A DNA stretch of 64,000 bases from Thalassotalea sediminis (GTDB taxonomy: Bacteria; Pseudomonadota; Gammaproteobacteria; Enterobacterales; Alteromonadaceae), in contig NZ_AP027361.1 of NCBI RefSeq assembly GCF_030295915.1, positions 744,001-808,000 on the forward strand, read 5' to 3'. Shown here piece by piece: positions 1 to 64,000 of the stretch. Every line of letters begins with the position of its first letter. Position 1 is the stretch's first letter. The position numbers and the translations under genes are program-made. The notes beneath the pieces are model-generated. The model saw nothing but the letters and a program-made list of their open reading frames with translations, was not told the DNA's origin and made no database searches.

Positions 1-75
1 GGAAAGCTGATAGATGCCGCTTTAGACGCTGATTGGGGCGAAGCCTCATATGAAGACATGATGATAGCACCATAA
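1..75 (+). CDS. 3' end of an unidentified gene
   Basis: An open frame enters from the window edge and stops at TAA (73-75). It encodes 24 residues, GKLIDAALDADWGEASYEDM followed by MIAP. The acidic tail carries no motif I recognise. A good hairpin terminator follows ten bases after the stop, which supports a real gene end. The start and the rest of the protein lie outside the window, so no function is assigned. Confidence 0.6.
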   Translation, partial: GKLIDAALDADWGEASYEDMMIAP

Positions 76-84
76 CGTATCACA

Positions 85-114
85 GGGGCAATGTTTATTG
101 CCCCTTGCTATTTT
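85..114 (+). terminator. Rho-independent terminator
   Basis: A perfect 7-bp stem GGGGCAA / TTGCCCC (85-91 and 98-104) with a 6-nt loop is followed by TTGCTATTTT. It sits just after the truncated first gene and probably ends its transcript. Confidence 0.7.
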
Positions 115-149
115 ACAGTCAATTTCACATCTAGAATTAAGGTAACAAT

Positions 150-632
150 TTGAAAGTACAATGTTTCAATTTGCTAGAAGACACGGAGCGATCATTATTT
201 TTGTATGCGCTAAAAATATTTATCTTAGTGTTTACTGTTGGCATTGGGGTAATCTCAATAATGTCTTTGTTTGTTCGTCAAGAAGCATACTTAGTTGGTG
301 AGTTTACCTTGGCAAGCACTTTAAAAACCGTATTTTTAGCACCGTTTATTGAAACATTACTGATGGTTCCTGTAATTGAAGTGCTCAAAAAATTTTTAAA
401 AAAAAAACTGTATATAGGTCTTATCAGTGGAATATTTTGGGCGTGCTTACATTCACTAGTGACTCCTTTATGGGGAATCGGTGTATTTTTCTTATTTTAT
501 ATGATGACGTTGGCGTATTTATTTTGGCAAGAGAAGTCGACGATACAAGCAATTTACGTTGTTATGATAATACATGCTCTAAATAATGCTTCTGTTCTTC
601 TTTTCGTATTCTTAACGAGTTATTTCACCTAA
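150..632 (+). CDS. Small polytopic membrane protein, CPBP-protease-like
   Basis: 160 residues with about four to five hydrophobic segments. The pattern APFIET near residue 67, W-A-C-L-H near 97 and H-A-L-N-N near 143 resembles the three motifs of the CPBP (CAAX protease / bacteriocin-processing) intramembrane family. The first motif, normally EExxxR, is degenerate here (ETLLMVPVIE), so activity is doubtful. The TTG start is chosen because AAGGT lies at 139-143 with suitable spacing and no better ATG exists. It stands alone. It could equally be an unrelated membrane protein with chance motif resemblance. Confidence 0.55.
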   Translation: MKVQCFNLLEDTERSLFLYALKIFILVFTVGIGVISIMSLFVRQEAYLVGEFTLASTLKTVFLAPFIETLLMVPVIEVLKKFLKKKLYIGLISGIFWACLHSLVTPLWGIGVFFLFYMMTLAYLFWQEKSTIQAIYVVMIIHALNNASVLLFVFLTSYFT

Positions 633-780
633 ATAGTATGCGTGAATTAAACGTAAATGAACTTAAGCAAGTAGATGAGGGGCATGTTTGTATAGGATAA
701 TAAATCGGAACATATATTTTAAATCTACGTTAAGTGTAGTCTAGAGTCTATTATGAAAAACAATAACACAATCCCCCTCA

Positions 781-1005
781 TTGATAATCATTGTTTTAAT
801 CGCTATTTGTATAATTATTACCTTTTTTATACAACATATTAGAAGTGAGGTTAATGAGCCTTTATTCTCCTTATTTTTAGGCTCTGCACCATCTTTTTTC
901 TATACGTTAGCAATGTTACTCATTTGTTTTTATGGTTTTATTGGCTTCTTTTCTATGGGGTTTCAAATGGGGGCAAATGCCTACTGTAAAGCTAAAACGG
1001 GGTAA
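781..1005 (+). CDS. Small hydrophobic protein of unknown function, start uncertain
   Basis: 74 residues with two strong membrane segments (about 2-16 and 38-62). I do not recognise the family. The only in-frame start is TTG at 781 and it has no ribosome site. An ATG at 753 opens another frame (MKNNNTIPLIDNH, then a stop) and would join this one if a single base were missing from the five-C run at 773-777. That would give a plausible N-terminus MKNNNTIPSLIIIV. Either the gene is frameshifted or it uses the weak TTG. The next membrane protein starts four bases after its stop. Confidence 0.5.
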   Translation: MIIIVLIAICIIITFFIQHIRSEVNEPLFSLFLGSAPSFFYTLAMLLICFYGFIGFFSMGFQMGANAYCKAKTG

Positions 1006-1009
1006 TATC

Positions 1010-1198
1010 ATGTTTTTCAGATTTCTAAGTTTTTGTTTGGGTGTCTTTTTTATATACTCAGCGAGCATTGGCCTTAACTTTTTTAATGTGGAGCAAGGTT
1101 ATACTTTTAGCCACATTGGAGCAATTGCCGTGGGTATTTACCTCATACTTTATGCGCTGAATGTAAACCTATTAAAGTGGTTTAAGTTATCCAAATAG
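1010..1198 (+). CDS. Small membrane protein of unknown function
   Basis: 62 residues from ATG 1010, with two hydrophobic segments (about 2-22 and 38-58) and a basic C-terminus (KWFKLSK). The frame is open further upstream, from 932, but that part overlaps the preceding gene. ATG 1010 follows ACGGGGTAA, a usable ribosome site, four bases after the previous stop. The pair is probably one transcript. I recognise no family. Confidence 0.5.
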   Translation: MFFRFLSFCLGVFFIYSASIGLNFFNVEQGYTFSHIGAIAVGIYLILYALNVNLLKWFKLSK

Positions 1199-1363
1199 CT
1201 TTTTAACCTAGCTATTAGGCTAAATATGATTAAAAGCCCTGAATGCTTCTAAGCTATATTAGCGATAATGTAATGTTCAAAAATGATTTGTTTACTAATT
1301 GATAAAATGCTTTAAAAGTATGATGTCATGTGAGTGCTAAATATTCACAACGGATGTCGAATC

Positions 1364-1612
<249 letters not shown>

Positions 1613-2974
1613 TTAGCCTGCTTGGTTTTGTGCGAAAGGATGGCGTGTGGTACCACCATCTTGTAGGTAACGCATAATAATGCCAAAAGACAAATCTAGG
1701 TTTGTATCAAGCGCAATAAACACTTTATGACCCGAGCCCTTTGCGTCAATAATAGCTTCGCCTTTGCGATTTTCCATGTGCGTTAAAGTAAAACTTATGT
1801 TGCCTTGTGGCGTCATGAGTTCTAATTGATCACCGACGAGAAATTTATTTTTTACGTCAATTTCAAGTAATCCATTGTCGACATTTTTCCTGATAACTTC
1901 ACCGACAAACTGTTGAGTGTCACTTTTGGAGTAACCATATTCATAATTTTGAGTATCACTAGGGCGGTGACGTTGTAAAAAACCTTCTGTGTAACCGCGA
2001 TGCGCCAAATGTTCTAAATTAGTATTTAATGTTTGATCAAAGGGTTTGTTTTCAAGTGCGTCCAAGATTGCTTGATGATAAATTTGTGCGGTACGCGCAC
2101 AGTAGTAAAAAGATTTTGTTCGTCCTTCAATTTTTAAAGAATGCACGCCCATTTTTACAAGTCGGTCAACATGCTCTACAGCACGTAAATCTTTTGAATT
2201 CATAATGTATGTGCCATGCTCGTCTTCAAATGCTGGCATATACTCTCCGGGGCGACCTTGCTCTTGCAATAGTACAACATCTTCAATAGGCTTTTCAGTC
2301 TCTGGCACAATGATCTGAGGTTGTTGCGCGATCACATCCCCAGTTTCTGTTTCTTTTGCTTCATGAACATCATATTTCCAACGACAAGCGTTGGTGCAAG
2401 TCCCTTGGTTTGGATCACGTTTATTAATGTAACCAGACAGTAAACAACGTCCCGAATACGCCATACATAGCGCGCCATGCACAAATACTTCTAATTCCAT
2501 TTCAGGGCAACGCATGCGAATCTCTTCTATTTCATCTAACGATAATTCACGGGAAAGTATGACGCGCTCCACGCCTTGTTGATGCCAAAATTTAACGGTT
2601 GCCCAGTTCACAGCATTTGCTTGGACAGATAAATGTATCGCCATGTCTGGAAAGTGTTCACGTACGAGCATAATTAATCCCGGATCAGACATGATCAATG
2701 CATCTGGGTTCATGTCTATAATAGGTTTTATGTCTTTTAAGAATGTCGCTAATTTGCTGTTATGAGGTGCTATGTTATTGACGAGGTAAAACTTTTTACC
2801 TAAAGAGTGCGCTTCGTCAATGCCTTGCTTAATCGTTTGTAAGTTAAATTCGTTATTTCTTACCCTGAGTGAGTATCTGGGTTGTCCTGCGTACACCGCA
2901 TCTGCACCATAGGCAAACGCATAACGCATATTTTTAAGGCTACCGGCAGGTGAAAGTAATTCTGGCTTAAACAT
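1613..2974 (-). CDS. trhP: tRNA 5-hydroxyuridine modification protein TrhP (U32 family)
   Basis: 453 residues, the same length as E. coli YegQ/TrhP. The N-terminus ELLSPAGSLKNMRYAFAYGA and the U32 signature EVFVHGALCMAYSGRCLLSG (about 160-180), followed by further cysteines (GTCTNACRW), are diagnostic. TrhP takes part in making 5-hydroxyuridine at the wobble position of tRNAs, the precursor of cmo5U, and is known to depend on Fe-S clusters. Older annotation as a collagenase-like protease is misleading. It is followed at once by a ferredoxin gene. The start at 2974 (MFKPELLSPAG) matches the family. Confidence 0.9.
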   Translation of the reverse strand: MFKPELLSPAGSLKNMRYAFAYGADAVYAGQPRYSLRVRNNEFNLQTIKQGIDEAHSLGKKFYLVNNIAPHNSKLATFLKDIKPIIDMNPDALIMSDPGLIMLVREHFPDMAIHLSVQANAVNWATVKFWHQQGVERVILSRELSLDEIEEIRMRCPEMELEVFVHGALCMAYSGRCLLSGYINKRDPNQGTCTNACRWKYDVHEAKETETGDVIAQQPQIIVPETEKPIEDVVLLQEQGRPGEYMPAFEDEHGTYIMNSKDLRAVEHVDRLVKMGVHSLKIEGRTKSFYYCARTAQIYHQAILDALENKPFDQTLNTNLEHLAHRGYTEGFLQRHRPSDTQNYEYGYSKSDTQQFVGEVIRKNVDNGLLEIDVKNKFLVGDQLELMTPQGNISFTLTHMENRKGEAIIDAKGSGHKVFIALDTNLDLSFGIIMRYLQDGGTTRHPFAQNQAG

Positions 2975-3265
2975 AATTCGACTCTTAGGTAAAAAACGAG
3001 CGCATTATAGGCGTGCGATGATCAATATTCAATAATTCCTTATTAAAAATGTGGTTATAAAATTGTGTGAGCTTATTAATGCATTAGAGCGCCTATAACT
3101 ACCTTAAAATAACTAAATTGATCTGTGTATACATATAATTTTTGCTTTTAGCACAGGCTTTGAGCTGCGTTATAGAATATTAAGAAAAAACAAAATTAAA
3201 CCCTACATGCATTAAAATACTGTGCTACTTTTATAACGATAAACAATTATTTAAGAGGCATGAAT

Positions 3266-4108
3266 ATGGGAACTGAGAATGCGCTGTACACCATACTTGT
3301 AGAAAAAATCAAACAAAAGTCACTCGTATTACCAACCTTGCCTGAAGTTGCTTTAAAAGTGAGAGAAGCAGCAGATGATCCGCAAATTAACTTAGGTCAA
3401 ATGAGTGATATTATTTCTCATGATCCAGCGTTATCTATGGGCATGTTAAAAGTTGCGAATAGTGCGATTCTCGGTAGAGGTGTTAAGGTTGAAACGGTAA
3501 ATCAAGCCGTTACACGTATAGGGTTAAGACAAATAAAAAGCATCGCTACTGCGATGGCGTTAGAACAAGTATTTGTCTCAGAAAATGAAATTGTCTCTCT
3601 TTATCTAAAAAAATCGTGGGCAAAAACAATTGACGTTGCCTCTGTTGCAATAACATTGATGACATTTTATCAAAAAGAACATAAGCATTCACCGTTGACA
3701 TTAGATACGCTGACGTTAGCAGCCCTGATACATAGTATTGGTGTGTTACCGATATTAACAGAAGCGGAATGTCATCCAGATGTCTTTGCTAACCCAACTT
3801 TTTTACAGCAAGCGATAATTAAACTTTCCAGTAAAGTTGGTGCTGAAGTTACTAGAGCATGGGATTTATCTGAAGAATTTACTGAAATTGTACAAAATTG
3901 GAGTGACTTAACGGTGCTGCCAGCGGAAGTTAGTTACTTAGATTTTATTCGTGCTGGCGCAATTTATAATGGCATCTTTAAAAATGAAGCAACGCAAGAA
4001 GTGTTAATAAAAAGCTATGTTAATAAAGGTGTTTTACCTGATATCGACTTTATGAATTCGGATGAATTTAAAGATTTGTTGCATGATGTCAAATCTATGT
4101 TCAATTAA
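3266..4108 (+). CDS. HDOD-domain protein
   Basis: About 280 residues, nearly all a single HDOD domain (LPTLPEVALKVREAADDP near 20-37, then ISHDPALSMGMLKVANSAIL near 46-65). HDOD proteins are signalling modules related to HD phosphohydrolases but usually lacking the catalytic HD pair, as seems true here. Two ATGs compete: 3260 and 3266. AGAGG at 3254-3258 is one base from the first but seven from the second, so I place the start at 3266. The gene is monocistronic, closed by a strong terminator. Partner and output are unknown. Confidence 0.8.
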   Translation: MGTENALYTILVEKIKQKSLVLPTLPEVALKVREAADDPQINLGQMSDIISHDPALSMGMLKVANSAILGRGVKVETVNQAVTRIGLRQIKSIATAMALEQVFVSENEIVSLYLKKSWAKTIDVASVAITLMTFYQKEHKHSPLTLDTLTLAALIHSIGVLPILTEAECHPDVFANPTFLQQAIIKLSSKVGAEVTRAWDLSEEFTEIVQNWSDLTVLPAEVSYLDFIRAGAIYNGIFKNEATQEVLIKSYVNKGVLPDIDFMNSDEFKDLLHDVKSMFN

Positions 4109-4131
4109 AAAAGGCGCTAAGCGCCTTTTTT
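4107..4131. terminator. Bidirectional terminator between HDOD gene and rdgC
   Basis: Perfect stem AAAAAGGCGC / GCGCCTTTTT with a TAA loop, flanked by A and T runs on both sides. It serves the two convergent genes and overlaps the stop codon of the HDOD gene. Confidence 0.85.
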
Positions 4132-4142
4132 AATTTTTGATG

Positions 4143-5063
4143 TTACTTTTCTAAATAATCAGAGGTTTTACAGTCAAATTCATGCAATAAGTCACCAATA
4201 AAGCGATTGAGTTCACCTGCCATTAAGGCAAAATCAGCGTCTAAGCGTGCTAATACATCATCTTTATCAATATCTTCGTTTTGCTCATGTAGTACATCAA
4301 AAAACTTAAGGCGTTTAATCGCAAAGTCATCACATAGAATACAAGACATAGCATCGTCCCAAACAAGTTCGAGCTTGACTGCAAACTTTTCAGCATCTAA
4401 GTGGCTTTTGATTTCTTCACTTGTTAAATCTTGATTTTTAACGCGTACAATTGCGCCATCATCTCCTAAGCCATGAAGTTCTGCTTCGGTACCTAACTCA
4501 AATGATTCACCTAAGCTGGTTTCGGTTAACCAGTCTGTCATAAGTTCATCAGGGGCTTTTTCAGGTGAAACACTGGTTACAGGAAGAGTTCCTAAAACTT
4601 TTCGTAGAAGTGCAAGGAAGTCTTCTGCTTTGCTTCTGCTACTCGTGTTGATCACGATAATATTGTGCTCAGCGTTAATGTAGCCATGCATATCTGTAAC
4701 GCGAGAAAATGCACGAGGCAATAATTCAAAAATAATATCTTCTTTGAATTGCTCTTTTTCTTTTTTGGTTGCACTGCGACCGTGCTCATTTTCTAACACG
4801 GCGACTTTCTCTTCTAACATCTCCTTAATAACAGGAGCCGGTAAGATCTTTTCTTCTTTTCGAGCGCACAGCAAATGATTACCATTGACAGAGTGAACCA
4901 CTGAATCACCATGCTTACCTAATGCATTAACCCAACCGAAATGAGACATTTCAGTAGAACCGCATGGCGTAAATAAGTGTTCGTTTAAATGTTTGATCAG
5001 ATCTTGTTCTGACCATTCGAAAGGGCGCGTAAAAGCGAAAAAATATAAATTCTTAAACCACAT
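4143..5063 (-). CDS. rdgC: Recombination-associated protein RdgC
   Basis: 306 residues (E. coli 303). N-terminus MWFKNLYFFAFTRPFEW, the segment FTPCGSTEMSHFGWV and the central HGRSATKKEKEQFKEDI stretch are typical of RdgC. RdgC forms a dimeric ring around double-stranded DNA and limits RecA loading and strand exchange. It is nucleoid-associated and cytoplasmic. Monocistronic and convergent with the HDOD gene. Nothing unusual in length or sequence. Confidence 0.95.
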   Translation of the reverse strand: MWFKNLYFFAFTRPFEWSEQDLIKHLNEHLFTPCGSTEMSHFGWVNALGKHGDSVVHSVNGNHLLCARKEEKILPAPVIKEMLEEKVAVLENEHGRSATKKEKEQFKEDIIFELLPRAFSRVTDMHGYINAEHNIIVINTSSRSKAEDFLALLRKVLGTLPVTSVSPEKAPDELMTDWLTETSLGESFELGTEAELHGLGDDGAIVRVKNQDLTSEEIKSHLDAEKFAVKLELVWDDAMSCILCDDFAIKRLKFFDVLHEQNEDIDKDDVLARLDADFALMAGELNRFIGDLLHEFDCKTSDYLEK

Positions 5064-5185
5064 GGAATGACTCTCGTGGGCGACTGTTCGCCTTTGTTCT
5101 TTTAAAGGGCGTTATCTTATACCAAATAACGTGATTAATTAATCTTTAGTTTGTTTAATCTGAAAGCTTTATCGTCATGATTGAC

Positions 5186-6916
5186 TTACTGCATATCTGT
5201 AAATTTGATGATAAAGGTAAGCCCGTGATTTTTAACCGACTCTACATCGATCGTTCCATTTAAGGTATCTGTAACCAAGTTATGAATGATATGAGTGCCT
5301 AATCCTGTGCCTCCTTTACCTGCTTTCGTGGTAAAGAAAGGATCGAATATGAGTGGTAGTTGTTCTTGCTCTAAACCTACACCATTGTCCTGATAAACGA
5401 TTTCAACTTCTTTATTGTTCATTTGCACGGTGATGTTGATTTTTCCTCTATTTATACCGTCGAAGCCATGAATAATCGAATTAATGATAAGATTAGTAAA
5501 AATTTGTGATATTGCACCAGCATGGCAATAAATCTCAAGGTCTTCGGGACAATTTACATTAATACTATGGTTGGTTTTCTTTAATTTTGGGTGCAGTGAC
5601 TGAATGATTTCATCGAGATATTTGGCAAAGGTTATCTGACGAATCTTATCACTCGTTTGGTCAACGGCTACTTGTTTATAGCTGTTTATTAATTCAGAAG
5701 CTCTATTTAGGTTATTAATGAGTAACGCAACACTTTGACCTGCATTTTCTGTAAATTCTTCAAGGCTACGTTTACTTAACTTTTGTTCTTCTATATCGTT
5801 GTTTAATTCAGATAAAAGGTCGGCGAGGTAGCTAGTAGAAGTAATACTTACACCAATGGGGGTGTTAATTTCATGTGATACTTCTGCTGATAAGGCGCCA
5901 AGAACCGCCATTTTCTCTGAATCGAGTAAACGATCTTGTGCTTTGTTTAATTCGTTTATCGAACTCTTTAACTCTTTATTTGTATCAATAAGGGTTTTCT
6001 CAGTGATACTTCTTCGTTTGTTCTCTTCTTGCAACTGGCCTTGCTGTGCAAGTAATTCACGCTGTTGACGCTCCATTTTTAGCATTGTTGTACTTAGCGA
6101 AGACGTTTTTCTTGCAACCTCTTGTTCTAGCATTAAGTTTTGTTCATCAAGTTTTCGATTAGAGGCAATAATTTCACTTTGCGCTAGGGCAAGTTCTTCT
6201 TTGTATTTGGCTAATTCTGAGAGTAGATTATTGTAGGCGTTTTGTAAGACACTTAATTCGTTTTGTTCGTAATTGACCATATGGATTTTTGACGCTTCAG
6301 GATCATCCATATCGAACTGAGTAATTTGCTCTGTAAGCTCATTAAGAGGGTTGGTTAGCAATTGTGAAAAAGCAATAGAAAACAAGAACATTAACGCTGC
6401 CGTTTTCACCATAGCGTTACCAATAAGAAAGTAAATACCAACTTCAATACGATTGAAGATAACCTGATTACTTGATAGTAAGGTTACGGAACCCACTTTT
6501 GTTGTGCGTCCAGAAAATTCAAAGATAAGTGGGAATGAATGGCCGAACAAACCATCAGAAAATGCGTTGATATTAAAGTAGCGCTTATTTTGCTCTTGGT
6601 CTTTTGGCAATTTAGCATTAACACCTAATTGCGTGATGACCTTATTATTTTCATCGGTTACTTTAATGCCTTTAATCATGGGAATTGCAACAAGGCCTTC
6701 TGCAATATCAATGGCTTGTTGTGTATTTAGCTCCCACACAGCACGCGTTAAGCTGCTTGAAAACGTTTTTTCTAACGTTTGTAGTTCGTCATTGATGTGT
6801 TTTTTGGTATTGATGTATTCCGCGCCAATTTGCACGCAAGTCACTAAAAAAGTTAAGACAAAGTAGAAAGATAAAACTCTAGTCAGCAATTTGCGAGAAA
6901 TACTCGTTATTTTCAT
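5186..6916 (-). CDS. Orphan membrane sensor histidine kinase
   Basis: 576 residues. TM1 about 13-32, a periplasmic sensor region about 33-158, TM2 about 160-186, a HAMP-like linker, a long coiled coil (about 225-335), the dimerisation/phosphoacceptor box AEVSHEINTPIG with His348, and an ATPase domain with NLIINSIIHGF, DNGVGL and GKGGTGLGTHI. HEINTPIG rather than HELRTPL places it with the HPK4 / DctB-like type. No response regulator is adjacent, so its partner is elsewhere. The stimulus cannot be read from the sequence. The nearby Pho genes have their own PhoR, so a phosphate role is not implied. Confidence 0.9.
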   Translation of the reverse strand: MKITSISRKLLTRVLSFYFVLTFLVTCVQIGAEYINTKKHINDELQTLEKTFSSSLTRAVWELNTQQAIDIAEGLVAIPMIKGIKVTDENNKVITQLGVNAKLPKDQEQNKRYFNINAFSDGLFGHSFPLIFEFSGRTTKVGSVTLLSSNQVIFNRIEVGIYFLIGNAMVKTAALMFLFSIAFSQLLTNPLNELTEQITQFDMDDPEASKIHMVNYEQNELSVLQNAYNNLLSELAKYKEELALAQSEIIASNRKLDEQNLMLEQEVARKTSSLSTTMLKMERQQRELLAQQGQLQEENKRRSITEKTLIDTNKELKSSINELNKAQDRLLDSEKMAVLGALSAEVSHEINTPIGVSITSTSYLADLLSELNNDIEEQKLSKRSLEEFTENAGQSVALLINNLNRASELINSYKQVAVDQTSDKIRQITFAKYLDEIIQSLHPKLKKTNHSINVNCPEDLEIYCHAGAISQIFTNLIINSIIHGFDGINRGKINITVQMNNKEVEIVYQDNGVGLEQEQLPLIFDPFFTTKAGKGGTGLGTHIIHNLVTDTLNGTIDVESVKNHGLTFIIKFTDMQ

Positions 6917-7140
6917 TATTTCAACTGCGTTATCAATACTTCATTTGATTGTAGCTATTTTGCCGTTTGATTAAAGGTTTTTCTGATAAAAAAAGAAAAA
7001 TAAATTGTTATTTATCTTATTTTTCGGGGAGATAGGCTATAGTTTTTGATAATGAGTCGAGCTTTGTTGTAAAAAAAGTGAAATAAAACTTACATTAAAA
7101 TGACCTGAAAAATTCATTTTATTGTAAAAAAAAATACATA

Positions 7141-7158
7141 TTGTCACAAAAGTGTCAT
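7141..7158 (+). promoter_or_regulatory. PHO box upstream of the porin gene
   Basis: TTGTCACAAAAGTGTCAT: two TTGTCA/GTGTCA units whose starts are 11 bp apart (7141 and 7152), matching the PhoB direct-repeat consensus. It lies about 60 bp before the porin ATG, where it could replace a -35 element. Confidence 0.8.
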
Positions 7159-7216
7159 CTAAGGCGGGCACAATGTGCGGCAAATTACTTATTACTTACT
7201 TTGAAAGGGTAATCAC

Positions 7217-8134
7217 ATGAAACTTTCTTATACTACTCTTGCTGTTGCTATGTTATCTGCGCCAAGCTTTGCTGGTGATATTGATATTTATGGCAAGGCA
7301 AATGTTACTGCGCAATCTTCAGATGAAGGCGAAGGTTCATTTACAGAAATTAAAAGTAACGCTTCACGTATTGGCTTTAAAGGTGGGCAAGCACTAACTG
7401 ATGAGTTAAGTGTCGTTTTTAAAGCTGAATTTCAAGTCGATTTAGATGGTGATAGTCCAAAAGGGGATAGTATTACTGATAGAAACCAATATATCGGACT
7501 AAAAGGAAATTTTGGTGAAGTGTTATTTGGTAAAAACGATACCATTTTAAAGCAATCGCAAGGCAAAGTAGATTTATTTAGTGATTTAAACGGTGATATT
7601 AAATCGTTATGGAAAGGTGAAAACCGTGTGGCCGATAGCATTACTTATAAAACGAAATCGTTTAGTGGTTTTCAGCTCGGTTTGACTTATGTTGTTGAAG
7701 ACAGTGTTGACGGCGAAGACGCTACCTCTATCGCGCTAATGTATGGCGATAAAGCCCTTAAAAAATCAAACGTTTACGCGGCGATTGCTTTTGATTCAGA
7801 AGTTGCCGGTTATGACGTAACACGTGCTGTTGTATCGACTAAACTGGGTGCTTTTACTTTAGGCGCTATAGCACAATCACAAGAAAGCATTAACTCAGGT
7901 CAGGAAATGGATGGCTTAATGTTGTCAGGTAAATACAGTATTGATAATTGGGCGTTAAAAGCGCAATTTCAAACCGCTGAATTTGATGGTGGTGATGACA
8001 AATCAGGTATAACATTAGGCGCCGATTATAAATTAGCGAAGAATACCAAAGTATTTGGTTTCTTTACCTCGTTCGATATGGATAGTGGCGCTGACGAAGA
8101 TTACGCAGGTCTTGGCTTAGAATATAAATTCTAA
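7217..8134 (+). CDS. Gram-negative porin, probably phosphate-starvation inducible
   Basis: 305 residues. A signal peptide MKLSYTTLAVAMLSAPSFA is followed by the typical porin opening GDIDIYGKANVTAQ, internal girdle-type strands (SNASRIGFKGG, RNQYIGLKGNFGEVLFGKND) and a C-terminal aromatic YKF that targets outer-membrane beta-barrels. It should form a trimeric diffusion channel. The PHO box immediately upstream and phoBR immediately downstream suggest a PhoE- or OprP-like role admitting phosphate or phosphorylated compounds. Substrate preference is inference from context; by sequence it is a general Porin_4 type. Confidence 0.85.
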   Translation: MKLSYTTLAVAMLSAPSFAGDIDIYGKANVTAQSSDEGEGSFTEIKSNASRIGFKGGQALTDELSVVFKAEFQVDLDGDSPKGDSITDRNQYIGLKGNFGEVLFGKNDTILKQSQGKVDLFSDLNGDIKSLWKGENRVADSITYKTKSFSGFQLGLTYVVEDSVDGEDATSIALMYGDKALKKSNVYAAIAFDSEVAGYDVTRAVVSTKLGAFTLGAIAQSQESINSGQEMDGLMLSGKYSIDNWALKAQFQTAEFDGGDDKSGITLGADYKLAKNTKVFGFFTSFDMDSGADEDYAGLGLEYKF

Positions 8135-8161
8135 TTACCTGATGTTGTTAAATATAGGTAT

Positions 8162-8188
8162 AAAAAGCGGCTGTATTGTCGCTTTTTT
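8162..8188 (+). terminator. Terminator after the porin gene
   Basis: AAAAAGCGGC / GTCGCTTTTTT stem-loop with one mismatch and a T run, 28 bases after the porin stop. It separates the porin from phoB, which has its own PHO box. Confidence 0.7.
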
Positions 8189-8235
8189 CTTGTGTTCAAT
8201 AATATCTTAAGCAATGATGAGTTAAAATTTTAAAG

Positions 8236-8253
8236 TTGTCATATAATTGTCAT
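8236..8253 (+). promoter_or_regulatory. PHO box upstream of phoB
   Basis: TTGTCATATAATTGTCAT: two TTGTCAT units with starts at 8236 and 8247, 11 bp apart. It implies positive autoregulation of phoBR. A further lone TTGTCA at 8282 is not in phase. Confidence 0.85.
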
Positions 8254-8311
8254 AAAAACTTATCACAATGTTCATTAGATATTGTCACATGCCTAATGGG
8301 AAGTTGAATAC

Positions 8312-9013
8312 ATGAACAGACAAATTTTGGTCGTTGAAGACGAAGCACCAATCAGGGAAATGATTACTTTCGTGTTGGAACAAAATGGCTTTAATGCCAT
8401 TGAAGCAGAAGACTTTGACCAAGCAAAAGAAAAAATTGTTGAGCCTTATCCAGATTTAATATTATTAGATTGGATGCTGCCTGGTGGCTCTGGCGTTAAA
8501 TTAGCCAAGACGCTTAAGCAGAATGAATATACACGCACAATACCAATTATTATGTTAACCGCTCGCGCGGATGAAGAAGACAAAGTTAAAGGCTTTGATG
8601 TTGGTGTTGATGATTATGTTACTAAGCCATTCTCACCTAAAGAACTAATTGCACGTATTAAAGCCGTTATTCGTCGTGTTGCTCCTACAGCACTAGAAGA
8701 AGCGATTGAATTTCATGGTATGAAACTTGATCCAGTTGCTCATCGCGTGTCGATTAATGACAAAAATATAGATTTAGGTCCTACTGAATTTCGCTTATTG
8801 CATTTCTTTATGACACACACAGAACGTGTTTATAGTCGAGAGCAGCTATTAGATAACGTATGGGGTACTAACGTATACGTTGAAGATAGAACTGTAGATG
8901 TTCACATTAGACGCTTAAGAAAAGCGATTGCAGGTGCAGGACATGAAGACTTTATTCAGACAGTACGAGGATCAGGGTATCGATTCTCAGGTAAAATAAA
9001 ATTGAGTGTTTAA
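8312..9013 (+). CDS. phoB: Phosphate regulon response regulator PhoB
   Basis: 233 residues. Receiver domain with acidic pocket VEDE (9-11), phosphoacceptor Asp53 in [10 protein letters not shown] and Lys in [10 protein letters not shown]; then an OmpR-type winged helix (about 130-228) with the recognition region [12 protein letters not shown]. Phosphorylated PhoB binds PHO boxes and activates the phosphate-starvation regulon. Four such boxes occur in this window. phoR starts nine bases after the stop, so the two form an operon. Confidence 0.97.
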
Positions 9014-9022
9014 TTAATATAT

Positions 9023-10330
9023 ATGTATTCTAGTCTATCAGCTAAAGCGATTTTCGCTCGCCTTTTTATTGCTTTAGCTATTAGCTACTTGCTAGGTCTG
9101 CTTTTCGGCGTGGCATTTATGGTTGTTGCTTTTACGGCAATTGCCTTGTTAGTTTGGCATTACCACCATTTAGTTAAGTTAATGACGTGGCTTTGGGTAA
9201 GTAAAAGTTTATCTCCGCCAACGGCAAACGGCTTGTGGGGGCGGATCTATGATGGTTTATATCGTATTATACGTAAGCATAGGCTCAAACAAAAAAGACT
9301 AAACGATAAAGTGCGTCAATTTAGGGATGGTGCAGAAGCGTTACCTGATGCCGCGCTTGTATTATCGTCAGATTTAACTATTCAATGGGGAAATAAAAAA
9401 GCGCAACGCATCTTGGGTGTTCGCTGGCCCGGCGATGTTGGCCAACGCATTGATAACCTTATTCGCTTTCCAGAATTTGCTCGATATATTGAAGAGGGTA
9501 ACTTTGAACTTCCTTGCCATATACCTTCGCCTATAAACACAGAATTAATGATCGAGTTGAGGTTAATCGCGTATGGTGCAGATCAAGTGCTATTTCTTGC
9601 TCGAGATATTAGTAAAATTCATCGTTTAGAGGAAATGCGTCGAGACTTTGTCGCAAATGTGTCACATGAGCTTAAAACACCTTTGACGGTAATGCGTGGT
9701 TATGTCGAAATGGTGCAGATGACTGAAAGCAGCTTAGACCCTTATTGGCAGAAGGCGTTTTCAACCATGGAAACACAAGTGTCAAGGATGGATAGACTCG
9801 TCGAGCAATTACTGATCTTATCTCGTGTTGAAGTCAGCACTGAGGAAGAAGAAAAACAACTTGTAGACATGCCAAAATTGATTAGTGCGCTAATCGAAGA
9901 TGCTAAATGGTTAAATCAAGAGAAGTCGCACATTCTAACAAGTGAAATAGATAACGCGCTTGCCATCGAAGGAATAGACAATGAACTTAAGAGCGCTTGT
10001 TCAAATTTAATTTCTAATGCAATAGCCTATACACCTGCCGGAGGAAATATCCATGTTTCTTGGGGTAAAGAAGGCAATAAAGCGAAGTTTTCTGTAAAAG
10101 ATGATGGACCAGGTATTCGCCCTGAGCATGTAAATCGAATAACGGAACGTTTTTTTCGTGTCGATAAATCACGTTCACGAAACACTGGTGGGTCAGGTTT
10201 AGGATTAGCGATTGTAAAACATGTGCTTAATCATCATCATGCAGAATTAGCCATTAATAGTCAGTGGGGTAAAGGTAGCGAGTTTATTATCTACTTTGAA
10301 CCCAAATGCATTCGCTTCATAGATAATTAA
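9023..10330 (+). CDS. phoR: Phosphate regulon sensor kinase PhoR
   Basis: 435 residues. Two adjacent membrane segments near the N-terminus (about 11-27 and 29-46) with almost no periplasmic loop, a PAS-like domain (about 100-195), the H-box FVANVSHELKTPLTVMRG with His215, and an ATPase domain with NAIAYTPAGG, KDDGPGI and GGSGLGLAIVKHV. This architecture is that of PhoR, which senses phosphate status through PhoU and the Pst transporter rather than directly. It is translated right after phoB. Confidence 0.96.
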   Translation: MYSSLSAKAIFARLFIALAISYLLGLLFGVAFMVVAFTAIALLVWHYHHLVKLMTWLWVSKSLSPPTANGLWGRIYDGLYRIIRKHRLKQKRLNDKVRQFRDGAEALPDAALVLSSDLTIQWGNKKAQRILGVRWPGDVGQRIDNLIRFPEFARYIEEGNFELPCHIPSPINTELMIELRLIAYGADQVLFLARDISKIHRLEEMRRDFVANVSHELKTPLTVMRGYVEMVQMTESSLDPYWQKAFSTMETQVSRMDRLVEQLLILSRVEVSTEEEEKQLVDMPKLISALIEDAKWLNQEKSHILTSEIDNALAIEGIDNELKSACSNLISNAIAYTPAGGNIHVSWGKEGNKAKFSVKDDGPGIRPEHVNRITERFFRVDKSRSRNTGGSGLGLAIVKHVLNHHHAELAINSQWGKGSEFIIYFEPKCIRFIDN

Positions 10331-10435
10331 CGAAACGTTCATCAAGTTAACCTACAACAATAAAATTATTGATATAACTTCATGCGAAATAAGTATGACT
10401 TTTATCATGTCGTTTTTATGACAAATATTTGAATG

Positions 10436-10475
10436 TTGTCATATAAGTGTCACATACCTTAAATATAATTGTCAT
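10436..10475 (+). promoter_or_regulatory. Multiple PHO box upstream of pstS
   Basis: TTGTCA at 10436, GTGTCA at 10447 and TTGTCA at 10469 are all in 11-bp register (the slot at 10458 is degenerate). The array suggests cooperative PhoB binding and strong induction of pstS. Confidence 0.85.
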
Positions 10476-10535
10476 ATTAGCTTTATATAGTGTTCACAAT
10501 TATTCGATACGTAAATACTCTCATTGGAGAAAAAT

Positions 10536-11498
10536 ATGAATTTTAAACGTGCTTTAAGCGCTATTAGTCTTGCAAGTTTAGTGAGCTTTTCAGCCGCTGC
10601 AATTGATAAAGACTTACCGGAATATAATAAGGTTAGTGGTATTTCAGGTAATCTGTCTTCTGTAGGTTCAGATACTCTAGCAAACATGATGACATTTTGG
10701 GCGGAAGAGTTTAAACGTACTTACCCAAACGTTAACGTTCAAATTCAAGCTGCTGGTTCTTCTACTGCACCCCCTGCTTTAACGGAAGGAACGTCAAATT
10801 TAGGCCCAATGAGTCGAAAAATGAAGTCTCGCGAGATTGAGGCTTTCGAAAAACGTTATAGTTATAAGCCTGTAGCTGTTCGTGTTGCCATAGATGCGTT
10901 GGCGGTATTTGTACATAAAGATAACCCTATTAAGGGATTACGCATTGATCAAGTAGATGCGATTTTTTCAAGCAACCGTAAATGTGGTGCGTTAACTGAT
11001 GCAGATCGTTGGGGTGACCTAGGGTTAACAGGTGATTGGACGGGTAAAGATATCCAATTATATGGTCGCAATTCAGTATCAGGCACATATGGGTACTTTA
11101 AGAAGAAAGCACTTTGTAAGGGTGATTTTAAGAACAGTGTTAATGAACAACCTGGTTCTGCATCAGTTGTTCAGTCGGTATCTGCTTCATTAAATGGTAT
11201 TGGTTATTCTGGTATTGGTTATAAAACATCAGGCGTACGCGCATTACCACTGGCAAAGAAAGGTGATAACTTTGTAGAAGCGACGATGGAAAATGCGATT
11301 AATAAGAAGTACCCATTATCTCGCTTTTTATATGTGTATGTTAATAAACACCCAAACAAACCTTTAGCGCCTATGGATGCTGAATTTTTGAAAATGATTT
11401 TATCAAAAACAGGTCAAAAAATTGTTGAAAAAGATGGATATATTCCATTACCTGCAGCAGTAGTTGAGAAAGAATACAAAAAACTTGGTTTATTATAA
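10536..11498 (+). CDS. pstS: Periplasmic phosphate-binding protein PstS
   Basis: 320 residues. Signal peptide [22 protein letters not shown], then the PstS-type ligand motifs [32 protein letters not shown] and [14 protein letters not shown]. It captures phosphate for the Pst ABC transporter. The frame is also open from a TTG at 10524, but that triplet is part of the ribosome site TTGGAGA, so ATG 10536 is the start. Unlike the E. coli arrangement, it is about 10 kb from pstCAB and has its own promoter and terminator. Confidence 0.93.
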
Positions 11499-11505
11499 CG
11501 ATAAG

Positions 11506-11549
11506 TTTTTCTCAAAAAAGCCCGCGGTTGCGGGCTTTTTTGAGAAAAA
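11506..11549. terminator. Long perfect hairpin terminator, pstS / ppx
   Basis: A 20-bp perfect stem (11506-11525 with 11530-11549) with a GGTT loop. The core is GCCCGC / GCGGGC flanked by A6 and T6 runs, so it can terminate in both directions between convergent pstS and ppx. Confidence 0.9.
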
Positions 11550-11592
11550 ACAGTCTTAAAAATATGAACATTAAAATGATGTGCTTTTGTAA

Positions 11593-13107
11593 TTAAGGTG
11601 ATGTCTTAATGATCAGCGTAATATTGACTGCTGATAAAGCTTGTTGTTCGTAAAATAACTCTGTACTGATAATAGGGCGTTCGATTAACCAGCGTTTGTC
11701 TATTGTGGCTTCAAGTACATTGTCTTTTGCTGTAATTGATAACTGTTGCTCCTCTTCTGAATGTCGTTGTTGATTCAGTAACACGCTAAAGCGTAATAGT
11801 GCGCAAAGTTTATGTAATGCTTGATGATCTAACATATAGCCATCATCAAGGTTAAGCGGGGTAATCTTTTTACGCTGATTACCAACTAGCCAAGCTAGCG
11901 CAAATTGCTGTTCTTGATTGAAGCCAGCCATATCAGCTTGTTCTATAATGTATTTTCCATGCTTATGATAACCTGAAGTGTTTATATCTATACCCAATTC
12001 ATGTAGCACTGCCGCAAATTTTAGCAGTTCGTGGTAAATGGGTTTATTCACTTGCCAAGGTTCAGCAACATGCTGGTATAAGTGTAACGCTTGTGATCTT
12101 ACGTTTTCAGCTTGTTGGGTATCGATATTAAAACGCGTAATAAAGCTTTCTACCGTGCGTTGCCTTACATTGTTGTGTTGCAAGTTATCGAGTTGCTCGA
12201 ACAGTACCCCTTCACGCAAAGCGTACTGACAAAACCCTAGCTCTTTTATCTCCAAACAACGCATTATTGCGATCAATACAGCAACACCAGAGCAAATGAC
12301 ATTTCTACGACTTTCTTTGAGTGTTGGTAAATCGATGTCAGCAACGTGCTTAAACGTTAGTAATCGTTTTTGTAGCTGCTCAACCTCAGATAGGCTAATC
12401 GGCTGATTGAATTCATTTTCTGCATTAATGATTTTGGTGATCGCTTTAATAGTACCTGAAGTACCTAGTGCATGCTGCCAGCCGGTTTTTTTAAATCGCT
12501 TTACGATACTGTCTACTTGATGGCTAGCACTTTGAATCGCGTTATTAAATGCGCGTTCAGTAATGACTCCATCCGCAAAAAATGCTTGTTGGTAGCTGAC
12601 ACATCCTAAATTTAAACTATCAAGTTTTTTTATTTGGTGTGCTTGGCCAATAATACATTCGGTACTGCCACCACCAATATCAATAATGAGCTGTTGCTCA
12701 TTTGTTTGTCTGTGATGGGCAACACCTTGGTATATTAATCTTGCTTCTTCATGACCAGAAATGATTTCTATGGTAAATGGAAACACTTTCGATGCAGCCT
12801 TAAGAAACTGATCTGCATTTTTGGCTTGCCTTAGTGTATATGTAGCGACGGCGCGAAAGTTATCCTGTTCAATATGTCGTGTACTCGTGGCAAGTTTTTC
12901 AAGTGCAAGTAGGCCTCTATCCATTGCTTCTTCGGACAGGTTTAATTGTTCATCTAGACCTTGGGCAAGTTGCACACGATATTTCTCAGCGTGCAAAATT
13001 TGAATATTCTGATCAATGTGCCGTGCTAAGACAAAATGAAAACTGTTAGAACCAATATCCAAAGCAGCAAGATACTCAGCATTTTTTTCATCTTCAGGCG
13101 TTATCAT
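11593..13107 (-). CDS. ppx: Exopolyphosphatase
   Basis: 504 residues of the Ppx/GppA family. The N-terminal ASKHA ATPase-like fold has AALDIGSNSFHFVLAR (about 14-29) and the phosphate loop LIIDIGGGSTECIIG (about 139-153), with a C-terminal HD-like region. Length and C-terminal domain fit Ppx, although GppA (pppGpp phosphohydrolase) is a close paralogue. Position directly after ppk, with a 7-base gap, favours Ppx. It releases phosphate from polyphosphate chains and may also act on pppGpp. Confidence 0.9.
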   Translation of the reverse strand: MITPEDEKNAEYLAALDIGSNSFHFVLARHIDQNIQILHAEKYRVQLAQGLDEQLNLSEEAMDRGLLALEKLATSTRHIEQDNFRAVATYTLRQAKNADQFLKAASKVFPFTIEIISGHEEARLIYQGVAHHRQTNEQQLIIDIGGGSTECIIGQAHQIKKLDSLNLGCVSYQQAFFADGVITERAFNNAIQSASHQVDSIVKRFKKTGWQHALGTSGTIKAITKIINAENEFNQPISLSEVEQLQKRLLTFKHVADIDLPTLKESRRNVICSGVAVLIAIMRCLEIKELGFCQYALREGVLFEQLDNLQHNNVRQRTVESFITRFNIDTQQAENVRSQALHLYQHVAEPWQVNKPIYHELLKFAAVLHELGIDINTSGYHKHGKYIIEQADMAGFNQEQQFALAWLVGNQRKKITPLNLDDGYMLDHQALHKLCALLRFSVLLNQQRHSEEEQQLSITAKDNVLEATIDKRWLIERPIISTELFYEQQALSAVNITLIIKTSP

Positions 13108-13114
13108 TGTGTTG

Positions 13115-15247
13115 TTAATTTTCTGACTGTATCAGTTTCATTTTGTCATTATTTTCTTGTTCAGCCAAATAATGATAGATAAGAATTTGTGACCTTATTG
13201 GTTTTTTTCTACCTTGTTTTACGTAACAGTTATCTTGATGCTCGTTAATGAGTCGTGCTTTTTGGTTATCTTTTAGCTGAATATTAATAATATCGATAAT
13301 ACGTTTTTTTAATACTGGGTCATAAATTGGACAGGCGACTTCAACACGTTGATCAATGTTGCGCTCCATCCAATCTGCAGAACTAATGTATAGGCTTTTA
13401 GCGCCATTGTTATGAAAGATCATCACGCGAGGGTGCTCTAAAAACCTATCGACAATAGAAATAGCATGAATATTCTCGCTCATGCCTTTCTTTCCTGGAA
13501 TTAGTGAACACATACCACGAACAATAATATCAATTTTTACCCCAGCATTACTTGCAGCATAAAGCTTATTGATCAACCCTGTATCAACTAAGTTATTAAC
13601 TTTAAGCGTAATTCTCGCTTTTTTATTATTGTTGGCAAATTCTATTTCATTATCAATTAGTTGATATAAACGTCGACGTGATGTTAGTGGAGAAACGATG
13701 AGATGATTGAAACGAAAGCGTTTGTAACTATGGGCGATAAACGAAAAAACATTATCGACTTCTTGTGTGATCTCTCGATGATGCGTAAATAATGAAAAGT
13801 CTGTATATATACGAGCATTTTTTTCATGGAAATTACCGGTACCAATATGCGCGTAGCGTACTAGTTTGTCATTTTCTAGTCGAGTCACTAAACATAACTT
13901 TGAGTGAATTTTTAGTGTATCGATGCCAAATTCGACCTTAATGCCTGCATCTTTCATTCGATGTGCCCACGTTATATTAGTTTGCTCATCAAACCTAGCT
14001 CTAAGTTCAACAACAACCGTAACGTGTTTGCCATTTTTTACGGCTTCCATGAGTGAATGAATGATTTCGGATTTTTTAGCTACACGGTAAATATTAATTT
14101 TTATTGTTTTTACTAGTGGATCATACGATGCTTGCCTGACAAATTCTGTGAAGTGACGAAATTTGTAGTAGGGGTAATACACTAAAATATCTTGGTCGCG
14201 GATAGCTTTGAAAGACAAGCTTTTATGTACTAAACGAGTTGCGTCGAGTGCCGGTAATTCTGGGTTTTCAAGCTCTGGCCCACCAAGGTTAGGAAAACCA
14301 ATAAAGTCTTTATAATGGCGATACCTTACACCAGGAATTAAATCGTTGATATCTTTTATTTTTAATGCTTTTCTTAAGAACTTCAACATGTGATCTGGCA
14401 TGTTTTTGTCATAACCTAAACGCACAGGCTCAGCGGTTAAACGTTGCTTTAAGCCTTTTGACATTTTATCGAGTAAACTTTGATCAAGTTCATCGTTTAA
14501 GTCATATTCAGCATCACGCGTCAGTTTTAATGAATACGCTTCTAATTCGGTGTATTCAATAATATCTTCAAATACTTCACCAATAAAATAATGTACAACA
14601 TCATCTAGCATTACAATTCTGCGTAATTGCTTGTTTTTTTCTTTCGGAAGAATAATAAAGCGATCAACTTCAGAACGTGGTATCTCTATTAGTGCATACT
14701 GCATTTCATCTGATTGTTTTAACGCAACGAGAAAATAAATACCATCGTCATCTAAGCAATTAACAAGTTGGGTATTAGAAGTGATGAAAATAGGGGTAAT
14801 ATAGCGAACAATATGATTATTGTAATAGGTTGTTATAAAAGATTTTTCTTCCGCACTTAAGTCACGGTTAAAAACATGTGAGTGTTCATCGTTGAAAAGC
14901 AGTTCGATATTATGCTGTTTTAATTGAGCAAAGGCTTGCTGAGCATAACTGCGAAAGGTGTCTGTAAGTTGACTAACAGAATGATTGATTTCGCTCAACA
15001 ATTGACTCAAATATAAATATTGTGGCGAGTTTTTATCTCCTTCATTGGTTGCTCGTTCAAGAAGCAATTTACGTCTTAATTTTGCCACGCGTACGCGAAA
15101 GAACTCATCAAGGTTGGCTGAATAAATTGCAAGAAAGCGAATGCGTTCAATTAATGGCACATTTTCATCACCAGCTTCTTGTAAAACACGCTCGTTAAAA
15201 GATAACCAACTTAACTCTTTATCGAAAAACAACTCTTTATCAATCAT
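13115..15247 (-). CDS. ppk1: Polyphosphate kinase 1
   Basis: 710 residues. N domain starting FDKELSWLSFNERVLQEA, PLD-like catalytic domains with RARFDEQTNI, the conserved histidine motif YAHIGTGNFHEKNARIYTDF and the later SSADWMERNIDQRVEVACPI. PPK1 autophosphorylates on a histidine and reversibly polymerises the ATP gamma-phosphate into polyphosphate at the inner membrane. It is first in a ppk-ppx operon inside the phosphate gene cluster. No tandem PHO box precedes it, but an unusual palindrome does (15293-15332). Confidence 0.96.
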   Translation of the reverse strand: MIDKELFFDKELSWLSFNERVLQEAGDENVPLIERIRFLAIYSANLDEFFRVRVAKLRRKLLLERATNEGDKNSPQYLYLSQLLSEINHSVSQLTDTFRSYAQQAFAQLKQHNIELLFNDEHSHVFNRDLSAEEKSFITTYYNNHIVRYITPIFITSNTQLVNCLDDDGIYFLVALKQSDEMQYALIEIPRSEVDRFIILPKEKNKQLRRIVMLDDVVHYFIGEVFEDIIEYTELEAYSLKLTRDAEYDLNDELDQSLLDKMSKGLKQRLTAEPVRLGYDKNMPDHMLKFLRKALKIKDINDLIPGVRYRHYKDFIGFPNLGGPELENPELPALDATRLVHKSLSFKAIRDQDILVYYPYYKFRHFTEFVRQASYDPLVKTIKINIYRVAKKSEIIHSLMEAVKNGKHVTVVVELRARFDEQTNITWAHRMKDAGIKVEFGIDTLKIHSKLCLVTRLENDKLVRYAHIGTGNFHEKNARIYTDFSLFTHHREITQEVDNVFSFIAHSYKRFRFNHLIVSPLTSRRRLYQLIDNEIEFANNNKKARITLKVNNLVDTGLINKLYAASNAGVKIDIIVRGMCSLIPGKKGMSENIHAISIVDRFLEHPRVMIFHNNGAKSLYISSADWMERNIDQRVEVACPIYDPVLKKRIIDIINIQLKDNQKARLINEHQDNCYVKQGRKKPIRSQILIYHYLAEQENNDKMKLIQSEN

Positions 15248-15292
15248 TTAATGCAATATTTTGGGGAGCATAATTAAGAGTATAGCTAGGAA

Positions 15293-15332
15293 TTATGACA
15301 GAAATACGAAAATAGACTTATTTCTGTCATAA
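15293..15332. repeat. 14-bp perfect inverted repeat between gcvR-like and ppk
   Basis: TTATGACAGAAATA (15293-15306) and its exact reverse complement (15319-15332), separated by 12 nt. Each arm contains CTGTCAT, a PHO-box heptamer, in opposite orientations. There is no T run after the stem toward ppk, so it looks more like an operator or RNA structure than a terminator. Confidence 0.75.
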
Positions 15333-15339
15333 AATTGAA

Positions 15340-15834
15340 TTATCGGGAGATATCGACCATAAGGTCATCAGCGGTCGCTTCTAATGCCGTAATTAGGTCG
15401 TCAATATTGCTTTCCGCAACGTCGATGCTTGCCTTTGCTTTAAACAACTCTACACCAGAGTGTGCTGCACCTTCATGGGCACTAACGAGTTTCAATAAGT
15501 TACCTCCTTGTTGGTGGATAACAGAAGATATATCTCGTACGATACCTGAACGATCATTAGCTGTTAGTTCTAGCACAAGGCTTGCACGTGTTCCTGCGTG
15601 TTGTGCTGTTTGCTCTATAATACATTTAACATTAGGGATACTTTGTATTTTATCTATTAAAGATTGGGTTTGCTCTTCAGTCACCGCTATTTCGACGACA
15701 CCAGCAAAAAATCCAGATAAGTGATGTAAACTGCTGGTTTGCCAATTACCATGATGTTGATGAACGATGTCAGATAATGTATCAACAAGCCCAGGGCGGT
15801 CAGGGCTAACAAACGAGAGAATAAGTTGGTTCAT
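15340..15834 (-). CDS. Tandem ACT-domain protein, GcvR-like
   Basis: 164 residues with two ACT domains: LSFVSPDRPGLVDTLSDIV near 6-24 and LELTANDRSGIVRDISSVIH near 88-107. This is the architecture of GcvR, which represses glycine-cleavage genes by binding GcvA. Family members in this order are often called glycine cleavage system regulatory proteins, but ligand and partner vary. AAGGAT about seven bases before the ATG supports the start. No gcv genes are nearby, so I leave the symbol blank. Confidence 0.75.
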   Translation of the reverse strand: MNQLILSFVSPDRPGLVDTLSDIVHQHHGNWQTSSLHHLSGFFAGVVEIAVTEEQTQSLIDKIQSIPNVKCIIEQTAQHAGTRASLVLELTANDRSGIVRDISSVIHQQGGNLLKLVSAHEGAAHSGVELFKAKASIDVAESNIDDLITALEATADDLMVDISR

Positions 15835-15913
15835 AGCGGATCCTTCTGATGAAAAATGTAATGATTTTGCTTATGGCACGTTAACCACAAATAACTTGTA
15901 GTTTAACACTAAG

Positions 15914-16288
15914 TTAATCGAGAAAAGTGCGCGTTAATTGAGAAAGTTCTTTATTAAGCTGACTATCATCACCTAAGTTCAATTCAACGAGCCTTCTTAG
16001 GTGTGTCACACTGTCAATGTCAATTGCGTTACATCGCAAGCCAACTTCATCAGGCTCAACATGGACGATTGCAACATGCATGCAAACTGGGGTTTCATTG
16101 AGGTTAAAACTCAATATTGCAAGTTTATTGATAATATCTGTTTGCGTTTCAGGTGCACTAACCAGTGCCCCATTTAACGAAATATCATGAATGTTTACCG
16201 CGTAAGTTTTATCTTCTACTTCAAGCTGAGCATCTATCGAGAACAAAATGCGCGTAAATTGACGTCTGTTTTCCATTGAGCATTGCAA
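15914..16288 (-). CDS. PilZ-domain protein, putative c-di-GMP receptor
   Basis: 124 residues forming one PilZ domain. RRQFTRILFSIDAQ near residue 8 supplies the RxxxR-type motif and DISLNGALV near 48 the D/NxSxxG motif, the two c-di-GMP contact sites. Such small PilZ proteins act as adaptors changing motility, adhesion or secretion. Two GGDEF proteins in the window could supply c-di-GMP, but no direct partner is indicated. A second ATG at 16276 is possible (MENRRQF). Confidence 0.85.
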   Translation of the reverse strand: MQCSMENRRQFTRILFSIDAQLEVEDKTYAVNIHDISLNGALVSAPETQTDIINKLAILSFNLNETPVCMHVAIVHVEPDEVGLRCNAIDIDSVTHLRRLVELNLGDDSQLNKELSQLTRTFLD

Positions 16289-16325
16289 ATAAGTGGATCA
16301 ATACCTTTAGCATAGCGCTATTTAT

Positions 16326-16363
16326 AAAAAAAGCACCTTAATTCTTTATTAAGGTGCTTTTTA
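16326..16363 (-). terminator. Terminator after ettA
   Basis: AAGCACCTTAAT / ATTAAGGTGCTT perfect stem with a 5-nt loop, flanked by A and T runs. It lies downstream of ettA on its strand and upstream of the PilZ gene. Confidence 0.85.
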
Positions 16364-16383
16364 AAAACATGGTCAACAAATTG

Positions 16384-18066
16384 TTACTTACTGATTCGTT
16401 TGTACTTTATACGGTGAGGTTCTGCTGCATCTTTACCAAGCGTCTTTTTCAGCCACTCTTCGTAATCAGTGTAGTTACCTTCATAGAAGTTAACTTGTCC
16501 TTCATCACGATAATCAATGATGTGCGTAGCTATGCGGTCAAGGAACCAACGGTCATGTGATATAACCATGGCACAACCTGGAAATTCAAGTAACGCTTCT
16601 TCAAGAGCTCGCAATGTTTCAACGTCTAAATCATTGGTTGGTTCATCAAGCAGTAATAAGTTACCGCCTGTTTTAACGAGTTTCGCAAGGTGCACACGAT
16701 TACGTTCACCACCCGATAAATCACCTACGAATTTTTGTTGATCGTTGCCTTTAAAGTTAAAGCGCGAACAGTAGGCGCGACTTGGCGTTTCATAATTACC
16801 AATGGTTAAAATATCGTGACCTTCAGAGATCTCTTCATAAACTGTTGCCTTATCATTCATATCATCTCTGAACTGATCGACACTGGCGAGTTTCACGGTA
16901 TCACCTAACTCTACAGTGCCTGAATCTGGCTGTTCAGTACCAGATAACATTTTAAATAATGTAGATTTACCAGCACCGTTGGCACCTATTATGCCAACAA
17001 TAGCGCCTTTTGGAATGCTAAAGCTTAAATCGTCAATTAGAATACGATCACCAAAAGATTTTGTTAGGTGATTAACCTCTAATACTTTATCACCTAACCG
17101 CGGGCCTGGCGGAATATATAGTTCATTGGTTTCATTACGCTTTTGATGTTCTTGGTTATTAAGTTCTTCAAAACGTGCCATACGTGCTTTGCTTTTAGCT
17201 TGGCGACCTTTAGGGTTTGAACGTACCCATTCAAGTTCGTGCTTGATGGTTTTTTGTAACGCATTTTCACTACGCTTTTCTTGTTCTAAGCGCGCATCTT
17301 TTTGTTCTAACCAAGAAGAATAGTTACCTTCCCAAGGAATACCATGACCACGGTCAAGTTCTAAGATCCAGCCCGCTACATTGTCTAAAAAGTAACGGTC
17401 ATGGGTAATAGCAACGACCGTACCTGAATAGTCATGTAAGAAACGTTCTAACCAAGCAACTGATTCTGCATCTAAGTGGTTAGTCGGTTCATCAAGCAGT
17501 AACATGTCTGGTTTAGATAGGAGTAATCTGCATAGCGCTACGCGGCGTCGTTCACCACCAGATAGTACAGAAATTGGCTGTTCCCAATCTGGTAAGCGAA
17601 GCGCATCAGCTGCGCGCTCTAATACGTTATCTATATTATGTCCATCTTGCGCATTAATAATGTTTTCAAGTTCACCTTGCTCTTTTGCTAGTGCATCGAA
17701 ATCAGCATCTGGTTCTGCGTATTCAGCGTAAACTTGATCAAGGCGGGCGATTGCATTCTTGACTTCCGCTACTGATTCTTCAACGATCTCACGTACCGTT
17801 TTTGATTCATCTAGTTCCGGCTCTTGCGGCAAATAACCGATGTTGGTACCTGCCAGTGCATTAGCTTCACCTTCAAACTCGGTATCTACACCTGCCATAA
17901 TTCTGAGTAATGTTGATTTACCTGCGCCATTGAGACCAAGTACACCGATTTTCGCACCAGGAAAGAAAGAAAGTGAAATGTCTTTTAAGATTGTGCGTTT
18001 GGGTGGCACCACTTTACTGACGCGGTGCATAGACATGATAAATTTGTCGGGTAATGGTTGAGCCAT
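16384..18066 (-). CDS. ettA: Energy-dependent translational throttle protein EttA (ABC-F)
   Basis: 560 residues (E. coli 555). Two ABC cassettes: GLNGAGKST with LSGGERRR and [12 protein letters not shown], then GANGAGKST with LSGGERNR and [12 protein letters not shown], with no membrane segments. EttA binds the ribosomal E site and gates entry into elongation according to ADP/ATP ratio. The frame is open to 18132, but ATG 18066 ([13 protein letters not shown]) has AAAGG eight bases upstream and matches the family start. Monocistronic. Confidence 0.95.
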
Positions 18067-18381
18067 TAATAAACCTTTTGTTTTGAAAACAGAATGATGT
18101 CGACATTTTAGGTGAATATTGGCGACAATCAAAGCTTGAAATGCAGAAATAACGTAGAAAATTATTGGTTAACTCGTAAAGCTTCATAACACTCAACATA
18201 GCTAAGGTTATATTCCATAAAATAAACGTTGGTAAAAAGCATAAGTCGTTTAATCGGTATGCGTACCGAGCTACTGATCATGTCTATAGAAAAGCAAAAA
18301 AGGTCGATTTTTAAGTTGAAGTGCGCAAAGATTTCGACATATGCTATTTGTTAAGTAAGATAAAATAAAAAATAGTTTCAC

Positions 18382-19461
18382 ATGGCTAACCGTATGGATT
18401 GGTGGGATAAGTTTTCTGAAAAAGCGACAATCGATGAAATCGATCGCTATCGTAAAAAGTCAATTTTTTACTTTGTTAGCTTCTGCGGTTCCGCCGTTAT
18501 CCTGTATTTCTCTGCCAAAAGTTATCAGGCGTATGATGTAAACTTATCTTTAATTCTGTTGGCTGGCGCGGTACTCATTACGATGAATGCAGTATTGGCT
18601 ATTTTGTTCAAAAAGGACAAAATTCATTATGTATTATCGGCTTGCTTTGTTTTTGTGATGTTGTTGTGTGTTGTTTATACCGGCGGATATCAAAATACTG
18701 CTTTATATTGGCTTTACCCAATGCCACTCATTTACTTTGTTTTACTCGGCGTTAAAGTAGGTGGTGTAGTAAATGTGTTGTTTTTCATATCACTTGTCTT
18801 GTTATTAAATGGCACTATTACGATAACTGCAGATTATCCAGCAGCAGAAGTTTCCCGTTTTTTAACGTCTTTTGCCGTGATGTGTTTTGTCAGTTTTATT
18901 GCTGATTATTTTCGTCATGTTAGTCATCGTCGATTAACCAAACTCAGTCATATAAAGTTAAAACAAGCTTATACTGACAGTCTAACTAAATTACCCAATA
19001 GGCGCTTTTTATCTACAGTACTCATTGAGCGGTTAATGGCCAGTGATGAGTACTTTCCATTGACGTTAGTTAATATTGATATTGATCATTTTAAAGAGAT
19101 AAATGATACGTTTGGACATGAAACTGGTGATGAAATTCTAAAACGATTTGCCGCTTTATGTACTGACAATATAAGGAGACAAGATGTGCTTGTACGCACG
19201 GGGGGCGAAGAATTTTTACTTTTCTTTATGAATACCACTAAAGAACAAGGAGTTGCACTAGCAGAGAAGTTACGAGAGCTTATTGAAAAAAGTTATGTCA
19301 ATGTTGATGGAGAAAAAGTTAACGGAACCGCCAGTTTTGGTGTGGCAGAATGTTTAAAATATCAAGCATTAGATCAAGCGATGAAGATTGCTGATAAACG
19401 TATGTATATGGCTAAACAGCAAGGGCGTAATCGCGTTATCTTTCAAGAAGTAGCGCTTTAG
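18382..19461 (+). CDS. Membrane diguanylate cyclase (GGDEF)
   Basis: 359 residues. About six membrane segments in residues 25-185 form an integral sensor, followed by a GGDEF domain starting YTDSLTKLPNRRFL and containing the active-site motif RTGGEEFLLFF. RRQD five residues before GGEEF is an intact RxxD inhibitory site, so product feedback is expected. It should make c-di-GMP from GTP at the inner membrane. The signal is unknown. It stands alone, between ettA and selO. Confidence 0.93.
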   Translation: MANRMDWWDKFSEKATIDEIDRYRKKSIFYFVSFCGSAVILYFSAKSYQAYDVNLSLILLAGAVLITMNAVLAILFKKDKIHYVLSACFVFVMLLCVVYTGGYQNTALYWLYPMPLIYFVLLGVKVGGVVNVLFFISLVLLLNGTITITADYPAAEVSRFLTSFAVMCFVSFIADYFRHVSHRRLTKLSHIKLKQAYTDSLTKLPNRRFLSTVLIERLMASDEYFPLTLVNIDIDHFKEINDTFGHETGDEILKRFAALCTDNIRRQDVLVRTGGEEFLLFFMNTTKEQGVALAEKLRELIEKSYVNVDGEKVNGTASFGVAECLKYQALDQAMKIADKRMYMAKQQGRNRVIFQEVAL

Positions 19462-19525
19462 CTCGCGCGACTTATCAATTACACTATGAGATCTATAGCT
19501 TTAGCGACTAAATAGGCGTCTTATT

Positions 19526-21088
19526 GTGCAATTCTTCAGGTCTGATATTAATAACCATTTTTTAGCACAGTTGCCTGCTGATCCTGAAACAGCAAATTTT
19601 TGTAGAACTGTCACTAATGCAGCATATTCTACTGTGCAACCTACACGAACCAATAACCCATCGTTAATTGCACTTAACACGTCATTGGCAGCGCAGTTAA
19701 CGTTAAACATTGATGATAAAGAGGCGCTTGCAAAGCTGTTGACGGGAAATATGGTTCTTGAAAATACCACACCGTACGCAATGAATTATGGCGGTCATCA
19801 ATTTGGTCATTGGGCCGGACAACTTGGAGACGGCAGAGCAATTAACCTATTGCAACTCGATACCCCGAAAGACGGTTCCAAGACATTACAGTTAAAAGGC
19901 GCAGGCGCTACACCATACTCTAGACGTGCTGATGGGCTTGCCGTGTTGCGTTCATCGATAAGAGAGTACCTTTGCTCAGAAGCGATGTTTCACCTTGGTG
20001 TTCCTACTACGAGAGCGTTAAGTTTATGCTTAACAGGCGATTCCGTTGTACGCGATATGTTTTATGATGGTAATCCGCAAGCAGAACTAGGTGCTATTGT
20101 TTGCCGCGTTTCAGCGAGTTTTTTGCGTTTTGGTAGTTTTCAACTTCCTGCCTCTCGTGGCGATATTAGCTTATTGAAGCAACTCGTTGATTACGCGTTA
20201 CAACATTATTTTCCTGATATTGGGCAGCCTTCGAAAGAAAGTTATTTAGCGTTGTTTAAGCAAATTGCAGATGAAACCTGTGCGTTGATGGTTCACTGGA
20301 TGCGAGTAGGTTTTGTACATGGTGTAATGAATACAGATAACATGTCAATCTTGTCTGAAACTATTGATTACGGCCCATATGGTTGGATAGATAATTTTGA
20401 TTTAAATTGGACTCCAAATACAACCGATGCCCAAGGTAAGCGTTATTGTTTTGGCGCACAACCAGAAATCGCGCAATGGAACCTATTTCAATTAGCAAAT
20501 GCGATTTACCCACTTATAGAAGATGCACAGCCGCTGAACGATATCTTATCGAACTTTGCAACAAAATATGAGCAACAATGGCGTCAAATGATGGCAGACA
20601 AGCTTGGGTTAGAACAATTAGACAACGATAGTGACCCAGCCTTATTTATTGCGCTTGAAAAAATTATGTCTGCAAGTAATACGGATATGACAATTTTTTA
20701 CCGCTTATTAGCGACTTTACCTTATGCAGAAAATCAATGGATGTCGCATTTAGCCGATTGTTTTTATCAACCATTAACAGATGAACAAGTGGCGCAATGG
20801 CATCAGTGGCTTTCGATATATGTAGCACGGCTGTCGCATAATAAGTGGTCGAAAGATGAAAAAATCGAGCGTATGAACCGCGTAAACCCGAAATATGTAT
20901 TAAGAAATTATCTCGCTCAGCAGGCGATTGAGCAAGCAGAAAAAGGCGATTATGCGATGCTGCATCAGTTATATCGTGTTTTGCAAAAGCCCTACGACGA
21001 ACAACCACAAGAAAGTGAGTTAGCGAATAAGCGACCAGAATGGGCACGAAACAAGGCTGGTTGTTCTATGTTGTCATGCAGTTCTTAG
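19526..21088 (+). CDS. selO: Protein adenylyltransferase SelO
   Basis: 520 residues (E. coli YdiU 478). Pseudokinase fold with YGGHQFGHWAGQLGDGRA, LQLKGAGATPYSRRADG and the metal-binding GVMNTDNMSILSETIDYG. SelO binds ATP in a flipped orientation and transfers AMP to Ser, Thr or Tyr of target proteins, linked to redox stress. The C-terminus CSMLSCSS keeps the redox cysteine that is selenocysteine in many eukaryotes. The start is GTG 19526, which lacks a clear ribosome site; no ATG fits better. Confidence 0.93.
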   Translation: MQFFRSDINNHFLAQLPADPETANFCRTVTNAAYSTVQPTRTNNPSLIALNTSLAAQLTLNIDDKEALAKLLTGNMVLENTTPYAMNYGGHQFGHWAGQLGDGRAINLLQLDTPKDGSKTLQLKGAGATPYSRRADGLAVLRSSIREYLCSEAMFHLGVPTTRALSLCLTGDSVVRDMFYDGNPQAELGAIVCRVSASFLRFGSFQLPASRGDISLLKQLVDYALQHYFPDIGQPSKESYLALFKQIADETCALMVHWMRVGFVHGVMNTDNMSILSETIDYGPYGWIDNFDLNWTPNTTDAQGKRYCFGAQPEIAQWNLFQLANAIYPLIEDAQPLNDILSNFATKYEQQWRQMMADKLGLEQLDNDSDPALFIALEKIMSASNTDMTIFYRLLATLPYAENQWMSHLADCFYQPLTDEQVAQWHQWLSIYVARLSHNKWSKDEKIERMNRVNPKYVLRNYLAQQAIEQAEKGDYAMLHQLYRVLQKPYDEQPQESELANKRPEWARNKAGCSMLSCSS

Positions 21089-21123
21089 TTTTGCGCTTTT
21101 CTTACGTTTATCTCTTCTGTCGA

Positions 21124-21591
21124 TTATTCAGTATATTCGCTTGATTTAGTTACGATATTAGGTGATTCCGCGTGCAATTTATTGCGATATTGTATCGCAA
21201 TAATTTTTACGATATCTCGCCAAGAGATAATCCCTACTGGGTGGAAGTTCTTATCGACGATAGGTAAACATGAAATTCTGTTGTCATAAAAAAGTAACAC
21301 AGCTTCGTTTAATGTAGTTTCAACCGTCGCTGTGACCAACTCTCGGGTCATAAATAAATGTACTTTTTTATGCAGTAATGATGTGTCGCGAGGCGTTTCA
21401 TTTTTAGTGTTTATATGCGGGCTTAATTGTTTGTATAGATCTCGATCGGTAAAAATACCAGCTAACTCTTTACCATTAAGAATTAATAAATGATGAATAG
21501 GGTGCGTATCAAACGCGAGCTTTGCTTTCCCTAAATCATCATCAATATCTAAGCTAATGATATTTTTCGACATTAATTTTGAAATACTCAT
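21124..21591 (-). CDS. Tandem CBS-domain protein
   Basis: 155 residues made of two CBS motifs (SKNIISLDIDDDLGKAK near 9 and TRELVTATVETTLNEAVLL near 82, each ending with a LPI/GI-type strand). CBS pairs bind adenosine nucleotides and act as regulatory sensors. No catalytic domain is attached. AAGGAAGAG before the ATG supports the start. It is convergent with selO and divergent from pstC. A role in phosphate control is possible from position only. Confidence 0.85.
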   Translation of the reverse strand: MSISKLMSKNIISLDIDDDLGKAKLAFDTHPIHHLLILNGKELAGIFTDRDLYKQLSPHINTKNETPRDTSLLHKKVHLFMTRELVTATVETTLNEAVLLFYDNRISCLPIVDKNFHPVGIISWRDIVKIIAIQYRNKLHAESPNIVTKSSEYTE

Positions 21592-21715
21592 TGCTCTTCC
21601 TTGCTAATTAAGTGTGCATTTTGCGTTATCTCTACGATAGTAAAATATAACTATTTTCACAACAATGTTAGATACTTAAAGTTGGTTTGGTTGAATTATA
21701 TACAATTGTTACAGC

Positions 21716-21744
21716 GTGTCACAAAAGTGTCACAAAAGTGTCTT
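21716..21744 (+). promoter_or_regulatory. Triple PHO box upstream of pstC
   Basis: Three GTGTCA/GTGTCT units start at 21716, 21727 and 21738, exactly 11 bp apart, and run into TATAAT (21743-21748), a consensus -10. This is a textbook PhoB-activated promoter. Confidence 0.9.
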
Positions 21745-21790
21745 ATAATCGCTGCAATTAGAATTTTCTATTGAACAAAAGGTACCTTTA

Positions 21791-24025
21791 GTGACAATAG
21801 CGTTAAAGTCAGTTGGCCCAAGGCAGCTGAAAAACTCGTTAGCACGATGGCTAATTACACTTGGCGGTGTCAGTGTATTATTTACCCTTGTGCTTATTTT
21901 TCTCTATTTGCTTTATGTGATCAAACCTGTTTTTGAGTCTGCCAAAGTAAATGAAGTACAAACTTTTAACATTGATAAAACGCAACAAGCGCTTGCTATT
22001 GGTATTGATGAATTACAAGAGCTAGCTTATGTTATTGATGAGCAAGGCAAGATTGACTACTTTGCCTTAAAAGGCGAGCAGGAAAAATATCGTGAACCTG
22101 CTTATTCATTGAGCTTGTCTGAAAACCCAATTCAACAAATTATTGATGTTGATGGCGAAAGAAAGCTGTTGTTAGATAAACAAGGTAATGTGCAATTAGT
22201 TGCGCCGAAATTTCAGTCGACGTTCGATACGGGTAAACGTGAAATTATTCCTAATATAACCTATCCACTCGGTGAAGACTTTATTGTAGTTGATGAACAG
22301 CAGAGTACATTTGCACATTTGTCGTTTGCAATGAATGATGAACGTGCGGTTTTTGTTGGCTATACGCATGATAATCGCCTGATTAAAACGTCATTAATTG
22401 CTGAAGACGATTTTAATTACGACCCTGCACATGATATTGAGTATCAAACTATCGAGTTAGATTCGCGACGTGTTGATCAAGTACTTGTTACGCCTGACTT
22501 GGCAATGGCTTTTATCCGCAGTGGCGATCAAGTCTTGGTTTACGACCTAACCTATGATGACGAGGTGCCTTTAAAAGCGACGATAATCCCACAACTCGCA
22601 CAATCACGCAGTAAACCTTTGCATTTAACATCTATGGCACTTTTATCAGGTGGTAGTTCAGTATTACTAGGGGATAGTGCCGGGACAGTTAGTCAATGGT
22701 TTGAAGTTGCCGGAGCAGAAGGGCGAGAGTTTAAGCAAATTCGTACTTTTGCAGTGAGTAAAGAAGAATCGGTTGCAAAAATTGTTACTGAGCAATATCG
22801 AAAGAGCTTTTTTACGATTACCGCAAGTGGTGAAGTTGGCGCTTTTTATACGACAAGTGAAAACGATTTATGGCGCGGTCAGTTGGCAGATACAGCACCA
22901 GATATGTTTGTAATATCGCCACGTGCTGACGGATTGATGCTATTTTCAGGTAACAGCTTTTCACTTTACTCGGTCGAAAATGAGCATCCAGAAGTGACAT
23001 GGCATGCGTTGTGGCAACAAGTATGGTATGAGGGTTATCCCGAGCCAGATTATATTTGGCAATCTACTTCGGGTTCAGACGACTTTGAAGCAAAGTTTTC
23101 ATTAGTGCCCATTTCATTTGGTACCATTAAAGCTGCTTTATACGCGATGTTGTTTGCTGTGCCTGTAGCTTTAGCAGCAGCCATCTATACTGCTTACTTT
23201 ATGACGCCAGAAATGCGTAAAAAAGTGAAGCCAACAATTGAAATCATGGAAGCATTGCCCACGGTAATTTTAGGCTTTTTGGCAGGTCTTTGGCTTGCGC
23301 CTATTGTCGAGAATAATTTGCCTGCTATTGCTTTGATGCTTGTCTTGCTGCCAATAACGGTTTTTATCACCGCTTATAGTTGGTTTAAGTTACCGCGTCA
23401 TATTAAAGGTGTTGTACCAGATACGCTTGCACCAATCATTTTAATTCCAATGCTGTGTCTCGCTGCATATTTTGCATTTTCACTATCTCCTTGGATGGAA
23501 GACGCTTTTTTCGGTGGCGATGTGCGTCAATTTATAACCAATGAGCTTGGTGTGTCATTTGACCAACGCAACGCATTAGTTGTAGGTATCGCAATGGGGT
23601 TTGCTGTTATACCAACAATTTTTTCCATGGCTGAAGATGCGATTTTTAGTGTACCTAAACATTTAACAAGTGGTTCTTTAGCGTTAGGAGCAACACCTTG
23701 GCAAACCTTAATTAAGGTTGTATTGCTTACTGCTAGCCCAGGTATTTTTTCAGCGGTAATGATGGGGCTTGGTCGCGCAGTTGGAGAAACAATGATTGTG
23801 TTGATGGCAACAGGTAATACACCTATTGTTGATTGGAGTATATTCCAAGGTATGCGTACCTTATCAGCCAATATTGCAGTTGAAATGCCAGAATCAGAAG
23901 TGGGAAGTTCTCACTACCGAATTTTATTCTTAGCCGCATTTGTATTGTTTATATTTACATTTGTTTTTAATACGTTAGCTGAATTTGTTCGTCAGCGTTT
24001 ACGTGAAAAATATAGTTCGTTGTAG
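21791..24025 (+). CDS. pstC: Phosphate ABC transporter permease PstC, extended form
   Basis: 744 residues, more than twice E. coli PstC (319). One TM (about 25-48), then some 390 residues of predicted periplasmic sequence without membrane segments, then the permease core from about 440 with the EAA-type loop GSLALGATPWQTLIKVVLLTASPGIF and six TM segments. The permease core defines it as PstC. The long insert has propeller-like repeats (LLLDKQGNVQL, VLLGDSAGTVSQWF) and is of unknown function. GTG start preceded by AAAAGG. First gene of pstCAB-phoU. Confidence 0.93.
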   Translation: MTIALKSVGPRQLKNSLARWLITLGGVSVLFTLVLIFLYLLYVIKPVFESAKVNEVQTFNIDKTQQALAIGIDELQELAYVIDEQGKIDYFALKGEQEKYREPAYSLSLSENPIQQIIDVDGERKLLLDKQGNVQLVAPKFQSTFDTGKREIIPNITYPLGEDFIVVDEQQSTFAHLSFAMNDERAVFVGYTHDNRLIKTSLIAEDDFNYDPAHDIEYQTIELDSRRVDQVLVTPDLAMAFIRSGDQVLVYDLTYDDEVPLKATIIPQLAQSRSKPLHLTSMALLSGGSSVLLGDSAGTVSQWFEVAGAEGREFKQIRTFAVSKEESVAKIVTEQYRKSFFTITASGEVGAFYTTSENDLWRGQLADTAPDMFVISPRADGLMLFSGNSFSLYSVENEHPEVTWHALWQQVWYEGYPEPDYIWQSTSGSDDFEAKFSLVPISFGTIKAALYAMLFAVPVALAAAIYTAYFMTPEMRKKVKPTIEIMEALPTVILGFLAGLWLAPIVENNLPAIALMLVLLPITVFITAYSWFKLPRHIKGVVPDTLAPIILIPMLCLAAYFAFSLSPWMEDAFFGGDVRQFITNELGVSFDQRNALVVGIAMGFAVIPTIFSMAEDAIFSVPKHLTSGSLALGATPWQTLIKVVLLTASPGIFSAVMMGLGRAVGETMIVLMATGNTPIVDWSIFQGMRTLSANIAVEMPESEVGSSHYRILFLAAFVLFIFTFVFNTLAEFVRQRLREKYSSL

Positions 24026-24040
24026 GGTAGGGTTAGCAAG

Positions 24041-25675
24041 ATGAATAATTGGTTTAAATCAGGCTCACCTTGGATCTGGCTTTCAGCGGGTGGTGTCAGT
24101 ATTAGTTTAATTTCGGTGATAGGGTTGTTGTATCTTATTGCTTCGCATGGTTTATCATACTTTTGGCCGTCCACCTTGTATCAATTTGACATGATTGATC
24201 AACAAGGCAAAGAACAAACCGTTATTGGTGAAATTTATGATCGTGAAAGTATTCCTGCGGAACAACTTGTCCACTTAAAGTTAGATTTAGGTGATCAAGA
24301 ATATATTGAACGTTACCTCGTGAAGACAGGAAACAGAGAATTAGTTAGCTTGGATTTTCGTTGGATTTTGGTACCGGAAATTACAAAAATATCGACACCT
24401 GAAGATTTGGTAGTTATAGAGCGAAGAACAAATGGTAATTTCTATGGCTTTATTGAGAGCCTATATTTAGATGGAAAAGAAGTCTCTCTCGATAAAATGG
24501 ATGAATTACTCGCACGAGTGACTGACTTCCAAGCAGAAATGGATGAATTACAAAAAGTCGACATCGGTGCTATTAATTACCAAATTGAACGTCTTCGTTT
24601 ACAAGAACGTAAATATCGATTGCAAAATAAGTTAACACCGGCAAAAGAACAGGAAATCAAAGCAAATGTTGCCGAGTTGCGTGAAGCCTATAAAACGTTA
24701 GAAAAAGATTTAATGGCGTTACGCGATAAAGTTGCACGAGACCATATTAAAGTGCGGGCAATGGATGGCCAGGTTGTTACGATCAATTTCGAACAAATCC
24801 TAAAAATAGAAGCAAACAATCGTTTTAGTTTCTTGGAAAAGTTAGGCACATTTTTTAGCAAAATTGGTAGTTTCATCGTAGATGATCCGCGAGAGGCGAA
24901 TACCGAAGGTGGGGTATTCCCAGCAATTTTTGGTACGGTTCTCATGGTTTTATTGATGACGGTTATTGTTTCGCCGCTAGGTGTTGTTGCCGCAATCTAT
25001 TTACATGAATATGCAGGTAAAAATGCATTTACTAAATTGTTACGTATTGCTGTGATTAACCTCGCGGGTGTACCTTCTATTGTTTACGGTGTATTTGGTC
25101 TTGGTTTCTTTGTTTATATGGTTGGTGGCTCACTTGACCAAATATTCTACCCTGAAACATTACCAAGCCCGACGTTCGGTACACCCGGCGTTCTCTGGTC
25201 AGCGATAACACTTGCAATATTAACATTGCCGGTCGTGATTGTATCAACTGAGGAAGGTTTAGCTCGAATCCCTTCTGCGATGCGACATGGTAGCTTAGCT
25301 CTTGGTGCTACTAAGGCGGAAACGCTTTGGCGCATTATTTTGCCCATCGCGAGTCCCGCTATCATGACAGGTATTATTTTGGCTATTGCGCGCGCTGCCG
25401 GAGAAGTTGCACCATTGATGTTGGTTGGGGTTGTGAAAATGGCACCAAATCTACCATTAGATGGCAATTTCCCATTCTTACATTTAGATCGTAAGTTTAT
25501 GCATTTAGGGTTTCATATTTATGATGTTGGCTTTCAAAGCCCTAATGTTGAAGCAGCAAGGCCGCTGGTTTATGCGACGGCATTGCTATTGGTAACCATT
25601 ATTGTAGCGTTGAACATGACTGCCGTATCGATACGTAACCGTTTACGTGAAAAATATCGCATGTTAGAGCACTAG
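24041..25675 (+). CDS. pstA: Phosphate ABC transporter permease PstA, extended form
   Basis: 544 residues (E. coli 296). TM about 13-36, then a periplasmic insert of about 250 residues that includes a charged coiled coil (about 150-235, LRLQERKYRLQNKL), then the permease core with six TM segments and the loop GSLALGATKAETLWRIILP. It pairs with PstC to form the channel. Both permeases being extended suggests the two inserts meet each other or PstS in the periplasm. It begins 15 bases after pstC. Confidence 0.93.
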   Translation: MNNWFKSGSPWIWLSAGGVSISLISVIGLLYLIASHGLSYFWPSTLYQFDMIDQQGKEQTVIGEIYDRESIPAEQLVHLKLDLGDQEYIERYLVKTGNRELVSLDFRWILVPEITKISTPEDLVVIERRTNGNFYGFIESLYLDGKEVSLDKMDELLARVTDFQAEMDELQKVDIGAINYQIERLRLQERKYRLQNKLTPAKEQEIKANVAELREAYKTLEKDLMALRDKVARDHIKVRAMDGQVVTINFEQILKIEANNRFSFLEKLGTFFSKIGSFIVDDPREANTEGGVFPAIFGTVLMVLLMTVIVSPLGVVAAIYLHEYAGKNAFTKLLRIAVINLAGVPSIVYGVFGLGFFVYMVGGSLDQIFYPETLPSPTFGTPGVLWSAITLAILTLPVVIVSTEEGLARIPSAMRHGSLALGATKAETLWRIILPIASPAIMTGIILAIARAAGEVAPLMLVGVVKMAPNLPLDGNFPFLHLDRKFMHLGFHIYDVGFQSPNVEAARPLVYATALLLVTIIVALNMTAVSIRNRLREKYRMLEH

Positions 25676-25743
25676 ACGACGTTGTGCTTTAACTCGGAAG
25701 TAATACTTCCCATTGCAAATATATTGAATTTAAAGAGAATATT

Positions 25744-26568
25744 ATGATTACAGTTAGTCCTCAGAACATTTTAACGAGTCGAGATAAAATTGATTTAGCT
25801 AATTTGTCACCAGAACAAAAAGCGCTAGATATTCAAAACTTAAATCTGTTTTATGGTGAAAAACAAGCACTACAAAATATCACAATGGCAATTCCAAAAG
25901 GGCAGGTAACGGCGTTTATCGGGCCAAGTGGTTGTGGTAAATCGACATTATTGCGCTGTATAAACCGCATGAATGACTTAGTTGATATTTGTCGTATAGA
26001 AGGTGAAATAAACCTTCATGGGCAAAATATTTATGACAAACATGTCGATGTAGCTGCATTGCGTCGCAAAGTTGGTATGGTGTTTCAACGTCCAAACCCA
26101 TTTCCAAAAAGTATTTATGAAAATGTGGTTTACGGCTTGCGTATTACCGGCGAAAATAACCGACGCGTACTTGATGAGGCTGTAGAAAATGCTTTACGCG
26201 CTGCGGCATTATGGAATGAAGTTAAAGATCGACTTCACGACAGTGCATTAGGTTTGTCGGGTGGTCAACAACAGCGACTTGTTATTGCAAGAGCAATTGC
26301 TATTGAACCTGAAGTGCTATTATTAGATGAACCCACATCCGCACTTGATCCTATTTCAACGTTAACGATTGAAGAGCTTATAAACGATTTAAAACAAAAG
26401 TTTACCGTAGTGATTGTGACACATAATATGCAACAAGCAGCTCGCGTTTCAGATCAAACTGCGTTTATGTATATGGGTGATCTTATTGAATATAGTGATA
26501 CCAATACACTCTTTACGACGCCTGTTAAGAAGAAAACTGAAGATTATATTACCGGCCGCTACGGCTAA
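25744..26568 (+). CDS. pstB: Phosphate ABC transporter ATPase PstB
   Basis: 274 residues. Walker [10 protein letters not shown] (about 60-68), Q-loop [17 protein letters not shown], signature LSGGQQQR and Walker [13 protein letters not shown], with the switch histidine in VIVTHNM. It powers phosphate import through PstCA. About 26 N-terminal residues precede the usual PstB start. AAAGAGA lies just before the ATG. The operon continues to phoU. Confidence 0.96.
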
Positions 26569-26594
26569 CTCGACGGATTGATAGGAGAAAATTT

Positions 26595-27296
26595 GTGGAT
26601 AATTTAAATATCGGCCGTCATATTTCTGGCCAATTTAATGAAGATTTAGAACGTGTTATTAATCATGTGATGCAAATGGGCGGTTTAGTTGAGAAACAAT
26701 TAAGCGATGCGTTAACATCTGTTTATGAATCAGATGAAGAGCTGGCGAAAATCGTTCATCAAAGTGATTATAAAATTAATAATCTTGAAGTGAGTATTGA
26801 TGACGAATGTACGCGAATTATTGCGAAAAGGCAGCCTGCTGCAGGTGATTTACGCCTGATTATGGCAATTGTAAAAACCATTGCCGATCTTGAGCGTATC
26901 GGTGATGAAGCAGAAAAAATTGCTGAGGTAACGTTACAAAGCCTTAGTAGTGAACACCGAGGATTGTTAATGAATCTTGATAACCTTGGTAGAAAAGTAC
27001 TCGAAGTCTTACAAACTACCTTAGATGCCTTTACCCGTATGGATGTAGAAACAGCGATAAAAACGCATGGCAGCGATGATAAAATTGACCGTGAATATGA
27101 AGCGTTAATGCGTCAGTTAATGACCTACATGATGGAAGAGCCACGTTCTATACCACAAATTATGACGGTTATATGGTCAGCACGAGCGTTGGAAAGAATT
27201 GGAGATCGTTGTCAAAATATTTGTGAATACATTATTTATTTTGTCAAAGGTAAAGTAGTACGTCATACCTCAATTGAAGATATGAAAAAGCTATAA
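26595..27296 (+). CDS. phoU: Phosphate signalling protein PhoU
   Basis: 233 residues of two PhoU three-helix bundles, with the metal-cluster motifs EVSIDDECTRIIAKRQPAAGDLR and ADLERIGDEAEKIAE in shortened view, repeated later as SARALERIGDRCQNICE. PhoU relays the state of PstSCAB to PhoR and restrains the regulon when phosphate is plentiful. GTG start with AGGAG ten bases upstream. Last gene of pstCAB-phoU, 26 bases after pstB. Confidence 0.95.
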   Translation: MDNLNIGRHISGQFNEDLERVINHVMQMGGLVEKQLSDALTSVYESDEELAKIVHQSDYKINNLEVSIDDECTRIIAKRQPAAGDLRLIMAIVKTIADLERIGDEAEKIAEVTLQSLSSEHRGLLMNLDNLGRKVLEVLQTTLDAFTRMDVETAIKTHGSDDKIDREYEALMRQLMTYMMEEPRSIPQIMTVIWSARALERIGDRCQNICEYIIYFVKGKVVRHTSIEDMKKL

Positions 27297-27425
27297 TCAA
27301 CAGACAAATTTTGACATTCTGGTATCAAGTCTTTTTTTGTGCTTTGATAGCAACTGTTTGAATTTTCGACTATCTTTAGCTGATAAATGCATAGTCAGTA
27401 CAATTTATGTGGGTTTACGAGTAAT

Positions 27426-27468
27426 ATTTGACGTTAAAGGCTATTGAATTTAACGTCAAATACGTTAA
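27426..27468 (+). promoter_or_regulatory. Triple-heptamer operator-like site at the DUF47-Pit promoter
   Basis: ATTTGACGTTAAA (27426-27438) is repeated inverted and exact at 27449-27461. The core heptamer occurs as ACGTTAA at 27431, TTAACGT at 27450 and ACGTTAA again at 27462, so a second perfect palindrome overlaps the first. A candidate promoter (TTGAAT at 27444, TAATAT at 27466, 16-bp spacer) sits within it. Confidence 0.6.
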
Positions 27469-27518
27469 TATCCGCGCCGACTAATAATAAAGAGCAGATT
27501 TGCTCCTGGAAATATATT

Positions 27519-28199
27519 ATGGCCAGTAATTCAATCTTAGGTGTGTTTGCAAAATCGCCCCTAAAACCATTAGAAAAACACATTCGAAAAGTTTCGAAGT
27601 GTTCAAATCATTTAGTACCCTTTTTTGCTGCTGTTGTTGAAAACGATTGGTCAACGGCAGGTAAAATCCGTACAAAAATTTCAAAGTTAGAGCATGAGTG
27701 TGATGAACTTAAACGTCAATTGCGTTTAGAGTTGCCGGGCGGATTATTTATGCCTGTGGATCGTGCTGACTTATTAGAGTTGTTAACACAGCAAGATAAA
27801 ATTGCCAATAAAGCGAAAGATATTGCTGGTCGCATTATCGGCCGTAAATTGGTAATTCCTGCGGAATTACAACAAGAATTTACCGAGTATGTCGTGCGTT
27901 GTATCGATGCAATTGAAAAGGCGGCAGAAGCTATTAATGAACTAGATAGTTTGTTAGAAACCGGCTTTAGAGGCCGAGAAGTGGAAATTGTTGAAAAAAT
28001 GATCCACCAGCTTGATGAAATTGAAGATGACACAGATTTGCTGCAAATTTCAATCCGTAAAAATTTGTTAGCAATAGAAGACAGCTTAAAACCGGTAGAT
28101 GTAATGTTCTTATATCAAATTATTGAATGGGTTGGTGACTTAGCTGACTTGGCAGAACGAGTTGGTGCTCGTTTAGAAATTTTACTCGCGAGAAAATAG
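27519..28199 (+). CDS. DUF47 / TIGR00153 PhoU-like protein, Pit partner
   Basis: 226 residues of the PhoU-like DUF47 family (MASNSILGVFAKSPLKPLEK, HECDELKRQLRLELPGGLFM, DEIEDDTDLLQISIRKNL). Members are almost always encoded next to a low-affinity Pit phosphate transporter and are thought to regulate it. ATG 27519 has TGGA upstream and matches the family; the longer frame from 27444 runs through the operator region and is rejected. The Pit gene follows after eight bases. Confidence 0.9.
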   Translation: MASNSILGVFAKSPLKPLEKHIRKVSKCSNHLVPFFAAVVENDWSTAGKIRTKISKLEHECDELKRQLRLELPGGLFMPVDRADLLELLTQQDKIANKAKDIAGRIIGRKLVIPAELQQEFTEYVVRCIDAIEKAAEAINELDSLLETGFRGREVEIVEKMIHQLDEIEDDTDLLQISIRKNLLAIEDSLKPVDVMFLYQIIEWVGDLADLAERVGARLEILLARK

Positions 28200-28207
28200 G
28201 ATAGATC

Positions 28208-29503
28208 ATGGATATTTTAGCTTCACATGGTTCGATCCTCGTGATGATCGCCGCAGTTGTTGGCTTTTTTATGGCCTGGGGCATAGGAGCCAATGACGTT
28301 GCAAATGCAATGGGTACCTCTGTAGGTTCAAAAGCCTTAACGATAAAACAAGCGATTATTATCGCGATGGTCTTTGAATTTGCCGGCGCCTATCTAGCCG
28401 GAGGAGAGGTTACCTCTACTATACGTAAAGGTATTATTGACCCAAGTTATTTCACTGCTATTCCAGAACAGTTAGTGTTTGGTATGATTGCTGCCCTTTT
28501 AGCAGCAGCAACTTGGTTATTAATTGCATCTATACTAGGCTGGCCAGTATCTACAACGCATTCTATTGTTGGTGCCATCATTGGTTTTGCTGCCATTGGT
28601 GTTAGCCCTGACACTGTGGCTTGGGGTAAAGTGCTTGGAATTGTTGGTAGTTGGATAATCACACCGCTAATTTCTGGGGTTATCGCTTTTATCATCTTTA
28701 ACAGTGCACAAAAGTTAATATTCGATACAGAAAAACCGTTAGATAACGCTAAACGTTATGTACCGTTTTATATGTTTTTAGCTGGCTTCGTGTTGTCTTT
28801 AGTTACTATCAAAAAAGGTCTTAAACATATTGGTTTAGACAACATTGATTTAGGTATCGTAAGTTTCGAATTGGATGGAGCGGGGGGTTATTACCTTGCT
28901 GTTATTGTTGCCGTTATTGTAGCGCTAATTGGTAAGTTTTTTATTACTCGACTACGTTTTGAACAAGATGCTGATAAGTCAGCGCATTATGCTAACGTAG
29001 AGAAAGTATTTGCTACCTTGATGGTTGTTACTGCATGTTGTATGGCGTTTGCACATGGTTCAAATGATGTTGCAAATGCGATTGGTCCTCTTGCGGCAGT
29101 GGTCAGCATTATTGATAACGGCGGTGAAATTGTTAAGAAATCACCGTTAGTATGGTGGATTTTACCGTTAGGTGGTTTAGGTATTGTTGCTGGTTTGGCT
29201 ATCTTTGGTCATCGGGTAATTGCTACAATAGGTAAAGGTATTACACATTTAACGCCAAGCCGCGGTTTTGCCGCTGAATTAGCAGCAGCATGTACCGTTG
29301 TTATTGCGTCTGGTGCTGGCTTACCTATTTCAACCACTCAAACGCTTGTTGGGGCGGTGTTAGGTGTTGGTATGGCACGTGGAATAGCCGCGATTAATTT
29401 AAGTGTTGTAAGAAATATTGTTGTATCTTGGGTTATTACCCTACCAGTAGGTGCAGGTTTATCTATTCTTATCTTCTGGACATTGCGAAGCATATTCACT
29501 TAG
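28208..29503 (+). CDS. PiT-family inorganic phosphate transporter
   Basis: 431 residues with about ten to eleven TM segments and the duplicated PiT signature: GANDVANAMGTSVGSKALT near 28-46 and HGSNDVANAIGPLAAV near 283-298. It moves metal-phosphate complexes by proton or sodium symport at the inner membrane with low affinity and complements the high-affinity Pst system nearby. It lacks a PHO box and shares the DUF47 operon, so it is probably not induced by phosphate starvation. AGGA precedes the ATG. Confidence 0.93.
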   Translation: MDILASHGSILVMIAAVVGFFMAWGIGANDVANAMGTSVGSKALTIKQAIIIAMVFEFAGAYLAGGEVTSTIRKGIIDPSYFTAIPEQLVFGMIAALLAAATWLLIASILGWPVSTTHSIVGAIIGFAAIGVSPDTVAWGKVLGIVGSWIITPLISGVIAFIIFNSAQKLIFDTEKPLDNAKRYVPFYMFLAGFVLSLVTIKKGLKHIGLDNIDLGIVSFELDGAGGYYLAVIVAVIVALIGKFFITRLRFEQDADKSAHYANVEKVFATLMVVTACCMAFAHGSNDVANAIGPLAAVVSIIDNGGEIVKKSPLVWWILPLGGLGIVAGLAIFGHRVIATIGKGITHLTPSRGFAAELAAACTVVIASGAGLPISTTQTLVGAVLGVGMARGIAAINLSVVRNIVVSWVITLPVGAGLSILIFWTLRSIFT

Positions 29504-29520
29504 TTAAGCTGTTAATATAT

Positions 29521-29550
29521 AAAAAATGCCAGCAAATGCTGGCATTTTTT
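29521..29550. terminator. Bidirectional terminator, Pit / ppiC
   Basis: AAAAAATGCCAGC / GCTGGCATTTTTT perfect 13-bp stem with an AAAT loop between the convergent genes. Confidence 0.9.
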
Positions 29551-29585
29551 TAGCTCATATTTAATCAATAAGCCGATGTATTCTA

Positions 29586-29870
29586 TTATTTATCTGTGCG
29601 CTTTGTCACTTCAATTAAATGGTAGCCAAACTGGGTTTTTACTGGCCCTTGAACACTATTCAATGCGGCATTAAAAACGACTTGATCAAATTCCTTTACC
29701 ATTTGTCCACGACTAAAAGAACCTAAAGCACCACCTTGCAATTTAGAGGGGCAATTTGAATGTTGCTTTGCAACGGTTTCAAAATCAGTACCAGACTCAA
29801 TTTCCGACTTAAGTTGTTTACAAAGCTCTTCGTTATCTACCAAAATATGGCGTGCTGTAGCGGTGATCAT
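29586..29870 (-). CDS. ppiC: Parvulin peptidyl-prolyl isomerase PpiC
   Basis: 94 residues, one parvulin domain and nothing else, matching E. coli PpiC (93). Motifs ATARHILV, CPSKLQGGALGSFSRGQM and KTQFGYHLIEV are family hallmarks. There is no signal peptide, so it should be cytoplasmic. It catalyses cis-trans isomerisation at prolines. AGGAA precedes the ATG. Monocistronic. Confidence 0.95.
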   Translation of the reverse strand: MITATARHILVDNEELCKQLKSEIESGTDFETVAKQHSNCPSKLQGGALGSFSRGQMVKEFDQVVFNAALNSVQGPVKTQFGYHLIEVTKRTDK

Positions 29871-30139
29871 TTTTATTCCTTTAACTGATGCTGCTTATCG
29901 AAACATTACCGTATTTTCATTTTGAGTCAAACCGATTTTTTTGAATAACGATATAAAAATCAGTTTGTTGTACACATGTACTAACTTGTTTTTTATAAGT
30001 AATAATGGGAAGCATATGCTTGAAATAACATCATCAACATATGACGACGAAAAAAATTAAATAAATTTCAAACTATTTATATCGTGTTATCGTCTTTATA
30101 GGTAACGAAGCGATAATATTAAGAAAAATAGGAATATGC

Positions 30140-30688
30140 GTGTTCGAAAGAAGCGATGAAACGCTAGTAAAGCAAGCGCTAACAGGTAAAAAATCTGCCT
30201 GGATAACCTTAGTAAAGCGACATGAAAAAGCCTTGTATAACTATGCACTACGTATGGTTAGTAATCGAGAAGATGCCCTTGATTTGATGCAAGATGTTTT
30301 TGTGGCCATTTTTCGCAACTTATCTTCTTTTCGAGGTGATAGCCCTTTTAAAGGATGGATGTTTAAGATTGCACACTATCGATGTATCGAGTTTTATCGT
30401 CGAAGAAAACCAACAAAATCACTTGATGATGAGCCAGAACAAGAAGATATTGATGAGGATACTTGTCCTGAAAAACACATGACAAACGGACGTATAAAAC
30501 TTGATATACAGCATGCTTTGCAAAAACTACCCGTAAATCAAAAGATAGTCGTGGAATTGAAGTTTTTTCAACATGCAACGTTTGATGAAATCGCTTACCA
30601 ATTGGGTATCTCAATAAATACCGCTAAATCTAGACTTTATAGTGGTTTAGATAAGTTGAAAGAATATGTGGAGTTGGATTATGTCTAA
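30140..30688 (+). CDS. ECF-type sigma-70 factor
   Basis: 182 residues. Region 2 (LYNYALRMVSNREDALDLMQ then FVAIFRNLSSFRG, about 32-70), an acidic linker (DDEPEQEDIDED) and region 4 (LQKLPVNQKIVVELKFFQ, then FDEIAYQLGISINTAKSRL). This directs RNA polymerase to a small dedicated regulon. GTG start with GGAA nearby; the ATG four bases before is out of frame. Its stop overlaps the start of an anti-sigma-like membrane protein by eight bases. The ECF group cannot be named by eye. Confidence 0.93.
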   Translation: MFERSDETLVKQALTGKKSAWITLVKRHEKALYNYALRMVSNREDALDLMQDVFVAIFRNLSSFRGDSPFKGWMFKIAHYRCIEFYRRRKPTKSLDDEPEQEDIDEDTCPEKHMTNGRIKLDIQHALQKLPVNQKIVVELKFFQHATFDEIAYQLGISINTAKSRLYSGLDKLKEYVELDYV

Positions 30689-31385
30689 AAAAAATGACAT
30701 TGAACGTGATGACTCAGCACTAGAGCATGCGTTTAGCGAATGGCTCACGAATAAGGAATCACGTAGCCGTAATAAAGAAACGCTCGACTCGTCTCCCGTT
30801 TGGCATCAAAGAGCCTTAGTTGCTGAGCAAGTAGAGCATTTCGCTGAAGTGACAGCTGATGAGCAAGTACCTGAATGGGATAGAGGAGCAAGCTTTGAAA
30901 GTGATAGCCGTCCTTGGTGGCAATGGCAAGGGTTACCCGCAATGTCTTTTGCTTGCTCATTATTTGCCATGTCATTAGTACTCTTTAATGTTGAAGTGAA
31001 TATTCAAGAGCAAGGAGTGACGATTAGCTTTGCTGGGAATAACCAGGCAAAAACGTCACAGTATGTTGAAACGTTACTCGACCAAAAATTGCAAAGTTTT
31101 GCAAATGAGCAACAAGTTGTATTGGCAAATTATGCTGCTGATATTAGTGCGAAGCAGCAAGAAGGGAACTTACAATTGGCGAGTTATATATTGGGCGCTT
31201 CGCGTCAAGAACGCAAAGAAGATATGAACGACTTCATTAAATACATCAATGATCAGCGACAAGATGATCAATTAGACCAACAATTAAAATTTAAACGTTT
31301 CGCTGAAACAATACTTTATCAAAGTGCGAGTATCTCGCCTGTAAAAAATGATGTTAGTTCGACTAACTGGATTACTGAGGAGTAA
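30681..31385 (+). CDS. Putative membrane-bound anti-sigma factor
   Basis: 234 residues from ATG 30681, inside the end of the sigma gene, with GGAG seven bases upstream. The N-terminal cytoplasmic part (1-80) is charged, one TM lies at about 86-105 (PAMSFACSLFAMSLVLF), and the C-terminal part is Gln-rich and probably periplasmic. No HxxxCxxC zinc motif is visible, so it is not a standard ZAS anti-sigma. The call rests on translational coupling to an ECF gene and on topology; I do not recognise the sequence. Confidence 0.65.
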   Translation: MSKKNDIERDDSALEHAFSEWLTNKESRSRNKETLDSSPVWHQRALVAEQVEHFAEVTADEQVPEWDRGASFESDSRPWWQWQGLPAMSFACSLFAMSLVLFNVEVNIQEQGVTISFAGNNQAKTSQYVETLLDQKLQSFANEQQVVLANYAADISAKQQEGNLQLASYILGASRQERKEDMNDFIKYINDQRQDDQLDQQLKFKRFAETILYQSASISPVKNDVSSTNWITEE

Positions 31386-31388
31386 ATC

Positions 31389-32330
31389 ATGAAAAAATTC
31401 GCAACCATGGCCTTATGCACGGCACTATCAGGTGTAATATCGGGCGCGACATTAGCGCAACCAAGTGACGAGTTTACGTCGATGCATAAGCAATTAGCGA
31501 TCATGAGTAAAATTATTAAGTCTGCGTCTGCGCAAGAACAAAAAGGCAAACCAATCGCAATTAATCGCGTTGAGAGTACCTACCTTAAAGGCCAGGGTGT
31601 ATTGTTTACCATTAGCTCAGGTTCGTATAGAAGTCATTGGGGGGATTTTAGCTTTTCAATGTCGGAAAGAGCCCCCCTTCCACCATTAGCTCCAATAGCA
31701 CCATTGCCGCCTGTTTCTGATATTGAATTTAACGATGCAATCACTGTTGAAACAGAATTAAAAGTCGCAGAAGCGATGGAAAAGGCCGCCAGTGGGTATG
31801 AGCAAGCAATGGAAGCGTTACAACACGATCGAGAGAAATATCGAGATATTAGAGAAGAGCGTCGCGATACATCTTATGCGCTCCGTGAAGTAGAACGTGA
31901 ATTAAGAGATCACGAATACCAATTACGAAGAGCCGATAAAGAATCAAAAGCTGAACTGGAATCTGCAGTTAAATCATTAAAGGAACAAAAAGAAAAGTTA
32001 AAGGGCCAAGCTAAGGTATTAGAAAAGCAAGTTAAGGAAGTGAGAAAAGCGCAATTAGCTAAACAAGCAGAACGTGAAAAAGAGCGTGTTACTTACTATC
32101 AATCATTGTCTCACTCCTTGGCCGAAACATTTTGCTTGTATGGCAATGGTTTAAAAGCTGTACCTAAGAATGAAAATGTAAATTTAATTATTCAATCTGG
32201 AGGGGCAAGAGAAGCCAATCGATATAAAGATCGCGTCATTGTCCTTAGTAAAAAAGATATCAGTGCTTGCGCTGGGGATGATATAAATACTAAACAGTTA
32301 CTCGCCAAGTCTAAAAGCTACGAATTTTAG
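31389..32330 (+). CDS. Secreted coiled-coil protein of unknown function in the ECF operon
   Basis: 313 residues. Signal peptide MKKFATMALCTALSGVISGATLA, a beta-type segment (about 50-95), a proline-rich hinge PLPPLAPIAPLPP, a long highly charged coiled coil (about 120-235, with RDHEYQLRRADKESKAELE) and a globular C-terminus with two cysteines (FCLYG, SACAG). It should be periplasmic. It starts three bases after the putative anti-sigma gene with a GAGGAG ribosome site. The operon position suggests a sensor, effector or protected target of the sigma pathway. No family is recognised. Confidence 0.8.
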   Translation: MKKFATMALCTALSGVISGATLAQPSDEFTSMHKQLAIMSKIIKSASAQEQKGKPIAINRVESTYLKGQGVLFTISSGSYRSHWGDFSFSMSERAPLPPLAPIAPLPPVSDIEFNDAITVETELKVAEAMEKAASGYEQAMEALQHDREKYRDIREERRDTSYALREVERELRDHEYQLRRADKESKAELESAVKSLKEQKEKLKGQAKVLEKQVKEVRKAQLAKQAEREKERVTYYQSLSHSLAETFCLYGNGLKAVPKNENVNLIIQSGGAREANRYKDRVIVLSKKDISACAGDDINTKQLLAKSKSYEF

Positions 32331-32348
32331 TTAGCCATGCCGCAGAGG

Positions 32349-32387
32349 TTCACCGCTTTACCATGAGTGGTGAATCTTTTTATTTTT
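32349..32387 (+). terminator. Terminator of the ECF cassette
   Basis: TTCACCGCT / AGTGGTGAA stem with one G-T pair and an 8-nt loop, followed by TCTTTTTATTTTT, 19 bases after the third gene. Confidence 0.75.
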
Positions 32388-32484
32388 GCAACTCAAATGA
32401 CACAAGCGTTAATCATCAAGTGCTATTTCAGTAATTTTCAGAATGTTTTGTTTATTTAAGTTAAAGTCGAAGCTGTGCTGCCAG

Positions 32485-32880
32485 TTAGCCTTCGATAGGT
32501 AACGACTCTTTGTCTTCACGCTTGTCTGCAAACTGATAAGCTGGGCTATCTTCGAAATAAGAAAGAAATACATGTAACTTATCGCTTAGTATTGTTGATA
32601 ACTCATATAGTTCGTTTCTTTTTTTGCCACAACTTCTGTTAGTCACCGTGTTACTGCTTTTCGCTAATATTGATGAATAATGCTGTGATGAGCTAAAGAG
32701 TGTTGAACTTTGAATACCTTGAGGTGCAACGTTAGGTAGTAAAAACGCATAGTTGTTTTTTGTGAGGGTATTATCCATGGCTTGAATTGCATTTTCTGGG
32801 GTTGCATTTGAACTGCCAGACATTAAAAAAAGTAAACCTATACTACTTTTAATAAGCAATTGCTTTGTCAACGATTCCAT
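32485..32880 (-). CDS. Small exported protein of unknown function
   Basis: 131 residues. An N-terminal hydrophobic signal (LLIKSSIGLLFLMSGSSNA) ends in a likely cleavage site, and the mature part of about 104 residues has a single cysteine (NRSCGKKRNELYELS). AGAGGAT before the ATG is a good ribosome site. I recognise no family. It sits alone between the ECF cassette and glcB on the glcB strand. Confidence 0.65.
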   Translation of the reverse strand: MESLTKQLLIKSSIGLLFLMSGSSNATPENAIQAMDNTLTKNNYAFLLPNVAPQGIQSSTLFSSSQHYSSILAKSSNTVTNRSCGKKRNELYELSTILSDKLHVFLSYFEDSPAYQFADKREDKESLPIEG

Positions 32881-33004
32881 TGTTTTATCCTCTCGCCAAA
32901 ATTACACACGTTTACTTCCTAATAACATGCGATCTAACATTCGTTACATTTTGACTTTAATTGTAATAACTCGTAAATGCTAATGCTTTGGGATAAGCGG
33001 TAGG

Positions 33005-33038
33005 AATATTGAGACTAACCGTAGTTAGCCTCAATATT
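33005..33038 (-). terminator. Hairpin downstream of glcB
   Basis: AATATTGAG-A-CTAAC / GTTAG-C-CTCAATATT, a 14-pair stem with one mismatch and a CGTA loop, eight bases after the malate synthase stop. It lacks a clear T run on the glcB strand, so it may act mainly as a 3'-end stabiliser. Confidence 0.6.
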
Positions 33039-33046
33039 TACAAGGG

Positions 33047-35248
33047 TTACGTCGTAACTGCTTCGAGTTTTAATTGTTTATTAAGTTTTTTTGCTCGTAT
33101 TCTGTATTGATGCAGTAGCGGTTCCGTATAACCATTTGGTTGTACTTCTCCTTGAAGCACCAATGCCTTTGCTGCATTAAACGCTAAGTTGTCTTCAAGA
33201 TTACTGCACATAGGTTGGTAAAGCGGATCATGACTATTTTGTTCGTCCACTATTTTTGCCATTTTAGCAAAACTTTTTTCAACGTCACTAAGCTGACAAA
33301 TACCATGTTTTAACCAATTGGCGACATGTTGACTTGAAATTCTCAATGTAGCTCTGTCTTCCATCAAACCAACGTTATTAATATCGGGTACTTTAGAGCA
33401 ACCAATACCCTGGTCAATCCATCGAACTACATAGCCAAGGATCCCTTGAATATTGTTATCTAACTCGTCTGAGATTTCTGCTCTACTCCAGTTGGTATTA
33501 GATGCCAGTGGTATTCTAAGCATTTCATCAATAGATGCTGGTGTTCGAGTTTGTAACTGTTCTTGTATTTTGAACACATTTTTTTGATGATAATGTAACG
33601 CATGTAATGTCGCAGCAGTTGGTGAGGGAACCCATGCTGTATTAGCGCCAGCTTCTACGTGATTGATTTTGGTGCTAAGCATATCTGCCATATTATCAGG
33701 TATCGGCCACATGCCTTTACCTATTTGAGCTTTGCCTGAAAGGCCACAACTTAGCCCGATATCTACATTACTATTCTCATAAGCTGAAATCCAAGGAGTA
33801 TGCTTTATCGCATTTTTTCTTTCCATTGGCCCCGCTGACATTGAGGTATGTATTTCATCTCCCGTTCTGTCTAGAAAGCCAGTGTTGATAAAAACAACGC
33901 GCTCTTTCGCTTGATATATACAAGCTTTTAAGTTGACGCTCGTCCGTCTTTCTTCATCCATTATGCCCATCTTTATGGTGTTTTTAGGAAGGCTTAAAGC
34001 ACGCTCAACACGGCCAAATAGTTCGTTTGCGAAAGAAACCTCGTCAGGGCCATGCATTTTCGGCTTTACAATATAAATAGATTGCTGCCTACTGTTGGTT
34101 AACGCACTTTTGTTTAGTAAGTCATAGAGTGCAATAGTTGACGTTATCATCGCATCAAGTATGCCTTCATAAACGGGATCACCGTTAGTCGTTAACACGG
34201 CATCGTTTTGCATCAAATGACCGACATTACGTACAAACATTAAACTTCTACCACTTAGCACTAATGGATGTCCATTCATATCTGTGTAGTCTCTATCATC
34301 AGCCATAGTGCGCAGGAAGTGTTGATTGTTTTTAACGACCTTCGTTGATAAGCGTCCTTGGTTTAACCCTAACCAATTACGGTAGGCGACAATCTTATCT
34401 TCTGCATCAACGGTCGCTACAGAGTCTTCGCAATCCATAATGGTGGTTAATGCTGATTCTAATGTAATATCGCTAATACCTGCTAAATCACGCGCAGCAA
34501 TGTCACTGTTTGCGGCAAAATTTATTTCAAAACGTAAGCCATTATGAGCGAATAACAAGCATGTAGGGTTAGATATTTGCCCTTGAAATCCTTTTAACTG
34601 ACCCGGATCACTTAATAAAACTGTTTGCTGATCAGCTAATGTGACTACTAATTGCTTTTCTTTCAGTTGATAATTGACTGCTTGTTGGTGTGAACCATTG
34701 GTTAGTGGTAATGCGTAATCAAGAAATTGTCTTCCATATCGAATAACTTGTTGACCACGTATTGGGTTATAGTTTTTTGATTTTTCCGCACCATCTTCGT
34801 CTGATATTACGTCTGTGCCATATAGTGCGTCGTATAAGCTTCCCCACCTAGCATTTACAGCATTTAATGCAAATCGTGCATTTGTGATTGGAACTACAAG
34901 CTGAGGCCCTGCCATAACGGCAAGTTCGTCATCAACATTTTCAGTACTTATTGTGAAGTCATCAATTTTAGGGGTTAGGTAACCAATTTCTGTTAAGAAC
35001 TTTTTGTACTTATCAAGGTTATTAGCATCGTTACTTGATACTTGGTGCCATGCGGTAATCGATTGTTGTAATTTATCTCTGGTTTGCAATAGCGCCTTAT
35101 TAATTGGAGTAAGATCTTCAACAATTAAGGAAAACTGCTGCCAAAAGTCATGGGATGTTAAGGGTAAATCAACTAAGACCTCATGCTCAATAAATTCATA
35201 AAGGCATGTTGCAATTTGTAGTCCTGCGATATGTGTGCGCTCAGTCAT
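33047..35248 (-). CDS. glcB: Malate synthase G
   Basis: 733 residues, the length of the monomeric G isoform and much longer than isoform A. Motifs NARWGSLYDALYGTDVI, ITLESALTTIMDCEDSVATV, VKPKMHGPDEVSFANELFG and MGIMDEERRTSVNLKACI match. It condenses glyoxylate with acetyl-CoA to malate. Ribosome site GAGGAG. In this locus it completes the glyoxylate bypass with the isocitrate lyase encoded 2.7 kb away and could also use glyoxylate derived from glycolate. Confidence 0.96.
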   Translation of the reverse strand: MTERTHIAGLQIATCLYEFIEHEVLVDLPLTSHDFWQQFSLIVEDLTPINKALLQTRDKLQQSITAWHQVSSNDANNLDKYKKFLTEIGYLTPKIDDFTISTENVDDELAVMAGPQLVVPITNARFALNAVNARWGSLYDALYGTDVISDEDGAEKSKNYNPIRGQQVIRYGRQFLDYALPLTNGSHQQAVNYQLKEKQLVVTLADQQTVLLSDPGQLKGFQGQISNPTCLLFAHNGLRFEINFAANSDIAARDLAGISDITLESALTTIMDCEDSVATVDAEDKIVAYRNWLGLNQGRLSTKVVKNNQHFLRTMADDRDYTDMNGHPLVLSGRSLMFVRNVGHLMQNDAVLTTNGDPVYEGILDAMITSTIALYDLLNKSALTNSRQQSIYIVKPKMHGPDEVSFANELFGRVERALSLPKNTIKMGIMDEERRTSVNLKACIYQAKERVVFINTGFLDRTGDEIHTSMSAGPMERKNAIKHTPWISAYENSNVDIGLSCGLSGKAQIGKGMWPIPDNMADMLSTKINHVEAGANTAWVPSPTAATLHALHYHQKNVFKIQEQLQTRTPASIDEMLRIPLASNTNWSRAEISDELDNNIQGILGYVVRWIDQGIGCSKVPDINNVGLMEDRATLRISSQHVANWLKHGICQLSDVEKSFAKMAKIVDEQNSHDPLYQPMCSNLEDNLAFNAAKALVLQGEVQPNGYTEPLLHQYRIRAKKLNKQLKLEAVTT

Positions 35249-35571
35249 AGTGACTCCTCAATTTAACAATGAACGTTGTAAGGGAGAAAGTTTTCATTGT
35301 TGCTATCAGTCTTTAGTAAGCATGAATGTAGTCAGTTCGATTACGCGATTCAATAGCACTAAAGTCTACGAGTGTTCGTTTGACGCCTGTGTGGCTAAAA
35401 AACAGATAACAAATGTGGTTTTAAATTGTTGATATTTAATGTTTTTAATGTTTTTGTGATTATATAGGGTATTGAACATTATCTTTTGTGATAACTAGTA
35501 TTCATAGTGTGAATATGGTTTTGTTTGGATATAATTTATGGTGAATAATTGCATTATTTAAATTATCGTTG
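35249..35571. other. AT-rich intergenic region between lrgB and glcB
   Basis: 323 bases separate the lrgB stop from the glcB start. I see no convincing gene, terminator or tandem repeat. It presumably holds the glcB promoter. The frame at 35235-35432 has no ribosome site and looks accidental. Confidence 0.5.
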
Positions 35572-36270
35572 CTAACCTAGAAGCTGGCTAAGTTGCTGAA
35601 TTATTGTTGGCGATATTATGGCCGTAATGGTAGCTGAGGTAATTAAGGCTAATGAACCGTAAGCTGCATGCTCAAAAGATAATTGGCTAATAGTGGCAGT
35701 ACCCAAAACATGACTCGCCGCACCTATCGCTATGCCTTGTGCCTTCGGTGAATTTACGCCAATAAACGTTAACCAACTAACGCCAAATAATGCACCGAAT
35801 AGCCCTGCCAATATTATGGCGAATGCTGTGATTGCTTGATTACCTTGTAATTGCTCTGTTGTCGCTAGCGCTATGGGAGTAGTAATGGACTTTAAGGCAA
35901 TAGAGACCGAAATACTGTATTCTTCTGTGATAATAAATGTGAGTAAAAAGCTCACAGCTACAACTAGAGCAGCACCAACAGTTAATAGAATTGCGATGCT
36001 TTTCCATTGTTTTTTCATTGTGTGTAGTTGCTGATATAAGGGGTACCCTAGTGCAACAACTGCAGGCTGTAGAAGCCAGGTAAGAATTTCAGTATTGTCA
36101 TGATAATCAGGGTAATTGATTTGCAATAATTGTAAGGTTGCAATGAGTATTAATACAGTCAAAAGCATTGGGTTTAACCATACTTTATTTAAGCGTTGCT
36201 GCAGTTGTGCGAAAGCTTGATAGGTAACAATAGTGATCGCACAAAATAAAAGTGAATTGACTAATGACAT
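35572..36270 (-). CDS. lrgB: LrgB/CidB-family membrane protein
   Basis: 232 residues with about seven hydrophobic segments and the LrgB signature (LKSITTPIALATTEQLQG, then GIAIGAASHVLGTATISQL). LrgAB/CidAB were described as holin-antiholin pairs, but homologues have been shown to move small organic acids: PftAB carries pyruvate in Bacillus and the plant LrgAB fusion PLGG1 carries glycolate and glycerate. The start is ATG 36270, one base past the lrgA stop; the longer frame lies inside lrgA. The setting among glyoxylate-cycle genes favours transport. Confidence 0.9.
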   Translation of the reverse strand: MSLVNSLLFCAITIVTYQAFAQLQQRLNKVWLNPMLLTVLILIATLQLLQINYPDYHDNTEILTWLLQPAVVALGYPLYQQLHTMKKQWKSIAILLTVGAALVVAVSFLLTFIITEEYSISVSIALKSITTPIALATTEQLQGNQAITAFAIILAGLFGALFGVSWLTFIGVNSPKAQGIAIGAASHVLGTATISQLSFEHAAYGSLALITSATITAIISPTIIQQLSQLLG

Positions 36271-36271
36271 A

Positions 36272-36622
36272 TTAACACTCAGCTTTATTTTCTTGTTTTT
36301 GAGCAAACCATCCAACAAAGGTAAGTAATAACCAAGTGGTAAAAAAGGTAATGGCAACCATCGTGATGCCATAAGATTTTATCAAATCATAGTGCTCAAT
36401 AATGCCTACACCCGCAGGAACAAAACATACGCCCATATGTTTAAGTATCCAGCTGATACTTTGTTCTAAACGTTTATCATCAATTACATTGTAATGGAGT
36501 GCTAATGTGAAGACGATCATGCCATACAAACTAGGCGGTAAACCACCTAACAAGGTATGAAGACCATAACCTAAAAGTAGGCATGAAAGTATAGCAACAA
36601 CGGCATAAAGTGATTGGGGCAT
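36272..36622 (-). CDS. lrgA: LrgA/CidA-family membrane protein
   Basis: 116 residues with four TM segments and the LrgA motif LGGLPPSLYGMIVFTLAL and HMGVCFVPAGVGIIEHYDLI. It pairs with LrgB. It starts five bases after the LysR regulator stop and ends one base before the lrgB start, so lysR-lrgA-lrgB reads as one operon. Function as above: holin-like or, more likely here, half of a small-carboxylate transporter. Confidence 0.9.
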   Translation of the reverse strand: MPQSLYAVVAILSCLLLGYGLHTLLGGLPPSLYGMIVFTLALHYNVIDDKRLEQSISWILKHMGVCFVPAGVGIIEHYDLIKSYGITMVAITFFTTWLLLTFVGWFAQKQENKAEC

Positions 36623-36627
36623 GTTAA

Positions 36628-37575
36628 TTACCGACTATCAGTATGTTCATTTGCTGCCTCAATCACGAGTTGCCTAAACCATACATGGCTAGCATCATGA
36701 TGCAATAATGGGCTCCAAATCATTTTGAGTTCAATGTCTGGTATCTCAAAAGGAGGTTTTAAAATAGTGTAATTAGCATCATCTTTATGCAACATTGCTG
36801 CTTTTGAAGGTAAAGTTGCCACTAAACCGTCTTCGTATGCGAGCTGCATCGCAACATGGTAACTTCGTGTGAACACTTTTATATCACGCTTCTTCCCCAG
36901 ACGAGCTAGAGCTTCATCAACCCATCCAAGCTTTTGTACATCTTTAGGATCCATGCCGACCCCCACACCAAAACCAGTTTTAGATACCCAAACATGCTTT
37001 GAGGCTAAGTAACTATTTAGGTTAAATTTAGTGACAACATCATTATCTGCGCTCAACAGGCAAGAAAAACCATCACGCCAAATTGTTTTTTGATGGAACG
37101 ACTGAGGCAACTCTTCAAAACGGTTAATTGCCATATCAATTTTTCCGGCTTCAACATCGTGAAAATTAACATCACTTGGCGTCATAATATCAATGGTTAC
37201 GTTGGGTGCAATTTGGTTCACTTTCCGCAAAAGAACAGGTAATAATGTTGATGCTGCGTAGTCACTTGCCATAATTCTAAATACGCGTTGACTACTTTTT
37301 TCATCGAACTCCTCTTCACCTTGTAGTGCTTCTTCTAGCTCTAATAATATTTTTCTAATCATTGGAGATAGGGCACGTGCACGCTCTGTAGGAACCATTC
37401 CGTCAGATGTTCTTACTAAAATAGGATCATTAAAGAGTGTTCTTAACCTCTTGAGGCCATTACTCATAGCAGGTTGCGTAATGTTTAATTGGCTTGCGGC
37501 CCGAGTAACATTTTTTTCACGCAGCAGTACATCTAAATAAATGAGTAAGTTAAGGTCAATTTTTGAAATATTCAT
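36628..37575 (-). CDS. LysR-family regulator of the glyoxylate/lrgAB locus
   Basis: 315 residues. The N-terminal winged helix is LNLLIYLDVLLREKNVTRAA then SQLNITQPAMSNGLKRLR (about 8-45), followed by a periplasmic-binding-like effector domain. The start is ATG 37575 (MNISKIDLN), as the upstream extension is hydrophobic and atypical. It is divergent from aceA across 329 bases and cotranscribed with lrgAB. The classic LysR arrangement predicts control of aceA, its own operon and perhaps glcB, with a small carboxylate as effector (inference). Confidence 0.9.
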   Translation of the reverse strand: MNISKIDLNLLIYLDVLLREKNVTRAASQLNITQPAMSNGLKRLRTLFNDPILVRTSDGMVPTERARALSPMIRKILLELEEALQGEEEFDEKSSQRVFRIMASDYAASTLLPVLLRKVNQIAPNVTIDIMTPSDVNFHDVEAGKIDMAINRFEELPQSFHQKTIWRDGFSCLLSADNDVVTKFNLNSYLASKHVWVSKTGFGVGVGMDPKDVQKLGWVDEALARLGKKRDIKVFTRSYHVAMQLAYEDGLVATLPSKAAMLHKDDANYTILKPPFEIPDIELKMIWSPLLHHDASHVWFRQLVIEAANEHTDSR

Positions 37576-37904
37576 CAGATTAATAATTTTTATAATTACG
37601 ATAAATAAACTATATGACATTAGTTATGGGTTAACGCAACTAGATTTTAGTCGTAGTCGTTAAGTTTTGTTATTTTTCTTTGTATGTATATTGCCTTTCA
37701 TGTTTTTAAATTATTGTATTTAAAAGTATTTATTTTCTGTTTTTTTTAATATTTTCTTTGTGAATAGTGATGATAAAAATTATGCATTTTATCAATGTTT
37801 GTATATTGGTTTAGTCTTTTTGTTGTTCGATGTGACAAGTTACAGCATGAGTTACATTTTGTGATTGTCCTAACTAATACCGCAATATGCGCCAGGAGAT
37901 AAAA
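37576..37904. promoter_or_regulatory. Divergent promoter region, lysR / aceA
   Basis: 329 AT-rich bases between divergent genes. I find no perfect long palindrome. GTGACAAGTTACA (about 37832) followed by GAGTTACA is a possible degenerate binding site. AGGAG at 37893 serves aceA. Confidence 0.4.
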
Positions 37905-39506
37905 ATGACCACATACCGCCAACAAGTTGAAAACGCTGATTCTACCATTAAAGAGCAACGTAATTGGCAATCAATAGATGCTGAATCAGTTGCACGTATG
38001 CGATTGCAGAATCGTTTCAAAACAGGGCTAGATATCGCAAAGTATACTGCAGCAATTATGCGTAAAGATATGGATGCGTATGATAAAGATCCGAGCAAAT
38101 ATACACAGTCTCTAGGTTGTTGGCATGGGTTTATTGGTCAACAGAAAATGATTTCAATCAAAAAACACTTTCAATCAACAGAACGTCGTTACTTATATCT
38201 TTCTGGTTGGATGATTGCGGCATTGAGATCGGAGTTTGGCCCATTACCAGATCAATCAATGCATGAGAAAACCTCAGTGCCAATGTTAATTGAAGAGCTG
38301 TATACCTTTTTACGTCAAGCCGACGCAAGAGAATTAGGTGGACTATTCCGAGCATTAGATAGTGCTAATGAAAATGGCGATAGTGTAAAAGCGGCAGAAA
38401 TTCAGCAACAAATTGACCAGCATCAAACGCATGTAGTACCTATTATTGCAGATATTGATGCGGGCTTTGGTAATGCAGAGGCAACGTATTTACTGGCTAA
38501 GCAAATGATTGAAGCTGGTGCATGTTGTATTCAGATTGAGAACCAAGTGTCAGATGAAAAACAATGTGGGCATCAAGATGGTAAAGTGACTGTTCCACAT
38601 GCAGACTTCCTAGCGAAAATTAATGCTGTTAGATATGCATTTATGGAGCTAGGTGTTGATGATGGCGTTATTGTGGCTCGCACTGATTCATTAGGTGCAG
38701 GTCTAACTAAGCAAATTGCCGTAACTAAAAAGCCAGGCGATTTAGGTGACCAATACAATAGCTTTTTAGATTGTGAACAAGTTTCTGAAGATGATTTAGC
38801 TAATGGCGATGTGTTACTTAAGCAAAATGGCAAACTTATGCGCCCTAAACGTCTTGCAAGTAACCTATTTCAGTTTAAAAAGGGCACAGGTGAAGAGCGC
38901 TGTATTTTAGATTGTATTACATCCCTACAAAATGGTGCAGATTTGATTTGGATAGAAACCGAAAAACCACATATTGGACAAATAGGTGGCATGGTAAACG
39001 AGATCAGAAAAGTAGTACCTAACGCTAAACTTGTATATAACAACTCACCTTCGTTTAACTGGACACTTAATTTCCGTCAACAAGTCTTTGATGCAATGTC
39101 TGAAGATGGCAAGGATGTTTCTGGTTACGATCGTGATCGCTTGATGAGTGTTGACTATGATAATACTGAGCTAGCAATTGTTGCAGATGAAAAAATTAGA
39201 ACATTCCAACAAGATGCGGCGCGAGAGGCTGGAATATTCCATCACTTAATTACATTGCCTACTTACCACACTGCGGCATTATCAACAGATAATTTAGCCA
39301 AGGAGTATTTTGGTGAACAAGGTATGTTGGGTTATGTATTAAATGTTCAGCGTCAAGAAATTCGCCAAGATATTGCGTGCGTAAAACATCAAAACATGGC
39401 TGGCTCTGATATGGGCGATGATCATAAAGAATACTTTGCTGGTGAAGCGGCACTAAAAGCTGGCGGTAAAGATAATACAATGAATCAGTTTGCCAATATT
39501 GCTTAA
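37905..39506 (+). CDS. aceA: Isocitrate lyase, large form
   Basis: 533 residues, the long isocitrate lyase subtype of Pseudomonas and many marine gammaproteobacteria rather than the 434-residue E. coli type. Seen are PIIADIDAGFGNAEATYLLA, the catalytic-loop cysteine in DEKQCGHQDGKVTVPHADF, and VYNNSPSFNW. It splits isocitrate to succinate and glyoxylate, allowing growth on acetate or fatty acids. ATG 37905 has AGGAG eight bases upstream, which decides against the earlier in-frame start at 37887. Confidence 0.96.
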   Translation: MTTYRQQVENADSTIKEQRNWQSIDAESVARMRLQNRFKTGLDIAKYTAAIMRKDMDAYDKDPSKYTQSLGCWHGFIGQQKMISIKKHFQSTERRYLYLSGWMIAALRSEFGPLPDQSMHEKTSVPMLIEELYTFLRQADARELGGLFRALDSANENGDSVKAAEIQQQIDQHQTHVVPIIADIDAGFGNAEATYLLAKQMIEAGACCIQIENQVSDEKQCGHQDGKVTVPHADFLAKINAVRYAFMELGVDDGVIVARTDSLGAGLTKQIAVTKKPGDLGDQYNSFLDCEQVSEDDLANGDVLLKQNGKLMRPKRLASNLFQFKKGTGEERCILDCITSLQNGADLIWIETEKPHIGQIGGMVNEIRKVVPNAKLVYNNSPSFNWTLNFRQQVFDAMSEDGKDVSGYDRDRLMSVDYDNTELAIVADEKIRTFQQDAAREAGIFHHLITLPTYHTAALSTDNLAKEYFGEQGMLGYVLNVQRQEIRQDIACVKHQNMAGSDMGDDHKEYFAGEAALKAGGKDNTMNQFANIA

Positions 39507-39541
39507 TAGTAATTGTTAAGTAAACGATACGACAAATAAGT

Positions 39542-39571
39542 AAAAACGCCCGTTATTAGACGGGCGTTTTT
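39542..39571. terminator. Bidirectional terminator after aceA
   Basis: AAAAACGCCCGT / ACGGGCGTTTTT, a 12-bp perfect stem with a TATTAG loop, between convergent aceA and the exported-protein gene. Confidence 0.9.
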
Positions 39572-39582
39572 GTCGTTAATGA

Positions 39583-39936
39583 TCATTCTTCAAAAGTAAC
39601 CCCCATTTTATTGACAGCCGCGATATCGACAATCGAAGTATTATTGTCTAAGTGCGTTTCTAATCTATTTGCAATTTTATAAGCGCCATGTTTACGCGCA
39701 AATTCGGTTACATTGCTACCATTACACACGAGTCCATTTGCGATAGTTTTTTGTTGTAAACGATAAAACTTTAGTGTTTTATGAAATTTAAATAAATTAC
39801 CTTTCATTGTTGATTTACACACCGCAATTAAAGATTGTTCGACGTATTTATCGAGTGGTGTCGCTTTGGCATTCGCACTTAAAAGTAAAACAAAAGTTGT
39901 TGCAGTAATAGTGGTGATCATTGGTAATAATTTCAT
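39583..39936 (-). CDS. Small exported protein, possibly DUF3718
   Basis: 117 residues. Signal peptide MKLLPMITTITATTFVLLLSANAKA, then a domain with two cysteines (LIAVCKSTMKGN and GLVCNGSNVTEFARKHGA). The C-N-G...FA..HGA pattern recalls the DUF3718 family of small periplasmic gammaproteobacterial proteins; I hold that loosely. ATG 39936 follows TGGAGA; the ATG at 39948 is part of that ribosome site. Function unknown. Confidence 0.7.
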   Translation of the reverse strand: MKLLPMITTITATTFVLLLSANAKATPLDKYVEQSLIAVCKSTMKGNLFKFHKTLKFYRLQQKTIANGLVCNGSNVTEFARKHGAYKIANRLETHLDNNTSIVDIAAVNKMGVTFEE

Positions 39937-39948
39937 GACTTTCTCCAT

Positions 39949-40355
39949 TAGGTCTAACGTAGATTCTAAATACTGGGTTACTGTTACTTAATAATGACTG
40001 CTTATAACGAAAAAAGATCGTTATAAAACGCCTCCTATGTAACGACTTATGAAGAAAGGTATAGCGGTAAAAAGTTTTTACTATCATGTTTTAAAAGAAG
40101 TTTTAACTTTTTCAAGTATTTTAAAATGACAAATTACACATGAACTTTTACATTCAGCCTTCTATTAGAAATATAATTTACATGCAATGTTAGTTATCGC
40201 ACGATGAATAGCGAGAAAATTTCAGTGCTTTAACATTTTATGATTGCATTTTTTGATAAATAACGTATTGTTACTGTGTAAATATACAGTTTGGCTGTAT
40301 TTGCCAATTAAGATTGGTATATCAATTAATGTTACCTGTTAGATAAGGGAAGCCA
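39949..40355. other. Intergenic region upstream of yebG
   Basis: 407 AT-rich bases between divergent genes. It contains the SOS box listed separately. Otherwise I see only low-complexity AT sequence and no credible gene. Confidence 0.5.
40272..40291 (+). promoter_or_regulatory. LexA (SOS) box upstream of yebG
   Basis: TACTGTGTAAATATACAGTT keeps the invariant CTGT-N8-ACAG and differs from the enterobacterial consensus at only a few spacer/edge bases. It lies about 65 bases before the yebG ATG, overlapping the likely -10 TAAATA. Confidence 0.92.
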
Positions 40356-40679
40356 ATGGCCGTTGAAAGTAGATTTGTTGTTATAAGACAAGGTGTGGAG
40401 GTTGAAACATTCATGGATAAAAAAGCCGCTGATGAATACGACAAAATGTTAGACATGGCGGACAACCTTTCCGAAATGTTAACTAAAGTACCTGTTGAAT
40501 TAAGTGATGCTGATAAAGAAGAACTGAGTGTTTATTTAGCTAAACATAGAGAAGAGGTTCTTATTGCGTTGCAAGCCAAGAAACCGAAAGTAGCTAAAAA
40601 ACCCGTTACCAAAAAAGAAAAAATGCCGGCAACTAAAGAAGATGAAAGCCAAGTGCAAGATTCAAGTAACGCTGCTTAA
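40356..40679 (+). CDS. yebG: SOS-induced protein YebG
   Basis: 107 residues. The opening MAVESRFVVIRQGVEVETFM, then DKKAADEYDKMLDMADNLSE, follows E. coli YebG closely. The C-terminal third is a Lys/Glu-rich low-complexity tail, longer than in E. coli (96 aa). YebG is a classic LexA-regulated gene of unknown biochemical role, and the strong LexA box upstream fits. A metallopeptidase gene follows after 23 bases and may share the transcript. Confidence 0.93.
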   Translation: MAVESRFVVIRQGVEVETFMDKKAADEYDKMLDMADNLSEMLTKVPVELSDADKEELSVYLAKHREEVLIALQAKKPKVAKKPVTKKEKMPATKEDESQVQDSSNAA

Positions 40680-40702
40680 CAGCTGTTAAGCACATAAACG
40701 CT

Positions 40703-41437
40703 GTGTTAAACCATTTAAATAAAAAACAAGGTAACTTTCAGTTATTACGATGTAATAAGCGAAAGCGTATTGCATTACAGGTAAAAGATAACCAAGTTAT
40801 CGTAAAAGCGCCTTATGCTGTGCCAATAGCATATATTGAAAACCTTGTTTGGCAAAAACGTAATTGGATTGAAAAGGTACTTATTGAACAGCAGCAAGCC
40901 CAACACCTTCAAAATAAGCTGCATGATAATGGCCAGCTTTGGTTGTTTGGTGAACTAATACCGATTAGCGTGCAAGTTGGTGAAAAAGCTAATGTTAACT
41001 ATGAACAACGCCGTCTTGTGATTACATTGTGTTTACCTAAAAATAATATATCGCCCGTTGATAATCTTACACGTATTAAAAAAGCAATAGAACAATGGCT
41101 TAAGCAGCAGGCAGAACTGATATTAAGCGAAAAAATAGCGGTATACAGTCAACAAATGAGCATGTATCCAAGTAGTCTCGCTATTAGGCAGTATAAAGCG
41201 CGATGGGGGAGTTGTGATAATACCGGGCAAATAAAGCTTAACTACCTACTCATGATGCTGCCTCATTGGGTTATCGATTATGTCGTTGTGCACGAACTTT
41301 GTCATCTCAAACATTTAAATCATAGTAGAGAGTTCTGGCAGTTAGTCGGTGAATATCAGCCCGACTATATGCTTGCAAAAAAATGGTTGCGTGACCATCA
41401 GCACTCTTTAGTTTGGCCCAAAATTTCTCATACCTAA
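40703..41437 (+). CDS. YgjP-like (DUF45/WLM-type) metallopeptidase
   Basis: 244 residues. C-terminal zinc site VVHELCHLKHLNHSREFW gives HExxH with a third ligand His downstream, preceded by RQYKARWGSCDNTGQIKLNY, the family signature. These SprT/WLM-related domains are predicted proteases; relatives act on DNA-protein crosslinks, but YgjP itself is not well characterised. GTG start without a strong ribosome site. Close coupling to SOS-controlled yebG raises a DNA-repair role, which is inference. Confidence 0.88.
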   Translation: MLNHLNKKQGNFQLLRCNKRKRIALQVKDNQVIVKAPYAVPIAYIENLVWQKRNWIEKVLIEQQQAQHLQNKLHDNGQLWLFGELIPISVQVGEKANVNYEQRRLVITLCLPKNNISPVDNLTRIKKAIEQWLKQQAELILSEKIAVYSQQMSMYPSSLAIRQYKARWGSCDNTGQIKLNYLLMMLPHWVIDYVVVHELCHLKHLNHSREFWQLVGEYQPDYMLAKKWLRDHQHSLVWPKISHT

Positions 41438-41549
41438 GCTTTCAATGTAAATACCTCATGGCGCTTTTTAATAGAGTTTACTGCGCTATCAAAGGTGTAA
41501 TTTGCTATATCTTCAACACCTTTACTATGTTAACTAGCTGATTGGCATG

Positions 41550-41587
41550 AAAATTGTTTATTTTCTGTTTGTAAAATGAACAATTTT
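41550..41587. repeat. 15-bp inverted repeat before the small peptide gene
   Basis: AAAATTGTTTATTTT (41550-41564) and AAAATGAACAATTTT (41573-41587) pair along 15 positions with one G-U pair and an 8-nt loop. There is no T run after it. It could be an operator or RNA structure. Confidence 0.6.
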
Positions 41588-41624
41588 GAACGACAGTTTT
41601 TTGACAATCTAATGGAGGTTTATC

Positions 41625-41717
41625 ATGAAAGCATTTAACGCGCAGTGGAAAACAGTAGTTGTTTATTTGTTATCAGCAAGTATATCGATATCTGTAATTA
41701 TGTTAATTACTGGTTAA
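41625..41717 (+). CDS. 30-aa hydrophobic peptide with a strong ribosome site
   Basis: ATG 41625 is preceded by GGAGG with ideal spacing (AATGGAGGTTTATC). The product is MKAFNAQWKTVVVYLLSASI followed by SISVIMLITG: a short amphipathic start and one membrane span (about 11-29). It is too short for routine gene calling. I do not recognise it. It could be a membrane-inserted regulatory peptide or a type I toxin-like peptide; no antisense RNA gene is evident. Confidence 0.55.
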   Translation: MKAFNAQWKTVVVYLLSASISISVIMLITG

Positions 41718-41931
41718 TTGTGCAATGAAACTTGTGAATGACCTATTTTAAGTTTTTAAATTAAATGTAGTTAACTGCCTTATTTTAGGCATTATTTGCG
41801 TTTTAATTGCCAAAAATTATCTAAATTTGTACAAAAAAAAATTAAAATTTAACCGTTTATTCATTAACAGCACGTTAAAATTAGGGTAAATTAAAGGTAC
41901 AAAAATAATAAATTATAAGGTTACCAATTTA

Positions 41932-42297
41932 ATGAGCTGGTCTGTACTGATCTGCGATGATTCTAATTTAGCGCGAAAGCAAGTGTTGCGGAGTTTACCT
42001 GATGCACTTGCTAATAACGCTCAAACAGCTACTAATGGTGTTGAAGCATTAAAATTGTTGCGCTCAAATAGCATTGATGTTCTATTTTTAGATTTAACTA
42101 TGCCAGAAATTGATGGTATCGGTGTTTTACAAGGTATCCAAAAGATGGGGATATCACCGAGTGTTTTTGTTATCTCGGCAGATATCCAGCCTGAAATGCA
42201 AAGTAAAGTTCTTGAACTTGGTGCTAAAGCATTTATCCGAAAACCAGTTAAAGCAGAAGTGTTAACAAAACACTTACAGGAAAATGGTTTACTATGA
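41932..42297 (+). CDS. Single-domain CheY-like response regulator
   Basis: 121 residues, receiver domain only. Acidic pocket Asp9-Asp10 (LICDDS), phosphoacceptor Asp54 (VLFLDLTMPEIDG), switch Ser82 (FVISAD) and Lys104 (FIRKPVKA) are all present. It has no output domain, so it works by protein contact. Its stop overlaps the start of the CheC-like gene (ATGA), showing translational coupling, so dephosphorylation by that partner is the natural reading. Confidence 0.93.
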   Translation: MSWSVLICDDSNLARKQVLRSLPDALANNAQTATNGVEALKLLRSNSIDVLFLDLTMPEIDGIGVLQGIQKMGISPSVFVISADIQPEMQSKVLELGAKAFIRKPVKAEVLTKHLQENGLL

Positions 42298-42902
42298 CGC
42301 ATTTCGATTTAACTGAAGATCAACAAGACTGCTTGCAAGAATTAATTAATGTTGCAATGGGTCAAGCAAGCGATCAATTGGCGAGATACCTTGATACATT
42401 TGTTTATTTAAAAGTACCTAGTATTGAGCAGGTAAGTTCCAAACAGATATCCGATGCGTTGAATGTTGAAGACAATGCAGCAGCGGTTGTCAGTCAAGGT
42501 TTCTTTGGCTATGAAGGTATTAGAGGAGAAGCACTGCTTGTCTATCAACCGAAAGACTCTGATCGTCTGGCTGACTTGCTCGGTTATGAGCCGGATGAAT
42601 TAACCGTTGAAGAACAAATTATTGACTTGAGTTCCATATTAACGACTACATTTTTGAATGTATTCGCGAGTCAAATTAATAATCAAATGTCATATAGTGC
42701 ACCAAGATTTATTCCGTCAAGTAAATCTGGCTTTTCTGAACATGTTGAACAGCAATCATTTAATTGGGATTTAGCATTAAAAGTTAAAATTTCATATCAA
42801 GTAACGGACTACTCGTTTAACTGTGACATGATTTTACTTATCCCAGAATCAGCCATCATCAATATTGCGCAAGTGATTGATCGCATCTTGGAAGAGTATT
42901 AA
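42294..42902 (+). CDS. CheC-family phosphatase-like protein
   Basis: 202 residues with two CheC helices: QELINVAMGQASDQLARYL (about 15-33) and IIDLSSILTTTFLNVFAS (about 109-126). Helix 1 keeps the catalytic E16-x-x-N19 pair; at the second site the pair is D111-x-x-S114, so only one active site seems intact. CheC proteins dephosphorylate CheY-P. It overlaps the CheY-like gene upstream and the GGDEF gene downstream (TAATG). No chemoreceptor or CheA is nearby. Confidence 0.88.
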   Translation: MTHFDLTEDQQDCLQELINVAMGQASDQLARYLDTFVYLKVPSIEQVSSKQISDALNVEDNAAAVVSQGFFGYEGIRGEALLVYQPKDSDRLADLLGYEPDELTVEEQIIDLSSILTTTFLNVFASQINNQMSYSAPRFIPSSKSGFSEHVEQQSFNWDLALKVKISYQVTDYSFNCDMILLIPESAIINIAQVIDRILEEY

Positions 42903-43867
42903 TGCGCTTACCTCATTTTTGTCAAACTATTGCAGAGCGTATTAATACTGGTGTAATCGTTGTTGACTTGTCATGTAATATTGTTGAGTTTAATCGCTTC
43001 ATGCAAGTACATGCACATAAATCTCTCGATGAAGTAATAGGGAAGAGTATATTTAGCGTTTTTCCAGAGTTACCTGTTCGTTGGTTTGAGCGTAAATTGT
43101 CTAGTGTGGCGGCATTAAACTCGCCTAGTTTTTGTTCTTGGGAGCAAAGGCATCACTTATTTGAATTACCACATCATCGTCCGATTACAACCGATAGCCA
43201 TTTTATGGCTCAGAATTGCACGTTTATCCCTGTAGAAGAAAGTGGCGAAGTGGCTCATGTTTGTATTTTAATTGAGGACACAACAGATGTTGCTCATTAT
43301 CAAGGTAAGTTGAACCATGCTTTGGAAGAACTTGCAAAGGCGAATAGAATCGATGGTTTAACACAAGTCTTTAATCGAAAACATTGGGAAGAATGTCTCG
43401 ATAAAGAGTTTTCTCGAGCGCGTCGATATGATCATGATCTATCCTTGATTATGTTCGATTTAGATCATTTTAAACGATTAAACGATAATTTTGGTCACCA
43501 ATGTGGCGATGCTGTTTTAATAGAAACGGCAACGTGTGTGAAAGAGTTATTACGCCTATGTGATCTATTTGGCAGGTATGGGGGAGAAGAGTTTGCCGTT
43601 ATCTTGCCTGAAACTGAAGTAAGCGGTGCATTAGATGTAGCAGAACGTATTCGTGCTGAATTAGAAAAACATGTGTTTACTTTTCAAGGGCAAACACACG
43701 CAGTAACAACCAGTGTTGGTGTTTCGAGCATTCAAGTTACAGACATGCGATATGAAGATCTCATTGCTAGTGCAGACTCAGCGCTTTATAAAGCAAAAGA
43801 AAATGGGCGAAATCAAGTGCAGCAATATTGTCAGCATAAGGCTGAAAAAAACGTCGTGACTAGCTAA
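42902..43867 (+). CDS. PAS-GGDEF diguanylate cyclase
   Basis: 321 residues, cytoplasmic. The PAS domain is about 8-140 (INTGVIVVDLSCNIVEFNRF, VIGKSIFSVFPEL). The GGDEF domain runs from about 150 (RIDGLTQVFNRKHWEE) with active motif RYGGEEFAVILPE and RLCD five residues earlier as an intact inhibitory site. It should make c-di-GMP in response to a PAS ligand or to its operon partners. The start codon overlaps the preceding stop by one base. Confidence 0.93.
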   Translation: MRLPHFCQTIAERINTGVIVVDLSCNIVEFNRFMQVHAHKSLDEVIGKSIFSVFPELPVRWFERKLSSVAALNSPSFCSWEQRHHLFELPHHRPITTDSHFMAQNCTFIPVEESGEVAHVCILIEDTTDVAHYQGKLNHALEELAKANRIDGLTQVFNRKHWEECLDKEFSRARRYDHDLSLIMFDLDHFKRLNDNFGHQCGDAVLIETATCVKELLRLCDLFGRYGGEEFAVILPETEVSGALDVAERIRAELEKHVFTFQGQTHAVTTSVGVSSIQVTDMRYEDLIASADSALYKAKENGRNQVQQYCQHKAEKNVVTS

Positions 43868-43973
43868 TAATGTAATAATTATACATTATTAGTTTTAGTT
43901 TATTCATTTATCGTCTAGTTCTATTCAATATTAGTTGTTGACAGAAAATTACATTTTTGGCATTTTATCTGAC

Positions 43974-44045
43974 ATGAAATCAATTACACGCACTATTACC
44001 ATTATTACCACTACCACCCTGGCAGGGATGGTGGTCGACGGCTGA
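43974..44045 (+). CDS. thrL: thr operon leader peptide
   Basis: 23-residue reading frame [20 protein letters not shown] ending VDG. Seven threonine and four isoleucine codons are packed between positions 4 and 15, the hallmark of the thr attenuator: scarcity of Thr-tRNA or Ile-tRNA stalls the ribosome and prevents the downstream terminator. A terminator hairpin follows 25 bases after the stop and thrA after that. The resemblance to enterobacterial ThrL is direct. Confidence 0.95.
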
Positions 44046-44069
44046 CGTGTAAAAGAAAGTATTTTATCA

Positions 44070-44104
44070 AAGCCCGCGACCACAAAGGTTCCGGGCTTTT
44101 TTTG
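44070..44104 (+). terminator. Attenuator terminator of the thr operon
   Basis: AGCCCGCGACC / GGTTCCGGGCT stem (one mismatch, one G-U) with an ACAAA loop, followed by a run of Ts. It lies between thrL and thrA as the attenuation model requires. Confidence 0.9.
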
Positions 44105-44122
44105 TTTTTAGGGGAAGTAAAC

Positions 44123-46579
44123 ATGCGTGTGTTAAAGTTTGGTGGCTCATCATTGGCAACGGCTGAACGTTTTGTTCAAGTTGCAAGTATTATCAATAAT
44201 AAGAGCAAGGAATCATCGCTAGCTGTTGTCGTATCAGCACCTCAAGGGGTTACAAATCACCTAGTAGCGATGGCGGAAAATATAACTGATGAAAGTAAAT
44301 TACAAAATGACTTAGCGCATTTTAGAACTGCCATTGAAACAATCGTTGAAGACTTAAGTGCAACAATCCCGCAATTCAATGCGACACACGCTGAACAAGC
44401 GTTAGCGAACTGGGAACATAAGCTAAATCGCTATCTGCAAGGCGCATCTATGCTGTCTTATTGTCCTGATCATATACGCGCTATTATTATTAGTGTTGGT
44501 GAGCGTATGAGTGTTGCGATATTAGAATCTGTACTTGCTACCGACGGTTTTGATGTTTCGGTAATTGAACCTGAAAAGTTTTTACATACGAGCGATGTTT
44601 ATCTCAATGCACTTGCTGATCTCGTGCTATGTAAAGAGCAGTTTCAACAGCATTATCCCAAGTTAAATAAAATAGCGTTGATGCCCGGCTTTATTGGTGT
44701 TAATAGCGAGCAGCAATTAACAACGCTAGGTCGTAATGGTTCTGATTACTCGGCTGCGGTATTAGCTGTTTGTGCCCAAGCAGAATGCTGTGAAATCTGG
44801 ACAGATGTTAATGGTGTCTACAACGCTGATCCAAGGTTAATTAAAGACGCGCAATTGCTCGACTATTTATCTTATCAAGAAGCAATGGAACTCTCCTATT
44901 TTGGTGCCAGTGTTTTACACCCAAAAACAATCGGACCAATCGCGCAATATCATATACCTTGTTTAATTAAGAATACTGGTAACCCTGAAGCAGCTGGTAC
45001 ATTAATCGCTAACGAAAATGATCAGAAAAAACAAGTGAAAGCTATTTCAAACCTTGATGATTTAACCATGGTTAACGTCTCTGGTCCTGGTATGAAGGGT
45101 ATGGTGGGAATGGCAAGCCGTGTGTTTGCAACGATGAGTCGTGAAAATATTTCTATCGTATTAATTAGTCAGTCGTCGAGTGAATATTGTATTAGTTTTT
45201 GTATTTATTCTGCTGATGCCGCACAAGCAGCGCAAAGTTTGAAGCAAGAATTCGAGTTAGAGTTATTGAACGGCTTACTTGAGCCTATTGATTTGCAACA
45301 TGAGCTATCAATAGTCTCGCTTGTTGGTGATGGTATGCATCATCAGCAAGGTGTTGCAGCCAAGTTTTTCTCTTCACTTGCGCAAGCTCGTGTAAATGTT
45401 GTGGCAATTGCACAAGACTCTTCAGAGCGCAGTATTTCGGTTGTTATTGAAAAACGTAAATGTACTGACGCTCTAAAAGTGAGCCATCAAAATTTCTTTT
45501 CTCATAAACCGACAATCGATGTCTTTTTAGTTGGTTGTGGCGTTGTAGGTAGTGAATTAATTGCGCAAATTGCAAAACAACAACCGAAACTAAAAACTCA
45601 AAACATTTCATTACGTGTATACGGAATTGCAAATAGTAAAGGAATGATTTTTGATCAAGAAGGTATTAATTTAGATAATTGGCAATCATACTTAGGCAAA
45701 GATGCCATACCTGTTACGGTGGAAAATGTTAAAGCTTTTGTTAGAGATAACCATTTGATCAACCCTGTACTAGTTGATTCAACCTCAAATGAGGCGCTAG
45801 CGATGAGTTACGTCGATTTTATTAAAGAAGGCTTTCATGTTGTTACGCCAAACAAAAAAGCGAATACTGATTCATGGGATTACTATCAAGCAATCAGACA
45901 AGCCACTCAAGAAACCAATCGTCGCTTTTTGTATGAAACAACAGTCGGGGCAGGCTTACCGGTAATTGATACGTTGCAAAGTCTCATTAAAGCGGGTGAT
46001 GAACTGTTACAATTTGAAGGGATTCTCTCAGGGTCTTTGTCTTATATTTTTGGTAAATTAGATGAAGGAATGACCTTGTCACAAGCGACAGCTATTGCAA
46101 AAGAGAATGGTTTTACAGAGCCAGATCCTCGAGATGATTTAAGTGGTATGGATGTCGCAAGAAAGCTACTTATTATGGCGCGTGAAGCCGGTATGCCACT
46201 TGAGCTTTCCGATATAAAGGTAGACTCTGTGCTTGGTGAGTCATTTGATGCGAGTGGTGACGTTGCTACGTTTATGAATAATTTATCAAAACTTGATGAT
46301 GTAATGGCGCAGCGTGTTAATGAAGCGAAACAAGAAGGAAAGGTATTGCGTTATATAGGTAACATTATTGATGGACAGTGCCAAGTATCTATTGACGCTG
46401 TTGGTGCGGATCATCCCTTATATAGTATTAAAGAGGGTGAAAATGCCTTAGCAATTCACAGTCGATACTATCAACCATTACCTTTTGTACTTCGCGGCTA
46501 TGGTGCTGGAGCTGCCGTTACAGCGGCAGGTGTTTTTGGTGATTTATTAAGAACCTTAGCATGGGAGCAACAGCACTAA
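44123..46579 (+). CDS. thrA: Bifunctional aspartokinase / homoserine dehydrogenase I
   Basis: 818 residues (E. coli 820). The aspartokinase domain opens [17 protein letters not shown] and includes [15 protein letters not shown], two central ACT regulatory segments follow ([20 protein letters not shown]), and the homoserine dehydrogenase domain from about 460 has [18 protein letters not shown] and [14 protein letters not shown]-type motifs. It catalyses the first and third steps from aspartate to threonine and is normally inhibited by threonine. ATG 44123 with AGGGGAAG upstream is preferred over the TTG at 44102 inside the terminator. Confidence 0.97.
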
Positions 46580-47553
46580 TGAGCGTATCTGTTTTTGCAC
46601 CAGCTTCTATTGGTAATATGAGTGTTGGTTTCGATGTATTAGGGGTCGCTGTTAAGCCCGTTGATGGTAGCTTATTAGGTGATGTGGTAACAGTTGAGTC
46701 GAGCAGCACAGATAGTTTATCGGTTGTAGGAGCTTTTGCGAATAAGTTGCCGCAAGATCCTCGTGAAAATATTGTATGGGATTGCTTGCAGCTTTTTAAT
46801 CAAAATTTAAAAGATGCTGACATCGTACCTGTACCCGTTCATATCACACTGGATAAAAAAATGCCCGTTGGTAGTGGGCTTGGATCAAGTGCATGTTCTG
46901 TTGTTGCCGCTCTCGAGGCGTTAAATTGTTTTTATAAAGCACAATTTGATCAATGTTTTGAGCAAGAACATATGCTCAAATTAATGGGAATGATGGAAGC
47001 GCAAATTAGTGGTAGTCTTCATTATGATAACGTAGCACCATGCTATTACGGTGGTATGCAACTTATGGTGCCAGACGAAAGTGTAATTTGCCAAACACTA
47101 CCACAATTTGACGATTGTTATTATGTTATGGCTTATCCGGGCATTGAAGTCTCTACAAAGGCAGCTCGTGATGTGTTACCAGCGCATTACTCCCGCAAAG
47201 AGGTGATTACGTTTGGGCAAAACTTGGCAACTTTCGTAGATGCATGTCATCGTGGAAATAAGGCATTAGCATTTTCTGTTGTTAAAGACGTAGTTGCCGA
47301 ACCTTTTCGAAAACACTTATTACCAGGGTTTGAGCAGGCATGTGACTATTTAAATCAACAAGGTTGCTTAGCTGTAGGAATATCGGGCTCCGGCCCAACA
47401 TTGTTTTGTGTGACCGATGACATTTCCAAAGCCAATGCATATGCAAAATGGCTAAATGACAACTATTTACAGACATTAAGTACAGGGCAGAGTGACGGTT
47501 TCGTGCATGTATGCCGTGTCGACAATCAAGGTGCTTGCCAGATAAACGTTTAA
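46579..47553 (+). CDS. thrB: Homoserine kinase
   Basis: 324 residues, GHMP kinase family. N-terminal FAPASIGNMSVGFDVLG, ATP loop MPVGSGLGSSACSVVAALEA and C-terminal AVGISGSGPTLFCV are the three family motifs. It phosphorylates homoserine with ATP. The start ATG 46579 shares one base with the thrA stop (TAATG), as in E. coli; the longer frame inside thrA is rejected. Confidence 0.97.
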   Translation: MSVSVFAPASIGNMSVGFDVLGVAVKPVDGSLLGDVVTVESSSTDSLSVVGAFANKLPQDPRENIVWDCLQLFNQNLKDADIVPVPVHITLDKKMPVGSGLGSSACSVVAALEALNCFYKAQFDQCFEQEHMLKLMGMMEAQISGSLHYDNVAPCYYGGMQLMVPDESVICQTLPQFDDCYYVMAYPGIEVSTKAARDVLPAHYSRKEVITFGQNLATFVDACHRGNKALAFSVVKDVVAEPFRKHLLPGFEQACDYLNQQGCLAVGISGSGPTLFCVTDDISKANAYAKWLNDNYLQTLSTGQSDGFVHVCRVDNQGACQINV

Positions 47554-47589
47554 GCGGCATCAAAATAAAGTTTTAGTAGGACAATTATT

Positions 47590-48879
47590 GTGAATTTTTA
47601 TAACCTTAAAGAAAATGATGAACAGGTAAGTTTTGCAGGCGCAGTTAAACAAGGATTAGGTCGTAATCAAGGGCTATTTTTCCCAGAAAAAATACCGACA
47701 ATGGATAACATCGAACAATTACTCGCCTTGCCAATGATAGAGCGCAGCGTGCAAGTGTTATATCCATTTGTAAGTGGCGATTTATCAAAAGCTCAACTGA
47801 CAGAAATAGTGACAGATGCGTTTAACTTTCCTGCGCAAATTCAGCCGATCAGTGAAGATCGTGCAATATTAGAATTATTCCATGGTCCAACATTAGCATT
47901 TAAAGATTTTGGTGCGCGTTTTATGGCACGTTGTCTGCAAACATTTAACGAGGGTAAAAAGCTAACAATATTAACAGCGACTTCTGGTGATACAGGCGCT
48001 GCCGTTGCACACGCTTTTCATGGAATAGAGAACATTCGTGTTGTAATTTTATACCCGCAAGGCAAAATTAGTTTACTTCAAGAAAAAATGTTCACCACAC
48101 TTGGCGGAAATATAGAAACAATTGCCATTGATGGTGACTTTGACGATTGCCAAGCATTGGTTAAACAATCCTTTGATGATCAAGAACTTAAAGAAACCAT
48201 CGGTTTAAATTCTGCAAACTCTATCAATATTAGCCGTTTACTTGCACAGGTGTGTTATTACTTTGAAGCAGTAGCACAATTGTATCGCCAACAAGGCAAA
48301 GCTGCACTAAAAGACTTGGTGTTCTCCGTACCAAGCGGTAATTTTGGTAACTTGACTGCAGGCTTGCTTGCAAAGGCGATGGGACTACCTATTAAGCGTT
48401 TTGTCGCTGCAACTAATGCCAATGATACAGTACCTCGTTATTTAAAAACGGGAGAGTGGTCTCCAAACGATACTGTTGCAACAATGTCGAATGCTATGGA
48501 TGTGAGTAATCCTAATAACTGGCCACGTGTTGAGCACATGCTAAAATCGGGCATTGTTCCTCAGAACTGCGTTAGTTCGATTTCCATTGACGAAGAGCAA
48601 ACACAAATGACGATGCTGTCACTTTCTAAACTTGGGTATATTAGTGAGCCTCATGCCGCAGTTGCTTATAAAGCATTACAATATAGTGCTGAAGAGGGGG
48701 AGTTTGGTGTTTTCCTAGGGACTGCTCACCCAGCTAAATTTAAAGATGTTGTTGAAAGCATGCTAGGGCAGCCAATTGGACTACCAAAAGAGCTAGCTGA
48801 TTGCGCAACAGAAACGATATTGTCGAGCGAACAAAGTCGAGAGTTTTCGGTATTACGCGCTTATTTACTCTCAAAATAG
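47590..48879 (+). CDS. thrC: Threonine synthase
   Basis: 429 residues, PLP fold type II. MNFYNLKENDEQVSFAGAVK at the start, ELFHGPTLAFKDFGARFMA carrying the PLP lysine, TATSGDTGAAVAHAF and VPSGNFGNLTAGLLAKAMG. It converts phosphohomoserine to threonine. GTG start 36 bases after thrB, with AGGAC upstream. Last gene of thrLABC, followed by a strong terminator. Confidence 0.97.
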   Translation: MNFYNLKENDEQVSFAGAVKQGLGRNQGLFFPEKIPTMDNIEQLLALPMIERSVQVLYPFVSGDLSKAQLTEIVTDAFNFPAQIQPISEDRAILELFHGPTLAFKDFGARFMARCLQTFNEGKKLTILTATSGDTGAAVAHAFHGIENIRVVILYPQGKISLLQEKMFTTLGGNIETIAIDGDFDDCQALVKQSFDDQELKETIGLNSANSINISRLLAQVCYYFEAVAQLYRQQGKAALKDLVFSVPSGNFGNLTAGLLAKAMGLPIKRFVAATNANDTVPRYLKTGEWSPNDTVATMSNAMDVSNPNNWPRVEHMLKSGIVPQNCVSSISIDEEQTQMTMLSLSKLGYISEPHAAVAYKALQYSAEEGEFGVFLGTAHPAKFKDVVESMLGQPIGLPKELADCATETILSSEQSREFSVLRAYLLSK

Positions 48880-48901
48880 GTAAGAAATAGAAATATCGCC
48901 G

Positions 48902-48930
48902 AAAAAAACCAGTCTAGTGCTGGTTTTTTT
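48902..48930 (+). terminator. Terminator of the thr operon
   Basis: AAAAAAACCAG / CTGGTTTTTTT perfect stem with a 7-nt loop, 22 bases after the thrC stop. Confidence 0.88.
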
Positions 48931-49132
48931 TGGAACAAAAATTCATAAAACGGCTAATTTCAAAACGTTATTCTATCAATTGTATATAGCTGGTTTTGTT
49001 TAGTTTATAAATCCTTTATTTTTTATTTTTTTAAAACTATTTTGTCTATTGTGTCGGTTTGTTGGTTTTTAGTTGCCTATATGAGTCTTATTTGTAGAAT
49101 TAGATTTATTACTTAAACGGCGGCGATATGTT

Positions 49133-50656
49133 ATGTCTACAGAACAGTACTTTTCCCAATTTCGCAAAAACATTATTGGTCAACAGCTATCACATGAAAT
49201 TAACGGCCAAACTTTACCTATCGTTTACGCAGATTGGACTGCAAGTGGTCGACTCTATCAACCTATTGAAACGTTTATTACTGAAACTCTTGGCCCATAT
49301 GTAGCAAATACTCATACCGAAACAAATCTTACGGGTGGAGTAATGACGAATGTCTACCATGAAGCTCAGCTTGTGATTAAAAAACATGTTAATGCGTGCA
49401 AAAATGATGTTCTAATAACAGCAGAAGCTGGTATGACAGGGGTTATTAATAAGTTTCAACGTATCTTAAATTTGCGCATTCCGGAGCGTATGCAAGATCA
49501 AGTGCATTTTAATGACCAAGATAAACCTGTAGTTTTTATTACTCACATGGAACATCATTCTAACCAAACCTCGTGGTATGAATGTGATGTTACGTTAGAA
49601 ATTGTTCAACCTGATAGCAACGGATTGCCATCTCTGGAGCATCTTACACAGCTACTTAAGCAATATGGCGATCGTAAGCATAAGATAGGTTCATTTACTG
49701 CTTGCTCGAACGTAACTGGCATAAAAACCCCGTACTATCAGATGGCGGAGATAATGCATGATCATGGTGGTGTATGTTTCGTTGATTTTGCCTGTTCGGC
49801 ACCTTATGTCGATATTGATATGCATCCAGCTAACCCTAAGCAAGCATTAGATGCGATATATTTCTCACCTCACAAGTTTCTTGGTGGTCCTGGCAGTTCA
49901 GGTGTTTTACTGTTTAATAAAGCATTGTATAAAAATAAAGTGCCAGACCACCCAGGTGGTGGTACGGTAACATGGACAAATCCTTGGGGAGAGCATAGCT
50001 TTTTCGACGATATTGAAATGCGGGAAGACGGCGGAACACCCGGATTTTTACAATGTATTAAGACTGCGTTAGCTATTAAAGTGAAAGATGAAATGGGTGT
50101 TGCAAACATTACTGCACGTGAAAACTGGATCACCAACTATGTCATGGATACTTTAGCTCAGTTAGATAATGTAGAAATGTTAGAGTCTGCTATTAGAGAT
50201 CGGTTGGCGATAGTTTCTTTTTACGTTAAAGGTGCTCATTACAATTTAGTGGTTAGATTGTTGAATGATCGGTTTGGTGTACAAACACGCGGTGGTTGTT
50301 CTTGTGCCGGCACCTATGGTCACATTTTATTAAATGTAGACCACGATACATCTTCCAAGATTACTGATCAGATTGATTCGGGCGATTATGCTGAAAAGCC
50401 TGGTTGGATAAGGGCTTCTTTTCATCCTACGATGACAGATAAAGAAGTTAGCTATGTTGTTGACGCAATTAAGCAGGTTAGTGAAAACATTCAAACGTGG
50501 AGTAACGATTACCGTTTTAATCCAGCGTCTGGTGACTTTGAACACAAGAATTTAGCAGTTTCAACGCCATCGTTAGCGCATTTTAATGCCTTGCCGCAAC
50601 AAGCATTAGCAACTGAGCAGCGCTCATTGTTGTCACGGCTTTTTCAACGCGCTTAA
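49133..50656 (+). CDS. Class V aminotransferase, cysteine-desulfurase-like
   Basis: 507 residues. PLP lysine K248 in AIYFSPHKFLGGPG, PLP-ring aspartate D218 in VCFVDFACSAPYV, substrate-loop THMEHHSNQTSW, and RGGCSCAGTYGH with C389 and C391 where SufS-type desulfurases have RxGxxCA. It is about 100 residues longer than SufS or CsdA at its C-terminus. It may mobilise sulfur from cysteine or act on another amino acid. No suf, csd or moa gene is adjacent. Substrate unknown. Confidence 0.85.
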   Translation: MSTEQYFSQFRKNIIGQQLSHEINGQTLPIVYADWTASGRLYQPIETFITETLGPYVANTHTETNLTGGVMTNVYHEAQLVIKKHVNACKNDVLITAEAGMTGVINKFQRILNLRIPERMQDQVHFNDQDKPVVFITHMEHHSNQTSWYECDVTLEIVQPDSNGLPSLEHLTQLLKQYGDRKHKIGSFTACSNVTGIKTPYYQMAEIMHDHGGVCFVDFACSAPYVDIDMHPANPKQALDAIYFSPHKFLGGPGSSGVLLFNKALYKNKVPDHPGGGTVTWTNPWGEHSFFDDIEMREDGGTPGFLQCIKTALAIKVKDEMGVANITARENWITNYVMDTLAQLDNVEMLESAIRDRLAIVSFYVKGAHYNLVVRLLNDRFGVQTRGGCSCAGTYGHILLNVDHDTSSKITDQIDSGDYAEKPGWIRASFHPTMTDKEVSYVVDAIKQVSENIQTWSNDYRFNPASGDFEHKNLAVSTPSLAHFNALPQQALATEQRSLLSRLFQRA

Positions 50657-50663
50657 TTAGGGG

Positions 50664-50917
50664 CTGTTGATCTTTTGAGATTAAATTTTGTTCGAACTAA
50701 ACGCTTTTTGTTCAAGGCGTGAGCGATGTCGCATGGTTATTCCATGTAAATTGCGAACAACGATGAAGAAATAGCGTTTAGCTGAACCCAGAGGGCAGTG
50801 TTTTTTGTTATTTATACGTCGTTATTGCTTTTTCATGTGGAATAACCAAATATTAATCGCAATGCCTTGTCTAAATACCAATAAACTGCTGCAAAAAGAA
50901 ACGCGAAAGATCAACAG
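50664..50917. repeat. 254-bp structured element with 12-bp terminal inverted repeats (MITE/REP-like)
   Basis: CTGTTGATCTTT at 50664-50675 is matched by its exact reverse complement at 50906-50917. Nested inside are CTAAACGCT / AGCGTTTAG (50697-50705, 50773-50781) and GGTTATTCC / GGAATAACC (50735-50743, 50839-50847). No coding frame is convincing. This looks like a non-autonomous repeat of the kind scattered through Alteromonadales genomes; copy number cannot be seen here. Confidence 0.75.
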
Positions 50918-51486
50918 ACTCTAAAGGTAATCATCATTTCGGCTGCCGAACAGTGGCAGTCATGGTGACATATAGGGCACATGTACCCTTGTTTGCTTAG
51001 CGCATTCCATCTATCTGGGTGTTGCTTTACTAAGCTGCCACCACATTTAGTAAAATATTTAACCGCGCTATTACCTGGACTTTGCATCCATAGATGACTG
51101 ACACCGGCTTTCGCACCTTGTTGTTTAACGTTGTCGATGGAAAGCTCAAGTAATTTACTGCCTATCCCATAGCCGCGATAGTGCTCGTCGACAGTATTAC
51201 ATTTAAAGTAACAAACGGATTCGCTTGGTACCGACCATTTGTCGGGGGTGCACCATTGATCAATTTGCCATTGCTGAGCTGAAAATGTAATACGAAAGCC
51301 AACTAAGATTTCGCCATCATAGGCGACAAAGCTACTATTTATGTTGTTTTTTAATCCTTGCTTAAACCACCGTGACGCGCTTTCATTATCCATATAACCT
51401 TCACCATGAACGTGAGTGGCTAATCGGATGACTTGGGAAAAGTCGTCAGGTGTCATTTCGCGATAGTTAATAGTCTTTTTTTGCAT
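50911..51486 (-). CDS. GNAT-family acetyltransferase with a Cys-rich tail
   Basis: 191 residues. GNAT fold with the acetyl-CoA loop YRGYGIGSKLLE (R104-x-x-G-x-G) and a final AVKYFTKCGGS strand-helix. The tail MCPICHHDCHCSAAEM has Cys170, 173, 177 and 179 plus three His, a possible zinc knuckle not usual in GNATs. The last codon (Cys191) and the TGA stop lie inside the terminal repeat of the 254-bp element, so the original C-terminus may have been altered. Substrate unknown. Confidence 0.85.
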   Translation of the reverse strand: MQKKTINYREMTPDDFSQVIRLATHVHGEGYMDNESASRWFKQGLKNNINSSFVAYDGEILVGFRITFSAQQWQIDQWCTPDKWSVPSESVCYFKCNTVDEHYRGYGIGSKLLELSIDNVKQQGAKAGVSHLWMQSPGNSAVKYFTKCGGSLVKQHPDRWNALSKQGYMCPICHHDCHCSAAEMMITFRVC

Positions 51487-51567
51487 TTATGATTCATTAT
51501 TGCTTGAACTTAAGGTAAGTTTACCAAAGAAATATCACCATGACCTACCTTGAAAATAGTTAATATT

Positions 51568-52905
51568 ATGTATGATCCGTTATATCACCAATCTCCAGGC
51601 TGCGGCCAAGATTATCCAAACAGTTATTGGGCGCAGGTTTCTGGCTCATCGCCCAAGAATCTAGGTGCTTTACAAACTGATCTTGAGGTCGATGTTGCTA
51701 TTATCGGTGCGGGTTATACAGGTATGTCTTGCGCTTTGCATTTAGCTGAAGAACATGGCATTAAAGCGACTTTGCTCGAAGCAAATCAAAGCGCCTGGGG
51801 ATGCAGTGGCCGAAATGCGGGCTTTATTTTAAAAACATCAGGTAGGAAGTCGTTCAGTCAAATGGCGAACCAGTGGGGGGAGCAGGCAATGCGTGCTACC
51901 TATCAAGAAATGGCCGAAGGTGTTGAACGTGTAAAGGGGCTTATTGCTCGCGGTATTGATTGTGATATGCAGCCTGCAGGTTACCTAAAAGTAGCGCATA
52001 AACCGAACAAATTAAATGAATTAAGAGCTATTGCGCAATTGCAGAAAGATATGTTTGGATATGATATAGATGTGTTGTCAAAAGACGATGTTAGACAACA
52101 GTTTATGGACGATCGAAATGCCCATGGTGCTATTCGCTACACTGATGGATTTGGATTAAACCCCTTAAAGTTAGCCTGGGGATACCAAAACCTTGCAACG
52201 AGTGCTGGTGCTGATATTTATTGCAGTACACCGGTATTGCAAAGTCGGCAATCGTCAACGGGATTTGAATTGATCACTCCATCAGCTTTGGTTAAAGCGA
52301 AAAAAGTGGTACTTGCTACCAATGGCTATACACCACAAGGATTTATGCCTGCCGTTAATAATAGGTACCTACCTGTATTGTCTCAAATTATTGTAACTGA
52401 GCCTATGAGTGAGCAACAACTCTCGGACAGTGGTATTAAAACGAATCAGGTGGTCATGGATACAAGAGCGTTAAAATATTACTACCGTAAATTGCCTGAT
52501 AATCGCATCTTATTTGGTGGGCGAGGCGCTATATCAGGTAAGTCAGCTCAAGATCCTTATTATGCTAACCGATTGTTATCCGTATTAAAGTCTAGTTTTC
52601 CAGCGCTTGAATCATTAAATATTGCCTATGCATGGTCTGGTTGGATTTGTATGTCATTAGATGATATTCCACATATATATCAAAATGCTGAACAGAATTT
52701 GTTTTATAGCATGGGATATTGTGGTGCTGGTGTTTCTTTTTCTGCACAGGCGGGTAAAAGGCTGGCAGATAAAGTAGCTGGTGCTCAAGTACCTAATATT
52801 CCTTTATACACGTCGCCATTACCAACGTTTCCCTTTGCACCATTGCGTCGCGTTGGCCAATGGGGGTATTTTCAGTATGGAAAAATTAAAGATAAGTACT
52901 TTTAA
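51568..52905 (+). CDS. FAD-dependent oxidoreductase of the DAO family, PuuB-like
   Basis: About 445 residues. The dinucleotide site VDVAIIGAGYTGMSCALHLA lies near residue 28, GCSGRNAGFIL follows as in gamma-glutamylputrescine oxidases, and the C-terminus has YSMGYCGAGVSFSAQAGKRLA. Such enzymes oxidise amines or amino acids with oxygen. ATG 51568 is chosen over TTG 51550, but neither has a clear ribosome site. No other polyamine gene is near, so the substrate is open. Confidence 0.83.
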   Translation: MYDPLYHQSPGCGQDYPNSYWAQVSGSSPKNLGALQTDLEVDVAIIGAGYTGMSCALHLAEEHGIKATLLEANQSAWGCSGRNAGFILKTSGRKSFSQMANQWGEQAMRATYQEMAEGVERVKGLIARGIDCDMQPAGYLKVAHKPNKLNELRAIAQLQKDMFGYDIDVLSKDDVRQQFMDDRNAHGAIRYTDGFGLNPLKLAWGYQNLATSAGADIYCSTPVLQSRQSSTGFELITPSALVKAKKVVLATNGYTPQGFMPAVNNRYLPVLSQIIVTEPMSEQQLSDSGIKTNQVVMDTRALKYYYRKLPDNRILFGGRGAISGKSAQDPYYANRLLSVLKSSFPALESLNIAYAWSGWICMSLDDIPHIYQNAEQNLFYSMGYCGAGVSFSAQAGKRLADKVAGAQVPNIPLYTSPLPTFPFAPLRRVGQWGYFQYGKIKDKYF

Positions 52906-52920
52906 ATGTACTTATCTTTA
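52887..52920. terminator. Hairpin overlapping the oxidoreductase stop codon
   Basis: TAAAGATAAGTAC / GTACTTATCTTTA, a 13-bp perfect stem whose 8-nt loop contains the TAA stop. The left arm encodes the last residues (KDKYF). It separates two convergent genes and may protect both 3' ends. Confidence 0.7.
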
Positions 52921-52947
52921 GTCACTTTAGAATGTTCTGGCGTGCTA

Positions 52948-53907
52948 TCAGGGGGATGTTATTCGATTCGTTTCCTTGCCTTGTTTAAAGTCAGCAATAT
53001 TGACAGCGATTAAATTGAGTAAGCGTTGCTGTGCTTCTATGCTAGCCCACGCAATATGTGCCGTTATTTTCAGATTGTTAGGTTGATTTTTTAACAATGT
53101 ATTATCAATACTCGGAGGCTCATCTTGCAATACATCCAAGATTGCGCCGGCAATTTGATCTTGGGTGAGTGCAGTGAAAAGATCTTTTTCATTAATTATA
53201 CCGCCGCGTGCGGTATTTATAAGTAACGCACTAGGTTTCATCAATGCCAAGGTATCTTTATTTATCAAGTCTTGTGTTTCACTTGTGAGAGGACAATGTA
53301 AACTGACAATGTCAGCTTGTTTAAGTGCTGTTTCAAATGCCATTCTATTAGGCCTAATTGTCTCAGCGTTAGGGCGTTCAGCGATAATAACATGCATATC
53401 AAAAGCTTGAGCAATATTGGCAACTTTTTGCCCTAAGCAACCAAAGCCAATAATCGCTATTTTTTTACCTGCTAGTTCTTTACTACCGCATCCATGAACA
53501 CAAAAACTTTGGCTTTTTTGCCATAGCCCTTGTTCAACATTCTTTTGATGAGAAACGGGATGACTAAAGTAGTTAAGGAGTTGAGAAAACACATATTGAC
53601 TGACGGATGGTGCAGAATAGCCACTAACATTCGTGACCGCGATGCCGAGATTAATTGCCGCCGTCACATCTATATTATTAACGCCAGTGGCCGCTACACA
53701 AATGAGTTTGAGTTTTGGGAGTAACGTAAGTATTTCGCGAGTGAGCTTTACTTTGTTTGTGATCACAACATCTGCATCTTTACAGCGCGCTATAACATCA
53801 CTCTCATTGGTATAGTCGTATGAGGTTAATGCGGTAACTTGTTGGCTAATTGATGATGTTGATACTTCATCTACAAAGGTTTTTCGGTCTAAAAATACAC
53901 ATTTCAT
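52948..53907 (-). CDS. D-2-hydroxyacid dehydrogenase
   Basis: About 319 residues. Substrate domain with VAATGVNNIDVTAAINLGIA, NAD-binding motif IIGFGCLGQKVA, LHCPLTSETQDLINKDTL, the catalytic Arg in LLINTARGGIINE, Glu in DVLQDEPP and His in ITAHIAWAS. It reduces 2-oxoacids such as hydroxypyruvate or glyoxylate using NAD(P)H; which one cannot be said. ATG 53907 is favoured over GTG 53916. It follows nnrS with a 19-base gap on the same strand. Confidence 0.9.
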   Translation of the reverse strand: MKCVFLDRKTFVDEVSTSSISQQVTALTSYDYTNESDVIARCKDADVVITNKVKLTREILTLLPKLKLICVAATGVNNIDVTAAINLGIAVTNVSGYSAPSVSQYVFSQLLNYFSHPVSHQKNVEQGLWQKSQSFCVHGCGSKELAGKKIAIIGFGCLGQKVANIAQAFDMHVIIAERPNAETIRPNRMAFETALKQADIVSLHCPLTSETQDLINKDTLALMKPSALLINTARGGIINEKDLFTALTQDQIAGAILDVLQDEPPSIDNTLLKNQPNNLKITAHIAWASIEAQQRLLNLIAVNIADFKQGKETNRITSP

Positions 53908-53926
53908 AAAAGGCACTAAATGTTAA

Positions 53927-55132
53927 CTATCCAGGTCTACCGTCTGCGCGAGCGCTCGTTAAGTAGGGGATATATTGATATAAAAAAAGTAAAAAACTTG
54001 CACAGACGGTACCTGTTGCTATCCAGTAAAGTTCGGGTACTGCGCTTGGTATTATTATTGGCATTATTACCCGTGAAATTGCTGCAATAAACACTAAAAT
54101 AAAACTGGTTTTAATGATTGGCGTTACTTTCAAAGGCCGACCTGTATGGCCAAGAGATACACGTGAAATCATGGCTAAAATGACGCCACATATTCCTCCA
54201 ATGGTTAACAGGTGCCAAATATGATTTGCTGGAAAAAGTGCAAAGCTATAGGTAAGGCCTAGCAATACCAAAGCGAGCCAGATGCATAGAATCGATAGAT
54301 GTAATGACCAAAGTAAAGGAACGTGTATGGTAATCCATGGGCGCCAACGGGTTACGCGTATTGCTTGTAATATACCAGCAAAGATGAATAACCCTCCTAA
54401 TAAAGTGTAATTAATGGCGATGATCGGATCTACTAAGTAGCATATAAAAATGAAAAACAACATGCCGTTTGAAATAAGTTCTAACCAAGGAGTATTTTGT
54501 ACTTTTGTCGTTTTTGTCCCATTGGCGGTAAACATAGGTGTTACACGGCCAGCAATAATTGAAATTAATGTCGTGATCAACATTATGCCAGCGTATCCAG
54601 AATGCTGAATGGAAATATTACTATCAGGATAAAGTGCGATGTGCATTTGCACATTGATACCTGTAAACAGCAGCAAAATAGGCACAAAAAACAAATTGCG
54701 TTTTTGATTTACTGCTAAAAGGGGCTTTGCTAATAGGTAGGCGGTTACGGGTAAAAAACTTAGATCAATGATAGAGATGACGGCGTGTGGAATATATGTC
54801 GGCAGCAACAGTGCAAAGCGACCACCAAGCCATAACATTATGAGCAGCAGTAATATTTTACCATGTACGCTTCTTATGCCTGTCCATGTTTGAACTGCTG
54901 TTAGTAAAAAGCCGGCAATTATCGCAGCGGCGAAACCGAATATCATTTCATGGATATGCCACCAATATCCTTCGCCGAAAGGTTGCCAGTTTATTTTGCC
55001 ATGAAATAAAAGTCCCCATATGATGAGAGCGATAATTGCAAATGCAGGCCCTAATAAAAAGAAAGGACGAAAACCGAGCCTTAATATCGGCGGTAACTTT
55101 TCTTCTTGAGCTAAGTCTGTAATTTGCATCAT
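53927..55132 (-). CDS. nnrS: NnrS family membrane protein
   Basis: 401 residues with about twelve TM segments and the NnrS landmarks LRLGFRPFFLLGPAFA, YWWHIHEMIFGFAAAIIAGF and ISRVSLGHTGRPL. NnrS is a haem- and copper-containing membrane protein that relieves nitric-oxide stress, preventing formation of iron-NO complexes. No NO reductase, nitrite reductase or NO sensor gene is visible in the neighbourhood. It is the first gene of a pair with the hydroxyacid dehydrogenase. Confidence 0.92.
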   Translation of the reverse strand: MMQITDLAQEEKLPPILRLGFRPFFLLGPAFAIIALIIWGLLFHGKINWQPFGEGYWWHIHEMIFGFAAAIIAGFLLTAVQTWTGIRSVHGKILLLLIMLWLGGRFALLLPTYIPHAVISIIDLSFLPVTAYLLAKPLLAVNQKRNLFFVPILLLFTGINVQMHIALYPDSNISIQHSGYAGIMLITTLISIIAGRVTPMFTANGTKTTKVQNTPWLELISNGMLFFIFICYLVDPIIAINYTLLGGLFIFAGILQAIRVTRWRPWITIHVPLLWSLHLSILCIWLALVLLGLTYSFALFPANHIWHLLTIGGICGVILAMISRVSLGHTGRPLKVTPIIKTSFILVFIAAISRVIMPIIIPSAVPELYWIATGTVCASFLLFLYQYIPYLTSARADGRPG

Positions 55133-55194
55133 GTTATTTTCTACTATTTTTTAGCATTGCTGGCAGTAACTAAACTATCCATCAACAATGAAGG

Positions 55195-55449
55195 TTAACG
55201 CTTGGTATCTACTGGCTTTTCTAATTCATAGATGGCTTCACTGATGTGATCTACTTTGTTCGTTATGATTTGTTGAGCATCGTAAATACCCTGATTATAA
55301 AAGTAGCTTCCTAAATTATCACCGATGAAATCAAGCAGGAAATCGGCGTCAAACTGTTCAAGCTCAAAACAAAGCTCCTGTTCAAAATATCGTTGTAATT
55401 TATTAATAATTTGCTGTTTAACGTCTTGAGAAAAGGTAATATTGGCCAT
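55195..55449 (-). CDS. DUF2164 family protein
   Basis: 84 residues. The pattern ITFSQDVKQQIINKLQRYFE then LLDFIGDNLGSYFYNQGIYDA matches DUF2164, a small helical cytoplasmic family of unknown function. It is divergent from a small membrane-protein gene. Length is normal for the family. Confidence 0.85.
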   Translation of the reverse strand: MANITFSQDVKQQIINKLQRYFEQELCFELEQFDADFLLDFIGDNLGSYFYNQGIYDAQQIITNKVDHISEAIYELEKPVDTKR

Positions 55450-55513
55450 AGAAGAACACAGGATTATTTCGTTTTCTCTATATTACCCTATACTCAAATT
55501 AACCGTAATAATT

Positions 55514-55651
55514 ATGTTAAAGAATTTGTCGAAAAAAATGGCTAAATGGTGGCACACTGATTGTCAATTTTGTCGGCGTGCTCGTCTTATCATCATATGG
55601 TTGGTCGTTATGTTGCTTGCCGATGCATTTTGGTTTCATTTAATTTTTTAA
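55514..55651 (+). CDS. 45-aa membrane protein with a CxxC motif
   Basis: From ATG 55514 the product is MLKNLSKKMAKWWHTDCQFC followed by a basic RRAR and one TM (about 26-43, LIIIWLVVMLLADAFWF). A CxxC motif sits just before the membrane on the basic, probably cytoplasmic, side. The longer frame from 55442 overlaps the DUF2164 start and is rejected. Ribosome site is weak. It lies 24 bases before iscX. No family recognised. Confidence 0.55.
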   Translation: MLKNLSKKMAKWWHTDCQFCRRARLIIIWLVVMLLADAFWFHLIF

Positions 55652-55675
55652 GGCATATAGTCAAAAGGGGTGAAT

Positions 55676-55876
55676 ATGGGACTACGTTGGGTTGACTCAC
55701 TTGAAATTGCGTTAGATCTTATTGAAGAACATCCAGATGTGGATCCTTATAAACTGCACTTTACTGAATTGCGAAAGTGGGTACTGGCACTTGATAATTT
55801 TGATGATGATCCTGAACATTGCGGTGAAAGAGTGTTAGAAGCAATTCAATTAGCGTGGATGGCAGAAATCGATTAA
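55676..55876 (+). CDS. iscX: Fe-S assembly adaptor IscX
   Basis: 66 residues: MGLRWVDSLEIALDLIEEHP, FTELRKWVLALDNFDDDP, then LEAIQLAWM. It matches E. coli IscX (YfhJ) in length and in the conserved acidic DDDP patch. IscX binds IscS and iron and tunes cluster assembly. It normally closes the isc operon after fdx; here no other isc gene is present. The start is ATG 55676 after AAAGGGG; the GTG at 55670 overlaps that ribosome site. Confidence 0.93.
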   Translation: MGLRWVDSLEIALDLIEEHPDVDPYKLHFTELRKWVLALDNFDDDPEHCGERVLEAIQLAWMAEID

Positions 55877-56039
55877 TTGAATGTATTAGGTTTTTAAACG
55901 CTTTTTTCTCTATTTTTATAGATTTACCAAGTGTTCCGCTTTGTTGTCAGGGGGAGTTCGTCTATAATCTAGTCCAATAAACTAACGCTGATATCACAAG
56001 TGTTTAGCTCAACCAACTGGCGCAAATAAAATTATACTT

Positions 56040-57731
56040 ATGACGACAAATAAACAACGTCCTTTATACATTCCATATTCGGGTCCTAATCTATTAGAAA
56101 CACCTTTACTTAACAAAGGTTCCGCATTTTCACGCGAAGAACGTAAACAGTTTAATTTAGCGGGCTTACTACCTCCTGCCTATGAAACTATTGATGAGCA
56201 AGTTGAGCGTTGTTACATGCAGTACAGTAGTTTCCGTACTAATTTAAACAAGCATATTTATTTACGTGCGATTCACGACAAAAATGAAACCTTATTTTTT
56301 AAACTCGTACAAGCGCATTTGACAGAAATGATGCCGATTATCTATACCCCAACCGTGGGCGACGCTTGTGAAAGGTTTTCTGATATCTATCGCAGTAATC
56401 GTGGCTTATTTATTTCTTACGAAGATCGTCATGATATCGATGATATTTTGCGTAACGCGACTAAAAATAAAGTAAAAGTGATAGTGGTAACTGACGGAGA
56501 ACGTATTCTTGGCTTAGGCGACCAAGGTATTGGTGGTATGGGGATCCCTATCGGCAAACTATCACTTTATACCGCTTGTGGCGGCATTAGCCCAGCGTAT
56601 TGCTTACCTGTGATGTTAGATGTTGGTACAAACAATGAAAAATTACTAAATGATCCTATGTATATGGGCTCACGTCACCCACGTATTAGTCAAGAAGCCT
56701 ATGACGAATTTGTCGATATGTTTGTTCAAGCGGTTAAGCGCAGGTGGCCACATGTGATGCTACAGTTTGAAGACTTTGCACAACCGAACGCAATGCCATT
56801 ATTAAATCGATATAAAGATCAAATTTGTTGCTTCAATGATGATATTCAAGGAACTGCATCGGTTACTGTCGGTACATTGCTATCAGCATGTCGCATTAAG
56901 GGCGGGCAGTTATCACAGCAAAAGGTTGTTTTTGTTGGTGCTGGCTCTGCTGGTTGCGGTATTGCTGAACAAATTATTGCGCAGATGATTAGTGAAGGCC
57001 TTGATCCGGAGCAAGCGCGCAGTCAAGTATTTATGATTGACCGTTATGGCTTAGTTACTGAAGGTATGGAAGGGTTAAGAGACTTTCAAGAAAAACTTGG
57101 TCAAAAACGGGCAGCAATTGCTGCGTGGCAGATTGAAGGTGAGTATGCGACATTATTGGAAACAGTAACACAAGCAAAACCTGACATTCTCATTGGTGTT
57201 TCCGGTGTAGCCGGGCTCTTCACTGAAGATGTTATTAAGATGATGGCCAGCAACAATGACAAACCTATTATTTTCCCGTTAAGTAATCCAGTGAGACAAG
57301 TTGAAGCAACGCCTGAACAAGTAATTAATTGGACGGAGGGAAAAGCCATTGTAGCGACAGGTAGTCCTTTTGAACCTGTCGAACATAAAGGTGAAATTTA
57401 TCCTATTGCACAGTGTAACAATAGTTATATTTTCCCAGGTTTAGGTTTAGCAGTTGTCGCCGCGAATATTAATCGTATTACTGATGAAATGTTAATGGTG
57501 GCGAGTGAAACATTGGCAAAAGCTTCACCATTAGCAAATGAAGGTAAAGGAGAGTTATTGCCTCCATTGACTGAAATTGCAAATTTAAGTAAAGAAATTG
57601 CCTTTGCAGTAGCTCAAGTCGCCTTTGACCAAGACCTTGCACTTCGTATTGACGATGAAGCATTACTTGCCAAAATACAACGTAACTTTTGGCACCCTGA
57701 ATACCGTCAGTACCGTCGCTGCAGCATATAA
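56040..57731 (+). CDS. maeA: NAD-dependent malic enzyme
   Basis: 563 residues (E. coli MaeA 565). Seen are [60 protein letters not shown] with the metal-binding acids, and the NAD fold [17 protein letters not shown]. It decarboxylates malate to pyruvate with NAD. Placed in a window that also makes malate through the glyoxylate bypass, it gives a route from C4 acids to pyruvate. Monocistronic. Confidence 0.96.
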
Positions 57732-57760
57732 ATAACCTTGTACATTAGACAATGTTTGTA

Positions 57761-57793
57761 TAAACAACCCCTTTATTGATAAGGGGTTGTTTA
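57761..57793 (+). terminator. Hairpin after maeA
   Basis: TAAACAACCCCTT / AAGGGGTTGTTTA, a 13-bp perfect stem with a 7-nt loop. Only a short T stretch follows (AAAATTTTA), so it is a moderate terminator or transcript stabiliser. Confidence 0.7.
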
Positions 57794-57914
57794 AAATTTT
57801 ACACATCAGGAATAACAATCTTTATTCCTAGGTAGGCATTTGCCAACAATTCGTCTATAATCGCGCCAAAATTTATAATCTAGTTTATTAAACTTACAAA
57901 ATTGAGGGCTTATC

Positions 57915-58346
57915 ATGGCTATCGAACGTACTTTTTCTATCGTAAAACCTGATGCAGTAGCAAAAAATGTTATTGGTCAGATCTACAATCGCTTTGAAAC
58001 TGCTGGTTTAACGATCATCGCATCTAAAATGGTTCACCTTTCTAAAGAACAAGCTGAAGGTTTCTATGCTGAGCATAGCGAACGTCCTTTCTTTGGTGCT
58101 TTAGTTGAATTTATGACTTCTGGTCCTGTAATGGTTCAAGTACTTGAAGGCGAAGGTGCTGTACTTAAAAACCGTGAAATTATGGGTGCTACTAACCCAG
58201 CTGAAGCCTTAGCAGGTACATTACGTGCTGACTATGCTAACTCGATTGATGAGAATGCAGTACACGGTTCTGATGCTGTTGAATCTGCTGCGCGTGAAAT
58301 TGCTTACTTCTTCTCTGATGAAGAGATTTGCCCACGCACTCGTTAA
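57915..58346 (+). CDS. ndk: Nucleoside diphosphate kinase
   Basis: 143 residues. [20 protein letters not shown] at the start and the active-site histidine H117 in [15 protein letters not shown]. It balances nucleoside triphosphates by phosphate transfer through that histidine. Length and sequence are standard. Strong codon bias (frequent GAA, GGT, GCT) fits high expression. It is the usual neighbour of rlmN in gammaproteobacteria. Confidence 0.98.
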
Positions 58347-58470
58347 TTCTTTGTAAGTTGAAGTTATTGGTCTCCTGTTTTGGTCGATAATACGCAGTTA
58401 AGTCAATTAGCTGAGTTTTTCATAAATATTAGTACTAATGACTTTGATTAATAAAAGAATTAATCAAATA

Positions 58471-58507
58471 AAGGGTTTTATCGTTTAGCGGTAAAATCCT
58501 TTTGTTT
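58471..58507 (+). terminator. Terminator after ndk
   Basis: AAGGGTTTTATCG / CGGTAAAATCCTT stem with near-perfect pairing and a TTTAG loop, ending in TTTTGTTTTGTT. Confidence 0.8.
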
Positions 58508-58641
58508 TGTTAGATGGTTACGATAAGTTGATTTTGGTTTCGATGACAAACAACTTACCCTAGTTATCTTAATTGTTACTTTTGATGAAAAAGTGTACAA
58601 TTTCGCCCCTTTGAATATTGTAGTATTGAGAGTTTTTCAGC

Positions 58642-59811
58642 ATGAATGAATCCGCAACCAGTGTTAGCCCAAACATGAAGAAAGTTAATTTATTAAACTT
58701 TGACCATCAAGGGTTGCGTGACTATTTTGCTTCAATTGGTGAAAAGCCATTCCGCGCTGATCAAGTAATGAAATGGATGTACCATTTTGGTTATGATGAC
58801 TTCGAGCAAATGACCAATTTGAATAAGAAGTTACGTGAAAAACTTGCCAGAAACTGTGAAATACATGCGCCTGAGATATCACAAAAGCAAGTATCGAATG
58901 ATGGTACGATAAAGTATGCATTAAAACTTGAAGGTGGTCAGGAAGTTGAAACCGTTTGGATCCCTGAAAATAATCGCGCCACTTTGTGTGTATCTTCTCA
59001 AGTAGGTTGTGCCTTAGAATGTAGTTTTTGTTCTACAGCTCAACAAGGATTTAATCGAAACCTTTCTGTCTCTGAAATAATTGGCCAAGTGTGGCGTGTA
59101 GCAAATGATATTGGTGCAACACGCATTGCGGGTAAGCGACCAATCACTAACATCGTAATGATGGGCATGGGTGAGCCGTTATTAAATATGAAAAACTTAA
59201 TACCTGCTTTAGACAATATGCTTAACGATCTTGCTTATGGATTGTCAAAGCGTCGTGTCACCGTTAGTACTTCTGGTGTAGTTCCAGCACTTGCGATGTT
59301 AAAAGAAAAAATTGATTGTGCTTTAGCTATCTCTATACACGCGCCAAATGACGCTTTACGTAATGAACTTGTGCCAATAAACAAGAAATATCCATTACAG
59401 GAGTTTCTTGCTGCTTCTCGTCAATATATAGAAGGTTCTAAAGCACAAAAAGCGGTTACAGTAGAGTACGTTATGATTCAAGAAGTGAATGATACTACTG
59501 AGCATGCACATGAACTTGCACATGCGTTAAAAGATACACCAAGCAAAATTAACCTGATCCCATTTAATCCATATCCAGGTTCACCTTACAAAAGATCAAG
59601 TAATTCTCGTATTGATAGGTTCGATAAAGTACTACAAACCTATGGCTATACGGTAATTACCCGTCGAACACGTGGTGATGATATTGATGCTGCATGTGGT
59701 CAGCTCGCAGGCGATGTTTTAGACCGTACGAAGCGCACTGCAACCAATACTGAACAAGCAGAAGAAAAAAAACAGGTGAAAGCTGAACAAATTTCAGTAA
59801 AAATAGTCTGA
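58642..59811 (+). CDS. rlmN: 23S rRNA / tRNA adenine-C2 methyltransferase RlmN
   Basis: 389 residues. Radical-SAM cluster motif C123-x3-C127-x2-C130 ([12 protein letters not shown]), the SAM-binding [14 protein letters not shown], and the second catalytic cysteine C352 in [11 protein letters not shown]. It methylates A2503 of 23S rRNA and A37 of some tRNAs, aiding decoding fidelity. The C-terminal tail is charged and slightly longer than in E. coli. First gene of the rlmN-pilF-rodZ-ispG-hisS run. Confidence 0.97.
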
Positions 59812-59837
59812 AATTAATAACACTTGTGTCGGTATCC

Positions 59838-61043
59838 ATGGATAAGTTTCTGAATAAGGTAACCCTATTATTGTGTTGCTTAGGTTTGGCGGGCTGTGTC
59901 ACGCAAACCTACGAAAACGATAATCACACGCCAGTTGTGCAAAACGAATCTTCAAACAATGAAATCGCCATGACGCGTATTTCGTTGGGCTTGGGTTATT
60001 TGAAAATGGGGAATACAACGCAGGCTAAGTTAAATCTAGAAAAAGCAAAGCGTTCGGCTCCTCATTTAGTACAAGTTCATACTGCCTTTGCTCATTATTA
60101 TGATACGGTCGGTGAACCAGAATTAGCGACGCAAGCCTATGAAAAAGCGTTATCTATCAAGGGGGATGATCCTGATACGCTGAATAATTATGGTGTTTTT
60201 CTTTGTAAGCAAGAAAAATACGAGCTTGCCGAGAAGCAGATGTTAAAGGCTATTGCGGTACCTAGTTATTTGCTAGTGGCACAAAGTTATGAAAACTTAG
60301 CATTATGTCAATTGGATGCTGACGCATTTGATAAAGCAGAGCACTACTTAAGCAAGTCTATTCAACATAGTCCAAGTAATGCGACAGCAATTCTACACAT
60401 GATGCGTTTACAATATGCAAAGAAAAACTATGTTTCAGCGCAGCAGTATTTAAAGCGATATGAGAAAGCAACACGCAGGTTTTTACCAGAAGCGTTAGCA
60501 TTAGCTTATAAAATATATAGTAAGCAAGGTAAGACGAAGGTCGCCAAAAATTACGCAAGTATGCTGGTAAAAATGTTCCCTAATTCTTTTCAAGCAAGAG
60601 CATTTCTTTTGAATGATTTAGCCAGTATAGAGGCCGATGTTTTAGCCAAAAGATATGCAGCGACTCAGCAAACTCAGGTAGTTACAAAAAAGAAAAAGCG
60701 TTTCGTCAAGTTGTCGCCTAAAACGACAACAGCCAATAAGAAAACTACATTGAATACTGCAAGTAATTTGAATACGAATACCGCTACATCAGCGCCTGAG
60801 AATACAAAGAATGGTAATGCTCCAACGCAAAACTCAGCAAGTAAAGTGACGCAGCAAATAGACAGTAATACCAAACAAGCGAGTGAAGTTTTAACGCATA
60901 CGGTAGCAAAAGGCGATACATTATTTTCCATCTCTATGCTGTACAATGTCCATATGAAAGCGATAGAACGTTGGAATAATATTTCTCGAAATCAACCTAT
61001 AAAAATAGGTGATGTAATTATGGTCGCCGCTCCTAAGAAGTAA
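59838..61043 (+). CDS. pilW: PilF/PilW-like TPR lipoprotein with C-terminal LysM domain
   Basis: 401 residues. Lipoprotein signal LLCCLGLAGC (Cys near residue 20), TPR helices about 40-250 (LGLGYLKMGNTTQAKLNLEK, LNNYGVFLCKQEKYELAEKQ), a Thr/Asn/Lys-rich linker about 280-350, and a LysM domain at the end (HTVAKGDTLFSISMLYNVHM). PilF pilots the PilQ secretin of type IV pili to the outer membrane; usual length is about 250. The added LysM could hold it to peptidoglycan. GTG 59826 is an alternative start. Confidence 0.85.
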   Translation: MDKFLNKVTLLLCCLGLAGCVTQTYENDNHTPVVQNESSNNEIAMTRISLGLGYLKMGNTTQAKLNLEKAKRSAPHLVQVHTAFAHYYDTVGEPELATQAYEKALSIKGDDPDTLNNYGVFLCKQEKYELAEKQMLKAIAVPSYLLVAQSYENLALCQLDADAFDKAEHYLSKSIQHSPSNATAILHMMRLQYAKKNYVSAQQYLKRYEKATRRFLPEALALAYKIYSKQGKTKVAKNYASMLVKMFPNSFQARAFLLNDLASIEADVLAKRYAATQQTQVVTKKKKRFVKLSPKTTTANKKTTLNTASNLNTNTATSAPENTKNGNAPTQNSASKVTQQIDSNTKQASEVLTHTVAKGDTLFSISMLYNVHMKAIERWNNISRNQPIKIGDVIMVAAPKK

Positions 61044-61052
61044 CAATTAACA

Positions 61053-62072
61053 ATGACGAACATGACACAACACGAAAAAGTGGAAGAAATCACTGAAGAA
61101 CATTCAAAGATAGGCCCTGGCCAAATGCTTGCACAAGCCCGTGAAAAAATGGGTTTGAGTCAACACGATGTTGCGGAACGATTAAACTTTCGTACCGTCT
61201 TGGTAAGTAATCTTGAACAGGATATTTATGACGGCTCTTTACCACCTACTTTTAACCGAGGCTACTTAAAAAGCTATGCTAAGCTTGTCGATGTTTCCGT
61301 AACAGATGTATTGGCAAGTTATGAAGCCTTAAATGTGGTTGTAAAACAGAGTGCGCAAATGCAAAGCTTTTCTAAGGAAACTGAAAAGCAAGCTGAAAAT
61401 AGTCGTCTCATGTGGCTAACCTACATTATATTAGCCGCCTTAGTAGGATCAAGTATTGTATGGTGGGTACAAGATGCGAAGCAGAGTCAAAAAACAACGG
61501 TTTTAGACGAGTCTTCCGTTTCGAAAAATGATAGTAACACCGAGAAAACACCGGTAACGGAACAATCGTTACCTTTGAACAGCTCTGATAGTGTAACTGG
61601 TAATCAAGAAAACAATGATAACATTGCACCACTAGCAGAGACGCTCAAAAAGACGACGGCGCATGTAAATAACAAAGATGTTAATGCCAACCAAGAAAGT
61701 GTAGCACCTAATGCATCAGAGCAGACAGAGGGTAAGGCTGAAGCGATAACATCTGTAGTAACAAGTAACGAGCCTGATAAAGCGTTAATTGAGGACACTG
61801 TTGATGTGGTACTAACATCTGCTCAGTTTACTTTTTCTGGAGATTGCTGGGTTAATATTTATGACGCAACAGGTGAACGCGTAGCATGGGGTATAAAAAA
61901 AACAGGCTATGTAATGAATATTTCGGGTCAAGCGCCGTTTAAAGTAACACTGGGTAAACCTGAACTTGTAGCTATTTCTTTTCAGGGGGACAATATTGAT
62001 ATGTCGCAATTTTCACGTGGCAATATTGCCAAGTTCACCTTGCCACTCGATGCAGAAGATCAAGCAGAGTAA
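61053..62072 (+). CDS. rodZ: Cell-shape protein RodZ
   Basis: 339 residues. N-terminal helix-turn-helix ([20 protein letters not shown], about 25-90) that contacts MreB, one TM about 113-133 ([19 protein letters not shown]), a long low-complexity Ser/Asn/Glu periplasmic linker, and a C-terminal DUF4115 beta domain ([20 protein letters not shown]). RodZ links the MreB cytoskeleton to the elongasome. It starts nine bases after pilW and ends twelve before ispG. Confidence 0.95.
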
Positions 62073-62083
62073 ACGAATCTATT

Positions 62084-63205
62084 ATGTTTAAAGAATCTCC
62101 AATTATACGTCGAAAGTCACGTCAAATTATGGTTGGCAATGTCCCTGTGGGAGGGAATGCTCCCATCGCTGTTCAATCCATGACCAACACATTAACCACT
62201 GATGTTTCAGCTACGGTTAAACAAATTAAAGCACTTGAAGCCGTTGGGGCAGATATTGTTCGTGTCAGTGTGCCAACAATGGATGCTGCTGAAGCTTTCA
62301 AAGAAATTAAAAAGCAGGTTTCTGTGCCATTAGTCACGGATATTCATTTTGATTATCGTATCGCTTTAAAAGTTGCAGAATATGGTGCAGATTGCTTGCG
62401 TATTAACCCCGGCAACATAGGCCGTGAAGATCGCGTACGTGCGGTTGTTGAATCTGCGCGTGATAAAGGGATCCCAATCCGAATCGGCGTCAATGGTGGC
62501 TCGTTGGAAAAAGACATTCAAGAAAAATATACAGAGCCTACCGCAGAAGCATTGTTGGAATCGGCAATGCGGCATGTTGATATTCTCGATCGCTTAAACT
62601 TTCATGATTTTAAAGTAAGTGTTAAGGCTTCTGATGTATTTTTAGCGGTTGGTTCTTATCGACTTTTAGCTAAGCAAATTGATAACCCTTTACATCTTGG
62701 TATTACTGAAGCCGGAGGTTTACGTTCTGGTGCAGTGAAATCTTCTGTTGGCTTGGGTTTGTTGCTGTCTGAAGGTATTGGTGACACATTACGTGTTTCG
62801 CTTGCGGCTGATCCTGTTGAAGAGGTTAAAGTTGGTTTTGATATTTTAAAGTCGTTAAAGCTTCGTAGCCGAGGCATTAACTTTATTGCTTGCCCAAGCT
62901 GTTCAAGACAAGAATTTGATGTAATTAGTACGGTAAATGAACTCGAACAGCGTGTAGAAGATATTATGACGCCAATGGATGTTTCAATTATTGGTTGTAT
63001 CGTAAATGGACCAGGTGAGGCAACAGTTTCCGATTTAGGCCTAACAGGTAGCAGTAAAAAAAGTGGCTATTACTTAGACGGTATACGCCAAAAAGAGCGT
63101 TTTGATAATGATAATTTGGTTGATCAATTAGAACAACGAATTCGTGCGAAAGCTAAGTTGATGGATCAAGCAAATAAAATTGACATTAAAGAAATCGACA
63201 AATAG
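62084..63205 (+). CDS. ispG: 4-hydroxy-3-methylbut-2-enyl diphosphate synthase
   Basis: 373 residues. TIM-barrel motifs [19 protein letters not shown] and [20 protein letters not shown], then the 4Fe-4S ligands in [11 protein letters not shown] and [12 protein letters not shown]. It carries out the reductive ring opening of MEcPP to HMBPP in the MEP isoprenoid pathway. Fixed neighbour of rodZ and hisS in gammaproteobacteria. Confidence 0.98.
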
Positions 63206-63289
63206 GTACAGCAGTTTACGTTTATCGCTAAACTGCCTATAATGCGCGCTGCATTTTTACATTTCTATAAGCAAAAGAGAGCCTTCTAG

Positions 63290-64000
63290 GTGAGTAAAAC
63301 AATTCAGGCTGTTCGTGGGATGAACGACTGCCTTCCTTCAGAAACCAATATTTGGCAAATGGTTGAGTCAGTATTACGTCGTGTGGCTAGTAATTATGGC
63401 TTTGCTGAAATCCGCATGCCTATTGTGGAGTCAACCGCGCTTTTTAAACGTTCTATTGGTGAAGTTACCGATATCGTCGAAAAAGAAATGTACACCTTTG
63501 ATGATCGCAACGGTGATAGCCTAACACTGCGACCAGAAGGCACAGCTTGTTGCGTAAGAGCAGGAAACCAACATGGCCTTTTATATAATCAAGAGCAAAG
63601 ATTATGGTATATGGGCCCAATGTTTCGTCATGAACGTCCACAAAAAGGCCGCTATCGTCAGTTCCATCAATTTGGTCTTGAAGCCTTTGGTATCGCAACA
63701 CCTGACATCGACGCAGAAGTTATTTCGCTAACTTATCGACTTTGGAAGGAACTTGGCATCAATGAGTTTGTCACACTAGAGTTGAATTCATTAGGTTCGA
63801 ATGAAGAACGTGCCGCTTATCGTGATGCTTTGGTCGAATTCTTAACGAAGAAAGAAGATATGCTTGACGACGATTCAAAACGTCGTATGCATACGAATCC
63901 ATTACGTGTGCTAGACAGTAAAAACCCTGAGGTACAAAAAGCCTTAGTGGGAGCGCCTAAATTAGTAGATTATTTTGGTGAGGAATCTAAAGCGCATTTT
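63290..64000 (+). CDS. hisS: Histidyl-tRNA synthetase, 5' part
   Basis: 237 codons are present before the window ends. GTG start ([15 protein letters not shown]) with the class II motifs [35 protein letters not shown] and HQFGLEAFG. It charges tRNA-His with histidine. The upstream gap of 84 bases is short, so it may be read from the ispG transcript or its own promoter. The C-terminal half lies outside the window. Confidence 0.97.

Follow-up and report, generated by a model that had tools for sequence, protein, structure and literature searches.

Closest described systems

The cores of MITEs are usually regarded as decaying filler. ERIC, a gene-less palindromic repeat at TA, is about 127 bp long; the element described here, from a window of 64,000 nucleotides of Thalassotalea sediminis (the whole stretch of DNA that was analysed), resembles it in being a gene-less palindromic repeat at TA that is spread in related genera, and differs from it in length, measuring 266 bp. 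Its ends relate it to ISSod6 from Shewanella oneidensis (IS5 family, NF033580): the 18-bp ends including TA are alike, TA is found at both ends, and TAGGGTCTGTTGATCTTT terminates ISSod6 on both sides as well as many copies of the element, the window copy deviating from it by one base at the left end and one at the right. An IS of this type in a relative also occupies a YTAR-type target. ISSod6, however, is an 883-bp element coding for a 252-aa transposase, whereas the element is gene-less and its core is unlike the IS. With type II MITEs, as treated in the relevant part of PMC10969869, it shares similarity to an IS limited to the ends, shortness, many copies and a stable fold, and it differs from the MITEs described there in that its fold is backed by cross-genus covariation and its length is nearly constant. 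QMITE1 and QMITE2 of Coxiella, treated in the same part of that source, are comparable to the element as MITEs with a strongly folding transcript; they differ in the small RNAs that are reported for them, and QMITE2 also in its duplications of 7-9 bp and its ends of 23-29 bp (PMC10969869).

We are highly confident that the element is a MITE with ISSod6-type ends. It is shorter than 500 bp, lacks a transposase gene, possesses terminal inverted repeats, occurs in multiple dispersed copies and is bordered by a target-site duplication (TA at both ends, and empty sites whose spacing fits 2 bp although they read CA). No description of this MITE family was found among the papers listed from the open-licence literature, and an earlier account may exist; as far as that literature shows, the family is new but its kind is known, the element being a type II MITE with ISSod6-type ends.

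Limits of the element and its insertion site

An earlier note, made from the sequence alone, had pointed to a 254-bp non-coding element with perfect 12-bp terminal inverted repeats. These repeats are present: CTGTTGATCTTT occupies 50664-50675 and recurs as a perfect reverse complement at 50906-50917, and the two constitute the sole perfect 12-mer inverted pair with a span of 230-290 bp in the window. The palindrome of the proposed extent exists, but the true element, delimited by means of other copies, is larger and reads TA-GGGGCTGTTGATCTTT...AAAGATCAACAGACTC-TA (50658-50923), that is 262 bp between the two TA and 266 bp from TA to TA. The additional internal inverted pairs that had been proposed are real as well (50697-50714/50764-50781, 18 nt at 89%; 50734-50773/50809-50848, 40 nt at 70%). 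The features of the locus are the following:

49133-50656, plus strand: neighbouring ORF, presumably aminotransferase-like (named from its sequence); its stop ends 1 bp ahead of the TA target
50658-50659, no strand: TA target duplication, left copy (empty-site comparison aligned by eye; TA ends in other copies)
50658-50683, no strand: outer stem of the consensus fold, 5' side, pairing with 50898-50923
50660-50675, plus strand: left terminal inverted repeat, 16 bp, GGGGCTGTTGATCTTT
50690-50787, no strand: left arm, a branched hairpin of about 98 nt with an apical 5-bp stem
50787-50795, no strand: tiny central hairpin CCC-AGA-GGG between both arms
50795-50892, no strand: right arm, a branched hairpin of about 98 nt
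50898-50923, no strand: outer stem, 3' side
50906-50921, minus strand: right terminal inverted repeat, 16 bp, GAGTCTGTTGATCTTT on that strand, with two mismatches to the left repeat
50911-51486, minus strand: neighbouring ORF, which we take to be GNAT-like from its sequence; it ends inside the right terminal repeat
50922-50923, no strand: TA target duplication, right copy (empty-site comparison)

The right arm contains most of the conserved block GCCTTGT.TAAA...TGC.GCAAAA, which served as core pattern in the wide search. As to coding capacity, the list of ORFs of at least 50 aa shows none inside the element; a transposase gene is lacking, as had been noted, and the DDE transposase encoded by members of the IS5 family has no counterpart among internal ORFs. 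The element is not entirely "non-coding", however, since the GNAT-like ORF terminates within its right terminal repeat.

The element sits between convergent genes. The orthologous gene pairs of three congeners (L320-L322) are without it; a fourth congener (L323) lacks it too and has a different spacer. The own flanks plus one TA amount to 27 nt, as does the stretch of the three congeners, and the two align without gaps (by eye). At the target place, the congeners read CA instead of TA, and the case for a TA duplication at the window copy, which the earlier note had wished to see examined, therefore rests on the spacing, which fits it, together with TA at both ends. Over 68 extracted copies (70 loci were taken, two being without an end pair and one too short), the TA is preceded by C or T in 63 and followed by A or G in 58, giving YTAR.

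The GNAT-like gene ends in ..FRVC here, its TGA stop coming from the terminal repeat, and the residues ..RVC and the stop are element-derived; in the three congeners, it ends in ..FDQDA (two) or ..FDQVD (one). This comparison indicates that the insertion supplied the last codons and the stop of the gene. Of 108 flanking ORFs that end at a copy of the element, 29 reach into its terminal repeat, judged solely by a rule of thumb for ORFs; stop codons may thus frequently be provided by the element.

Copies and distribution

Searching the own genome and relatives for further copies, as had been proposed, gave many matches, and the element is neither single-copy nor without similar sequences elsewhere. 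The own genome, a single contig of 3.9 Mb, contains 28 matches (40 of 55 candidates scored), a few of which are two pieces of one copy. Besides the window copy, there are six near-full-length copies at 94-96% identity as well as partial ones. A second subfamily reaches about 66-68% identity in the genome search and, at 268-269 bp, 62-68% to the window copy. Its members L020, L023, L025-L028 and L192-L194 have ends near TAGAGCGTGTTGATCTTT, and end pairs of its type stand about 143 bp apart at 1048563-1048706 and 3278559-3278702 of the own genome.

A search of 59 genomes gave matches in 23, among them the own; all five genomes of the genus have them, the remainder belonging to the family and order, and with few candidates scored per genome the copy numbers are lower bounds. 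All 13 relatives picked from those with hits contain the terminal-repeat pattern. As a search probe, the pattern TGCAGGAGCA was discarded as far too short, matching 293 of 295 genomes. The core pattern was found in at least 120 stretches from marine Gammaproteobacteria, some known solely as MAGs; the matches listed include Thalassotalea, Pseudoalteromonas, Vibrio, Shewanella, Psychromonas, Enterovibrio, Grimontia, Bowmanella, Alteromonas, Catenovulum, Colwellia, Aliidiomarina, Planctobacterium and others. For 99 of 120 core-pattern loci an end pair was obtained (in 15 the core lies close to the locus edge), and 71 of these 99 copies have a total length of 266-269 bp. Given its position between convergent genes, one could take the structure for a chance palindrome or an ordinary terminator, but the copy number and the empty sites refute this, as does the occurrence in many genera, and we consider its probability negligible.

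The element is also present in 13 plasmid or chromid records, and in 12 of them its best place has no annotated gene beneath it, the underlying gene table being incomplete and one of these records having only two annotated features. Spread by phage was considered and rejected: none of 50,697 phage records matches the element, and a single IMG/VR contig has the core pattern. One copy of the same genus (L155, genome G003) is 90-92% identical to Vibrio copies (L260 from Vibrio hepatarius, L258 and L242) and 72% identical to the window copy; this greater closeness to Vibrio suggests transfer between distant hosts.

A probable partner transposase

A relative with many element copies (G025) harbours two IS of 881 bp with TAGAGCGTGTTGATCTTT at both ends, sited at C-TA-G. 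Their transposase is of the IS5 type (NCBIfam NF033580; DUF4096 and DDE_Tnp_1). A viral contig holds an element with TAGGGTCTGTTGATCTTT at both ends whose transposase shares 100% identity with the ISSod6 transposase, and a plasmid of Pseudoalteromonas HL-AS2 carries an 882-bp IS of ISSod6 type, one end of which deviates from the pattern by one base, together with MITE matches. Among the 60 best blastn matches shown, the likeness between IS and MITE covers 20-40 bp at the ends, one match extending over 58 bp at 76%; similarity to the IS is thus limited to the ends, as in type II MITEs. From these shared ends and the shared target, we infer that movement is most likely brought about by an ISSod6-like transposase of the IS5 family acting in trans.

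A search of 14 genomes for the G025 transposase found it in two, one of which has just a 95-aa fragment; neither the own genome nor its four congeners gave a match. A search for a partner IS in the own genome by way of Pfam PF01609 likewise gave no match at E<=0.01. With no transposase of the ISSod6 kind found in these five genomes, present mobility is unproven, and the copies of the own genome were probably moved by an IS since lost. Of the alternative "mobile or RNA-coding" that the earlier note had left, the first half is supported by the many copies, by the empty sites in congeners with their spacing that fits a TA duplication, and by the existence of an autonomous IS type that shares the ends.

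A branched fold conserved between genera

The fold of the window copy is far more stable than that of dinucleotide shuffles (z -7.4 on the plus and -4.4 on the minus strand), none of 200 shuffles equalling it on either strand. For the family fold, a deriving set of 33 rows below 93% identity (window included) was compiled, of which 29 were aligned, L141, L146, L185 and L197 being omitted. RNAalifold gave 75 pairs for these 29 copies, 49 of them with compensatory double changes, and a G·U-free fold gave 109 pairs making up the outer stem, the left arm, the small central CCC/GGG hairpin and the right arm.

The fold was then transferred to 37 other copies and the window row (38 rows). These 37 were chosen among the 99 end-paired copies, come from named genomes, mostly one per species, and all measure 266-269 bp; the test is not fully independent, as five of them are 90-94% identical to a deriving row and genomes may overlap, and conservation of the columns under the mostly right-arm pattern by which they were picked reflects the choice of rows. 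In the transferred fold, 87.6% of cells are paired, against 75.5% in column shuffles, which kinship alone may beat without any structure, and 36-46% with slid partners, a control that retains relatedness. Double changes occur in 64 of 107 pairs versus 47.5 after shuffling, covariation is 0.340 versus 0.128, and none of 500 shuffles attains any of the five measures. The weakest fit is that of helix 8 in the right arm (66% of cells). A fresh fold of the 37 rows returned the same design with 75 pairs, 44 with double changes. The "fixed nested palindromes" of the earlier note, for which it had suggested looking for covariation in the internal stems, are thereby borne out in copies outside the deriving set. 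Two further structures were tried and not accepted. One is the single long end-to-end hairpin that is the MFE structure of the window copy: across the 37 other rows, the pairs unique to it are formed in 69% of cells, as opposed to 86% for those peculiar to the cloverleaf-like family fold. The other is a loop-loop pairing between the tips of the two arms, formed in 111 of 175 cells in an uncontrolled count.

Going by these models, the core fold is kept by matched base changes across genera as distant as Thalassotalea, Vibrio and Shewanella. Some bases that are unpaired in the G·U-free fold are invariant in 29 of 29 rows (columns 63, 106, 107, 110, 170-172 and 216-218); lying in internal loops of both arms, they speak for recognition or selection.

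Arm loss and inserts

Three copies of the own genome (L016, L017, L019) are forms of about 170 bp, in which most of the left arm is gone with one shared junction as aligned. The occurrence of left-arm-less copies with this junction at three sites implies that the short form itself moved and that the left arm is dispensable for movement. Deletions of about 91-98 bp in the left arm, with differing limits as aligned, were found in five copies of other genomes. L204, L222 and L224 are likewise forms of about 170 bp missing most of the left arm. Gains are seen too: inserts of 13-15 bp recur at several places of the arms (L185, L197, L207, L249, L275, L291, L313 and others), giving 281-283 bp.

A longer insert of 46-51 bp occurs in 11 of the 99 core-pattern copies, either in the right arm (L210, L220, L233, L278, L310, L312, L272) or reverse-complemented in the left arm (L256, L303, L286, L211), as well as in three Catenovulum plasmid regions of 370 bp (L333, L334, L335); the window copy is without it. 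An NGGA-tetraloop hairpin with a stem of 5-10 bp is present in 13 of 14 insert sequences, L211 having none, and in one of 148 strand readings of 74 insert-free copies. The second hairpin of the insert has AGGA in several cases. Stems of the insert hairpins vary among genera while GGA is constant, and the arrangement resembles paired CsrA-binding sites. Five inserts read ACAAGGATGT, which agrees with the CsrA SELEX consensus RUACARGGAUGU and with the ANGGAN loop, as given in the part of PMC7652899 dealing with it. According to the same part, most SELEX hairpins have four or fewer contiguous pairs (PMC7652899); insert stems as long as 10 bp are therefore an argument against a CsrA reading. One may picture the family as a mobile scaffold on which DNA hairpins can be exchanged, arms being lost and modules gained, and whose NGGA module would scatter putative CsrA sites or titrate CsrA; this is a long shot, but if true, insert-bearing copies would spread CsrA-binding sites wherever they land and are transcribed.

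DNA or RNA

Transcription offers one explanation of the fold: the element, when transcription from neighbouring genes runs into it, could fold and be cut by RNase III, or could end or stabilise transcripts. The very stable folds (mean z about -8.7) would suit this, as would the window copy, which taken by itself is clearly more stable on the plus than on the minus strand, and the NGGA loops that the insert of some relatives presents on one strand. Over 68 copies, however, the strands are similarly stable (mean z -8.7 vs -8.6; MFE lower on the plus strand in 38). Mismatches within the G·U-free fold, in which this comparison was made, show no excess of G·T over A·C (122 vs 115 in 29 rows; 107 vs 128 in the 37 other rows); in the alifold structure of 37 rows, which allows and by construction favours G·U, they number 145 vs 72. 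In tandem gene contexts, 25 copies lie along and 29 against transcription (102 of 164 distinct copies classed by an ORF rule of thumb, 62 not). Rfam has no match at the gathering threshold for the window and none at E<=1 for 50600-50980. Neither an Rfam match nor, in the G·U-free fold, a strand-specific tolerance of G·U thus marks the element as a structured one-strand RNA; the "RNA-coding" half of the earlier proposal found no support, a one-strand RNA function is not supported, and we regard an RNA role as improbable. As such a function would be expected to break the symmetries of stability, mismatch and orientation, folding at the level of DNA fits better and is favoured.

Selection is not the only process that can produce double changes. 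When replication forks switch template, a quasi-palindrome may be corrected by copying one side of an arm into its partner, which keeps pairs matched, and the double changes would then be purely mutational. That the G·U-free fold has G·T and A·C mismatches in near-equal numbers agrees with this, as do the dispensable left arm and the recurrence of deletions taking most of it, with differing limits, in five copies. Correction of this kind should, on the other hand, have erased the invariant unpaired bases, an objection that is weaker for columns 170 and 171, which are paired in the alifold structure, and the length of 266-269 bp in 71 of 99 copies also opposes it; we rate it as rather unlikely. 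Retention of the fold by selection at the DNA level is a tentative reading, to which we give somewhat less than an even chance.

Taken as a whole, a type II MITE at a YTAR site, moved in trans by an ISSod6-type transposase and possessing a fold that would act as DNA, is in our view a very probable explanation. A short gene-less DNA transposon inserted at the YTAR-type site between the convergent genes, duplicating TA; its ends of about 16 bp were most likely recognised by an ISSod6-like IS5-family transposase from an IS not found in the genome now. The fold might act when the strand is single during replication or when it is extruded as a cruciform, and by pairing both ends and packing the core into hairpins it could aid synapsis or the survival of the element.

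Significance

The element is ordinary in its mode of spread and unusual in the depth of its fold conservation: a core that does not resemble its IS has retained both a branched fold and its length in genera such as Thalassotalea, Vibrio and Shewanella, the base changes being matched doubles. The element can serve as a marker of IS5 activity in the past, and it has minor consequences for genes, such as the new stop codon of the GNAT-like gene. The family lets one ask whether selection or palindrome correction maintains the inner DNA fold of a non-autonomous transposon.
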